Below the pieces are notes generated by a model. That model was not told the DNA's origin and did not search any database. It worked only from the letters and a program-made list of their open reading frames with translations. DNA of 37,735 nt from a virus: IMG/VR virus record IMGVR_UViG_3300020579_000002, positions 1 to 37,735 of that record; one strand, given 5' to 3'. The translations under genes were made by a program, and so were the position numbers. Positions within the stretch are counted from its first letter, which is position 1. Each line of letters begins with the position of its first letter. This document shows positions 1 through 37,735 of the stretch, piece after piece.

Positions 1-127
1 CACCTCGCCCGGAATATGCACAATCGGCCCTTCGCCCATCGGATAGATCGGACGCGGTGATTTGATGTTCTCGCACGCTGCGGCAATGCGCTCCAAGGCG
101 ACTGCCATCCGTTCAAAACATTGTTCG
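1..127. repeat. Terminal direct repeat, left copy (circular overlap)
   Basis: These 127 bases are identical to the last 127 bases of the window. An exact overlap of this length is typical of a contig assembled from a circular (or circularly permuted) molecule, 127 being a common assembler word size. It should be counted once, giving a circle of 37,608 bp. It lies inside a minus-strand coding region, so it is not a biological att site or tRNA repeat. Confidence 0.95.
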
Positions 128-144
128 ATTGAGGATAAGCCCAT
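1..144 (-). CDS. 5' part of the junction-spanning gene (see 37375-37735)
   Basis: This is the N-terminal 48 codons of a 125-residue protein whose remainder lies at the right end of the window. The ATG at 144 adds twelve in-frame residues (MGLSSIEQCFER) before the methionine seen in the right-hand copy. The added helix continues the amphipathic pattern of the next stretch (MAVALERIAAACENI), which is why I prefer 144 as the start, although no clear ribosome site precedes either ATG. The gene diverges from the HTH gene at 182, with only 37 bases between them. Confidence 0.7.
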   Translation of the reverse strand, partial: MGLSSIEQCFERMAVALERIAAACENIKSPRPIYPMGEGPIVHIPGEV

Positions 145-157
145 AGCGAGATAGGAT
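129..157 (+). promoter_or_regulatory. Candidate sigma70-type promoter for the HTH gene at 182
   Basis: TTGAGG (129-134) and TAGGAT (152-157) are separated by 17 bases; each matches the -35/-10 consensus at 4 of 6 positions. The predicted start near 164 would give a short leader containing the GAGG ribosome site at 172-175. A small perfect dyad (GATG-TAG-CATC) follows the -10 and could be an operator. The assignment is by pattern only. Confidence 0.35.
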
Positions 158-181
158 GTAGCATCTGGTACGAGGTGTCAA

Positions 182-436
182 ATGCTCACGAAACGAGATC
201 GAACCGCCCTGCAGAAAGCGGTCGAAGCGGTGTTCAAGGTGCGGCGTGAGAATCTACACGCCCTCATGATTCGCGCGGGAGGTTGGACCGAGCTCGGCAA
301 GTGGACCGCTCAGTCGGCGGCGTTCTTGGTGGCCTGCGCGGGACCGAATCCCTCCCGCACGATTGGCGAGAAACTCGCACGCTCGCTCGAGGTGAACTTA
401 GGGCTCAAGTCCGGATGGCTCGATCAATCCCACTGA
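182..436 (+). CDS. cI/Cro-type HTH DNA-binding regulator, single domain
   Basis: This 84-residue protein is predicted to bind DNA as a phage repressor or anti-repressor. Residues 35-82 resemble the lambda-repressor-like fold: a GGWTELGKW segment is followed by GPNPSRTIGEKLARSLE and a closing LGLKSGWLDQ, a pattern seen in many XRE-family phage regulators (G-x-N-P-x-R-x-I-G-E-K-x-A-R, then GWLD). There is no C-terminal peptidase or dimerisation domain, so it is about the size of Cro rather than full CI and would not be RecA-cleavable. A strong ribosome site (GAGG, six bases upstream) supports the ATG. It diverges from the junction gene and is followed by a hairpin at 476-507. Which decision it controls is inference. 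Confidence 0.75.
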   Translation: MLTKRDRTALQKAVEAVFKVRRENLHALMIRAGGWTELGKWTAQSAAFLVACAGPNPSRTIGEKLARSLEVNLGLKSGWLDQSH

Positions 437-442
437 CCGCGC

Positions 443-471
443 TTGCAAGACGCCAAACAGGGGTGTAAAAA
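443..471 (+). promoter_or_regulatory. Candidate promoter at the start of the structured region
   Basis: TTGCAA (443-448) and TAAAAA (466-471) have the ideal 17-base spacer and match consensus at 4 of 6 positions each. The predicted transcription start, about 478, falls at the first bases of a 12-bp stem, so a transcript from here would begin with a 5'-terminal hairpin. That arrangement, just past the stop codon of the HTH gene, suggests independent transcription of the downstream non-coding stretch. Confidence 0.35.
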
Positions 472-475
472 TGAG

Positions 476-510
476 AACGCCCCCGGAGTTGACCTTCCGG
501 AGGCGTTTGA
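476..510 (+). terminator. Strong hairpin after the HTH gene (terminator or 5' cap hairpin of an RNA)
   Basis: Bases 476-487 pair with 496-507 over 12 positions with one mismatch, closing an 8-base loop. The run after the stem (TTTGAT) is a poor U tract. It may terminate the HTH transcript, or, if the promoter at 443-471 is real, be the first helix of a structured RNA. The sequence alone does not decide between these. Confidence 0.5.
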
Positions 511-960
511 TCCGACCGTTGTGTTCGCCGCAACGGGAGAACCAGGTACAGTGACCCACCAACGGTTGGCACTGTAACCCAACCCCTCCCCTCGGCGCAA
601 GTCAACGCGCCAGTGCTGCGTCAAAGGTCAGAGGCCGTAATGGGCCAGCCGCACAAGAAACCAAAGCTAACCGTCTAGTGGACGGGATGAGCGTGATAGA
701 CGCTTGCCGCGAACTTACCCTGCGATTGCGTGAAACAGGCGCATCGAGGGGTTCCGAGCGTCCCTCAAGCCCTTGCAGGCCAGGGAGTAGGTCCGACAAA
801 ACTAACCACTGCCCGAAAGGGATGATGGATACCGTCCATCCGGTGGGCGACTGGTCCTCGAGACGGACATCGGACGTATAGCTTGTAAGACCCGGAGCGC
901 GGGCCATTTTGCATGAGCCAGATTCATGCAGGGCGGCGGGTTAGCGGAAGCGGATTCATG
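476..960 (+). ncRNA. Candidate large structured non-coding RNA or structured late leader
   Basis: No convincing protein gene lies here, but about a dozen helices are packed into 455 bases. Examples: 516-523/529-536 (8 pairs around a TTCGC loop), 548-553/570-575 with an inner 559-562/566-569, 594-598/607-611, 671-675/681-685, 690-694/700-704, 723-730/740-746 (one bulge), 746-750/762-766, 891-894/900-903 and 911-916/924-929. A three-way junction is closed by 806-809/843-846 and holds a CCC-GAAA-GGG hairpin (812-821) and a 6-bp hairpin (824-829/835-840); it is enclosed by 791-796/870-875. Bases 581-588 can also pair perfectly with 746-753. UUCG-like and GAAA loops fit the plus strand. Role unknown: options are a GOLLD/ROOL-type ornate RNA, an antitermination leader like HK022 put, or packaging/replication DNA. 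Short stems also arise by chance. Confidence 0.4.
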
Positions 961-1252
961 CCTACGATTTGTAAAGTCTTATATGCGACATATCCTGTCC
1001 AAACTGTTCTAAATGCGACATCCGTTGACGAGATCCCAAGTTGGGTTGAGGTAACGCGTGGGAGGTCAAGGAGTTAGACTTGTACTTCGCATAATACATA
1101 GTGAGTTAAGTTGGAATGTCAAATGGATCGGGTGACATAAGGCGGGAAATCTAAGGAATTCCTTGGGTCCTGTGGTGACGCTGAGGGTGACCCCCACGCT
1201 TCCTCCCCCAAAAATATTCTGAATCTGCGAGTTCGGGAGTAGTATTCGGCGG
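961..1252 (+). other. Non-coding late leader with repeated boxes; no gene seen
   Basis: This stretch lies between the hairpin-rich region and the first late gene. It contains the repeated ATGCGACAT boxes (983-991, 1013-1021), a -10-like CATAAT at 1090-1095 without a good -35, the perfect 12-base palindrome AAGGAATTCCTT near 1154, and a GTGG...CCAC hairpin around 1171-1198. Open frames on both strands are short and unlike proteins. It most likely carries the late promoter and leader. Confidence 0.4.
983..1021 (+). promoter_or_regulatory. Paired ATGCGACAT boxes upstream of the late operon
   Basis: ATGCGACAT occurs at 983-991 and again at 1013-1021, 30 bases apart (three helical turns), both followed by (AT)CC. 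Each has a small inverted symmetry around CGA; the first extends to a perfect 5-bp dyad, ATATG-CGA-CATAT (981-993). Position ahead of the 29-kb plus-strand unit suggests binding sites for a regulator. They do not match the operator sites at 35679-35726. Confidence 0.35.
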
Positions 1253-1510
1253 ATGGGTAACAAGCGGTGGACACCGTTAGAGATCAACCGGGTGGAGGCG
1301 CCGATTCCGTGTGATAGGACTGCGCGGGTACGGGACAGTGTGTTTGATGCGTTATCGGCATTAGAGGTAGGTCAAGCGATCCAACTGAATCGCAATGCGG
1401 TATTGATTCGCTGGTACATTGGGAACTATCGCAAGGGAAGTCCGGAGCGTCGATTTACGGTACGCAAGGACGGTCGGGCGGGGTGGTCGCGGATTTGGAG
1501 GGTGGCATGA
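1253..1510 (+). CDS. Small phage protein, first gene of the late operon
   Basis: An 85-residue basic protein of unknown function. The C-terminal half (IRWYIGNYRKGSPERRFTVR, then W-S-R-I-W-R-V) looks like the short DNA-contacting proteins often found near phage regulatory regions: a beta-rich stretch ending in a W-R-V tail. No catalytic motif is visible. It follows the long non-coding region and overlaps the next gene by four bases (ATGA), so it is translated with the terminase unit. The ribosome site is poor (GGGAG is about 14 bases upstream). Confidence 0.6.
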   Translation: MGNKRWTPLEINRVEAPIPCDRTARVRDSVFDALSALEVGQAIQLNRNAVLIRWYIGNYRKGSPERRFTVRKDGRAGWSRIWRVA

Positions 1511-1608
1511 ACGGAATCGAAGTGCTGGTGCTATCGGCGGTGATGTTCATTTTTGGATTCATCTGGGGGTGGCGCGGTCATCGGGCGTACGAGTCGGAGC
1601 GGTTATGA
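1507..1608 (+). CDS. 33-residue single-span membrane peptide
   Basis: A very short gene translationally coupled on both sides: its ATG shares ATGA with the upstream stop, and its TGA shares ATGA with the KTSC gene. It encodes one hydrophobic helix (about residues 5-22, VLVLSAVMFIFGFIWGW) and a charged tail (R-G-H-R-A-Y-E-S-E-R-L), giving an N-out/C-in prediction. Function unknown; size and topology would fit a holin-like or superinfection-type micropeptide, but nothing shows this. Confidence 0.55.
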   Translation: MNGIEVLVLSAVMFIFGFIWGWRGHRAYESERL

Positions 1609-1826
1609 AGCGGCGGGTGGTGAGTTCTTCGAATATTGCCTCGATCGGCTGGGAGGAGGGACCGGGGGGCACGGGGGACTTGGAGGTGGAGTACAAGTCC
1701 GGGCACGTGTATGTGTATCACGATGTGCCGGAGGGGGTGTATCGGACGGCGTTGGGGGCGAGTTCGGTGGGTAAGTTTGTGGCCTCGAGCATTCAGGATG
1801 TGTTCGAGCACACAAGAGTTTCTTGA
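1605..1826 (+). CDS. KTSC domain protein
   Basis: The 73-residue protein matches the KTSC family layout: an S-S-N-I-A-S-I-G-W start, a central L-E-V-E-Y-K-S-G-H-V-Y-V-Y strand pair, the V-P-E-G-V-Y turn, and an A-S-S-V-G-K-F helix cap. KTSC domains are small beta-alpha folds often found alone in phages or fused to lysyl-tRNA synthetase; their biochemical role is not settled. It is coupled by ATGA to the membrane peptide before it and by TGATG to the next gene. The ATG at 1605 is chosen over longer in-frame starts because of the coupling and family length. Confidence 0.8.
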   Translation: MKRRVVSSSNIASIGWEEGPGGTGDLEVEYKSGHVYVYHDVPEGVYRTALGASSVGKFVASSIQDVFEHTRVS

Positions 1827-2065
1827 TGCACATTGAACTCACGATCCTGCGTTTCCCCAGTCAGACGCTCTCACAAGTCGAAGTTGTGGCGGGCCCGTGT
1901 CGTATTCTCCAAGTGATGCGTCGCAATGAGGATGCGTTGGTCGATGCGAATGAGTTGGCTAAATTATTGGGCTTGCGGGTCCGGTTGATCGAACACACCG
2001 CACGCAAGGTCGAATCGACGGAGAGGGTGGACGGAAAGCCGACCGAACTCGTTCACTATGAGTGA
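1826..2065 (+). CDS. Small HTH-like protein before terminase (possible small terminase subunit)
   Basis: A 79-residue protein with a beta-rich N terminus and a helical segment (D-A-N-E-L-A-K-L-L-G-L-R-V-R-L-I-E-H-T-A-R-K) that reads like a helix-turn-helix. It overlaps terminase by eight bases. Position directly before the large subunit is where small terminase genes usually lie, but it is shorter than typical small subunits and shows no clear oligomerisation region, so the assignment is a guess from context. Confidence 0.55.
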   Translation: MHIELTILRFPSQTLSQVEVVAGPCRILQVMRRNEDALVDANELAKLLGLRVRLIEHTARKVESTERVDGKPTELVHYE

Positions 2066-3893
2066 ACTCATCATCCGGCCGGTGCTCACCGACGCCGAGC
2101 GCCGGGAGTTCTCATCGGCACGATTCGAGGAATTCTGCAAGAACCTGAAGATCGACTCGAAGGAGTTCGGTCAGATGCCCCTGACGTTTCTAGGCACGCA
2201 GCGGTATGTGATTGCCGAGATCGCCGAGGGGTTGGCGCGCGGGATTCACACCTTCGTGATCTTGAAGGGTCGGCAGTTGGGGATCTCGACGGTCTTACTC
2301 GCGCTCATCATCTATTGGCTCTTCAAGCATGCGGGCCTGAAAGGCGCGATGGTGACCGATACCGATGAGAACCGGGAACTGTTTCGATCGTACGTCGATC
2401 AGTATATTCAAAGTTTGCCGCGCCGATTGAAGGCGCCGATCGGCCGACATAACCGAACTCAGTTGCTATTGAAGAACCGCTCTCGCGCGATGTACATGGT
2501 CGCCGGCACCAAAAAGCAAGGCGGCTTGGGGCGCGCGAAGGATGTGAACTTCCTGCTCGCGACCGAATGCTCTTCGTGGGGCGATGAGGAGGGATTTTTA
2601 TCGCTCACCAATACCCTCGCACAAAAGAACCCCAATCGCCTGTATGTCTATGAGTCGACCGCGCGCGGCTACAACATGTTCTATCAGACCTGCGAGGTCG
2701 CGAAGAAATCGAAGACCCAAAAATTTATATTCGTCGGCTGGTGGCGGAACGAACTCTATTCCTGGCCGGAGGACTCGACCGAGTTCAAGACCTACTGGGA
2801 TGGCGAGCCCACCGGCGAGGAGCGGGTGTGGATCGGGGAAATATTCGAGCGCTATCAAGTCAATCTCAATGCGAACCAACTCGCCTGGTGGCGCTGGTAC
2901 GTCGCCGAGCAGATGAAGGGCGATGAAATGCTCGCCCTTCAGGAGATGCCGCCCACCGAGGAATATGCGTTTCAGTTGTCGGGATCCAAGTTCTTCTCGG
3001 CTGAACGGGTGAATTTGGCCTATCAGCATGCGGTCAAGCAGGAGGCGATCTACTTCCGGTACATCTTTGGGCTCAATTTCGAGGACACCCAGTTCGTCGA
3101 GACCACGGAGGAGAATGCGGAGGTCACGATCTGGGAGACGCCGGTGCGGCCCAAAGGCGGGGCGGACCGCGGTGGCTCCTACACCTTGGGCTGCGATCCC
3201 GCGTATGGATCGAGTGAGTGGGCGGACGAATTTGCGGGGTGCGTGCTGCGCTGCTATGCGGATAAGATCGTGCAGGTCGCCGAGATCGGCACCTCGAGCT
3301 GGACCGATCAGCAGTTCGCCTGGGCGATCGCGCACATGGCCGGCTGGTACGGGGACTGCATGCTCAATTTGGAGATGCAAGGGCCAGGCGCCGCGGTCTT
3401 CAACGAACTCCTGAACTTGAAACGCCAAGCCGGGAGTCTCGCGCCGGGCGATCCGCGCGCCGGCGCCTTTGATGTGATCGGCCGCATCCGCGACTATTTA
3501 TGGAAGAAGCAAGACAGTATTCACGGCAATTTCGCCTATCAGTGGCAGACCAATCCACGCGAGAAAATCCGCATGATGTCGACCTTGCGGTCTTACTTCG
3601 AGCGCGAGATCATCGAGTTGAATTCCCCGCTATGCTTGCAGCAGTTTCGCAATATCCACCGCAACGGCGACCAGATCGGCGGCGAGGGTCGGGCGAAGGA
3701 TGACCGGGTGATTGCCTTGGCGATCGCCACGGTGGCGTGGAATGACTGGATCATGCTCGAGATGCAGGCCATGCACCGCACCTACGATGCCGAGAACCGG
3801 CCGGCGGAAGCCAAAAAGCAATTCAGCGCGGTCGAGAAATCCGTGATCGGCTATTTGACCCAGCAGAAAATCAGTGTCCGCGGACTCACCTAG
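2058..3893 (+). CDS. terL: Terminase large subunit
   Basis: The DNA-packaging motor ATPase and headful/cohesive-end nuclease. The N-terminal ATPase has a Walker A variant KGRQLGIST (residues 70-78), a hydrophobic Walker B strand ending in E170 (N-F-L-L-A-T-E) and a coupling-type region after it. The C-terminal RNase H-like nuclease shows its acidic residues in order: D380 (L-G-C-D-P-A-Y-G), E439 (N-L-E-M-Q-G) and D548/D549 (A-K-D-D-R-V-I-A-L-A). At 611 residues it is a full-length two-domain protein. It docks on the portal to translocate DNA into the procapsid. The start overlaps the preceding gene by eight bases, as expected for coupled terminase genes. Confidence 0.95.
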   Translation: MSELIIRPVLTDAERREFSSARFEEFCKNLKIDSKEFGQMPLTFLGTQRYVIAEIAEGLARGIHTFVILKGRQLGISTVLLALIIYWLFKHAGLKGAMVTDTDENRELFRSYVDQYIQSLPRRLKAPIGRHNRTQLLLKNRSRAMYMVAGTKKQGGLGRAKDVNFLLATECSSWGDEEGFLSLTNTLAQKNPNRLYVYESTARGYNMFYQTCEVAKKSKTQKFIFVGWWRNELYSWPEDSTEFKTYWDGEPTGEERVWIGEIFERYQVNLNANQLAWWRWYVAEQMKGDEMLALQEMPPTEEYAFQLSGSKFFSAERVNLAYQHAVKQEAIYFRYIFGLNFEDTQFVETTEENAEVTIWETPVRPKGGADRGGSYTLGCDPAYGSSEWADEFAGCVLRCYADKIVQVAEIGTSSWTDQQFAWAIAHMAGWYGDCMLNLEMQGPGAAVFNELLNLKRQAGSLAPGDPRAGAFDVIGRIRDYLWKKQDSIHGNFAYQWQTNPREKIRMMSTLRSYFEREIIELNSPLCLQQFRNIHRNGDQIGGEGRAKDDRVIALAIATVAWNDWIMLEMQAMHRTYDAENRPAEAKKQFSAVEKSVIGYLTQQKISVRGLT

Positions 3894-3900
3894 CGAGGTG

Positions 3901-4341
3901 ATGTCGGTCGCCGAGATCGAGCGGCGCCTGCACGAAGTACGGCAAGGCGAACTGCATCTGAAAACCGAGCTCCCGCCCGACAATGCGCATAATGCGGTGC
4001 TCCGCTATGCCGATATCTGCCGGTATCTGCAACTGGATCAGCCGAACTTGCTCAAATGCTTTCCCGACCTGCCGCGCCACAACCATCGCCTGTGGCGCGC
4101 CCGCGGCCCGACCGCGACCGTGGCAGCCCCGTTGCCCGCCGCCTGGCAGCGCAACCTCTCGCGCTTCTTCCACGGCTGGGATTCGGGCGCGCTCACCAAA
4201 GCGCAAGTCCACGGTAAATGGTGTATCGTCGGCCGTCATGAGACATCGCCGCTGGCATCCGCGCCGCGCGCGCAAGGCCCGACGCGGGTCCTGACGATGC
4301 GCATTGATCCGAAAACCCTGGGGCTGAAACTGGAGCGTTGA
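3901..4341 (+). CDS. Uncharacterised protein between terminase and portal
   Basis: About 146 residues with no family I recognise. The N terminus is helical (V-A-E-I-E-R-R-L-H-E-V-R), and a Y-A-D-I-C-R-Y-L-Q-L-D-Q-P-N-L-L-K-C-F segment could be helix-turn-helix, so a DNA-contacting or terminase-accessory role is possible. A GTG at 3874 in the same frame would add nine residues and overlap terminase; I chose the ATG at 3901 because of the adjacent GAGG, though the spacing is short. The gene sits one base before the next ORF. Confidence 0.65.
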   Translation: MSVAEIERRLHEVRQGELHLKTELPPDNAHNAVLRYADICRYLQLDQPNLLKCFPDLPRHNHRLWRARGPTATVAAPLPAAWQRNLSRFFHGWDSGALTKAQVHGKWCIVGRHETSPLASAPRAQGPTRVLTMRIDPKTLGLKLER

Positions 4342-4342
4342 G

Positions 4343-4846
4343 ATGGCCGTCATCAAGGAATTTGAATGCCTGCTCCACGGGACGTTCGAGGGCAGTCACG
4401 CGATCTGCCCCGAATTCGGCTGCGAATCGAAGGCGGTGACGCAGGTGTTCCTGACCCCGGTCGGGATCGGCACCAATTTTCGCAAGCGCTTCGATGCCGG
4501 CATGCGAAAATCGGCCGATATGTACCAAATCAGCGATTGGAAGAGTTCCAAGGAAGGAGATACCTCCTTCGCCGGCCGCGCGCCCTTAGGACAAGAACTC
4601 CTCTGGGGCGATAGTTGCAAAAAAGTCATGGGCCGCTCCTTCGCCGAACTCACGGGCCTTGCGCAAAAGCCCTTGATCGTCGATAAACGCGATGGCTCGG
4701 GTCAGGTGCGCTTGGATCGCAACAACGGGTTGCGGGAAGCGGCGACCGAAGCCGGAATCACGCGGCGCCGATTACCGAAAGCGGGTGAAGTCACGGCCGA
4801 GCCCACCGCAGCAGCCAAAGCCCAGGCTCAAAGTCTCACGGTGTGA
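4343..4846 (+). CDS. Zinc-ribbon-like phage protein upstream of portal
   Basis: The 167-residue protein starts with F-E-C-L-L-H-G-T-F-E-G followed by C-P-E-F-G-C: a C/H-rich pattern typical of a small N-terminal zinc knuckle. Comparable proteins sit beside portal genes in other podoviruses, but their role is unknown. The rest is polar, with a basic stretch (I-T-R-R-R-L-P-K) and an Ala-rich tail. Its stop overlaps the portal GTG start by four bases. Confidence 0.7.
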   Translation: MAVIKEFECLLHGTFEGSHAICPEFGCESKAVTQVFLTPVGIGTNFRKRFDAGMRKSADMYQISDWKSSKEGDTSFAGRAPLGQELLWGDSCKKVMGRSFAELTGLAQKPLIVDKRDGSGQVRLDRNNGLREAATEAGITRRRLPKAGEVTAEPTAAAKAQAQSLTV

Positions 4847-6531
4847 TCCTCCCGAAAGACATGCTCGAGCGCTCGCGGCTGTACGAGGAACTGGTCCGCC
4901 AGTGCACCGCGACCCGCATGGATCGGTTCAATTTCTATCAGACCCTGCGCAACTATTACCTTTTTGGCTCGGCCGATGCTAAAGGCGCGCCCTATAACAA
5001 GATAGGTTCCACGGTCGAGACACTCGCGTCGTTCATTTATTCGCCCGATACCCTGCGGTTTTCGCTCCAGTTAGGCACCGAAGCCTCCCACGACGATATT
5101 GCGAAGGCCGTGCCGCTCGCGCGCGAGGTCACCGAGCAATGGCGGGTCTCGAAAACCCACATTCTCTTTGGCGTGGCGCTGCGCTGGGCGCATGTGTTCG
5201 GAATTACGCTCCTGAAAGTTCTGTGGAAGGGCAATCGGACGCGCAGTTATCTGGTCGAGCCGCATCAATTCGGGGTGCTGCGGGAGGATTTGACCGAACT
5301 CTCCGATCAAGAGGCCTTCACGCATCACTACACCATCACCAAGACCCAGTTGGGCCATGACCTCAAAGGCAATCCGCGCAAGGACACGATTTTAGGGCGC
5401 GTCGGGCGCGGCGGCGCGGATTCGCTGCCGCAAATGTCGACCGGCCTCTCGCGGCTCCTGGTGGGTTCTCCGGTCGGCGGCGTTCCGGGCTCGATTGCCA
5501 TTCCCGGCGGCATGTCCGGGATCGAGGGCGGGATCGGTGGCTCCGGCCGCGGCCCCACCTACGACTATGCGCCGCAGGTCGAGGTCGATCTCATCGACAT
5601 GTGCGACTTGTACGTGTGGGATGATGAGCAGGAGGACTATCAGGTCGTGACTCGGGCCGCGCCCGATGTGGTGATCTACGATCGCCCGAGTCGTTGGATG
5701 GGGCACGTCAAGGGGATTGCCCCGTTCGTGACCGTGCGCCCGGAATTTAACCTGTACGACTATTTTTGGGGCTCTTCCTTCGTCGCGCGCTTGACCTGGC
5801 TTCAGGACTGGCGCACCGATCGGACCTATCAAATACGGGCGCTCTTGACCAAACAGGTCAATCCCCCCATGACCATGATCGGCGGAGTCGGGATCAGCGA
5901 GGAGAAGTTCTTAGCCTACGGTGCAGCGGGCGGCCGGCTTTCCTCCAGCGTCCCCAACGCCAAAATTGACGTGCACGCCCCGCACATGCCGGAGAATATC
6001 TTCACCGAATTGAGTCAGATCGATTCGATGTTCGATGACCAGGCAGGCTTGGGACACGTGCTGCAGGGTAAGGGCGAGGCGGGGGTACGCTCGCGAGGTC
6101 AGGCGGATTTGATGGCGCGCTTGGGTTCCTCACGCCCGAAGGAGCGGGCCATTGCGGCGGAGGAGTCGGCGGAAGAAGTCGCCGGGTTGGTGTTGCGCTT
6201 GACGCAAGATCATTCCGAGCAGCGCTTCTTCGCGCACCTGGAGGGGCAAACCTTGCCCTTTACCGCGGAACAGTTTACAAGGGATTACGAGGTGAAAGTC
6301 GATGGACACTCCTCGAGTCCGATTTTCGTGGAGGATCGCAAGCATGATGCGATCACCTTGCTCGAAGCCCATGCGATCGATCGGGAGACGTTGCTCGACC
6401 TCTTTGATCCGCCGAACTTGCAAGATTTGAAAGAACGGCTCAAAGTGTTGGAGAAACACGAGCAGGAAGCGAAGAAGTTGGAGGCGCAAATGGCACAGTC
6501 GGGTCAAGCACCGCACAAGGGCAAGCGATGA
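4843..6531 (+). CDS. Portal protein
   Basis: The 562-residue protein forms the dodecameric ring at one capsid vertex through which DNA enters and leaves, and it binds terminase and the tail. The N-terminal half carries the usual portal features: helical R-M-D-R-F-N-F-Y-Q-T-L-R-N-Y-Y, a W-x-x-x-x-T/F-G-I-T-L-L-K-V-L-W core strand, and later an I-D-S-M-F-D-D-Q-A-G-L-G stem helix; a charged coiled C terminus follows. A Gly/Pro-rich insert of about 50 residues (near 185-240) is unusual. The gene starts with GTG, overlapping the previous stop, and its size fits podovirus portals. Confidence 0.85.
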   Translation: MILPKDMLERSRLYEELVRQCTATRMDRFNFYQTLRNYYLFGSADAKGAPYNKIGSTVETLASFIYSPDTLRFSLQLGTEASHDDIAKAVPLAREVTEQWRVSKTHILFGVALRWAHVFGITLLKVLWKGNRTRSYLVEPHQFGVLREDLTELSDQEAFTHHYTITKTQLGHDLKGNPRKDTILGRVGRGGADSLPQMSTGLSRLLVGSPVGGVPGSIAIPGGMSGIEGGIGGSGRGPTYDYAPQVEVDLIDMCDLYVWDDEQEDYQVVTRAAPDVVIYDRPSRWMGHVKGIAPFVTVRPEFNLYDYFWGSSFVARLTWLQDWRTDRTYQIRALLTKQVNPPMTMIGGVGISEEKFLAYGAAGGRLSSSVPNAKIDVHAPHMPENIFTELSQIDSMFDDQAGLGHVLQGKGEAGVRSRGQADLMARLGSSRPKERAIAAEESAEEVAGLVLRLTQDHSEQRFFAHLEGQTLPFTAEQFTRDYEVKVDGHSSSPIFVEDRKHDAITLLEAHAIDRETLLDLFDPPNLQDLKERLKVLEKHEQEAKKLEAQMAQSGQAPHKGKR

Positions 6532-6683
6532 GTCAGGAGAAAATCGATCGCGCCAAAACACCCGCCGGCGGCCATCAACCGGGTCACGCGTACAAGCGCA
6601 ATTTCAATCACGGGCCCTCGGGCCGGTTTGGCGTTCGGATGGCCCGCGGCAAGCAGTCGCGTTCGAAGAGTTCTCGTGGATAG
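6528..6683 (+). CDS. 51-residue basic protein after portal
   Basis: The ATG overlaps the portal stop (ATGA), so it is translationally coupled. The product is rich in Arg, Lys, His and Gly (for example G-V-R-M-A-R-G-K-Q-S-R-S-K-S-S-R-G at the end) and has no hydrophobic core. It is the first of a run of tiny positively charged ORFs before the scaffold region. A role in binding nucleic acid or the negatively charged scaffold is inference. Confidence 0.55.
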   Translation: MSQEKIDRAKTPAGGHQPGHAYKRNFNHGPSGRFGVRMARGKQSRSKSSRG

Positions 6684-6745
6684 ATTGACTGAAGGTATGG
6701 CTGCTCCTTCCCAAAAGTGGCCGCTCTTCACACAGGAGATGCACC

Positions 6746-6781
6746 ATGGTTCGCCATAAGCGCCGTCATAAGCGGAAGTAA
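6746..6781 (+). CDS. Putative 11-residue poly-basic peptide
   Basis: The frame encodes MVRHKRRHKRK, preceded by a good AGGAG site (6733-6737, eight bases upstream). Nine of the eleven residues are Arg, Lys or His. So short a frame can arise by chance, but the ribosome site and the similar neighbours make translation plausible. Mass spectrometry of virions or ribosome profiling would decide. Confidence 0.3.
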   Translation: MVRHKRRHKRK

Positions 6782-6787
6782 TTGGGA

Positions 6788-6807
6788 GGGAGAGCGTAAG
6801 CTCTCCC
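6788..6807 (+). terminator. Perfect 8-bp hairpin with GTAA tetraloop between micro-ORFs
   Basis: GGGAGAGC (6788-6795) pairs perfectly with GCTCTCCC (6800-6807) around a GNRA-type GTAA loop. No U tract follows, so it is not a standard intrinsic terminator. It lies directly after the 11-codon ORF and 23 bases before the next one, where it could protect mRNA, attenuate, or control translation. Confidence 0.4.
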
Positions 6808-6830
6808 CATTGAAACGACGGAGAATGGAT

Positions 6831-6899
6831 ATGGCCGCACGGCCCGCGAAGTTCAAAGGCGCTCGGACCCGACGCAGTCGGCCGGCGCGAGGCATTTGA
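6831..6899 (+). CDS. Putative 22-residue Arg-rich peptide
   Basis: The ATG at 6831 has GGAG seven bases upstream (6820-6823); a second ATG at 6825 would add two residues. The product (about M-A-A-R-P-A-K-F-K-G-A-R-T-R-R-S-R-P-A-R) is strongly basic and disordered-looking. It ends one base before the ATG of the next tiny frame, consistent with coupled translation. Confidence 0.4.
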   Translation: MAARPAKFKGARTRRSRPARGI

Positions 6900-6900
6900 G

Positions 6901-6969
6901 ATGCCCTTGCCCGCCCGAACGCGGGGCGGCGGAGGTCGCTATGCGCGAAAGAAACAGCGTCGCGGCTGA
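6901..6969 (+). CDS. Putative 22-residue Arg/Gly-rich peptide
   Basis: The frame runs from ATG 6901, one base after the preceding stop, and encodes a basic peptide with a central GGGG and an R-K-K-Q-R-R-G tail. It overlaps the next frame by 29 bases in another register. Only one of the two overlapping frames need be real, and the downstream one has the better ribosome site. Confidence 0.35.
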   Translation: MPLPARTRGGGGRYARKKQRRG

Positions 6970-7024
6970 GGTCGGCCATCGGGGCGATGCGATCCGCCGC
7001 AAGCGCAAGTCGCGGCGCGTATGA
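6941..7024 (+). CDS. Putative 27-residue basic peptide coupled to the scaffold-region gene
   Basis: ATG 6941 is preceded by GGAGG with a five-base spacer, the best ribosome site in this cluster, and the TGA overlaps the ATG of the 150-residue gene at 7021 (ATGA). The product starts M-R-E-R-N-S-V-A-A-E and ends I-R-R-K-R-K-S-R-R-V. It shares the strongly basic composition of its neighbours. Function unknown. Confidence 0.45.
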   Translation: MRERNSVAAEVGHRGDAIRRKRKSRRV

Positions 7025-7473
7025 GCGTTCCCGCTGCGGTCATGCAGAAGGCGATGCAGGGTCAGGGCCCGGCGCAGGGCGCGCAGCCCATGCCGGCGGC
7101 CCCCACCCCCGCTCAGCCCCCGCAGCAAGGCGGTTCGGCGGGCGGCCAGTCGCCGGGCGGCGCTCCCTTGTCCGGGCCGCAGGACAAAAAAGGCGTCAAG
7201 GCCGCGGCGCAGACCAATATCCATATTGCGGTGAATATGCTGGAGGAGGCCCTGCCCGCCTTTGGCTCCGAATCGCCGGAGGGCGGCAAGATTCTCTCCG
7301 CGTTGAAGACCTTGGGCTCGATGGTCGCCAAGAAAGATACGAGTGATCTCGTCCCCGCGGAAATTCTGCAACTGGTCAAGCGCATGCCACAGATGGGCGG
7401 CGGGACCGAGGTGCAGCAAGCGATCATGAAACAGATGGCCCAAGCCAAACAGCAACCGGCGCCGGCCGCCTAA
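7021..7473 (+). CDS. Pro/Gln/Gly-rich virion assembly protein, possible minor capsid or scaffold partner
   Basis: A 150-residue protein with a disordered N-terminal third (repeated Q-G-P-A, P-A-Q-P-P-Q-Q-G-G) and a helical C-terminal half that includes A-V-N-M-L-E-E-A-L-P-A-F-G-S-E-S-P-E-G and a Met-rich Q-Q-A-I-M-K-Q-M-A-Q tail. Helical proteins of this kind sit between portal and capsid genes in many podoviruses and are often annotated as hypothetical structural proteins. I recognise no enzyme motif. It is coupled to the basic peptide upstream. Confidence 0.65.
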   Translation: MSVPAAVMQKAMQGQGPAQGAQPMPAAPTPAQPPQQGGSAGGQSPGGAPLSGPQDKKGVKAAAQTNIHIAVNMLEEALPAFGSESPEGGKILSALKTLGSMVAKKDTSDLVPAEILQLVKRMPQMGGGTEVQQAIMKQMAQAKQQPAPAA

Positions 7474-7483
7474 AGGAAATCCC

Positions 7484-7666
7484 ATGGCCTCTCGATACCT
7501 CGAACCTTCTACCGCCGGGCTGCGCAAGCCCACCGATCCGCAGAAAGAAAACGGCCAGATCATCAATCAGCCGCGCTACGCGGAGCACGGCGGACTCGAC
7601 AAGCCCTCGCGCCTCGCGCAGAAGAATCCGTTGACGATCAGTAAGCCGGGTGGAGGTCGGAACTAA
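7484..7666 (+). CDS. 60-residue uncharacterised polar protein
   Basis: The ATG is preceded by AAGGA (7474-7478). The product is hydrophilic, rich in Lys, Pro, Gln and Gly, without predicted membrane or enzyme features; it has the look of a flexible virion or scaffold-associated peptide. It ends at the HNH gene (TAATG overlap), so the HNH insertion lies exactly between this gene and the scaffold gene. Confidence 0.6.
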   Translation: MASRYLEPSTAGLRKPTDPQKENGQIINQPRYAEHGGLDKPSRLAQKNPLTISKPGGGRN

Positions 7667-8142
7667 TGGATCAAGAGCGACAAAATCGCTTTTGGCATAA
7701 AGTTCATCGTCTCGATGAAGACGATTGCTGGAACTGGCTTGCTGCCAAGCAAACAGACGGGTATGGAAGTTTTTGGGTCAGTACGAGGAAATCCATGCTG
7801 GCTCACCGCATATCATGGACGCTGTTGGTCGGGCCTATTCCGGATGGCATGAAGGTTCTTCATCGGTGCGACAATCGGTGTTGTGTGAACCCAAATCATC
7901 TATTCCTCGGGACTCAAGCAGACAACATGCAAGATTGCTCGTCTAAGGGTCGTATCCAACATGGAGAACGAGCCGGTCGAGTTAAGTTGTCCGACGATGA
8001 TGTCGCAAGAATTCGCGAAATGTCGATGTTTGGTGCGCGTCGCAAGGACGTCGCTCAGGTATTTGGCATAAGTGTGGGATATGCTTACTGCTTGTCAAAA
8101 AATACTTATCGGGTCAGGAGCGACACATGCCCAAGTCTTTAG
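7666..8142 (+). CDS. HNH homing-type endonuclease
   Basis: The 158-residue protein has a complete HNH nuclease core: L-H-R-C-D-N-R-C-C-V-N-P-N-H-L-F-L-G-T, with catalytic/zinc residues H66, C68, D69, C72, C73, N75 and H78. An N-terminal C-W-N-W-L motif and a C-terminal helix-turn-helix-like segment (R-K-D-V-A-Q-V-F-G-I-S-V-G-Y-A) fit site-specific free-standing homing endonucleases that nick DNA of rivals lacking the insertion. Base composition is clearly less GC-rich than its neighbours, a sign of recent arrival. Its 3' end overlaps the scaffold gene by 16 bases. No intron boundaries are visible. Confidence 0.9.
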   Translation: MDQERQNRFWHKVHRLDEDDCWNWLAAKQTDGYGSFWVSTRKSMLAHRISWTLLVGPIPDGMKVLHRCDNRCCVNPNHLFLGTQADNMQDCSSKGRIQHGERAGRVKLSDDDVARIREMSMFGARRKDVAQVFGISVGYAYCLSKNTYRVRSDTCPSL

Positions 8143-8720
8143 AGGACTATACGGTAGACGAACTCTTGGCGCACGCGAAGACCACCGAGTCCTCCCACTC
8201 GCTGCTCCAATCGCTTACCGCCAATCCCGAGACGCGCGAGATGATCCAGCGCGCGATCAAGAAGGTGAATCCCAAGATTTCCATCCCCGAAATCGACTCG
8301 CGGGATACCGTCTTGGCGGCGGTCGCGACCGAGCGCGAGGAGCGCTTGAAGCTCGAGCGCCGCATTCAAGAGGATGAAATCCGCCGCCGTTTGGAGACCA
8401 ACCGCGCCGACATCATGGCGCGGCACAAACTCTCCAAGGACGACATGCTCGAGGTCGAGAAACTCATGACCCGCGACACCGATCCGATTCCTTCCTACGA
8501 AGGGGCGGCGCTGGTGTACAAGGCGAGCCGGCAGAGTGCGACGCCGACGCCGGCCACTTATATGCCGCCCACCTACGAAATGCCCGAGAAGGACATTTGG
8601 GGCAAGGGGATTGGCAATCGGGCGGCGCTCGATAAGATTGCGATCAACGAAGCGTTTGGGGCGTGGAATGAAATCATGTCCGGCAAGGTGCCGGGCCTGG
8701 GTGGCGCAAAGCTCAACTGA
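8127..8720 (+). CDS. Putative scaffolding protein
   Basis: The 197-residue protein is highly charged and helical, with a likely coiled coil near residues 70-110 (E-R-E-E-R-L-K-L-E-R-R-I-Q-E-D-E-I-R-R-R) and a Pro/Tyr-rich linker (T-P-A-T-Y-M-P-P-T-Y-E-M-P). Its position immediately before the capsid gene, its length and its coiled-coil content fit a scaffold that directs procapsid assembly and then exits or is degraded. No protease gene is seen nearby. Assignment rests on context rather than on a diagnostic motif. Confidence 0.6.
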   Translation: MPKSLEDYTVDELLAHAKTTESSHSLLQSLTANPETREMIQRAIKKVNPKISIPEIDSRDTVLAAVATEREERLKLERRIQEDEIRRRLETNRADIMARHKLSKDDMLEVEKLMTRDTDPIPSYEGAALVYKASRQSATPTPATYMPPTYEMPEKDIWGKGIGNRAALDKIAINEAFGAWNEIMSGKVPGLGGAKLN

Positions 8721-8789
8721 TTCTTAAACGCCGAGATGCGCTGTTGACCGTAGCGACTCTCGAGGCTCAACTGAAAGGACTGAACGGTC

Positions 8790-9806
8790 ATGCCGATTCT
8801 TGGTACAGGTGTATTCCCCTCGGGTGGTGTCAACAGCCTCGGGGGTGAACTGCAATACGTGGTCCGGCGCGGCTTCGTCAAAAAGCTCGTCGTTCAGCTC
8901 TACAACACGAGTCCGCTCACCGCAGCGCTCATAGCGAACTCGCAGCCGGCCTCGGGCGGCGTGAGTTCGGTCACGATCCCGGCTCAGGGCGCCCAGTTCG
9001 TGAACCTGCAGTGGGTGGGTTACGACGGCTCCTTCAACCAGCCGGCGGTGCAGCCCGCCGTCACGAATCTCGAATTCAATTTGAAGGGCGCGGTGATCCC
9101 GGTGCCGTACCTGGGATTCGAAGGCCTCATTCAGGACGCGCACGAGATCATTCCGCTCCTGGCCGCCCGCATGAACGATGCCGGTAACGTCTATTGCGAC
9201 GGGGTCGCGACCGCGCTCTTGAACAACGTCGGGAATGTGAACCAGATCATCGGGCTTCCGGCCGCGGTCGATGATGGAACGAACTCGACGCTCTACGGGA
9301 ACCAGTCCCGCACGGTCAATCCGTGGCTCAAGGCCAAGCGTTATGCCGCGGGCTCCGTCAATCCGACCCGCGCATTGGTCGCGCAGTACATCACCGGCAC
9401 GTTCAAATACGGCGGCGAACTGCCCTCCTTCGGGATCATGGGGCCGGCGACCTGGCAGACCCTGCAGAACGATTACCTGCCGAACGAATCGTACGTGATT
9501 ACCCCGGAGAAGGGCTTCGATGATGAGCCTTGGGGCGCTCGTTCGGCGTTCCGTGCGCTCATGGTGTCAGGCGTGCCCGTGTACATGGACCCGTACGTAC
9601 CGGAGGGGACTTTATACCTCCTCAACACGGGCTATTTGGCTTTTTATATCCATGAAAGGGCCGCATTCGCCTTTACGGGCTTCGAATCCACGCTCTCCAA
9701 CAACCAGATCGGCTACATTGGCGCGGTCTTGAGTCTGCTCGAATTGGTTCTGGCGAAGCCGAAAGTCACCACGGTGGTCACGGGCTTCACCTTCGTCGCG
9801 ATCTAA
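8790..9806 (+). CDS. Major capsid protein
   Basis: The 338-residue product has the size, position and composition of a podovirus shell protein: after the scaffold gene, with few Lys/Cys and many small residues. An N-terminal arm (G-G-E-L-Q-Y-V-V-R-R-G-F) is followed by beta segments, a long central helix region (I-Q-D-A-H-E-I-I-P-L-L-A-A-R-M-N-D) and a late M-D-P-Y-V-P-E-G-T-L-Y-L-L-N strand typical of HK97-fold capsid proteins. There is no N-terminal delta domain for cleavage. A gap of 69 bases before the ATG contains AGGA ten bases upstream. The HK97 fold is inferred. Confidence 0.75.
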   Translation: MPILGTGVFPSGGVNSLGGELQYVVRRGFVKKLVVQLYNTSPLTAALIANSQPASGGVSSVTIPAQGAQFVNLQWVGYDGSFNQPAVQPAVTNLEFNLKGAVIPVPYLGFEGLIQDAHEIIPLLAARMNDAGNVYCDGVATALLNNVGNVNQIIGLPAAVDDGTNSTLYGNQSRTVNPWLKAKRYAAGSVNPTRALVAQYITGTFKYGGELPSFGIMGPATWQTLQNDYLPNESYVITPEKGFDDEPWGARSAFRALMVSGVPVYMDPYVPEGTLYLLNTGYLAFYIHERAAFAFTGFESTLSNNQIGYIGAVLSLLELVLAKPKVTTVVTGFTFVAI

Positions 9807-9815
9807 GGATCAGTC

Positions 9816-11126
9816 ATGCCGTTTAACAAAATCTCGGGTCAGTCCTTCAACCCTCCGATGCTCCCCATAGGCTTGTCGGGTGGTGAGTACTTCATGCTCC
9901 CGGTGGGTCAGGGCGTAGTCGGCGGCTTTGGCTCGGTGCTCGCGCCGCAGATCGCAACCAACAACCCGGTGACCGGACAGTTCTGTCTGCAGTTGGGTCA
10001 GTACACCAACTTGCAGCAGTACGACCAGGCCTTGAATTACTGGCAAGACATCAACGTCGCGCCCAATCAGATGGTCACGATTTCCTCGGACGGGGTCAAT
10101 TATCGCGTCGCGAACACCACGGGAACCCCGGTGGGCGCGCTGGTCACGGCGGCCGGCTCCGGCGGCACCAACGGGTTTTATGGCTATTCGCAGTTCGGCC
10201 AAGGCCAGGGCTCGGCGATCACCATTCAAAGCGGCGTCACGAGCCCGGGCAATGCGATCTTCACCATCACCCCCTCGGCGGGCGGTGGTCTCTGGAATGC
10301 GATTGTCGGCGGCGCCGTCAATACGACCCTGTCGTTCTCCGGCACGGTGTACAACGGTAATTACGGGGTCAATGGCGCGTTCGGCGCCTCCACGGGCGGC
10401 GTGACCGCGAGCGGCGGCAGCGGTTACACCCGTCCGCCCATCATTGTCTTCTCGCCCCCCTCGAACCAGGGGCAGCAGCCCTACATTCTGCCGACCGCGG
10501 TCTGCACGATCTCGGGCGGCATCATCAATGCCATTACCGTGACGAACCAGGGTGCGGGACTATTAAGCCTGCCGGGCATCACGATTGTTCCGCAGCCGGG
10601 CGATACCACGGGCGGCGGTGCGGTGATTGGGTGGCTGACGGCGAATACCGGCACGGCGGGCTTGGGCGCTGGCACGGGTTCAGGTTCGCTGCTCGCGATG
10701 TGGCCCGCCTACTACGGCACGGCGGTGAGCGCGGTTCCGACCTTCACCTTTGGCGGCTCCTCGAATCCGGCGCCCACGGTGACCGCGATCATGAACTGGT
10801 CGATCACGTCCATCACCAACACGACCCCCGGTGTGGGCTACACCGCGGCCTATGCGGTGCTGCAAGGCGGGATCGTGGCGGGCAACGCGGCCAACACGAA
10901 CCCGCTCTACGACAAGGCGCTGTCCATCCCGATCTATCCGCCCTTGAGCGTGGCGGCGACCACCGGCGTCACGACCCTACCGGGTCCGTTCGGCGGGGTG
11001 AACTTTCAGGCGGCCCCGACGATTGCGCTGGGGACCCAGCTCGCGGCCGGGACCGTCACGACGGTTGCCGTGCAGACGCCGGTGATGGGCGGCCAGAATG
11101 ACGTCGTCAAGCTCATCTCGTTCTAA
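9816..11126 (+). CDS. Putative capsid decoration protein with Gly-rich GxGY modules
   Basis: A 436-residue protein following the capsid gene after nine bases. Residues 1-110 form a distinct domain (P-V-G-Q-G-V-V-G-G-F-G-S, Q-Y-D-Q-A-L-N-Y-W-Q-D-I-N). The rest is Gly/Thr/Ala-rich beta sequence with repeated G-S-G-Y-T-R-P-P and V-T-N-Q-G-A-G-L-like units. Similar units occur inside the two downstream proteins at 11521 and 12393. Adjacent position and composition suggest an outer-surface head protein that may stabilise the capsid or bind carbohydrate; neither is proven. A strong hairpin follows the stop. Confidence 0.6.
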   Translation: MPFNKISGQSFNPPMLPIGLSGGEYFMLPVGQGVVGGFGSVLAPQIATNNPVTGQFCLQLGQYTNLQQYDQALNYWQDINVAPNQMVTISSDGVNYRVANTTGTPVGALVTAAGSGGTNGFYGYSQFGQGQGSAITIQSGVTSPGNAIFTITPSAGGGLWNAIVGGAVNTTLSFSGTVYNGNYGVNGAFGASTGGVTASGGSGYTRPPIIVFSPPSNQGQQPYILPTAVCTISGGIINAITVTNQGAGLLSLPGITIVPQPGDTTGGGAVIGWLTANTGTAGLGAGTGSGSLLAMWPAYYGTAVSAVPTFTFGGSSNPAPTVTAIMNWSITSITNTTPGVGYTAAYAVLQGGIVAGNAANTNPLYDKALSIPIYPPLSVAATTGVTTLPGPFGGVNFQAAPTIALGTQLAAGTVTTVAVQTPVMGGQNDVVKLISF

Positions 11127-11141
11127 TCGACTGCGACTCTT

Positions 11142-11173
11142 CCGATACGTGCTGCGCCCGTGGCACGTATCGG
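11142..11173 (+). terminator. 11-bp perfect hairpin after capsid/decoration genes
   Basis: CCGATACGTGC (11142-11152) pairs exactly with GCACGTATCGG (11163-11173) around a 10-base loop, followed by TGTTCCTTCCC. The weak T run suggests partial termination or an mRNA-stabilising 3' end that keeps capsid mRNA abundant while lowering the level of the adaptor and tail genes downstream. Confidence 0.65.
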
Positions 11174-11206
11174 TGTTCCTTCCCTCATCCAGGAGTTTGA
11201 CCGACC

Positions 11207-11524
11207 ATGGATAGCGTGTACGTGACCAACAAGAACGATTTCACCCATGCCGATCGCTGCGATGGCATCGACTACGTATTCCCGCCCGGTGAGCGAGTCT
11301 TGACGCCCTCCGCCGCGGCGACCCACATGCTGGGGTACAACCTCCTGGACAAGACCGATACCCTGGTTCGCTTGGGCTGGGCGATGAAGTACGACCCGAA
11401 GGTCAAAAACTACGTCGAAGACACCGAGGGCGTGCAACGCCTCGCGCGCTTCGTGTTCGAGGAGGCGGTGATGACACCGAAATCCGCACTCGCGGCCGGC
11501 GTCAAAGAGTCCGCCCTTGTGTGA
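11207..11524 (+). CDS. Small head-completion candidate
   Basis: A 105-residue protein with an N-terminal beta segment (S-V-Y-V-T-N-K-N-D-F-T-H-A-D-R) and a mixed C-terminal region (L-G-W-A-M-K-Y-D-P-K). No known domain is recognised. It lies between the decoration protein and the adaptor, where short head-completion proteins usually lie, and its stop overlaps the next GTG start by four bases. An AGGAG site precedes the ATG. Confidence 0.6.
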   Translation: MDSVYVTNKNDFTHADRCDGIDYVFPPGERVLTPSAAATHMLGYNLLDKTDTLVRLGWAMKYDPKVKNYVEDTEGVQRLARFVFEEAVMTPKSALAAGVKESALV

Positions 11525-12393
11525 CGACACTCGGACCCTCGACCACCCCCGGTACCTATGAATTTCAGGTGCTGGATCTGCTGCATGACCCGAATGCCAA
11601 TCGCTGGTCATTGCCGCAAATCGACGGCTACATCAACGAAGCGCGTCGACAACTGGTCATGGATACCGGATGCCTCCGGTCGTTGCAGCAATCGTATGTG
11701 TCTGGCGGGGTGGAGCAATACCAATTTGGCAGTGTGACGGGCGGAGTGATCCTCACCCGAGGCTCAGGGTACACCTCGCCAGCGGTGAGTTTTTCGGGCG
11801 GCGGGGGCAGTGGAGTAGCCGCTACGTTGTCGCAGAGTGGCGGTGCGGTCAACACGGTTTCCTTTTCGAACTTCGGTAGCGGCTACTCGAGTGCCCCTGT
11901 TCCCTTGGTGACCGACGGCGGGCCGGGGGTCGGCGCGACCCTCTCCGTCGGCATCATCAACCAGAACACCTACGATATTTTGGGCGTTCATGTTCTCTGG
12001 GGAACGCAGCGTTATTCGCTCCAATGGCAGCCATTTAGCCTCTTTTCGGCGATGTTCCGACCCTATACGGCCGCCGCGTACCAGCGCCAACCGGTTTGCT
12101 GGGCGGTCTATGGGGAGCAGAGCATTTTCGTAGGACCCACCCCGGACCAGAGCTACGCGGTGGAATTTGACTCGATCATTCTCCCGACTCCGTTTGCATC
12201 GGGAGATACCACCACGCAGGATGCCATCCCGCCGCGCAATCAGGACCCGATCAAGTTCTACGCGGCGTATCTCGCCAAGAATAACGCTCAGAGCTACGGC
12301 GAGGCGGAGGGCTTTCGCGGGCAATACCGCACGCGCCTGCTCGAGGTTTCCTCCTCCTACACGCGCCGCATCGGCGATATCTACCAGAACTGA
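11521..12393 (+). CDS. Head-tail adaptor-like protein with an inserted Gly-rich module
   Basis: The 290-residue protein looks like a podovirus portal-proximal adaptor split by an insertion. The outer parts are helical: an N-terminal helix pair (L-P-Q-I-D-G-Y-I-N-E-A-R-R-Q-L-V-M-D-T-G) and a C-terminal region (P-I-K-F-Y-A-A-Y-L-A-K-N-N-A-Q, then E-G-F-R-G-Q-Y-R-T-R). Between them, about residues 72-145, lie two G-S-G-Y-T/S units with G-G-G-G-S-G-V. Adaptors bind under the portal and join it to the nozzle. The GTG start overlaps the preceding stop and the end overlaps the nozzle gene. Confidence 0.65.
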   Translation: MTTLGPSTTPGTYEFQVLDLLHDPNANRWSLPQIDGYINEARRQLVMDTGCLRSLQQSYVSGGVEQYQFGSVTGGVILTRGSGYTSPAVSFSGGGGSGVAATLSQSGGAVNTVSFSNFGSGYSSAPVPLVTDGGPGVGATLSVGIINQNTYDILGVHVLWGTQRYSLQWQPFSLFSAMFRPYTAAAYQRQPVCWAVYGEQSIFVGPTPDQSYAVEFDSIILPTPFASGDTTTQDAIPPRNQDPIKFYAAYLAKNNAQSYGEAEGFRGQYRTRLLEVSSSYTRRIGDIYQN

Positions 12394-14384
12394 TGGCCGC
12401 CCGCTCGCACAACTCGGGCGGTCAGAACCCGGAATTTATCCTGCGGGAATTCCAGGGGATGAACCTCATCGATGCGCGCGAAGCGATCAACGATGATGAG
12501 TTTTACTGGTGTGAGAATGTCATTCCGGTGGGCTCGGGCGCTGCCTACCCGGTGGGCGGGCCCACGGCGGCGCTCGCGACGATCGCTGAGACTGGCGCGC
12601 CCAGTTACACCATGACCTTCAATGCATTCGGCACCGACTACGGCTTTGCGGTGTGGAGCAATTCGGGTCACGGATGGATCGTGAATCTCACGAGTTTTGC
12701 GACCACTCAGATCATCACGGGACTCACTTCGGGCCAGACCAGTGCGACGCAGTACAGCAATCAGGGACTCCTGATTATCGACCCCACCGGGTACTGGGAT
12801 TGGAATGTCACCACCCCGAACACCCTGACCCCGCAAAACAATGCGCTCGCGAATTCAACCTTGGTGTTCTCGAACATCATCAATGGCGGGACGCAGCTCA
12901 AAAACACGGGCGTGGTCGCGGGCGGCGGCGGCAGTGGAGCGACGGTTCAAACGACGTGGAAAGTCAATTCTGTGGCGATCAATGCCGCCGGCACGGGCTA
13001 TGCGGTGGGTGACTCGCTGCTCTTGACCGATGGCAACCCGAGCACACCCGCTCAGATCATTGTCAGCAGCATCGGCGGCGGCGGGACGATTACCGGGATC
13101 TCACTGGCGACGGGTGGGGCCTATCCGGGCCCTCTCACCTCGACCTTGGTCGCGACCGGACCCACGGGGAATACCGTGAGCGGCGGATCGGGTTCCACCG
13201 CCACTTTTACGGTCAAGATCATTGCCTCCTCGATCACCGTCTTGAATCGCGGGACCGGATACACCGGATCGCCGTTCTATCAAGACCTGATCTCGACCAA
13301 TGTCGCTCAGGATCAGTTCAACCTGACCTCGAGTGGCGTCATTGGCGGGACCTCGATTGCGACCTACGCCGGCCGGGTGTGGATCGCCTTCAACCGGACC
13401 GGGTATTTCACGGACATCAATTCATACAACTCCTTCGGCGGCGTGGGCGGCTCGTTCTTCATCAACGATTCGTACTTGCACAACAACATCACCGCGTTTT
13501 ATGCGGCCAACAACTACCTCTACATCTTTGGCGATACTTCGATCGATGCGCTCTCGAACGTGACCGTCACGGGCGGGGTGACGTTCTTCACGCGGATCAA
13601 CATCACCACCGCGGTAGGCACGTCGACGCCTACCTCGATCTTTGGCTACTACCGCGCGATCATTTTCTATCACGCCTCGGGGTTCTATCAGCTCTCGGGA
13701 GCAACGCCGGAGAAGATCTCGCAGAAAATCTCCGATCTCATCAACGTTATTACGACCAATGGGGCGTTCCCCCTGGTGTACGGCGCGACGGTCCTGGTGC
13801 ACTCGGAACTGTGCGCGTGCCTGTCCTTCGTGTTCACCGACACCTTCACGGCGGGCGGGCCCACCGGAACTTCGCCCGGCGTGCGCTCCATCTTTGCGCT
13901 CTACTTCCGCGGGCGCTGGTGGGTGTCCTCGCTCATCACCACACCGGGGGTCGCACTCGCGATGCAGGGGGTGTTTTCGGTGTCAGTCTCAGGAACTCAG
14001 ACGCTCTTCAGTTGGGCGGCTAACTCGCTCTATCGGGCGTTCAGTGCGAGTGCCCTCATGCCCTGGCTCATCAAAACCAAAACCTGGGACGCGGGCGCGC
14101 CGCTCTACGAGAAACAGTCGATCAATGCCGCCTTGGCCGCGACTTGGGCGGGCGGGGCGAGTTCGGGAGTGACACTCAAAGTCGACACCGAAGTGACCTC
14201 CTCGGGCGCGCTCACCGTGCCCTTGAATGGCTCGCCAGTGGGCTATCAGTTGGATGTGTTGGCGGCGAATGAGGGCGGGAATCAGTACCTAGGGCTCACC
14301 GCGAACTCCCAGGCTCCGACCAATGCCTCGAAAATTCGCTTGCTGGCGCTGCGCGGCAAGGCCGAACACAACTTCCTCGCATGA
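12393..14384 (+). CDS. Tail nozzle/hub-like protein (P22 gp10-type) with Gly-rich insertion
   Basis: The 663-residue protein has a beta-propeller-like pattern: repeated strands such as Y-A-G-R-V-W-I-A-F-N-R-T-G-Y-F-T-D-I, a N-N-Y-L-Y-I-F-G-D-T-S-I-D-A-L blade and H-A-S-G-F-Y-Q-L-S-G. P22 gp10-like and T7 gp12-like nozzles share this layout and form the tail tip below the adaptor. Residues of about 170-300 are a Gly/Thr/Ser-rich insertion with G-T-G-Y units, resembling those in the two preceding structural genes. It is coupled to both neighbours by short overlaps. The function is inferred from position and pattern. Confidence 0.65.
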   Translation: MAARSHNSGGQNPEFILREFQGMNLIDAREAINDDEFYWCENVIPVGSGAAYPVGGPTAALATIAETGAPSYTMTFNAFGTDYGFAVWSNSGHGWIVNLTSFATTQIITGLTSGQTSATQYSNQGLLIIDPTGYWDWNVTTPNTLTPQNNALANSTLVFSNIINGGTQLKNTGVVAGGGGSGATVQTTWKVNSVAINAAGTGYAVGDSLLLTDGNPSTPAQIIVSSIGGGGTITGISLATGGAYPGPLTSTLVATGPTGNTVSGGSGSTATFTVKIIASSITVLNRGTGYTGSPFYQDLISTNVAQDQFNLTSSGVIGGTSIATYAGRVWIAFNRTGYFTDINSYNSFGGVGGSFFINDSYLHNNITAFYAANNYLYIFGDTSIDALSNVTVTGGVTFFTRINITTAVGTSTPTSIFGYYRAIIFYHASGFYQLSGATPEKISQKISDLINVITTNGAFPLVYGATVLVHSELCACLSFVFTDTFTAGGPTGTSPGVRSIFALYFRGRWWVSSLITTPGVALAMQGVFSVSVSGTQTLFSWAANSLYRAFSASALMPWLIKTKTWDAGAPLYEKQSINAALAATWAGGASSGVTLKVDTEVTSSGALTVPLNGSPVGYQLDVLAANEGGNQYLGLTANSQAPTNASKIRLLALRGKAEHNFLA

Positions 14385-14785
14385 ACATCGACATTTTCTC
14401 CACCATTCAATGGAACGATGCACCGGGATTGCAGAATTTCCTCCTGGTGCACCGGTTCGTGCACGAAGAGACCGCGAATGCCTTGACCGCTCGGTTTTTG
14501 GTACCGGTGACGAGCTTCGGGCTCGAGGGAGAGGAGGCCCAAATCGCCTGGACGCAACTCATGGCTTCCGGCAAGACACCCCCCGAAATGCCGCTCCCCC
14601 TGAAGGATTGGCTTAAACTGCATGCCGACATGCATACTCAGAGCTATGGGCTGCTCGGGCAGTCGTCGACCGTCGCACCGGACCTCTCGGTGGTGGATTT
14701 CTCGCAGCGCCAGCAGTTCGATGATTGGATGTTTGTCCATCAGTCGATGCACGATTTCGAATATCAGCAATTAGGGCTCATGTAA
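14381..14785 (+). CDS. Small alpha-helical virion-region protein
   Basis: A 134-residue protein with many His, Met and aromatic residues in helices (N-F-L-L-V-H-R-F-V-H-E-E-T-A-N-A-L near the start; D-D-W-M-F-V-H-Q-S-M-H-D-F-E-Y near the end). I recognise no enzyme family. Similar-sized helical proteins lie between nozzle and internal-protein genes in podoviruses. It starts inside an ATGA overlap with the nozzle gene and ends next to the start of the following gene. Confidence 0.6.
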   Translation: MNIDIFSTIQWNDAPGLQNFLLVHRFVHEETANALTARFLVPVTSFGLEGEEAQIAWTQLMASGKTPPEMPLPLKDWLKLHADMHTQSYGLLGQSSTVAPDLSVVDFSQRQQFDDWMFVHQSMHDFEYQQLGLM

Positions 14786-16180
14786 ATGGCCAATCCCGAC
14801 CACACGGATACTCGGATCCCGAATCAGGGCGGGAATCAGGCGGCGACCTACGATCCCAACCAGTTGCGGCAGTACGATCAGACCGTGGCGAACGCGCTCG
14901 GTATCCCCTTGAATCAGGTGGGGCCGCAGCAGATCTCCGACTATCAGGCCTCCCAGGTCGATAACTCGTTCGGCAATTTCCTCTTGAACGCCGGGGAACT
15001 GACCGGCGAGGTGATTGGCGCGGGCTTGATCGGGGGCGAGGCCCTGACCGCCGCGGGAGCGGGCGGCGCGGCGGGCGCCGGAGGTGCCGCCGTCGATGCG
15101 GGAGCCGCGGGAGCGGGCGCGGCCGGTGCGGGGGATGCCGGATTAGCCGCGGGAGCGGGCGGTGCGGCGGCAGGAGATGCGGCGGCGGGCGCCGGAGTGG
15201 CGAGCGGAACTGGCCTCACGGGCGATCTTGCCTCGGGGCTCACGGTGACGGCCGACGCGGGCGGCGGCGCGTCCGCATTGGGCGATTTGGCCTCTGGAGC
15301 GGGCGCAGGCCTCGGACTCGGGGGCCTCGCCAATGCCGCCGGTAATCAGCCGGTCTCGGATGTCGCACCCCAAGGGATCACCGATACCTCGACCTTGACC
15401 GCGAGCAATGTGACTCCAGGCGTGACCGATACCGGCGAGACCCTCAACACCGGGACCAATTTCCTCTCAGCGAGCGACACCTCTCCGTCCCTTCAACCGA
15501 TGTCGGGCGACCTGATGAGCCAATTGGGGATCGATCCCGCCTCGACTGACATGTCGTTTGATGCCTCGATGGCGGGTGATAACCCCGGCTTCAACGCCAT
15601 GAACGTCGCCGATGCGTCGGGCGGGTCCAGTACCACAGGCGGTATCGAGAAATGGCTCTCGAACCCGCGCAATCTCGCGACCTTGGGATCTCTGGGGATT
15701 TCCGGCTTGCAGTCCTTCTCCAAGCCCAAGCTCCCGGCGACCTCCCAGACGGCCGCAGCGAACGCAACGGCGCTCACTAAAGGGGCGTTGCCCATCGTGC
15801 AGTCCGGAGGCACGGCCGGGCCGCAATGGGCCAGCCAGAAAGCCTCCATCGATGCGACCATCGATCAGCAGATCAAGCAGCAATCTCAAAGCCTGATGCA
15901 GGCGGCGGCGAATTCGGGCGAGGGCAATCAAAACAGCGGCATCGTGCAGCAGCAAATCGCTCAGATGACCCAGAACGCCAATGTGCAGCGCCAGCAACTC
16001 TATGCCCAAGCGCAGCAGCAGAACGTTCAGAATGCCCTGGCTGAACTCTCGGGCGGCGACTCGCTACTCGCGAACATCGGAAATATCCAACTGCAGCAGT
16101 CCGAGCGCGCGCAGCAGCAGGCCGCGCAGACCGCGCAACTGGCGCTCAAGCTCTACGGCATGACGGGCGGCGGGCCGTGA
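14786..16180 (+). CDS. Ala/Gly/Gln-rich internal virion (ejection) protein candidate
   Basis: In this 464-residue protein, residues 75-190 are almost wholly Ala and Gly (G-A-G-G-A-A-G-A-G-G type), a low-complexity hydrophobic region. The C terminus is helical and Gln-rich (I-V-Q-Q-Q-I-A-Q-M-T-Q-N-A-N-V-Q-R-Q-Q-L) with coiled-coil character. This combination resembles podovirus ejection proteins that leave the head with the DNA and cross the cell envelope, the Ala/Gly part possibly entering membrane. It is the first of three such genes in a row. No enzymatic motif is seen. Confidence 0.6.
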   Translation: MANPDHTDTRIPNQGGNQAATYDPNQLRQYDQTVANALGIPLNQVGPQQISDYQASQVDNSFGNFLLNAGELTGEVIGAGLIGGEALTAAGAGGAAGAGGAAVDAGAAGAGAAGAGDAGLAAGAGGAAAGDAAAGAGVASGTGLTGDLASGLTVTADAGGGASALGDLASGAGAGLGLGGLANAAGNQPVSDVAPQGITDTSTLTASNVTPGVTDTGETLNTGTNFLSASDTSPSLQPMSGDLMSQLGIDPASTDMSFDASMAGDNPGFNAMNVADASGGSSTTGGIEKWLSNPRNLATLGSLGISGLQSFSKPKLPATSQTAAANATALTKGALPIVQSGGTAGPQWASQKASIDATIDQQIKQQSQSLMQAAANSGEGNQNSGIVQQQIAQMTQNANVQRQQLYAQAQQQNVQNALAELSGGDSLLANIGNIQLQQSERAQQQAAQTAQLALKLYGMTGGGP

Positions 16181-17589
16181 GCGTTTCGCCCGACGACCCC
16201 TTGGTCAAGGATATCGCCGCCGATCGGCAAACCGCTGCCGCGCGACAGACGGCGCTCGATACGCAGCGCCAGGCCTCGGGCATCGAGCGCGAGAAGGTCT
16301 TGGCGCCGCAAGAGGCCAAAGTCTCGCAAGCCATCGACAGTCTGAATCAGGTCAAACCCCCGCCCAAGGCCGATCTACCCACCTACAAGCCAAAACCCGA
16401 GATCGATGCGGGTGAGTACCAGAAACTCTCGATGGGGTTGATCGGCATGGCGCTGATCGGCGGCATTGCCTCGCGCGGCAACTGGCAGGCGGCGGGTGCC
16501 TCACTCAATGGGGCACTCGAAGGCTATGTGGAGGGCAATCACGAGCGTGCGGCCAAGGAATACCAGGACTATCAGACCAAGTTCAAAGAGGCTCAGGCGA
16601 AAAGCGCCGCGGAGCAGAAGGAATTTACCGATATCCTGCAAAACAAGCGCCTCACCATCAATGACATGCTCACTCAGGTGAAACTCGCTGCCGCGAAGTA
16701 CGGGCGCGACGATGTGCGCATGGAAGCCGAACAGAAGTCGATTGACGGCATTTGGCGGCGGGTCGAAACCATGGATCAGACCATTACGCGCCTGAATTCG
16801 ACCCATGAGAACCAGGTGGAGCGTCTCTCGGCGGCGCTCACCAAGCAGACCAAGGCCAATGCCGGCGGTTTGACTGGTGATGCCATCACGACGCTCGCCG
16901 AACAGGCCGAAGCGGGCGACACCAGCGCGCTGGTCGGGCTCTCCAAGCAGGACAAGGAGGCGGTGCGCAATCGGATGGCCGATAACGCACAGATCCGCGG
17001 CACCACGGGGGCCGATCAGGCCGCGCGCAATGCCAATTTCTTTGGTGTGAAGGCTGGCGAGCGGACTCTGGGCACGCGTCAGGCCAACATCGATTCGGCG
17101 GTCACCGAAGCGCAGAACATCCTCCCCATTTTGCGCCAAGCAAGCGATGCGGTACCGCGAGGCAAGATCACCTCCTTGAACCAGTTGATTCAAGTCGCCG
17201 AGCGTGGAACATCTGACCCGGATTTGTTGCGCTTTGCGCAAGCTGCGCGCAGTTTCGCCAATATCTACACGCGGGCGGTGGTTCCGGGTGCCTCCGGAGT
17301 GACGGACCGCGAGGAGTCGATCAAGAACCTCCCGACCTTCACCGATCAGAAATCCTTCAACGGCGTGCTCGACATCATGGAGCAGGAGATGCAAGCGGCG
17401 AAGGCCTCGCCCGCGATGGTGCGCGAAGACATGGCGCGCGATATCACGGGGCGCAAGCCAGGACAGAACGCCGAAGTCCCGCGCAGCCCGGTGAAAGCGC
17501 CCGCTGTCGGCACCATCGAGGACGGCCATCGCTTCAAGGGCGGCGATCCGTCCAAGCCCGAAAGCTGGGAGGCGGTCAGTGGCCGATAG
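16177..17589 (+). CDS. Internal virion (ejection) protein candidate, coiled-coil rich
   Basis: A 470-residue, mostly helical protein. A Gly/Ala helix near residues 88-116 (M-G-L-I-G-M-A-L-I-G-G-I-A-S-R-G) could insert into membrane; it is followed by long charged helices (A-A-K-E-Y-Q-D-Y-Q-T-K-F-K-E-A-Q-A-K-S) and a Lys/Pro tail. The GTG start overlaps the preceding stop and the end overlaps the next gene by 11 bases. By order and composition it should be the second ejection protein. There is no visible transglycosylase motif. Confidence 0.6.
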   Translation: MSVSPDDPLVKDIAADRQTAAARQTALDTQRQASGIEREKVLAPQEAKVSQAIDSLNQVKPPPKADLPTYKPKPEIDAGEYQKLSMGLIGMALIGGIASRGNWQAAGASLNGALEGYVEGNHERAAKEYQDYQTKFKEAQAKSAAEQKEFTDILQNKRLTINDMLTQVKLAAAKYGRDDVRMEAEQKSIDGIWRRVETMDQTITRLNSTHENQVERLSAALTKQTKANAGGLTGDAITTLAEQAEAGDTSALVGLSKQDKEAVRNRMADNAQIRGTTGADQAARNANFFGVKAGERTLGTRQANIDSAVTEAQNILPILRQASDAVPRGKITSLNQLIQVAERGTSDPDLLRFAQAARSFANIYTRAVVPGASGVTDREESIKNLPTFTDQKSFNGVLDIMEQEMQAAKASPAMVREDMARDITGRKPGQNAEVPRSPVKAPAVGTIEDGHRFKGGDPSKPESWEAVSGR

Positions 17590-19150
17590 CGGTCCGTGGA
17601 CCAAATATCAATCGTCAGCGCCGGCGGGGCCGTGGAGTAAATACGCGTCCCCCTCCCCAGAAAAAACCTCGGATGCTGCACCGCAGCGTGATCCGATTGC
17701 TGAAGCCAATGCGGCGGCCAGTGCGAGCGAGCACGGTCCAGTGCAGGACATCATTGACATGGGGAAAGGCGCGCTCTCGGGTGCGGGATCGACGCTCACC
17801 GGCCTTGCGGATACCGCCACCGGTTTGGTCACGCATCCGCTCGACACCAACCGCGCAATCGGCGGGAAGATCATTGATTTATTGGGCAAGGGCGCGAGTG
17901 CTGTCGCCCATCCGATCGATACCGTGAAAGCGGGCGTGCAGTACGTCAAGGATCTGACCCCGCAGAAGGTGGGCGAGATGGCGGGTTCCACCCTGGTCGG
18001 GGGTGCGGCCGGGAAAGCGGCGGGTGTATTGGGGGATGTGGCAGGACCCGCAGTCAAAGAACTGGTCGGCGCGAAACCCGTTTCGCCGACCATCCGAGAC
18101 CTCGCCGCTAAGGGTGTCGTGACGACTCCAGGGATGCGCGCAGGAAAATTCGGCCAGGGCTTAGAGGAGCGGATTGCTGGTACGCCCTTCGTCGGCGATT
18201 CGATCAAGCGCGCCCGCGGTAAGGCGACGGAGCAGTGGAATCGCGCGGAGCTGAACGAAGCGATCAAAGACGCAGGCGGCAAGGAACTACCCAAAACCCG
18301 CACGGGACGGGACGCGATCTTTCACACCGAAACCGAGATGAAGCGCGCCTACGATCGTGTCAATCGCAAGATGGTGGGAGATTTGGACGCACCGAATCCG
18401 GCGGGCGTGACCTTGCGGCAATCGCTTCAGCAGACCAAGACGCTCGCAACGCAGGGCCTCGAGCCGAGTGCCGCGAGAACCGTCAATAAGATCATCGACG
18501 ATCAGGTGATCGGGAAGTTTACGGGTCCCGGTAAAGCGTCCGGCGAGACCATCAAGGAAATCGAAGAAACTCTGCGCACCGAAGCGGATCTGCATCGCCG
18601 AGGGGGATATCAGGATCGCAAAGTCGCTCAAGCGCTTGACCAAGTGCAATCGGACTTCTCCTCGATGTTGAAGCATGTCAACCCCCAGCACGCCCTAGAG
18701 AAAGAGGGCGTCGACCGCGGATATGCCAAGTTCAAGACCGCGTCGCGCGCCTCGCGGTATTCTAAGAAAAATGAGGGTACCTACACCCCCGCGCAGAAAC
18801 TCCGGGCGATCGAGGCGCGGGACCGTTCGAAGGACAAGCAGCGATTTGCGAGCGGCACGGCGCACGGCCAAAAGCAAACCGAAGCCATTGAGGCGGTGAT
18901 GGGTAATACCATTCCGGACTCGGGAACGGCGGGTCGACTGGCCGCCATGGAGGCGGTCACGGGCGGCGTAGGGCTCGCGGCCGGCCATCCCCTGGCGGCT
19001 TTGGGTGTTGCTGGCGCTCCTCTCGCCTATTCTCAGCCCGTGTTACGAGCGCTGCAAAACCGCGCCCTCAAGCGCGGCGGAGCCTATACCCCCATCAGCG
19101 GCACCAAAGCGGCGACCGTGGGCGCGATCTTGGGAGCGAAAGACCAATGA
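17579..19150 (+). CDS. Internal virion (ejection) protein candidate with membrane-type repeats
   Basis: The 523-residue protein starts with a tandem motif (S-G-P-W-T-K-Y-Q, then A-G-P-W-S-K-Y-A), then Gly/Ala hydrophobic segments (G-A-L-S-G-A-G-S-T-L-T-G-L-A-D-T-A-T-G-L) and a V-G-G-A-A-G-K-A-A-G-V-L region. The middle is charged and helical, and the C terminus again Ala/Gly-rich (A-A-G-H-P-L-A-A-L-G-V-A-G-A). Such proteins form the envelope-spanning conduit in podovirus infection. It starts with GTG inside the end of the previous gene and is coupled to the fibre gene by ATGA. Confidence 0.6.
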   Translation: MADSGPWTKYQSSAPAGPWSKYASPSPEKTSDAAPQRDPIAEANAAASASEHGPVQDIIDMGKGALSGAGSTLTGLADTATGLVTHPLDTNRAIGGKIIDLLGKGASAVAHPIDTVKAGVQYVKDLTPQKVGEMAGSTLVGGAAGKAAGVLGDVAGPAVKELVGAKPVSPTIRDLAAKGVVTTPGMRAGKFGQGLEERIAGTPFVGDSIKRARGKATEQWNRAELNEAIKDAGGKELPKTRTGRDAIFHTETEMKRAYDRVNRKMVGDLDAPNPAGVTLRQSLQQTKTLATQGLEPSAARTVNKIIDDQVIGKFTGPGKASGETIKEIEETLRTEADLHRRGGYQDRKVAQALDQVQSDFSSMLKHVNPQHALEKEGVDRGYAKFKTASRASRYSKKNEGTYTPAQKLRAIEARDRSKDKQRFASGTAHGQKQTEAIEAVMGNTIPDSGTAGRLAAMEAVTGGVGLAAGHPLAALGVAGAPLAYSQPVLRALQNRALKRGGAYTPISGTKAATVGAILGAKDQ

Positions 19151-21210
19151 ACTTAAATCAAGCCCTCGCATCTCCCGGCCGCGTGGATGGCGATTACAAC
19201 TCAGGGAATCTTCCCTCCGCCACGCTGTACCCGGTCGGTACTACCGTTGCCACGGTCGATAAAGGGACACTCTACTCGAACGGATCGACCTGGCAGAGCA
19301 CGCCGCCGACCGTGGGCTCTCCGGCGCCCGGAGGGGGCTTGTCGAGTAATTCTGCAGGTCTCGTGCTCTCTCCCGCCAACGCCTCGATCACGAATCGCCT
19401 GCCGGCGGTGACGGACAATGCGACCGCTGGATATACGACCGCATCGCTCTGGCAGTACAACGGTTCGGTCTATAACACCGCCGCCTACTGCGCAGCGGAT
19501 GCGGCTTCGTGGCAACAGAGTTATCTCGCCGTCGGCGGCGGCCCTGTCGATGTGATGGGAACCACCCTCACCAAATTCGCGGGCGGCACGGTCGCGATGA
19601 TGAAAGGATTTACCGGCGCCGCGATCGATGTGGCCGCGCAAATTGCCGGCGTCTGGCAGATCTCGACTGTCAATATCTTGACCAACGGCGAACTCGACAA
19701 TGTCACGTTGGGCGGCATCCTCGCGCAGGCCGATGCGAATACGGTCGTGCGGGTCCTGAAACTCTACGATCAGACCGGCAATGGGTTTCATGCCACGCTC
19801 GGTAATGCCGTCGGTATTCCAGTCGTCGTCAATGCCACCGTCACCACCTCAACCACGCTCACCGTGAATTCGGTCACGTCGGGCACGGTGGTCATTGGTC
19901 AATTGGTCTTTGGCAACGGGATCACCGTCGGAACTACGATCGCGAGCGGCGCAGGCCCCTATACCCTCTCGACCGGATCGCCGACCAATCCCGGACCCGA
20001 GATCATGTACTTAGGAATCAGCACGTGTCCCTACGTCGATTGGGACCCGACCCTGGGCCGGTATGTGATTCTCGCAACGCGTACTGGCAATGCGACGACG
20101 GACCGGCGCGCGCTGCAGTTCCCGCAGTCGATGACGGTGACCAGCAACCAAAATCTTGGGGTGTTTGCGGTCGGTGTCGGCGCCGCGAGCTCGGACGGCT
20201 CGGGCCCGTGCCTGTGTACGGTCGGCGATGGCCTCCTCAGCACCAATTACTTTGCTATTTTCGGCTCGGCAGCCTCTCCCAGCAGCAAGTTCGGCATGAT
20301 CTCGGCGGGGAGCGGCGGCGGTTCGAGCATGACGGTCGCGATGGTGATGCAGCCCGCGGTATTTACGATCTCGACCACCAACACCACGACCACGTGTAAT
20401 GTGAATGAAAGCGTCGCGACCGCTGCGGCGTTCACCAATCTTGCCCTTGCGGGCGGCTGGATCTTCACCTATGGCGGCGCGTCCTTTGCGCCCTACGCGA
20501 TGATGAAACTCGCGGGTCTCGCGATCTTCAATTCAGGTCCTACCGCGGCCCAGACCGCGACCATGCGCCGCGCGGCGTACGCCCGCTTCAATATCTACCC
20601 GCAAGTGCAGAACCAAGTCGCGCTCATCGGCGACAGTCGATTTACCAATAACCTGGTGATTCCGGGTTTCGGCACCTCGGATCTTCTGCCTCGATATCTG
20701 GGGCGTGGGTGGAACTGCCTCAACCTCGCCATCTCAGGCTCGACCACCCAAGCTCAAATCGGCGACGGCCTGGTACCGACGGTCACCGGAGTCGCCAAGG
20801 CCTTGCAGACCCTGAAAGGGCCGGGACTCAACTACGCCGTGGTCTTGATCGGCGTTAATGACTTTTATGTCAACTCCTCGACGGTCGCGGCGACGCTCGG
20901 GTATTTGCAAACCCTGTGCGCGCAGATCACCGCCGCGGGCTGGACACCGATTCTGATCTCAGAACTCGCCGCGAGCGTGACCAATGGATCGAATCCGAGC
21001 ATTTTGCTCCCGATCCTCCATGCAGCGATCCAAGCCGCTGGAGCGGCGGGAATGAATGCGGCGGCGCTCGTGAATCTGTACGGATATACACCCGTCACTA
21101 CGCCGGCCAATACCTCGTATTACTACGATGGGCTGCATCCGACCGTACTGGTCCACCAGATCTGCGCGGCAGCAGTTGCCGCGGCCATGGTCCAACTGGG
21201 TGTTGCGTGA
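19147..21210 (+). CDS. Tail fibre with C-terminal SGNH/GDSL esterase domain
   Basis: The 687-residue host-contact protein has a short N-terminal attachment region, a large beta-rich lectin-like middle (about residues 130-470, with a V-L-K-L-Y-D-Q-T-G-N-G-F-H-A motif usual in LamG/arabinofuranosidase-type domains), and a C-terminal hydrolase. SGNH signatures are complete: G-D-S with nucleophile S497, G-V-N-D (569-572) and D-G-L-H-P with D661 and H664. Such domains remove acetyl or other ester groups from surface polysaccharides. It is coupled to the ejection-protein gene and ends three bases before a convergent minus-strand gene. Confidence 0.8.
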   Translation: MNLNQALASPGRVDGDYNSGNLPSATLYPVGTTVATVDKGTLYSNGSTWQSTPPTVGSPAPGGGLSSNSAGLVLSPANASITNRLPAVTDNATAGYTTASLWQYNGSVYNTAAYCAADAASWQQSYLAVGGGPVDVMGTTLTKFAGGTVAMMKGFTGAAIDVAAQIAGVWQISTVNILTNGELDNVTLGGILAQADANTVVRVLKLYDQTGNGFHATLGNAVGIPVVVNATVTTSTTLTVNSVTSGTVVIGQLVFGNGITVGTTIASGAGPYTLSTGSPTNPGPEIMYLGISTCPYVDWDPTLGRYVILATRTGNATTDRRALQFPQSMTVTSNQNLGVFAVGVGAASSDGSGPCLCTVGDGLLSTNYFAIFGSAASPSSKFGMISAGSGGGSSMTVAMVMQPAVFTISTTNTTTTCNVNESVATAAAFTNLALAGGWIFTYGGASFAPYAMMKLAGLAIFNSGPTAAQTATMRRAAYARFNIYPQVQNQVALIGDSRFTNNLVIPGFGTSDLLPRYLGRGWNCLNLAISGSTTQAQIGDGLVPTVTGVAKALQTLKGPGLNYAVVLIGVNDFYVNSSTVAATLGYLQTLCAQITAAGWTPILISELAASVTNGSNPSILLPILHAAIQAAGAAGMNAAALVNLYGYTPVTTPANTSYYYDGLHPTVLVHQICAAAVAAAMVQLGVA

Positions 21211-21212
21211 TG

Positions 21213-21473
21213 TCAGATGAGTTCCGCACGAATCGGAAAGCGGGCGGTCTGGCAGCGGTACGAGGTGCCGGAGATCGATTTGACCGTGTGAGTGGTTCCA
21301 TCGACCAGGCGGATCTGATCGCCGACTTTGACGGTGGGTGCCACGCAGTTCTCGCCGCGCGCGCCAGTGACGGCATCGGCGGTCTTATCGATGACGGCGC
21401 CGGGGATCAGAAAGAAGAAAAAGCAGCCCTGCAACTGGCTGCAGAGAATGAGGGTACCGATCAATCGCAACAT
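21213..21473 (-). CDS. Lone minus-strand lipoprotein (moron candidate)
   Basis: The 86-residue protein has a clear lipoprotein signal: M-L-R-L-I-G-T-L-I-L-C-S-Q-L-Q-G-C, lipobox L-Q-G-C with the acylated cysteine at 17, followed by an aromatic patch (F-F-F-F) and a small exported domain with two later cysteines (43 and 74) that could pair. It is the only minus-strand gene within the long plus-strand structural block and ends three bases from the fibre gene. A good ribosome site (AGGAG, six bases upstream) supports translation. Orientation and isolation suggest separate expression, for example in superinfection exclusion; this is inference. Confidence 0.75.
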   Translation of the reverse strand: MLRLIGTLILCSQLQGCFFFFLIPGAVIDKTADAVTGARGENCVAPTVKVGDQIRLVDGTTHTVKSISGTSYRCQTARFPIRAELI

Positions 21474-21570
21474 GGGAATCTCCTGAAGGTCAACACGGGG
21501 CTGATCTTAGGTGCAAAATGGGGCTGCTTTGGCGTATAGCGGACATAACCACCGTGCATAGGTCCCAGAA

Positions 21571-21747
21571 ATGAGCGAAGAGTCCCCCAACAAAGCCATT
21601 GATCTTGCGATCAAGAAACTGCTGAAAGACATGGAAGGGCAGCCGATCGATGTCCAGGTGAAGGTGGTGAACAGCGCCGTCAACTGGGAAAAATGCAAGC
21701 ACGCGATCCTGGATAAGGACGCGGAATTCGACCCGGATTCACTCTAG
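21571..21747 (+). CDS. 58-residue acidic helical protein
   Basis: A short gene from ATG 21571, too small for a long-ORF list but with sound coding character: A-I-D-L-A-I-K-K-L-L-K-D-M-E-G is an amphipathic helix, then V-Q-V-K-V-V-N-S-A-V-N-W-E-K, and an acidic tail. No signal peptide or enzyme motif is present. It precedes the 110-residue gene by nine bases with a TAGGAG ribosome site between, so the two are likely co-transcribed. Function unknown. Confidence 0.6.
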   Translation: MSEESPNKAIDLAIKKLLKDMEGQPIDVQVKVVNSAVNWEKCKHAILDKDAEFDPDSL

Positions 21748-21756
21748 GAGATTTCG

Positions 21757-22089
21757 ATGAAGATGAAACGAGAGATTTTCAGCCGCGGCGTGCGCATGAT
21801 CCATACCTTTGAAGGTCTGATAGACCGCCAAGATCCGCTCGCGACCCAGACCTTCGAGGCGCCGTGGCCGAAGCGTGTCGACGCGCTTTCAGAGAAGGCC
21901 GCGGGTCACCCCTGCACCTCGCAGGAGTATGGCTTGCACAACTACCGGCCCGACTCCTCGCCGGTGTGCAAGCCGGGCGGTGGCTATGCGCACTCGGACG
22001 GACCACTGCCCGACTACGCCATGGATCTCGCGATGCCGCTCCCGGTCGGCACCAAGCGGCGCTTGGGACCTCCCAAAACGGACAAATAA
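21757..22089 (+). CDS. Uncharacterised 110-residue protein in the tail module
   Basis: The start is supported by AGGAG seven bases upstream. The protein is basic at the N terminus (M-K-M-K-R-E-I-F-S-R-G-V-R) and contains two cysteines in polar context (H-P-C-T-S-Q-E-Y-G-L; P-V-C-K-P-G-G-G-Y). No domain is recognised. It lies between the fibre gene and further tail proteins, three bases before the next ATG. Confidence 0.6.
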   Translation: MKMKREIFSRGVRMIHTFEGLIDRQDPLATQTFEAPWPKRVDALSEKAAGHPCTSQEYGLHNYRPDSSPVCKPGGGYAHSDGPLPDYAMDLAMPLPVGTKRRLGPPKTDK

Positions 22090-22092
22090 GCC

Positions 22093-23157
22093 ATGACCTA
22101 CGTTTCACCGACTCAAACGACACTCGACCCGACGGGGCGGCTTCGCATCACGCAAGATCCTCTGACCAGCTGGTACGAGGATTTCAGTTTGACGCCGGAT
22201 ATCGTGAACCGGTGGCTCTCGACCTCGGGCGGCGGTGGCACGGCGCCGGCATGGACGGCGGGTCAGATGAATCTGGTCAGCGGTACCACGGCGAACGGAT
22301 ATTCGCTCTTTCAGACGCGCCGCACGTTCTTTCCCAAGAGCCCCTCGCAGCTGGAACTGCTCAATACCGTCAATATCGGCAATGCCGCCATTACGGCAGG
22401 ATTTCCGGCGAACAATTACGCGCTCTTTGGCTTTGGCACCGTCCCCGGCACGCCCACGATTGCCGCTCCGGCGACCGATGGTTTTTTTTGGGAAGTGTCG
22501 CTGACCGGTAAAGTATCGGTCGTCACGTTTGCGGGCGGCACCCGTGTAGGGTCGTTGCCGGACATGACTGCCTTCACCAGCGGAACGATGCAGATCGGCC
22601 AGGATTTTTCGCCCCATAAATACTGGTTGAGGTTTCGCGGTGATTATGGATTCGCCGGGCTCGATGGGATCTATCCCGATGCGAATGTGGTCTCTCAGTT
22701 CACCTCGGGCGCTGCGGGCCCTGTCAACAACAACCTGCCCATCACGTTTCTACTGATCTCCAATGGCGGCGTGTCCTCGGGCCTGCAGATCAATGCGAGC
22801 ATTTTGGGGGACGTGGGTCGCAATCAACTCCTCGTGAATAACGCGGTAGGGACCTATCCCAACGCGCCGACCAACATTGCTTATGCGGCAACGACTGATA
22901 CCGCCTTCGCCGCCGTGAATGCGAATCGCGTGATGTTGATCGTGAGCAACGATACGACAGCAAAATTGTATTTGCTAGTTGACCCGTCCGGCGCGGGTGT
23001 CTCGAGTGCCACCAATTACACCTATGTCGTTCCGGCTGGAGCTACGTTCGAATTCCCGAATCCTGTTTCTACGGCCAGAGTGAGAGGATTTTGGGCCGCA
23101 GGTGGGGCCGGATCGGCCGCCGTATCAGATGTGTCAATGAGCGCGACGGGACTTTGA
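22093..23157 (+). CDS. Beta-rich tail/receptor-binding protein with C-terminal adhesin-like module
   Basis: The 354-residue protein is rich in Thr, Ser, Gly and Ala without helical stretches. Residues 25-250 look like a concanavalin-type jelly roll. The C-terminal part (about 270-354: R-V-M-L-I-V-S-N-D-T-T-A-K-L-Y-L-L-V, then F-E-F-P-N-P-V-S-T-A-R-V-R-G) resembles the compact beta-barrel carried at the end of many phage head fibres and adhesins. It begins a run of four tail genes with almost no spacing. The domain calls are by pattern. Confidence 0.55.
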   Translation: MTYVSPTQTTLDPTGRLRITQDPLTSWYEDFSLTPDIVNRWLSTSGGGGTAPAWTAGQMNLVSGTTANGYSLFQTRRTFFPKSPSQLELLNTVNIGNAAITAGFPANNYALFGFGTVPGTPTIAAPATDGFFWEVSLTGKVSVVTFAGGTRVGSLPDMTAFTSGTMQIGQDFSPHKYWLRFRGDYGFAGLDGIYPDANVVSQFTSGAAGPVNNNLPITFLLISNGGVSSGLQINASILGDVGRNQLLVNNAVGTYPNAPTNIAYAATTDTAFAAVNANRVMLIVSNDTTAKLYLLVDPSGAGVSSATNYTYVVPAGATFEFPNPVSTARVRGFWAAGGAGSAAVSDVSMSATGL

Positions 23158-23158
23158 T

Positions 23159-23563
23159 ATGCCCATCTTCAACCCTGGCTCTCCGGTTGCCGCCTCGAGT
23201 ATTCAACAACTGCTCTTCAAGGGCAGTTCACTCAACTTTCAGCTGACCACCGATCAGGTGCTGACCAAGGTGTACGCAGGCTCGGCGTATATCGTGACTG
23301 GGATCTATGCGCGGCAGCGCAGCGGTGCAGCGTCCGTGGTTTGTGCTGGCGGTGTTTATGACACGGCGGCCAAGGGCGGCAATGCGGTGGTTGCGGCGGC
23401 TCAGTCGTGGGTGACGCTAGCCTCCGGAATCATCGTGAATGCGGCCCTCGCCGCGCTCGCGGGGACCACTCTCTTGACCAACACGCTGATCCTGTCGCTC
23501 ACCACGGGCTCGACCGCGGCCTGCACGGCGGATCTCTACGTGATTGGCCTCGATGTGTCGTGA
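23159..23563 (+). CDS. 134-residue Ala/Thr/Val-rich virion protein candidate
   Basis: The composition (alternating hydrophobic and small residues: V-Y-A-G-S-A-Y-I-V-T-G-I-Y-A; A-A-L-A-G-T-T-L-L-T-N-T-L-I-L-S-L-T-T-G) suggests a beta-sheet protein that trimerises or decorates a fibre. There is no signal peptide. It is one base from the gene before and overlaps the PASTA-like gene after it by one base (TGATG). Role unknown beyond location in the tail cassette. Confidence 0.55.
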   Translation: MPIFNPGSPVAASSIQQLLFKGSSLNFQLTTDQVLTKVYAGSAYIVTGIYARQRSGAASVVCAGGVYDTAAKGGNAVVAAAQSWVTLASGIIVNAALAALAGTTLLTNTLILSLTTGSTAACTADLYVIGLDVS

Positions 23564-24096
23564 TGCCGACGGCTCCGCTTAATACGAATCCCGCGTGGAG
23601 TGCGGACGGCTTCAATCAGTGGAGTGCGGACGGGTTTTACGGATGGACCGCGGACGGTTACGAGCCGACCACCCTGGCGGCCGCGATTACGGCGGCATCC
23701 GCGCTCGGCGTCAACATCGGCCCCATCACGACCGCCTATGATCCGGGGGTACCGGTGGGCTTCGTCATCACCGGATGGTCGCCGCTGGTCAATAGCGCTC
23801 CAGTCGGCTCCTACGTGCCGGTTATCATCAGTGAAGGGCCGATGCCGGGGCCCACCACTCTGACCGTCCCGAATGTGGTCGGGAAGTTCTACTACGATGC
23901 GCAGCTGGCGCTGCTTCAGGCGGGATTTCTGATCGATGTGCCGACCTTCGTGTTGTCCTCGACCGTCAATCCGCAGTACGCGATCTCTCAATCGGTCGCG
24001 GCGGGAACCACGTTCACTCAGCAGACCTTGATTACGATCACGGTGTCCGGATTCTCGGTCACCAATCAGCCGGGTATCGTGGTGCCGGTGCCATAA
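23563..24096 (+). CDS. PASTA-like tail protein with W-S-A-D-G repeats
   Basis: The 177-residue protein starts with three tandem W-[ST]-A-D-G-[FY] units (about residues 9-30). Residues 100-165 match a PASTA domain: T-V-P-N-V-V-G-K, A-Q-L-A-L-L-Q-A-G-F, then Q-Y-A-I-S-Q-S-V-A-A-G-T and a final I-T-I-T-V-S strand. PASTA domains usually sit in penicillin-binding proteins and Ser/Thr kinases and bind peptidoglycan or beta-lactam-like ligands. In a phage tail gene it may help anchor to cell wall. The ATG at 23563 is chosen from the TGATG overlap. Confidence 0.65.
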   Translation: MPTAPLNTNPAWSADGFNQWSADGFYGWTADGYEPTTLAAAITAASALGVNIGPITTAYDPGVPVGFVITGWSPLVNSAPVGSYVPVIISEGPMPGPTTLTVPNVVGKFYYDAQLALLQAGFLIDVPTFVLSSTVNPQYAISQSVAAGTTFTQQTLITITVSGFSVTNQPGIVVPVP

Positions 24097-26147
24097 TGCA
24101 ACAAGTCGTCAATGTCGGGTCGGTCGCGTTCGATGGGACGGGGGACAAAGGCCAGGTCCCGTTCAACAAGGCCAACAGCAATTTCACCGACCTGTACTCG
24201 CATTCGGTGTTTTCTGGTGTAGATACCGGTGCAGCAAACGCCTATGTGGTAGCGACCTTCACGCCCACCCCTGCCGCCGCGATTGCCTTGAGCGTGGGGA
24301 TGATCGTCATTTTCACGCCGGTCAATGCCAACAACGCCGCGTCGACTTTGAACTTTGCCGGAACGGGCGCTATTGCGATCGTTGATCCGCTCGGCGCGGC
24401 TTTAGATGGCGCGGAACTATTAACCACGGGCCCTGTGGGGGTGCGATATACCGGGTCGGCCTGGCAAACCATTTTCACGAACTCTGCCGCCCTGATCGAG
24501 ACGCTACTCACGGCGGCCACGATCGGCAGTGCTCTCTACCCCCAGACGGCGGCGGAACTCGCGGCTGGCGTCACGCCGACTATTTATTACTTCCCTGAAC
24601 TTGATCTAAGACGCTATGGCGGCGATCCCACGGGATCAGTAGGTACGATTGCAGCGACCACCACCGCGATCAATAACGCTTTTTTGGTCTCGGTCGCAGC
24701 CCAGCGTCCAGTGATCGTTCCCCCGGGCCGATTTATTCACGGGCGCTTAGCCACCATCACGGGCGCGGTTAGTCTGTTCGGGACCGATCCTACCCGCTGT
24801 ATTCTCTCGCTCTCTCAGTCCTCGTGGCCTTACGCCGGCCCGACCACTACGCCCGTCTTCTCAAGCGCCTTTGATTTCATCGCGACTGGGGTGGGCTTTG
24901 ACCAAGCATGGTCCCAGGCGTTTGCTGGAACGCCTGGGACCTATAACGACGGCGCATCACCCTCCACTTGGGGTGGCTATTTCCTGGGAGTGTTGACAGG
25001 CACCGGAACTATGCGTTTCTTCGGCTGCGCATTCTTCAACATCTACCGTGGATTTCAGATCACCAACGCTCAGCGGGTGATTTTTGAACACAACCAGGGG
25101 CAGACCTTTACCAGCATTGGCGAATCCATCATCACTTGCGAGGGTGTGGGCTCGGTCTCAATTAAGGCTAATCAACTGGAATGCACCAAATGGACCGTGG
25201 CGTCTGGGGCACTCTACGGGCTCACTGCAACCTTCTGCTACAACTGCAGCGACATCAACATCAGCTCGAATCAGTTCATCGGCTATCAACTGCACGGCCT
25301 GTGTAGCACGGTCGGCCGTAATGCGACCGCGATGATCATCGGCAATGTCATCGATACCCCGGTCGCGGACACTGGTTTCTTCAATTTCTACTCGCTCGCT
25401 ATTTGCAATAACGTCATCACCCAGTCGGGCGACATGGGGATCAGCACCGACAACAGCCAATACCTCACTGTGATAGGAAACCAGATCCGCGGGACCCACG
25501 TGGGTGGTATCTCGATCGGGGGCGCGGTCAATGCGACGGTAGTTGGAAATTCCATCGTCGACTACGCGCAGGATTACCCCATCATCAACACCATTGCTGC
25601 GCGCTATGCCTCAACAGGCGGCGTGTGGCTGGCTGGTATCTCAATCGGCTTCCAAAGCGGCAATGCAGGTGGTGCGGAAATTATCTTCAGCGGCAACACC
25701 GTCGGCATGGTGAATCTGCCGCCCGTCAGCGATACCAGTGGCCCGGTGCGTGCGAATGTCCTTGGCATCATATTCCAGGAAACGCCTACCTTTGGTTCGG
25801 CGATCTCAGGTTCTGTCACCGGTAACTATGTCCACAAGGACTATACGAATTTGCCGCAAATGTTCGTGCGCGTGCCGTCTCACCGGTTCAATTATTCAGC
25901 GCTCACGGGGACTCCTATATCAGGGGAACTGTTCACCAACGGGGCGAACAGTTTCGTTTTCCTCACCACTACGAGCGGCACACTGGTGATGATGAAGAAA
26001 CTCATCGGAACTATCCCGGCGACCACGGTATTCACGGGCGCACTCTCGGGCGCCACCATCACCTCGTCAGGAACTCCAGGCATCGCCTGGCATAACGTCG
26101 TTGATACCGGAAATTTCGATTGGACGACAGTGTACAATCCGTACTAA
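24096..26147 (+). CDS. Tail spike with right-handed beta-helix
   Basis: The 683-residue protein begins with V-N-V-G-S-V-A-F-D-G-T-G-D-K-G-Q-V-P-F-N-K-A-N, an N-terminal module repeatedly found in phage spikes and fibres, then a neck region. From about residue 165, L-D-L-R-R-Y-G-G-D-P-T-G leads into a pectate-lyase-type beta-helix with N/G/V-rich rungs (for example V-I-G-N-Q-I-R-G, V-V-G-N-S-I-V-D, I-F-S-G-N-T-V-G). Such spikes bind and often cleave O-antigen or capsule. Catalytic residues cannot be assigned by eye. The C-terminal ~100 residues form a separate beta domain that may trimerise the spike. Confidence 0.75.
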   Translation: MQQVVNVGSVAFDGTGDKGQVPFNKANSNFTDLYSHSVFSGVDTGAANAYVVATFTPTPAAAIALSVGMIVIFTPVNANNAASTLNFAGTGAIAIVDPLGAALDGAELLTTGPVGVRYTGSAWQTIFTNSAALIETLLTAATIGSALYPQTAAELAAGVTPTIYYFPELDLRRYGGDPTGSVGTIAATTTAINNAFLVSVAAQRPVIVPPGRFIHGRLATITGAVSLFGTDPTRCILSLSQSSWPYAGPTTTPVFSSAFDFIATGVGFDQAWSQAFAGTPGTYNDGASPSTWGGYFLGVLTGTGTMRFFGCAFFNIYRGFQITNAQRVIFEHNQGQTFTSIGESIITCEGVGSVSIKANQLECTKWTVASGALYGLTATFCYNCSDINISSNQFIGYQLHGLCSTVGRNATAMIIGNVIDTPVADTGFFNFYSLAICNNVITQSGDMGISTDNSQYLTVIGNQIRGTHVGGISIGGAVNATVVGNSIVDYAQDYPIINTIAARYASTGGVWLAGISIGFQSGNAGGAEIIFSGNTVGMVNLPPVSDTSGPVRANVLGIIFQETPTFGSAISGSVTGNYVHKDYTNLPQMFVRVPSHRFNYSALTGTPISGELFTNGANSFVFLTTTSGTLVMMKKLIGTIPATTVFTGALSGATITSSGTPGIAWHNVVDTGNFDWTTVYNPY

Positions 26148-26197
26148 TGAGAACGATTTCTCCACCATCCCTCAACGCGCTCGCAGGCTATGAGTGA
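26147..26197 (+). CDS. Possible 16-codon coupling peptide before the lysis genes
   Basis: The frame starts inside the spike stop (TAATG) and ends inside the ATG region of the next gene. It encodes MRTISPPSLNALAGYE. It may only serve to carry ribosomes across the 42-base gap. Support is limited to the overlap at both ends. Confidence 0.25.
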   Translation: MRTISPPSLNALAGYE

Positions 26198-26402
26198 CGA
26201 TCCTAAAAACTTGCTCGATTCTTTGAGCCATAGCGGTTGGGTGATCGCGCTCCTAACCGGTACTTGGGGCGTGGTGCTGCGCTTCGTGATCGGCCGCTAT
26301 GCCGAAGCGGCGGATCGACTAGAGAATCGATTGCGCAGTATCGAAACCCGAATCACGGTCATCGAGAGTCGCTCGCACAATCACCGGAGGGATGACAAAT
26401 GA
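26190..26402 (+). CDS. Single-span membrane protein, holin candidate
   Basis: The 70-residue protein has a short acidic N terminus, one hydrophobic helix (about residues 16-35, G-W-V-I-A-L-L-T-G-T-W-G-V-V-L), and a charged coiled-coil tail (A-D-R-L-E-N-R-L-R-S-I-E-T-R-I-T-V-I-E-S) ending in basic residues. This topology fits class III-like or XhlA-like holin components that sit beside endolysin genes. It overlaps the endolysin ATG by four bases. Several other small membrane genes follow, so which one is the actual holin is uncertain. Confidence 0.6.
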   Translation: MSDDPKNLLDSLSHSGWVIALLTGTWGVVLRFVIGRYAEAADRLENRLRSIETRITVIESRSHNHRRDDK

Positions 26403-26812
26403 GCGCCATTGATCTGGTGAAGCAGTTCGAAGGATGCAGACTCGGCGCATACCCAGATGTGCGCGGTATATGGACCATCGGTTACGGACACACGTTCATG
26501 GTCAAACCGGGCGACACTTGCACACAGGAACAGGCCGATGCATGGCTTGAGGAAGACTTGGACGAAGCACATCACGAACTGATACAGACTAGTCCAGGTC
26601 CGTTTGCACCGGGAGCTGAAGACGCGCTCACCTCGTTTGTCTTCAACCTAGGGATCGGTAACTACCACAATAGCACCTTGCACAAGTATGTCGATGCCGG
26701 AAATTGGGCGGCGGTCAAGACTGAGTTATTGAAATGGGATCATTCGCAGGGCCAAGTGATCGCGGGACTCTTGCGCCGTAGGGAAGCAGAATCCGCCCTG
26801 ATATTGGTTTAA
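26399..26812 (+). CDS. Endolysin, GH24 T4-type lysozyme
   Basis: The 137-residue enzyme cleaves the MurNAc-GlcNAc bond of peptidoglycan at the end of infection. The active-site pattern of GH24 is intact: E11 in K-Q-F-E-G-C, D20 in Y-P-D-V-R-G and T26 in I-W-T-I-G-Y-G-H-T. There is no signal peptide or signal-anchor helix, so release to the periplasm needs a true holin. It is slightly shorter than T4 lysozyme (164), as is common for phage RrrD-like forms. ATGA overlap with the upstream membrane protein gene. Confidence 0.93.
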   Translation: MSAIDLVKQFEGCRLGAYPDVRGIWTIGYGHTFMVKPGDTCTQEQADAWLEEDLDEAHHELIQTSPGPFAPGAEDALTSFVFNLGIGNYHNSTLHKYVDAGNWAAVKTELLKWDHSQGQVIAGLLRRREAESALILV

Positions 26813-26823
26813 GGGGAACACAC

Positions 26824-27009
26824 ATGATTCACACACTCATCGGTCTTTTCATCATTCTGTGCGTTTTCGCGCTACTCTACTGGGGGATGACGCAACTGCC
26901 ACTGCCGCCCGTCATCCGCACGGTGATTATCGTCATCATGGGACTGATCGCGCTGCTATTCATCTGGAACATGTTCGCCGGTGGAAGTTTGGGGCTTTCT
27001 TTTCGATGA
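26824..27009 (+). CDS. Two-span small membrane protein, conserved next to phage lysis genes
   Basis: A 61-residue protein made of two hydrophobic helices (about 3-22 and 30-52) joined by a Leu/Pro turn (Q-L-P-L-P-P-V-I-R). Very similar small proteins with the L-P-L-P turn occur in many proteobacterial phages. Two spans suit a class II holin or an antiholin. A weak ribosome site (AAGGGGAA) lies eight bases upstream. It overlaps the next gene by four bases. Confidence 0.65.
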   Translation: MIHTLIGLFIILCVFALLYWGMTQLPLPPVIRTVIIVIMGLIALLFIWNMFAGGSLGLSFR

Positions 27010-27245
27010 CCATCACTGAAACTACGCAGATCCTCACCTCGTTTGCCTCCATGGTCACGGCGGGTGCTGCCTTATGGGCATCGCTGCGCAATGCCAGAAA
27101 GATCGACGTACAGGCCGGCGATATCAAGAAAATAGAAATTGCCACCAATAGCATGAAAGACGCGTTGGTGAAGGCGACCGGAGAAGCGGCGCACGCGGCA
27201 GGATTGGCGGAAGGCAAAGCCTTCGAACAAAAGGTAAGTTCATGA
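27006..27245 (+). CDS. Small helical protein in the lysis cassette
   Basis: The 79-residue protein has a moderately hydrophobic N-terminal helix (T-S-F-A-S-M-V-T-A-G-A-A-L-W-A-S-L) followed by a charged amphipathic region (V-Q-A-G-D-I-K-K-I-E-I-A-T-N-S-M-K-D) and an Ala-rich tail. It may be a one-span membrane protein or antiholin-like regulator. Coupled by ATGA to both neighbours. The ATG at 27006 was chosen for the overlap. Confidence 0.6.
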   Translation: MTITETTQILTSFASMVTAGAALWASLRNARKIDVQAGDIKKIEIATNSMKDALVKATGEAAHAAGLAEGKAFEQKVSS

Positions 27246-27466
27246 ACTGGATTCAACGACTGTACGCGAATCACATCCAAAAGATCATGGGATATCTGAT
27301 CGCGGGAGTGGGAGTGCTCGAGTACATCGATAGTTCCACGATCAATCTGGTTGCGACCGCTCTGGGTCCGACGTACGGCCCGATCGTGGCCCGCGGTATC
27401 CAGATCAGCGCGGGCCTGATGGTCGCGTATCGGGCGAGCACGGTCAAAAAGCCGCCACCTCCTTGA
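27242..27466 (+). CDS. Small membrane protein, holin-like
   Basis: A 74-residue protein with an amphipathic start (W-I-Q-R-L-Y-A-N-H-I-Q-K), a first hydrophobic segment (M-G-Y-L-I-A-G-V-G-V-L-E-Y), a Pro/Gly-rich middle and a second hydrophobic segment (G-I-Q-I-S-A-G-L-M-V-A-Y), ending in K-K-P-P-P-P. Its size and two spans would fit a holin. It lies between the endolysin and spanin genes and overlaps the Rz gene start by four bases. Confidence 0.6.
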   Translation: MNWIQRLYANHIQKIMGYLIAGVGVLEYIDSSTINLVATALGPTYGPIVARGIQISAGLMVAYRASTVKKPPPP

Positions 27467-27906
27467 TATTCATCTATCTTAAATGGGGTGGTATTGCGGC
27501 GGCGGCCTTGGCCCTCGTCCTTGGGGGCTATCACTTCGGGAGTCTGTCCTCGAAATCGAAACTGGAGGCAGTCCTAGCCGCGCAGGCCGAGAATACCGCG
27601 AAGGCGGTATTGGCGGAGCGAGCAGCCCAGGAAACCGAGCAGAAGCGATTACAGGAGGTTCTAGCAAAATATGAACAGACTCCCCTTGACCCTATTGTGG
27701 CTCCTCTCGCTCGGCGCGTGTTCCTCTACGCCCGTGCTTCAGAGTGTCCCGTGCCCCCCAACGGAACCCATTCCGCAGCAGTTATCGACCCCGGCCCGCA
27801 GCCCCGCGAAGATTCAGCAATTGAACGCGCTACTTCAGAAGTATTCGAAGCCTGCGCCCGCGATGCCGCCCAATTGAACGCCCTCATCGATGCATGGCCT
27901 AAATGA
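27463..27906 (+). CDS. Rz: Inner-membrane spanin (Rz-type)
   Basis: The 147-residue protein has an N-terminal transmembrane helix (about residues 7-25, W-G-G-I-A-A-A-A-L-A-L-V-L-G-G) and a periplasmic Ala/Glu/Gln coiled coil (A-E-N-T-A-K-A-V-L-A-E-R-A-A-Q-E-T-E-Q-K) to about residue 75. Together with the outer-membrane lipoprotein nested inside it, it fuses the two membranes in the last step of lysis. The start is TTG at 27463, within a TTGA overlap with the upstream stop. The nested second gene is the strongest evidence for the assignment. Confidence 0.8.
   Translation: MIFIYLKWGGIAAAALALVLGGYHFGSLSSKSKLEAVLAAQAENTAKAVLAERAAQETEQKRLQEVLAKYEQTPLDPIVAPLARRVFLYARASECPVPPNGTHSAAVIDPGPQPREDSAIERATSEVFEACARDAAQLNALIDAWPK
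27671..27877 (+). CDS. Rz1: Outer-membrane spanin lipoprotein (Rz1-type), nested in Rz
   Basis: The 68-residue lipoprotein is encoded wholly inside the Rz gene in the +1 frame. Its signal M-N-R-L-P-L-T-L-L-W-L-L-S-L-G-A-C-S-S has lipobox L-G-A-C (acylated C17), and the mature part is Pro-rich, as in lambda Rz1. It anchors in the outer membrane and binds the Rz coiled coil across the periplasm. The fully embedded layout is the lambda type. It implies a host with an outer membrane. Confidence 0.88.
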   Translation: MNRLPLTLLWLLSLGACSSTPVLQSVPCPPTEPIPQQLSTPARSPAKIQQLNALLQKYSKPAPAMPPN

Positions 27907-28157
27907 TGCTTAGCAACAAGAACTATGTTGCAAAAGTATTGCTGGCTGCTGATGTGTTCGTTAGCGCACTGTGTTTCAGAGATCCGAGTGTTACCATAAG
28001 CGCGGAAGTGGGGCTCGCGATGAAACGACCGAAGCCGCCTCGCTGGGCGATAGTGCTGAACTTCCTCCTCGATCGAATCGAGAAGGATCATTGTGCTAAC
28101 GCCATCAAGCACGACATTCTGCGGGCGCAGATTGCCATCGAATATCTCGAACACTGA
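27903..28157 (+). CDS. Conserved small phage protein of unknown function near lysis genes
   Basis: The 84-residue protein has the layout of a family common in proteobacterial phages: an initial A-A-D-V-F-V-S-A-L, a D-P-S-V-T-I-S-A-E-V-G region, a hydrophobic W-A-I-V-L-N-F-L-L-D-R-I, then D-H-C-A-N-A-I. Related proteins usually carry a D-E-T-(L/I)-S box and a final H-C; here the box reads V-T-I-S. No biochemical role is known to me. It overlaps the Rz stop by four bases. Confidence 0.65.
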   Translation: MMLSNKNYVAKVLLAADVFVSALCFRDPSVTISAEVGLAMKRPKPPRWAIVLNFLLDRIEKDHCANAIKHDILRAQIAIEYLEH

Positions 28158-28169
28158 AAGGACTTTCCC

Positions 28170-28469
28170 ATGATTATCCTCATTCAAGCCTTGTTCGCCG
28201 GCTCCCCCATTCCGGCCGGCGTGACCAAAGCGTCAACGTCGGTCGTGGTGACTGATAGCGCGACCCCCCCGCTGGTTCAAACGTTTTCGTTGAACGGCAC
28301 GGAAACGCCCCCTTATTCGGTATCGGCGACGGTTGCTCCGGGCGTGGGCTCAGTGGTCCTCACGGATATCGATTCGACCGGTGCGATTATCGGCACGCCG
28401 GTGACCGTCAAGTATCCGGCTGAAGTCCTGGGTGTCTCTGGCGCCACGGTAGTTATAACCACGCCGTGA
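28170..28469 (+). CDS. Small beta-rich protein (Ig-like) with LGVSGAT tail
   Basis: A 99-residue, Val/Thr/Ser-rich protein with alternating strand pattern (S-T-S-V-V-V-T-D-S-A, V-G-S-V-V-L-T-D-I-D-S-T-G), like a single immunoglobulin-type beta sandwich. The C terminus reads V-L-G-V-S-G-A-T-V-V-I-T-T-P. The next protein ends with nearly the same motif. A GAAAGGA ribosome site lies upstream. Possibly a virion decoration or spike-associated protein. Confidence 0.55.
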   Translation: MIILIQALFAGSPIPAGVTKASTSVVVTDSATPPLVQTFSLNGTETPPYSVSATVAPGVGSVVLTDIDSTGAIIGTPVTVKYPAEVLGVSGATVVITTP

Positions 28470-28636
28470 GAATCGACGATCAAGAAGTCCGCGACCAGGG
28501 ATGGACCGAAGAGCGCAAAGCGGCCTGGCGGATTGAGCGGCTGCTCGAGGAGCAAATAGATCTCCTTGAGCAGATTGTGGTGCTCTTGACGCCTCCGACC
28601 TTGGGCGTCTCAGGAGCCACGATTACCGTGTCTTGA
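28466..28636 (+). CDS. 56-residue coiled-coil protein ending in the LGVSGAT motif
   Basis: The GTG start at 28466 overlaps the upstream stop (GTGA). A charged helix (E-E-R-K-A-A-W-R-I-E-R-L-L-E-E-Q-I-D-L-L-E-Q-I-V-V-L, presumably a coiled coil) is followed by T-L-G-V-S-G-A-T-I-T-V-S, which repeats the last residues of the preceding protein. It could be a short oligomerisation unit that shares a binding tail with its neighbour. Its stop overlaps the next TTG start. Confidence 0.5.
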   Translation: MRIDDQEVRDQGWTEERKAAWRIERLLEEQIDLLEQIVVLLTPPTLGVSGATITVS

Positions 28637-29025
28637 AGGTCCTGCTAGCCGGTCTTTTGCTCAGCGGTGTAGTTCAGGCACAGACCTACACGCCGGGGCC
28701 GGTCCCGCTGTGTTTACCGACTCCCCAGAATCTCAAGACTCTGCAGTGGATGGACGAGCCGCCCGTGGTGTTTCAGTGGTGTCCCACCCCCACCGGAGTC
28801 ACCTGGTGGGCGGGGATGATGGACTTGACTTTCGTCCACTTCGCCTATGACATGCCCTGGTTCACTCAGAACCTTGCGAACTGGCAGGGCTTTTGGCACC
28901 ACTACGCGGGCGATCCGGTACTCGTGGACCGTCTCATGGGCCCTTACGTACTCGCAAATCTCTGGCTGCCTCAGATCATCAATGGCACACTCGTCAATCC
29001 CCCCTCCACTGGATGGCCCCCATGA
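28633..29025 (+). CDS. Exported Trp/Pro-rich protein
   Basis: This 130-residue protein starts with TTG at 28633 (TTGA overlap). The first 17 residues (M-K-V-L-L-A-G-L-L-L-S-G-V-V-Q-A-Q) are a classical signal peptide with an A-Q-type cleavage site near 16/17. The mature part has many Trp, Phe and Pro (W-W-A-G-M-M-D-L-T-F-V-H-F; F-W-H-H-Y-A-G-D) and two cysteines (27 and 50) that might form a disulphide. No family is recognised. It could act in the periplasm or be surface-exposed on infected cells. Confidence 0.6.
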   Translation: MKVLLAGLLLSGVVQAQTYTPGPVPLCLPTPQNLKTLQWMDEPPVVFQWCPTPTGVTWWAGMMDLTFVHFAYDMPWFTQNLANWQGFWHHYAGDPVLVDRLMGPYVLANLWLPQIINGTLVNPPSTGWPP

Positions 29026-30128
29026 CCACTGTAACCGGTTCCGTCTCCTTTACCCTGCCCGCGGATAACGATCCGGCGCCTCCCACGGCAGCCCAAATCG
29101 TCGCCTCCTTGAGCGCGGATACCGCCTCACTCAAAGCGCTGGCCGCAGCCCTCGGCGTCTCGGGTGTCGGTCCTCCGCCCCCTCCACCGCCGGCCTGCGC
29201 CATGACCTCAACCTCTTGGATCGATCAATCCACGGGCTCCGGCATCTACGACTACAAGCAATATGGTAACTACGTGGTTCAGGCGGATAACTGGGGCAAT
29301 CTGCCGGGCCAGGTCACGTGGGCCAATTCCGAGAAGTGCTGGGGTATGACCAATACCAAGACGGTCAATACCGAGACCATCCAGAGCTATGCGCACATCA
29401 CCCGCGGCTGGATGGAGTCGGGCGCGCTCGCCGCACTCTCCACCAAGAATACCGATGGCACCAGCACGAACGACTGGACCACCAAGTGCGGCATGGGGAT
29501 TGAGGTGAATGCACTCACCAAAGCTAAGGTGGGTTGGACGTTCGCCGCGCCGCCCGCCAATGGGACCGTAGATGGCAAAGGCAATCGGTATGACTCGCTG
29601 ATCGATATTTACTATCACACCTCGGCGACCCCGCAGGGCAGCGAATTCCCGCCGATGATCGATGTGCAGCTAATCCAGAGCCTCGCCGATCAGGTGATCG
29701 GGTCGACGACCTTCTATGCCTACACGTGCGCCGGCGCGCATGCGACCGAAGTCACGATCGGCGGCAATACCTACACGGTGTTCATCGATCAGTCGGGCGG
29801 GGCGAGCTTTCATCAGGCGGGCGGACACACCATTGCACTCTTCCTGCAACCCACAGCGTTCAACTCCAATAACGCTAATCCGTCCTGGGGAGCCAATAGC
29901 GCGGTGCACGACGTCGCGGCGATCACCAAGTACTTCATGCAGGCCAATCCCGTGGACAATGCCGGCAAGCCGCTCCTCTTCGCCGATGGCACAACCGTGA
30001 CGGCGCCGCTTATCCCACCGTCGGTTTTTCTGACCGCGATCAATGCGGGATGGGAACTCGACTTAGGACCGTCCTTTACGACGACCGATTTCTGGGTGGC
30101 GATGCAGGGCGAGCCGGATGGCGTGTGA
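29022..30128 (+). CDS. Tail-associated protein with GH12-like jelly-roll domain
   Basis: The 368-residue protein has an N-terminal adaptor (residues 1-45), an L-G-V-S-G linker and a run of prolines (about 50-57), then a beta domain. Features reminiscent of GH12 (endoglucanase/xyloglucanase) jelly rolls are Y-V-V-Q-A-D-N-W-G near 85, a Y-D-S-L-I-D-I-Y-Y-H strand near 190 and G-G-H-T-I-A-L-F-L-Q-P near 270. GH12 catalysis uses two Glu residues; I cannot place these with certainty, so it may only bind sugar. It is the last large gene of the plus-strand unit and overlaps its neighbours by four bases. Confidence 0.55.
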   Translation: MTTVTGSVSFTLPADNDPAPPTAAQIVASLSADTASLKALAAALGVSGVGPPPPPPPACAMTSTSWIDQSTGSGIYDYKQYGNYVVQADNWGNLPGQVTWANSEKCWGMTNTKTVNTETIQSYAHITRGWMESGALAALSTKNTDGTSTNDWTTKCGMGIEVNALTKAKVGWTFAAPPANGTVDGKGNRYDSLIDIYYHTSATPQGSEFPPMIDVQLIQSLADQVIGSTTFYAYTCAGAHATEVTIGGNTYTVFIDQSGGASFHQAGGHTIALFLQPTAFNSNNANPSWGANSAVHDVAAITKYFMQANPVDNAGKPLLFADGTTVTAPLIPPSVFLTAINAGWELDLGPSFTTTDFWVAMQGEPDGV

Positions 30129-30235
30129 GCCCTGAGAGGCGGCAATGGTGGCTGCAAGTGCTCTCCATCGCCGCCTTTCTCATCCTGCTCGTCTGCTGGT
30201 GCGCCGAGTGCGTGAATCAGCCGCGCTTGCCTTGA
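30125..30235 (+). CDS. 36-residue membrane peptide at the end of the late operon
   Basis: The GTG start at 30125 overlaps the previous stop. The peptide has a polar/aromatic start (S-P-E-R-R-Q-W-W), one hydrophobic helix (about 10-25, V-L-S-I-A-A-F-L-I-L-L-V-C-W), and a Cys-containing tail. Probably a small membrane protein; the role is unknown. It is the last frame before the convergent early operon. Confidence 0.5.
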   Translation: MSPERRQWWLQVLSIAAFLILLVCWCAECVNQPRLP

Positions 30236-30250
30236 TCGGCTGCGGCATCA

Positions 30251-30268
30251 GACCCTAATAAATAGGTC
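30251..30268. terminator. Weak hairpin between the convergent late and early operons
   Basis: GACCCTA-ATAAA-TAGGTC can fold into six base pairs with one bulged C. It lies between the last late stop (30235) and the last early stop (30273), where a two-way terminator would be expected, but the stem is short and T runs are lacking. Confidence 0.2.
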
Positions 30269-30272
30269 GTGC

Positions 30273-30641
30273 TTAACCATTCACTTCTCCGCTGGTAGTA
30301 GCGCCCACGCATCGCTTGAGCCTATTAATCAAATGCTGCACGTCCTGCGGCTCCCAGACTGCGTATAGCCGATCATCGGGATCAAAGCGCCCATCGCGGC
30401 TTTGACAGTCGAAGTCCATTGGAACGGATTCTCCAGTCTCGGCAGACCGGAAGAGCATGGCGGACCATTCGCCACAATCCTGCGCATCGAATGAACTGAC
30501 AATATCTTGATAGAACCAGTCATTCCCGGTGGACAGAGTATCGCCCTTGATTAGCAGTTCGCCGAACGCGCATGGTTCGTACTCGCAATACACCGTCTCT
30601 GGCGGCAACTTCATAAATTCGATGCGCTTGACGATTTTCAT
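30273..30641 (-). CDS. Uncharacterised 122-residue early protein
   Basis: The last gene of the early minus-strand operon. The ATG at 30641 has the extended GGTGTCAAATG initiation context and overlaps the previous stop (ATGA). The protein is acidic with F-D-A-Q-D-C-G-E-W and Y-A-V-W-E-P-Q-D-V segments and no recognised domain. A mixed alpha/beta cytoplasmic protein is likely. Early expression suggests a role in host takeover, but nothing specific is visible. Confidence 0.6.
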   Translation of the reverse strand: MKIVKRIEFMKLPPETVYCEYEPCAFGELLIKGDTLSTGNDWFYQDIVSSFDAQDCGEWSAMLFRSAETGESVPMDFDCQSRDGRFDPDDRLYAVWEPQDVQHLINRLKRCVGATTSGEVNG

Positions 30642-30889
30642 TTGACACCCTCTCCATCGACAGGAAATGCGCGATCTAACGCGCACTCCAATTGGTCCTC
30701 GAGGTCCATCGGGCCGTCCTCCTCGTAGTCGTCCCACTCGTCCTGATCTTCGGAATCGTCGCCGAAATCGAACCCGTCTTTCACGTCGTCATCCCACGGT
30801 GCGCAGCCGAACGGGTAGAACGTTTCGCACAGCACACACTTCGTGCCGTAATACTCATCGACCCATTTGTGCTGGCAAACTTCGGTCAT
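30638..30889 (-). CDS. Acidic protein with Cys/His pattern
   Basis: The 83-residue protein has an N-terminal C-Q-H-K-W then C-V-L-C metal-binding-like pattern (C5, H7, C18, C21) and a highly acidic middle (about 40-65: F-D-F-G-D-D-S-E-D-Q-D-E-W-D-D-Y-E-E-D-G). Such Asp/Glu-rich early proteins can mimic DNA to block restriction or nucleoid proteins; this is only a possibility. No clear ribosome site precedes the ATG. Confidence 0.55.
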   Translation of the reverse strand: MTEVCQHKWVDEYYGTKCVLCETFYPFGCAPWDDDVKDGFDFGDDSEDQDEWDDYEEDGPMDLEDQLECALDRAFPVDGEGVK

Positions 30890-30907
30890 GACTTCGAGTC
30901 TGTGTCG

Positions 30908-31072
30908 TCAGCGCTGCCAGATGCATGTGTACCAGAATAACGTCCTAACATAGGTGCCTCCCGTCGCCTCGCACATCCGAGATTTGTCCCAAAGAAAAAA
31001 GAAAAAGCATCCGACGATCAGCAGGATTATCGTGAATGCGATCCATCCACCATTCTGGCTAGGCTCTCTCAC
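30908..31072 (-). CDS. 54-residue single-span membrane protein with Cys tail
   Basis: The frame starts with GTG 31072, with GAGG upstream, overlapping the previous gene by 14 bases. It encodes a short polar start, one strongly hydrophobic helix (G-W-I-A-F-T-I-I-L-L-I-V-G-C-F-F-F-F-L-W) and a periplasmic or cytoplasmic tail with C34 and C50. It fills an otherwise empty gap in the operon. The function is unknown; early phage membrane peptides often block superinfecting DNA. Confidence 0.5.
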   Translation of the reverse strand: MREPSQNGGWIAFTIILLIVGCFFFFLWDKSRMCEATGGTYVRTLFWYTCIWQR

Positions 31073-31334
31073 TTCGCCTCTGTTTCAGATTGTTTACGCA
31101 TACCAAATCCTCACTCGCCTGGTAACAGGGCATCTCGCCGGGGTTGTAGCAATCGAAAATTCCGTTGATGCGACCGCGCCCCTCCCCGCAGAACTGGACA
31201 TTCTCCGGCGCTCCCTCGTAGGGGACGAACTTGCGACGCCAGAATTTCACCGGGATCTCGAAATCGGTGAGCGTCTTCAGTTCGCATGTCTTGGCGTACT
31301 TGTCGCTGTGGTCAAGATGCTTGCACGGTTTCAT
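31059..31334 (-). CDS. Cys-rich early protein
   Basis: The 91-residue protein has six cysteines (for example C4, C17, C49, C62, C70, C79) and a P-C-K-H-L-D-H-S start, suggesting a small zinc-binding protein. The ribosome site is AGGTG in the GGTGTCAAATG box. There is no recognised family. It is in the middle of the early operon and overlaps the membrane peptide gene downstream. Confidence 0.6.
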   Translation of the reverse strand: MKPCKHLDHSDKYAKTCELKTLTDFEIPVKFWRRKFVPYEGAPENVQFCGEGRGRINGIFDCYNPGEMPCYQASEDLVCVNNLKQRRSERA

Positions 31335-31365
31335 TTGACACCTGCCCGGTCACTAGCGAAGCCGA

Positions 31366-31566
31366 TCATGCGAAATGCGTCCTGATCTCCCGCATCTGCG
31401 GGTGAAGCCATTGCGCATACGTGAGACGTCCGTGAACTAACAGCGCTGGATCTACCTTCTGGCAGAAATCCTCATATTGGTTGTACAGCGCCTCGTGGTA
31501 AATCTTGATCCGCAGACGCCGACTATGCTTGCCGTGGACCTTCACTCGACCATTCTTACTTGTCAT
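31366..31566 (-). CDS. Small basic early protein
   Basis: The 66-residue protein is basic (S-K-N-G-R-V-K-V-H-G-K-H-S-R-R-L-R-I-K) with a likely helix (Y-H-E-A-L-Y-N-Q-Y-E-D-F). An ATG at 31572 would add two residues, but the AGGA site spaces better with 31566. The start overlaps the end of the DpdA-like gene. Possibly nucleic-acid binding; no family is recognised. Confidence 0.55.
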   Translation of the reverse strand: MTSKNGRVKVHGKHSRRLRIKIYHEALYNQYEDFCQKVDPALLVHGRLTYAQWLHPQMREIRTHFA

Positions 31567-32275
31567 TTGCATTTCCTTTGATTTTCGAAGCGGAGTAGGC
31601 GTCGAACGGGGTATCGCTCGCTTGCCTCACGGAATCCTCACGGGTATCCGCGCCTACATAGTCGGCAGCGTTGTACTTGTACTCCATCATGTATTGCGGG
31701 TATTCGCCTTTAATCTGCGCGAGCACATCTTCGAGCATGTGGTCGTAACGGCTGATCCCGCTCCCGTCAATTGAGTCAGCAATACCGACCCAGTTGCGCA
31801 CACGTTTGGCCGTGTTCACGCGCCCGACGTGCACCCACTTGCCGAGCATCTTCGCCGTCTTGGCAGCCCGGATCGCAATGGGGCATATCTTGAAGGCGTC
31901 ACTTCCTCCGATGAACACGGCCGCCAGGTCGTCCCAGGGAATGGTCGCGTGTTCAATGCCGTCCTGAAGCACCAGGGCGCGCGGTATGCCGTTCGTGAAC
32001 GACCTGAAGTAGGTGAATAGCTCAACGGTGCGCTGCGCGTCTCCGACGATATCCGGCAGGCATGCGAACACTGGAGCGTCTTCCTCGGCCTGCTCAAGTA
32101 GCCGGTTCCATGCTGGACGGTCGAAGCTCTTGAAGCAGCCGTTGTCCAAGCCGTAGGGAATGCCAGGCGCCCGCGCGTAGTTCGTCAGCGGTGTGCGCAG
32201 CTGCCAGAAATCCTCGCCGTACCGCTCTCGGTACTCCATGATTTTGGCGGGCGAGCAATCAAGCATGATTTTCAT
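31556..32275 (-). CDS. DpdA/TGT-like TIM-barrel protein (putative deazapurine-DNA base exchange)
   Basis: The 239-residue protein has the motif order of a compact tRNA-guanine transglycosylase-like barrel: Y-G-L-D-N-G-C-F (41-48), L-P-D-I-V-G-D (73-79), L-V-L-Q-D-G (101-106), V-F-I-G-G-S-D (120-126), K-W-V-H-V-G-R-V-N (146-154) and A-D-S-I-D-G-S (166-172). D44 and D167 or D170 are in places equivalent to the two catalytic Asp residues of TGT. Phage DpdA proteins swap guanine in DNA for preQ0 or a related 7-deazaguanine to escape restriction. No FolE/QueD/QueE/QueC genes are present here, so precursor would come from the host. Family assignment is by pattern. Confidence 0.6.
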   Translation of the reverse strand: MKIMLDCSPAKIMEYRERYGEDFWQLRTPLTNYARAPGIPYGLDNGCFKSFDRPAWNRLLEQAEEDAPVFACLPDIVGDAQRTVELFTYFRSFTNGIPRALVLQDGIEHATIPWDDLAAVFIGGSDAFKICPIAIRAAKTAKMLGKWVHVGRVNTAKRVRNWVGIADSIDGSGISRYDHMLEDVLAQIKGEYPQYMMEYKYNAADYVGADTREDSVRQASDTPFDAYSASKIKGNANDK

Positions 32276-32744
32276 ATAACCGTCCGCACTTCACACAAGG
32301 CTCGCCGCCGTCTCCAGTGAACGGGTGCTTTCCTGCCGTTTCCGCAGCAGTTCTCTCAAGCCGACCCTGCACGGCGCCGCAAAGATCGCAACTGCAGTTG
32401 GGGCAATACCAGTTCTCCGGAGGCGATTGCGCTGGCGTTTCAGATGCACTTGCAGGTATCAGCGCGTACGCTTCCTCGCAGATCCCTGTCAATGCGTAGT
32501 CGCGCAACTCATCGCTGTCATAGTCTGTGCCATTCCAAACCAGGAACTTGGTCAGCGCCGCCTCGAGCTGCGCGATGCGTTCTCCAAACTGTTTTGCTGC
32601 CTTATCGACGCTGTATAGTTCGTCCTTCACGCCTTGCAGTTCGGTGGCGAGGGCGTCGTAGTCAGAGGCGAGAACGAATGTAGCTTTTTCCCTGTCGCGT
32701 GGATAAAGAAGATCTCCGTGCTCATCGAACTCTTTGACGCTCAT
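32259..32744 (-). CDS. Coiled-coil protein with C-terminal zinc motif
   Basis: A 161-residue protein. Residues 1-90 are charged, with a coiled coil (L-A-T-E-L-Q-G-V-K-D-E-L-Y-S-V-D-K-A-A-K). The C-terminal third has two Cys clusters: C-P-N-C-S-C-D-L-C (about 112-120) and C-V-K-C-G-R-L-Y-E-N-H near the end, likely zinc knuckles. The start at 32744 shares ATGA with the ASCH gene. A longer upstream start exists but is within that gene. Possible nucleic-acid or protein adaptor. Confidence 0.6.
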   Translation of the reverse strand: MSVKEFDEHGDLLYPRDREKATFVLASDYDALATELQGVKDELYSVDKAAKQFGERIAQLEAALTKFLVWNGTDYDSDELRDYALTGICEEAYALIPASASETPAQSPPENWYCPNCSCDLCGAVQGRLERTAAETAGKHPFTGDGGEPCVKCGRLYENHA

Positions 32745-33157
32745 TTGGATACCTCGTTTTGCGTAGGAGAGCGTGTGCTCCAACGCACGCAGAATCCCTC
32801 GAACCATCCCATGCCGGGGTAGGTCTTTTTGAACCAGCGCAGCATGTCCTGCGAGTCTTCAAAGCCGTCCAGTCTGGCAAACGCGTTGCCTTCCCCGATG
32901 TTGAGGCGGACCCCATTGCTGATGATCCGGCGCGTCGCCATCTCCACCATGTCGATATTCAGCGGGAAGCAGTCCACTACCGACGCCTCACGAAGAAGTC
33001 TTGCCTTGCGCGTCCGTAGGCCCGTATAGAGTTTCACGATATCGCCCTGGTGCGGCTGTCGGCCGTCTTTGCGGCGATGGCGGATAGTCTGCAGCTTCGT
33101 CCCGCTCTCGACGGCCGTAACGAACTGAGCCTTGAAATTGAATAGAAATGTGCTCAT
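32741..33157 (-). CDS. ASCH/PUA-like domain protein
   Basis: The 138-residue protein matches ASCH-type folds in its first 70 residues: F-N-F-K-A-Q-F-V-T-A-V-E-S-G-T-K, Q-T-I-R-H-R-R-K, and G-D-I-V-K-L-Y-T-G-L-R-T. ASCH domains resemble PUA domains and bind RNA or modified nucleotides; some have nuclease or amidohydrolase activity. The C terminus (M-L-R-W-F-K-K-T-Y-P-G-M-G-W-F-E-G) fits the usual family end. It lies one gene from the DpdA-like protein. The ATG is preceded by AGGTGTC. Confidence 0.75.
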   Translation of the reverse strand: MSTFLFNFKAQFVTAVESGTKLQTIRHRRKDGRQPHQGDIVKLYTGLRTRKARLLREASVVDCFPLNIDMVEMATRRIISNGVRLNIGEGNAFARLDGFEDSQDMLRWFKKTYPGMGWFEGFCVRWSTRSPTQNEVSK

Positions 33158-33360
33158 CCGACACCTAACTTTTGCGCAGTGAAGTCTCTGATGGCATGGA
33201 AAATCGCATCGGTTAGCGGACCTTCGGTATAGCCGCCCAACGCGATCTCTTTATCCGGCGATACTCGGTGCTTGAACTCAATGCGAGTTGCTGTCATACC
33301 GGAACCGCTGGAACCGTTCTCGAATATCCGGCGTGCGATGAATTTGGCTAACTCGTTCAC
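33154..33360 (-). CDS. Small early protein, unknown
   Basis: The 68-residue product starts with GTG in a GTGA overlap. It contains an N-terminal helix (E-L-A-K-F-I-A-R-R-I-F-E-N-G) and a G-G-Y-T-E-G turn, then a C-terminal helix (D-A-I-F-H-A-I-R-D-F). A compact alpha/beta domain is likely; no motif links it to a function. Confidence 0.55.
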   Translation of the reverse strand: MNELAKFIARRIFENGSSGSGMTATRIEFKHRVSPDKEIALGGYTEGPLTDAIFHAIRDFTAQKLGVG

Positions 33361-33572
33361 TTCGGTTCCTTTGCAGACTGTGTCAGGTCAACCAACCGAT
33401 CATGGCTGTTGAGTGCCAGTACGATATCGACTCGCAATTTGTGCTTTTGCTCATCGCTGAACTCGAACCAAGCGGGGCTATGGAGCACCAATATCGGAAT
33501 GCCGTCACGCTCGAGGACATATCCCGCCCCCATCGTGTACGAGCCGCGCGTCATCAATTTACCTATGCTCAT
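33357..33572 (-). CDS. Small early protein, unknown
   Basis: The 71-residue product has a beta-rich centre (Y-V-L-E-R-D-G-I-P-I-L-V-L-H-S) and a helical end (K-L-R-V-D-I-V-L-A-L-N-S-H). It follows the 108-residue gene after 15 bases with a GGGA site. It overlaps the next gene by four bases. No family recognised. Confidence 0.55.
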   Translation of the reverse strand: MSIGKLMTRGSYTMGAGYVLERDGIPILVLHSPAWFEFSDEQKHKLRVDIVLALNSHDRLVDLTQSAKEPK

Positions 33573-33587
33573 ATGATTTTCCCTTAC

Positions 33588-33914
33588 CTAAGCCTTGCGC
33601 CTAGAAGCCTCTAGGCTTCTCCACACTTCCACGACCAATTCCGCGCGCTGGCGCTTGGCCCTCAGTGCCTCGAATTCCACCGTAGCGCGGATCAGTTCGT
33701 CATCGGCCGCAGTGACTTCCGTATGGATCTCCGCCGCCGCCTTACGCGCCTCCACCGAGCCCTCGCCGGTCACAAACACGCGTGCTCGAGCACGCTTCGA
33801 CAGGATCTCACCGCGCAGCATATCGGCCTTGGCAAGCGCGTAGGAGTCATCCGTTTCGGCGAGAAATGAAAGTGCGTTACCCATACGCTCCTCGTCAATG
33901 ACCTGGCCAGTCAT
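33588..33914 (-). CDS. ERF-partner helical protein, conserved in phage recombination modules
   Basis: The 108-residue protein begins M-T-G-Q-V-I-D-E-E-R-M-G-N-A-L-S-F-L-A-E-T-D and has A-K-A-D-M-L-R-G-E, then a long helix pair rich in Glu/Arg/Ala. Comparable small helical proteins commonly follow ERF or RecT genes and may help load or regulate the annealing protein. It shares TGATG with the ERF gene, so the two should be made in fixed ratio. Biochemical role unknown. Confidence 0.65.
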   Translation of the reverse strand: MTGQVIDEERMGNALSFLAETDDSYALAKADMLRGEILSKRARARVFVTGEGSVEARKAAAEIHTEVTAADDELIRATVEFEALRAKRQRAELVVEVWRSLEASRRKA

Positions 33915-34672
33915 CAGAACTTACGCCCTGCGTTGGTGACCGCACGATCGGCTTTCTCCGCCGCCCGTGCTTTCGAGATGAGTGCTTTCCACACGTTGCG
34001 TTTGCTGGCGGACAACTGCTCGCCGACCGCAACATATAAATCTTCATCCACGTTGAGCACCCGATCGTGATAATCCAAGGCAGCCAACGATTTCTTAAAT
34101 TCCTCATGATCTCCGTCGGCGGCGGGTTTATCGATGATAGACAGCATTTCCATGGCCACTTGCCGCGCTCGATCGGTTGGCACATTCTTCCCAAGATCGC
34201 CTTTGGCATCGCTGCGCGGCGCGGGCTCCGGGCTTTCCGAATCCGCATCGGGATTGCCTTCGGTCGGGATGCAGAACACCTGCATGCAGGCATATTTGAA
34301 CGCTGCGGACATCGCTTTATTGGTTGCCTTGTCTCCCGAATCCATGGCTTCTCCGGACACGGCGACGGTGTGCTTGCTGCCATCTTCAGCACAGACGAGA
34401 TCGTACTCGACATCAAGCACGACATAGAAGAGAACACCCCCGCTCTTGCTCGCCCGTTCGGTGACCTCGCGTTTGGTGACCCGCGGAAGCACACATAGGC
34501 CAGCGGCCGAGAGAAATCCCGACAACGCGTTATAGACATCGTCAATGCCGCGGAACTGATAGCCCTGCTGGGTGTTCTTGCGGTCTTTGCTGATACCGGT
34601 ACGGCCGATATCGCCCATCACCTTACTGATGGCCGCATAGACTTTAGGCGCCGGATTAACGGGTGCGTTCAT
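33914..34672 (-). CDS. erf: ERF-family single-strand annealing protein
   Basis: The 252-residue recombinase anneals complementary single strands and can circularise or concatenate phage DNA, as in P22. The ERF signature is clear: Y-Q-F-R-G-I-D-D-V-Y-N-A-L (38-50), V-L-F-Y-V-V-L-D-V-E-Y (80-90) and G-E-A-M-D-S-G-D-K-A-T-N-K-A-M-S-A-A-F-K (107-126), then the usual C-M-Q-V-F-C-I-P-T. The linker and basic helical C terminus follow. The ATG at 34672 has AGGGAG eight bases upstream; a longer frame upstream is only read-through. It is the one clear replication-related gene, and may act with a host exonuclease or the DUF2800-like protein. Confidence 0.93.
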   Translation of the reverse strand: MNAPVNPAPKVYAAISKVMGDIGRTGISKDRKNTQQGYQFRGIDDVYNALSGFLSAAGLCVLPRVTKREVTERASKSGGVLFYVVLDVEYDLVCAEDGSKHTVAVSGEAMDSGDKATNKAMSAAFKYACMQVFCIPTEGNPDADSESPEPAPRSDAKGDLGKNVPTDRARQVAMEMLSIIDKPAADGDHEEFKKSLAALDYHDRVLNVDEDLYVAVGEQLSASKRNVWKALISKARAAEKADRAVTNAGRKF

Positions 34673-34805
34673 CAATGATCTCCCTGACCTTTCGGCTCTC
34701 GAACCATTGAGGATACTGTTCTCGGGTTTCCTCTTGGAATTGTCGGGCCAACTGTTCATGATGTGCCCAAGCCTCCTCCAAGGCATCTTGCTCGGCCTCA
34801 TCCAT
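34656..34805 (-). CDS. 49-residue acidic helical protein
   Basis: This short frame, overlapping both neighbours (8 bases with the gene before, 17 with ERF), encodes a Glu/Gln-rich helix (D-A-L-E-E-A-W-A-H-H-E-Q-L-A-R-Q-F-Q-E-E), suggestive of a coiled coil. It restores continuous coding between the 77-residue gene and ERF. Function unknown. Confidence 0.5.
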   Translation of the reverse strand: MDEAEQDALEEAWAHHEQLARQFQEETREQYPQWFESRKVREIIDERTR

Positions 34806-35031
34806 TGGATTTCCCCCTCATCGTCGCCATTCCCCGATCGTACGCAGCCATCAGGGCATCGCCCATCGTGGAACCTCCGACAATGCGTCCTTCCGCCAAA
34901 CCCAGGTCGTAGGCCATATTGAGGGCTTTGACGCAATCGACTGGAGTCGTGCGCGGATCGCTCACGAAGTCGCGCAACTCGCGCATCAAGCCCTCCGAAG
35001 TCAAGGGGCGTTTCAAGGGGTCATTCATCAT
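34798..35031 (-). CDS. 77-residue early protein, unknown
   Basis: The product has helical segments (L-M-R-E-L-R-D-F-V-S-D; V-K-A-L-N-M-A-Y-D-L-G-L-A-E-G) with an E-G-R-I-V-G-G-S turn. GGAG lies five bases upstream of the first of two adjacent ATG codons. It resembles small phage early proteins in size and composition, but no family is recognised. Confidence 0.6.
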   Translation of the reverse strand: MMNDPLKRPLTSEGLMRELRDFVSDPRTTPVDCVKALNMAYDLGLAEGRIVGGSTMGDALMAAYDRGMATMRGKSNG

Positions 35032-35149
35032 CGTTCTCCAGGGTGAACAGTGGGGTGACGTTATGGGCGCGCAAGTTCTGATTCGAGATCCGAAGCGCTG
35101 CCTTACGCTTGCGCTCCGCGTAAAACCCCAGACACCAGTAGAGACTCAT
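35021..35149 (-). CDS. 42-residue basic early peptide
   Basis: The frame begins in an ATGA overlap with the upstream stop and ends inside the next gene's start. It encodes M-S-L-Y-W-C-L-G-F-Y-A-E-R-K-R-K, then a polar region ending in E-N-D-D-E. The overlaps at both ends support translation. Function unknown. Confidence 0.45.
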   Translation of the reverse strand: MSLYWCLGFYAERKRKAALRISNQNLRAHNVTPLFTLENDDE

Positions 35150-35352
35150 GAATCAATCCTCACGATGCGTTGATAGGGGGAGCCGAAGAGCGTGCCCGAA
35201 ATCGAGAATTCCTGGTGACCTAAGCGCGTGACCGAAAGCCCGATATTTCGCATGGCCCGTAGGATATGCGCGAGTTCGATGCGCGCCTCGCTCAAGCCAT
35301 AGATGCGCTGACGGATGATCGAACCGCTCGGGAAGAGGTGGACAATGGTCAT
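35146..35352 (-). CDS. 68-residue early protein, unknown
   Basis: The product is a compact alpha/beta protein by pattern: T-I-V-H-L-F-P-S-G, then a helix (E-A-R-I-E-L-A-H-I-L-R-A-M-R) and a beta pair (L-G-H-Q-E-F-S-I-S-G-T-L). It is coupled to both neighbours by four-base overlaps. No family is recognised. Confidence 0.55.
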   Translation of the reverse strand: MTIVHLFPSGSIIRQRIYGLSEARIELAHILRAMRNIGLSVTRLGHQEFSISGTLFGSPYQRIVRIDS

Positions 35353-35540
35353 AGCCGCCCCGCATCGCGCAGTTCCTGATAGTACTCCTCGTCGATCGGC
35401 ATGACGGTGTACTTGGACACGTGCTTCAAGTACTCGTGTTCGCGCGTGGCCTGAGCCATGCAGGCAGGGCAGAAGCGTCCCTCATCGCCACAGATCGCTC
35501 CATGCTCGTTATCCTCGAGCGGCAGCAGGCAACCGCTCAT
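35349..35540 (-). CDS. 63-residue protein with Cys/His motif
   Basis: The product has H-G-A-I-C-G-D-E-G-R-F-C-P-A-C (13-27), a likely zinc-binding knuckle (H13, C17, C24, C27), then a helix (E-H-E-Y-L-K-H-V-S-K-Y) and a tail. Small proteins with a C-G-D-E-G-x-F-C-P-x-C pattern occur in other phage early regions. The start at 35540 is in an ATGA overlap; longer in-frame starts overlap the membrane peptide and are unlikely. Confidence 0.6.
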   Translation of the reverse strand: MSGCLLPLEDNEHGAICGDEGRFCPACMAQATREHEYLKHVSKYTVMPIDEEYYQELRDAGRL

Positions 35541-35650
35541 GAGGCCACCAGCACAAGGTAAATGACCGCAGCACCCAAGAGCACGGCGTAGGCGATCGAT
35601 TCGACATCGATGCGCGGGATGTGGACTTGAGCGATGTTGAGGTGTCGCAT
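35537..35650 (-). CDS. 37-residue membrane peptide, first gene of the early operon
   Basis: The ATG at 35650 has GGAG five bases upstream, and the stop shares ATGA with the next gene. The peptide has an amphipathic start (M-R-H-L-N-I-A-Q-V-H-I-P-R-I-D) and a hydrophobic helix (S-I-A-Y-A-V-L-L-G-A-A-V-I-Y-L-V-L-V). As the first product of early transcription it could act at the inner membrane soon after DNA entry; the actual role is unknown. Confidence 0.55.
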   Translation of the reverse strand: MRHLNIAQVHIPRIDVESIAYAVLLGAAVIYLVLVAS

Positions 35651-35673
35651 GAGATCTCCGTTTCAGTGGGGCT

Positions 35674-35702
35674 AGATTAATCCGCTGAATTGCGTATGTC
35701 AA
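35674..35702 (-). promoter_or_regulatory. Early leftward promoter
   Basis: On the minus strand TTGACA (35702-35697) is a perfect -35, followed after 17 bases by TAATCT (35679-35674) as a -10 (3 of 6). The predicted start, near 35667, is 17 bases before the first gene's ATG at 35650. One operator-like site (35679-35697) fills the spacer exactly, so a bound repressor would block polymerase. Confidence 0.55.
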
Positions 35703-35726
35703 CACCTAATCCGCTTTACCGCGTAT
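35679..35726. promoter_or_regulatory. Two operator-like sites between divergent transcription units
   Basis: TAATCCGCT-N5-GCGTAT occurs twice in direct orientation (core at 35679-35697 and 35708-35726), with centres 29 bases apart. Each contains an imperfect inverted repeat, ATCCGC-N6-GCGTAT, five of six positions being symmetrical: the form expected of a dimeric HTH repressor's site. The first covers the early promoter spacer; the second lies upstream of the HTH gene at 35752, which may bind them. Not seen elsewhere in the window. Confidence 0.6.
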
Positions 35727-35751
35727 CTATTTCGTGATAGGGTTCTCGAAC

Positions 35752-35949
35752 ATGAGCACACCTATTGATGAACTGCAGCGATTGCTGCAAAGCGATACGC
35801 AATCCAACGTAGCGGAACAGCTTGGGATCAGCGCTCAGTATCTCTCGGACGTATTGCATAAACGCAGGGCGCCCGGCAAGAAGATTCTCGCGGCGCTTGG
35901 GCTCAAGCGATCCGTGGTCTACGAAAAGGTCAATGGCAAGCGCAAATGA
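35752..35949 (+). CDS. Small XRE-type HTH regulator (Cro-like)
   Basis: The 65-residue protein is a single helix-turn-helix domain: S-N-V-A-E-Q-L-G-I-S-A-Q-Y-L-S-D-V-L-H-K (about 23-42), with a G-K-K-I-L-A-A-L-G-L stabilising helix after it. It is short, as are Cro-like repressors, and lacks a dimerisation domain. The ATG at 35752 is preferred to upstream starts because it follows AGGG after nine bases. Two operator-like sites lie just upstream between it and the divergent early promoter, so it probably controls that promoter and its own. It overlaps the next gene by four bases. Confidence 0.8.
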   Translation: MSTPIDELQRLLQSDTQSNVAEQLGISAQYLSDVLHKRRAPGKKILAALGLKRSVVYEKVNGKRK

Positions 35950-36185
35950 GCGACCCACGGACGGAAGCGGGGTATCACCCGAAGAGCCATTTGGGGCCAC
36001 GGGCGAAGGCCGATCGGCATTCCTGGCGCTTGGTGTACCGCGAGTTTAGGATTGAGAAGCACATCTGCCGGCGATGTGCGCTCACGCGGATCAAAGAGGG
36101 ATCAGGCAATCGCTTTCCGGTTCACAAGTACAAGAGCGCGGCGGGGATCGAGAGTCGCGGCAAAGCGCCGCCCTGCTCCCCATGA
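35946..36185 (+). CDS. 79-residue basic protein, unknown
   Basis: The basic product contains I-C-R-R-C-A-L-T-R and many Arg, Lys and His residues (H-P-K-S-H-L-G-P-R-A-K-A-D-R-H-S). A C-x-x-C pair near residue 42 and a Cys at the end may bind metal, weakly. It is coupled to the HTH gene before and the next gene after by ATGA overlaps. Perhaps nucleic-acid binding. Confidence 0.6.
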   Translation: MSDPRTEAGYHPKSHLGPRAKADRHSWRLVYREFRIEKHICRRCALTRIKEGSGNRFPVHKYKSAAGIESRGKAPPCSP

Positions 36186-36364
36186 TTTGGCGCAAACCGG
36201 TCGATGGAATCCACGAGAGTGGCTATTTTCGCATCTACCGCATGATCAAATATTACGAAGTCTGGTTTTCGCATCAGCGATCCTTTGCCTTGCTCGGCAA
36301 GACCGAGACCTTACGAGGAGCGAAGGCGATCGCGATGGAATGGGCGCGGGAGCATGCGCTGTGA
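36182..36364 (+). CDS. 60-residue uncharacterised protein
   Basis: The product has an aromatic beta segment (Y-F-R-I-Y-R-M-I-K-Y-Y-E-V-W-F-S) and a C-terminal helix (A-K-A-I-A-M-E-W-A-R-E-H), a pattern of short beta-alpha phage proteins sometimes found before DUF1064 genes. The ATG at 36182 is in an overlap with the preceding stop; a longer frame upstream is read-through. Confidence 0.55.
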   Translation: MIWRKPVDGIHESGYFRIYRMIKYYEVWFSHQRSFALLGKTETLRGAKAIAMEWAREHAL

Positions 36365-36366
36365 GG

Positions 36367-36705
36367 ATGAGCACGGAAGAGTACCGCAAGCTTGCGCAGA
36401 AGCCGCGCAAGTACCGCAACATCCCGACGATCCTTGATGGACAGCGGTTTGACTCCAAGCTCGAGGCCAAGCGCTATACGCAGCTGCGGGCGCTCGAGGG
36501 CTCGGGGGCTGTGTCCTGGTTCATTCGCCAAGCGCCCTTTCGATTACCGGGCGGTGTCATCTACCGGGCGGATTTCCTGGTGGTGTGGCAATACCAGCGG
36601 GTGACTGTGGAGGACTGCAAGGGGGTTATGACGCCGGTCTCAGCGCTGAAGATCAAGCAAGTGGAGGAGATTTACCACTTGAAGGTGGAGTTGATCCGCG
36701 CTTGA
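36367..36705 (+). CDS. DUF1064 phage nuclease (PD-(D/E)XK-like)
   Basis: The 112-residue protein matches DUF1064: K-Y-R-N-I-P-T-I-L-D-G-Q-R-F-D-S-K-L-E-A-K-R-Y near the start, then Q-A-P-F-R-L-P-G-G-V-I-Y-R-A-D-F-L-V-V and V-E-D-C-K-G-V-M-T. The E (in S-K-L-E-A-K), D (A-D-F) and E-D-C-K (E-x-K) residues form a complete restriction-endonuclease-like site, so it may cleave or resolve branched DNA in recombination. A GTG two codons upstream is an alternative start. The 3' end overlaps the convergent DUF2800-like gene by 53 bases. Confidence 0.85.
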   Translation: MSTEEYRKLAQKPRKYRNIPTILDGQRFDSKLEAKRYTQLRALEGSGAVSWFIRQAPFRLPGGVIYRADFLVVWQYQRVTVEDCKGVMTPVSALKIKQVEEIYHLKVELIRA

Positions 36706-37378
36706 GTTTGCGGCGCTTTCTCTTTTTGATCTTCGGGAGTTTCGGATTTTTGCCCTTCAAGAGCGCCCGATGCGCCTTGATCTGGCGCACCCAGTGCTCG
36801 ATGAGCGGCAATTTGGCGTAGACCCTCTCCAGGTACGCCGGGAGTTCCTCGGGGCTCTCCACGCGGCTTCTCGCCTCGATAATCGTGGGTTCGTGCTCAT
36901 CGACGGGTTGCAGTTCGCCGAAGACTTCCTCGTGAATGTCCCGTTCAAGCGCGGGGCACCGATACGCACACGGGCAGGTGCGGCAGTAGGGTCCGGGGGT
37001 CAACTGCGAGAGGGCGGCCACATTATTGCGTAATTCGAGCGCGAGGGCGGCCTGAGTACGGACGGTTTCCCACAGTTGCGAGAGTTCTTCCACCGTTCCC
37101 ACGTTGGTATCCGTGAATTCGGTCAACAACTCGTACTTGTGCAGTGCGGCGAGTGCAACAATCCGATCCTCGGGCGTGACCTTGAGCGTCGATGCCTCGA
37201 TATACACTTGCGCCCAGAAGAGGGCACCCTTCTCGCCGGTGATGGGACTTAAATCCAAACGTTCGGCGGCGACATCAGGAACGACATCGGGCGTTTGCGG
37301 CTCGTTCTCAATGAGCGCGGAGGAACCCGCACACGCACTCCAGCGGGGGTAGTCCAGGGGTTCGAGGAAGAGCCTCAC
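36653..37378 (-). CDS. DUF2800-like protein lacking an obvious nuclease core
   Basis: The 241-residue protein keeps two ends of the DUF2800/Cas4-like family: a W-S-A-C-A-G-S N-terminal motif (13-19; family usually R-W-x-x-C-P-G-S) and a Cys-rich G-P-Y-C-R-T-C-P-C-A-Y-R-C-P-A-L (129-144; C132, C135, C137, C141) like an iron-sulphur or zinc site. Full members are about 370 residues with a PD-(D/E)XK core between; here that part seems shortened, with no clear D...E-x-K. The tail is very basic (about 208-228). It starts with GTG overlapping the upstream stop and overlaps DUF1064 antisense at its 3' end. Confidence 0.6.
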   Translation of the reverse strand: MRLFLEPLDYPRWSACAGSSALIENEPQTPDVVPDVAAERLDLSPITGEKGALFWAQVYIEASTLKVTPEDRIVALAALHKYELLTEFTDTNVGTVEELSQLWETVRTQAALALELRNNVAALSQLTPGPYCRTCPCAYRCPALERDIHEEVFGELQPVDEHEPTIIEARSRVESPEELPAYLERVYAKLPLIEHWVRQIKAHRALLKGKNPKLPKIKKRKRRKLKRGSTPPSSGKSPPLA

Positions 37379-37735
37379 AGCTCGTTCGCCTGAGAGACCA
37401 AAGCGCCGTACTGGCCGGGGGACAAATCCTTCAGGTACTTGACGTGAAAGCGCGTGAGCAGGTCTTTGGCCACCACCTGGCCCTTGCGCGAGATCAGGCT
37501 CAGCAAGGCGCTCTGGGCTTCCTCGTAGGTTTTAGCGGGATAGACCCGCTGATCGGCCGCTTGATTCATCGCGTGGGCGATCGCATCCACGGTCCCTTGA
37601 GGTGCGTGCACCTCGCCCGGAATATGCACAATCGGCCCTTCGCCCATCGGATAGATCGGACGCGGTGATTTGATGTTCTCGCACGCTGCGGCAATGCGCT
37701 CCAAGGCGACTGCCATCCGTTCAAAACATTGTTCG
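37375..37735 (-). CDS. Junction-spanning small phage protein (3' part; 5' end at 144)
   Basis: Joined across the circle, the gene encodes 125 residues from ATG 144 back to the stop at 37375. The N terminus is a helix (I-E-Q-C-F-E-R-M-A-V-A-L-E-R-I-A-A-A-C), a Pro/Gly-rich linker follows, and the C-terminal region (A-L-L-S-L-I-S-R-K-G-Q-V-V-A-K-D-L, then L-K-D-L-S-P-G-Q-Y-G-A-L-V) looks like the small helical domain attached to many phage recombination-region proteins. Biochemical role unknown. It is co-transcribed with the DUF2800-like gene (GTGA overlap), divergently from the HTH gene. Confidence 0.7.
   Translation of the reverse strand, partial: EQCFERMAVALERIAAACENIKSPRPIYPMGEGPIVHIPGEVHAPQGTVDAIAHAMNQAADQRVYPAKTYEEAQSALLSLISRKGQVVAKDLLTRFHVKYLKDLSPGQYGALVSQANEL
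37609..37735. repeat. Terminal direct repeat, right copy (circular overlap)
   Basis: Exact copy of positions 1-127. With the coding frame continuing across the join, it is best read as assembly overlap of a circular map rather than a true terminal repeat. Headful packaging with circular permutation would look the same. Confidence 0.95.

Follow-up and report, generated by a model that had tools for sequence, protein, structure and literature searches.

Introduction

In ColE1-type plasmids a Xer site lies beside the origin, and gokushoviruses, which lack an integrase, reportedly rely on the host recombinases XerC and XerD (XerCD) acting at dif. The use of host XerCD at dif has been described for other integrase-less phages, namely CTXphi and other filamentous phages (PMC2731167), and for the non-tailed phages Jorvik (PMC10589892) and NO16 (PMC9966536). 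Tailed phages that persist as plasmid prophages are also known, and these usually encode a tyrosine recombinase of their own (PMC8026635). A limited search of an open-access collection of papers found no tailed-phage case of host XerCD hijacking, which is not proof that none exists.

The locus described here resembles those of the XerCD/dif phages in having a 28-bp dif-like site, a circular genome and no recognised integrase, and the site is likewise present in a single copy at a non-coding location that is kept across relatives. However, those phages are filamentous, micro- or non-tailed, whereas the present lineage is tailed and terminase-bearing. The locus is also reminiscent of cer and psi, the dimer-resolution sites of plasmids, in that a circular replicon has its Xer site next to its control region. 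Some relatives of the phage carry RepA-like genes, iteron-like repeats and parS-like sites, in which they are similar to plasmid prophages; the genome under study differs from these in having neither RepA nor a parS-like site, and no tyrosine recombinase of the kind that plasmid prophages usually encode. If the interpretation developed below is correct, host XerCD hijacking would extend to terminase-bearing tailed phages, and the dif-like site would indicate where the prophages of this lineage are to be sought.

A gene-free region ahead of the late operon

The window, by which we mean the whole stretch of 37,735 nucleotides that was analyzed (IMG/VR record IMGVR_UViG_3300020579_000002), is an apparently complete circular 37.6-kb genome of a tailed phage. 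It encodes a large terminase (2058..3893, plus strand; PHROG terminase large subunit), a major head protein, a head-closure-like protein, an endolysin and a spanin, and its leftward genes include ERF, an exonuclease and a Holliday-junction resolvase-like protein. A direct repeat of 127 bases is present at both ends (1-127 and 37609-37735), leaving a circle of 37,608 bp. A phage terminal repeat was one reading considered for it, but since assemblers commonly use a k-mer of 127, we infer that it is the k-mer overlap of a circular assembly. The large terminase was used to gather the relatives L002-L019, whose terminases are 67-88% identical to it.

The initial annotation had remarked on a gene-free region ahead of the late operon, and our analysis agrees: no credible gene is present in 437-1252. 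The region is bounded on the left by a small Cro/repressor-like gene (182..436, plus strand, 84 aa; PHROG 12107 transcriptional repressor, E 1.5e-8), which is divergent from the leftward early operon and has homologues of 51-57% identity in L014, L016, L028 and L104, and on the right by the first gene of the rightward late operon (1253..1510, plus strand, 85 aa, no assigned function). The open frames in the gap had no Pfam match in any of the six frames, a result on which the idea of a hidden or decayed gene was rejected, and the longest plus-strand open frame (555-878) had no viral relative in a translated search. Since no reading frame there has a relative, the gap is real.

A dif-like site conserved across a tailed-phage lineage

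The more solid result of this study is that the gap contains a dif-like XerC/XerD site, ACTTCGCATAA-TACATA-GTGAGTTAAGT, at 1084..1111 on the plus strand, which is conserved in a lineage of tailed phages that has no recognisable integrase; by comparison, the claim of an RNA, which is dealt with below, is weak. The site has the 28-bp architecture of an 11-bp XerC arm, a 6-bp centre and an 11-bp XerD arm, and it is the only one in the genome. With a scoring matrix built from the relatives only, it scored 23.1, whereas the best score in 100 shuffles of the whole genome was 15.7, and it also exceeded all 2000 shuffles of the region. The same site lies upstream of a conserved non-coding block (described below) in seven other lineages (L003, L005, L009, L010, L011, L016 and L027), and the records long enough to be scanned, those of the window, G010 and G014, have one each. 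In the sequence examined, L014, L015 and L019 have neither the site nor the block, and in L104 the site is degenerate. In the window the XerC arm is intact but three inner positions of the XerD arm are changed, while the sites of the relatives match well; the XerD arm of L005 and L011 is TTATGTTAAAT, which is that of E. coli dif. Because of these three differences from the relatives, the window may have a weak or degenerate site.

A Pfam search for PF00589 and PF00239 identified no tyrosine or serine recombinase in the window, nor in the dif-bearing relatives that were searched, with the exception of G010. That genome has a tyrosine recombinase gene (PF00589; G010:C1:37890-38330, L086) in addition to the dif-like site. 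Given the lack of a recognisable integrase in the window, host XerCD probably integrates the phage or resolves its dimers, and the simplest reading of the site would be that host XerCD is used there either for integration or to keep a circular prophage monomeric. Under this scheme XerC and XerD of the host would recombine the circular phage genome at 1084-1111, and the partner would be either the chromosomal dif, for integration and excision, or the phage site itself, for dimer resolution. A search of a bacterial genome collection, by terminase alignment and by the pattern of the conserved block, returned no integrated copy and no host.

A conserved block near the terminase operon

The second conserved element of the gap is a 66-bp non-coding block, AAGGAATTCCTTGGG-N18-GGTGACCCCCAC-CCCCC-AAAA, at 1153..1218. 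It was matched by blastn in 11 of the 16 related records, its alignment spans nine lineages, and the exact pattern occurs in 13 viral contigs. On the basis of its conservation and its position near the terminase operon the block is a candidate cos/pac site, or alternatively a late-gene control site, and in the phage it would serve packaging or the control of the late genes. The orientation of the dif-like site is reversed in L005, L011 and L016, and that of the block is not, so that the two probably have separate functions. The circular assembly runs through the block, and this points to circular or concatemeric DNA, or to headful packaging, more than to virion DNA cut at a cos site.

Folding of the region 470-960

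The leftward half of the gap had been described as a dense RNA-like fold preceded by a candidate promoter. A scan found no sigma-70-like promoter at the proposed position (443-471), which instead overlaps the T-tract of a terminator-like hairpin on the minus strand (507-476). That hairpin belongs to a strong GC-rich element at 475..508 which, read on the minus strand, resembles an intrinsic terminator, with a stem of 12 followed by TTCTCATTTTTA, and has a weaker T-tract on the plus strand. Strong hairpins of unrelated sequence are found at the matching place in L003 (3883-3921) and L016 (4139-4182), and in L104 after its AAA-like ORF.

Downstream of this element, 509..956 is a gene-free, hairpin-rich segment for which the description was roughly right, although the density of its hairpins is close to chance. 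There are 12 stem-loops of at least five pairs versus 9.7 in shuffled sequence (p 0.15), and we caution that a dozen hairpins per 450 bases of GC-rich phage DNA is about what shuffled sequence yields. The helix reported to enclose a three-way junction is present (GTCCGA at 791-796 with TCGGAC at 870-875), and the part that it encloses (786..880, plus strand) is the best-folding interior piece, at z -2.7. The long-range match between AACCCCTC (581-588) and GAGGGGTT (746-753) also exists, but it is within chance, since by our own estimate a region of this size should hold roughly one or more complementary matches of 8 bases. The proposed GAAA and UUCG-type loops were not borne out: on the plus strand, no stem of four or more pairs carries a GNRA or UNCG loop. 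In addition, neither the content of unpaired A nor the A/T skew of the segment is unusual, and the predicted closing helix (509-531 with 933-956) was equalled or bettered in 91 of 1000 shuffles.

The folding energy provides better support for structure over the region as a whole than for its interior. The plus-strand fold of 470-960 had z-scores of -4.18 (100 shuffles) and -3.38 (60 shuffles), compared with -2.38 to about -2.5 for the minus strand, and with the first hairpin removed the plus strand of 510-931 still reached z -3.24, but two of 81 other plus-strand segments of the genome were at z -3.3 or lower. The plus strand of 510-931 out-folds approximately 97% of the genome. The interior gave only z -1.5 (600-905) and -1.7 (640-905). 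Folded as single-strand DNA the region scored z -2.9, with no gain over the RNA fold.

Searches for a family or a homologue were negative. With Rfam, the whole window had no match at the gathering level, and a permissive scan of 1-1400 with E-values up to 5 returned no match to the GOLLD, ROOL, OLE or HEARO covariance models, only unrelated sub-threshold matches, among them the antisense RNA ctRNA_pGA1 at 18.9 bits versus the 45 needed. The segment resembles the ornate GOLLD, ROOL and OLE RNAs in being long, gene-free and predicted to form many helices, but it matches none of their covariance models even when the thresholds are permissive, and its hairpin density is near chance; the suggestion of a GOLLD/ROOL-type RNA received no positive support. 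Nor did that of an antiterminator like HK022 put: the position ahead of the late genes is similar, but a put site is short, at about 65 nt, and lies downstream of an early promoter, and the window has no identified promoter or put-like pair. Among phage and plasmid records, blastn with 470-960 found no homologue, only one chance match of 23 bases in a plasmid; 16 related phages, searched over their entire contigs, contain no counterpart, nor was one found by blastn and nhmmer in any of the sequence collected, and the relatives carry unrelated sequence at this place. Three exact patterns from unpaired stretches were also tried in viral contigs and rejected; they had 28, 6 and 1 matches, only 15-28 bases long, and the flanking helix was missing from the 28 matches to the first.

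In view of these results, we regard it as possible, though unlikely, that 509-956, or perhaps 475-956, encodes a structured non-coding RNA from a family not yet described, which would be transcribed rightward and act on late transcription, replication control or packaging. Such an RNA would account for plus-strand z-scores of -3.2 to -4.2 that are better than those of the minus strand, for the folding of the three-way part and for the persistence of about 450 gene-free bases in a compact genome, but it has to contend with the unremarkable hairpin count, tetraloops, unpaired-A content and A/T skew, with the frequency of the closing helix in shuffled sequence, and with a segment that has no promoter, Rfam match or homologue and is missing from the relatives. 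At the same time, a purely DNA-based reading of the segment does not call for folding that surpasses about 97% of the genome, and is weakened by it.

Certain short elements in the gap may be sites for proteins. An inverted repeat, TTTGCATGAG..TTCATGCAGG, at 908..932 is a probable protein-binding site; its core, GCATGAGCC(A/G)(G/C)AT at 911-923, recurs in the L005-type gaps and is found twice, inverted, in those of the L027 type, and probably represents a protein-binding site rather than an RNA helix. Two 12-bp direct repeats, TATATGCGACAT and TAAATGCGACAT, which are 30 bp apart at 980..1021 on the plus strand, are possible binding sites.

The corresponding gaps of related phages

The content of the gap is not conserved among the relatives, some of which have a replication cassette that separates the repressor-like gene from the dif-like site. 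Following the homologous repressor-like gene, L028 encodes an 811-aa VapE/primase protein and L016 a RepA-like AAA protein, and L104 has an AAA-like ORF in that slot, as read from its sequence. In L003, L016 and L104 a strong hairpin comes after the last replication gene, and then TTGTGC-type repeats that are iteron-like, the hairpin and direct repeats downstream of the repA-like gene being at L003:3849-4020, L104:6171-6320 and L016:4127-4260. These arrangements probably represent an iteron origin with a structured element. The long hairpins of L003 and L104 are similar in sequence without being identical. In the window, a search that included the RepA-like and VapE families recognised no initiator, primase or helicase, and no origin or iteron was identified. 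As relatives have replication genes and iteron-like repeats here and none was recognised in the window, 509-956 occupies the slot of the replication and maintenance module, and it would probably be a lineage-specific stretch that acts as a replacement origin or as a binding region, or else the scar left by a replication cassette that was lost.

We therefore hold, with moderate confidence, that 437-1252 is a non-coding region for the maintenance and control of a tailed phage, probably a temperate one, and not primarily an RNA gene. In such a region the terminator-like hairpin at 475-508 would close the repressor unit, with the segment 509-956, the dif-like site and the conserved block acting as proposed above. 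Of the functions that had been suggested for the fold, a packaging or replication signal fits best, based on the conserved sequences at 1084-1111 and 1153-1218 and on the iteron-like repeats and replication genes that relatives have in the same slot, although the conserved sequence lies just outside the interval 476-929 to which the fold had been assigned. The interpretation is weakened by the altered XerD arm, by the negative search for an integrated copy, by the tyrosine recombinase of G010 and by the window having no identified origin, iteron or initiator.

The same comparison bears on two other accounts of 509-956. That the segment is nothing but neutral debris of an eroded cassette for a RepA-like helicase or VapE primase-helicase is, in our judgement, unlikely. 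It is in keeping with the genes that L016, L028 and L104 have in that slot, with the absence of a recognised one from the window and with the lack of protein similarity in any frame; however, no residual similarity to the replication genes of the relatives was seen, 450 bp of debris is rarely kept by phages, and the fold surpasses that of most of the genome. Less probable still, but a special form of the reading that we prefer, is an RNA-primed or hairpin-based origin (ColE1 RNA II-like or of the single-strand-initiation type) in place of the protein-initiated origin of the relatives. Here the segment would stand where L003, L016 and L104 have iteron-like repeats, in a genome with no recognised initiator, primase or helicase and with a Xer site alongside, as in ColE1-type plasmids; on the other hand, the only Rfam link to plasmid priming RNAs is the sub-threshold match to ctRNA_pGA1, and the initiator may be an unrecognised ORF. 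A broader scenario, in which a new phage RNA or RNA-primed origin at 509-956 replaced the protein-initiated cassette of the relatives in a lineage that hijacks host XerCD, and in the relatives also host ParB through parS-like sites, with no integrase or partition genes of its own, we consider improbable.

Returning to the region as one of maintenance and control, parS-like palindromes (TGTTCCACGTGAAACA in L003, variants elsewhere) occur in relatives, mostly in the same non-coding gap, at L003:4001-4016, L005:3892-3907, L009:5192-5207, L016:4244-4259 and L027:7753-7768 and 7808-7823. No protein with a ParB domain was found in any record searched, and the palindromes may recruit the ParB of the host. 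Two further gaps have repeated sequence of other kinds. That of L009 (4030-4200) contains tandem repeats of ~60 bp, each with hairpins (CCCGAACGCTTGCGGGACGCCGGAAAGAATCGTGCC...), and in L027 (7800-8060, minus strand) the tail end of an upstream gene is duplicated at a distance of ~120 bp downstream, the second copy being followed by a parS-like palindrome.
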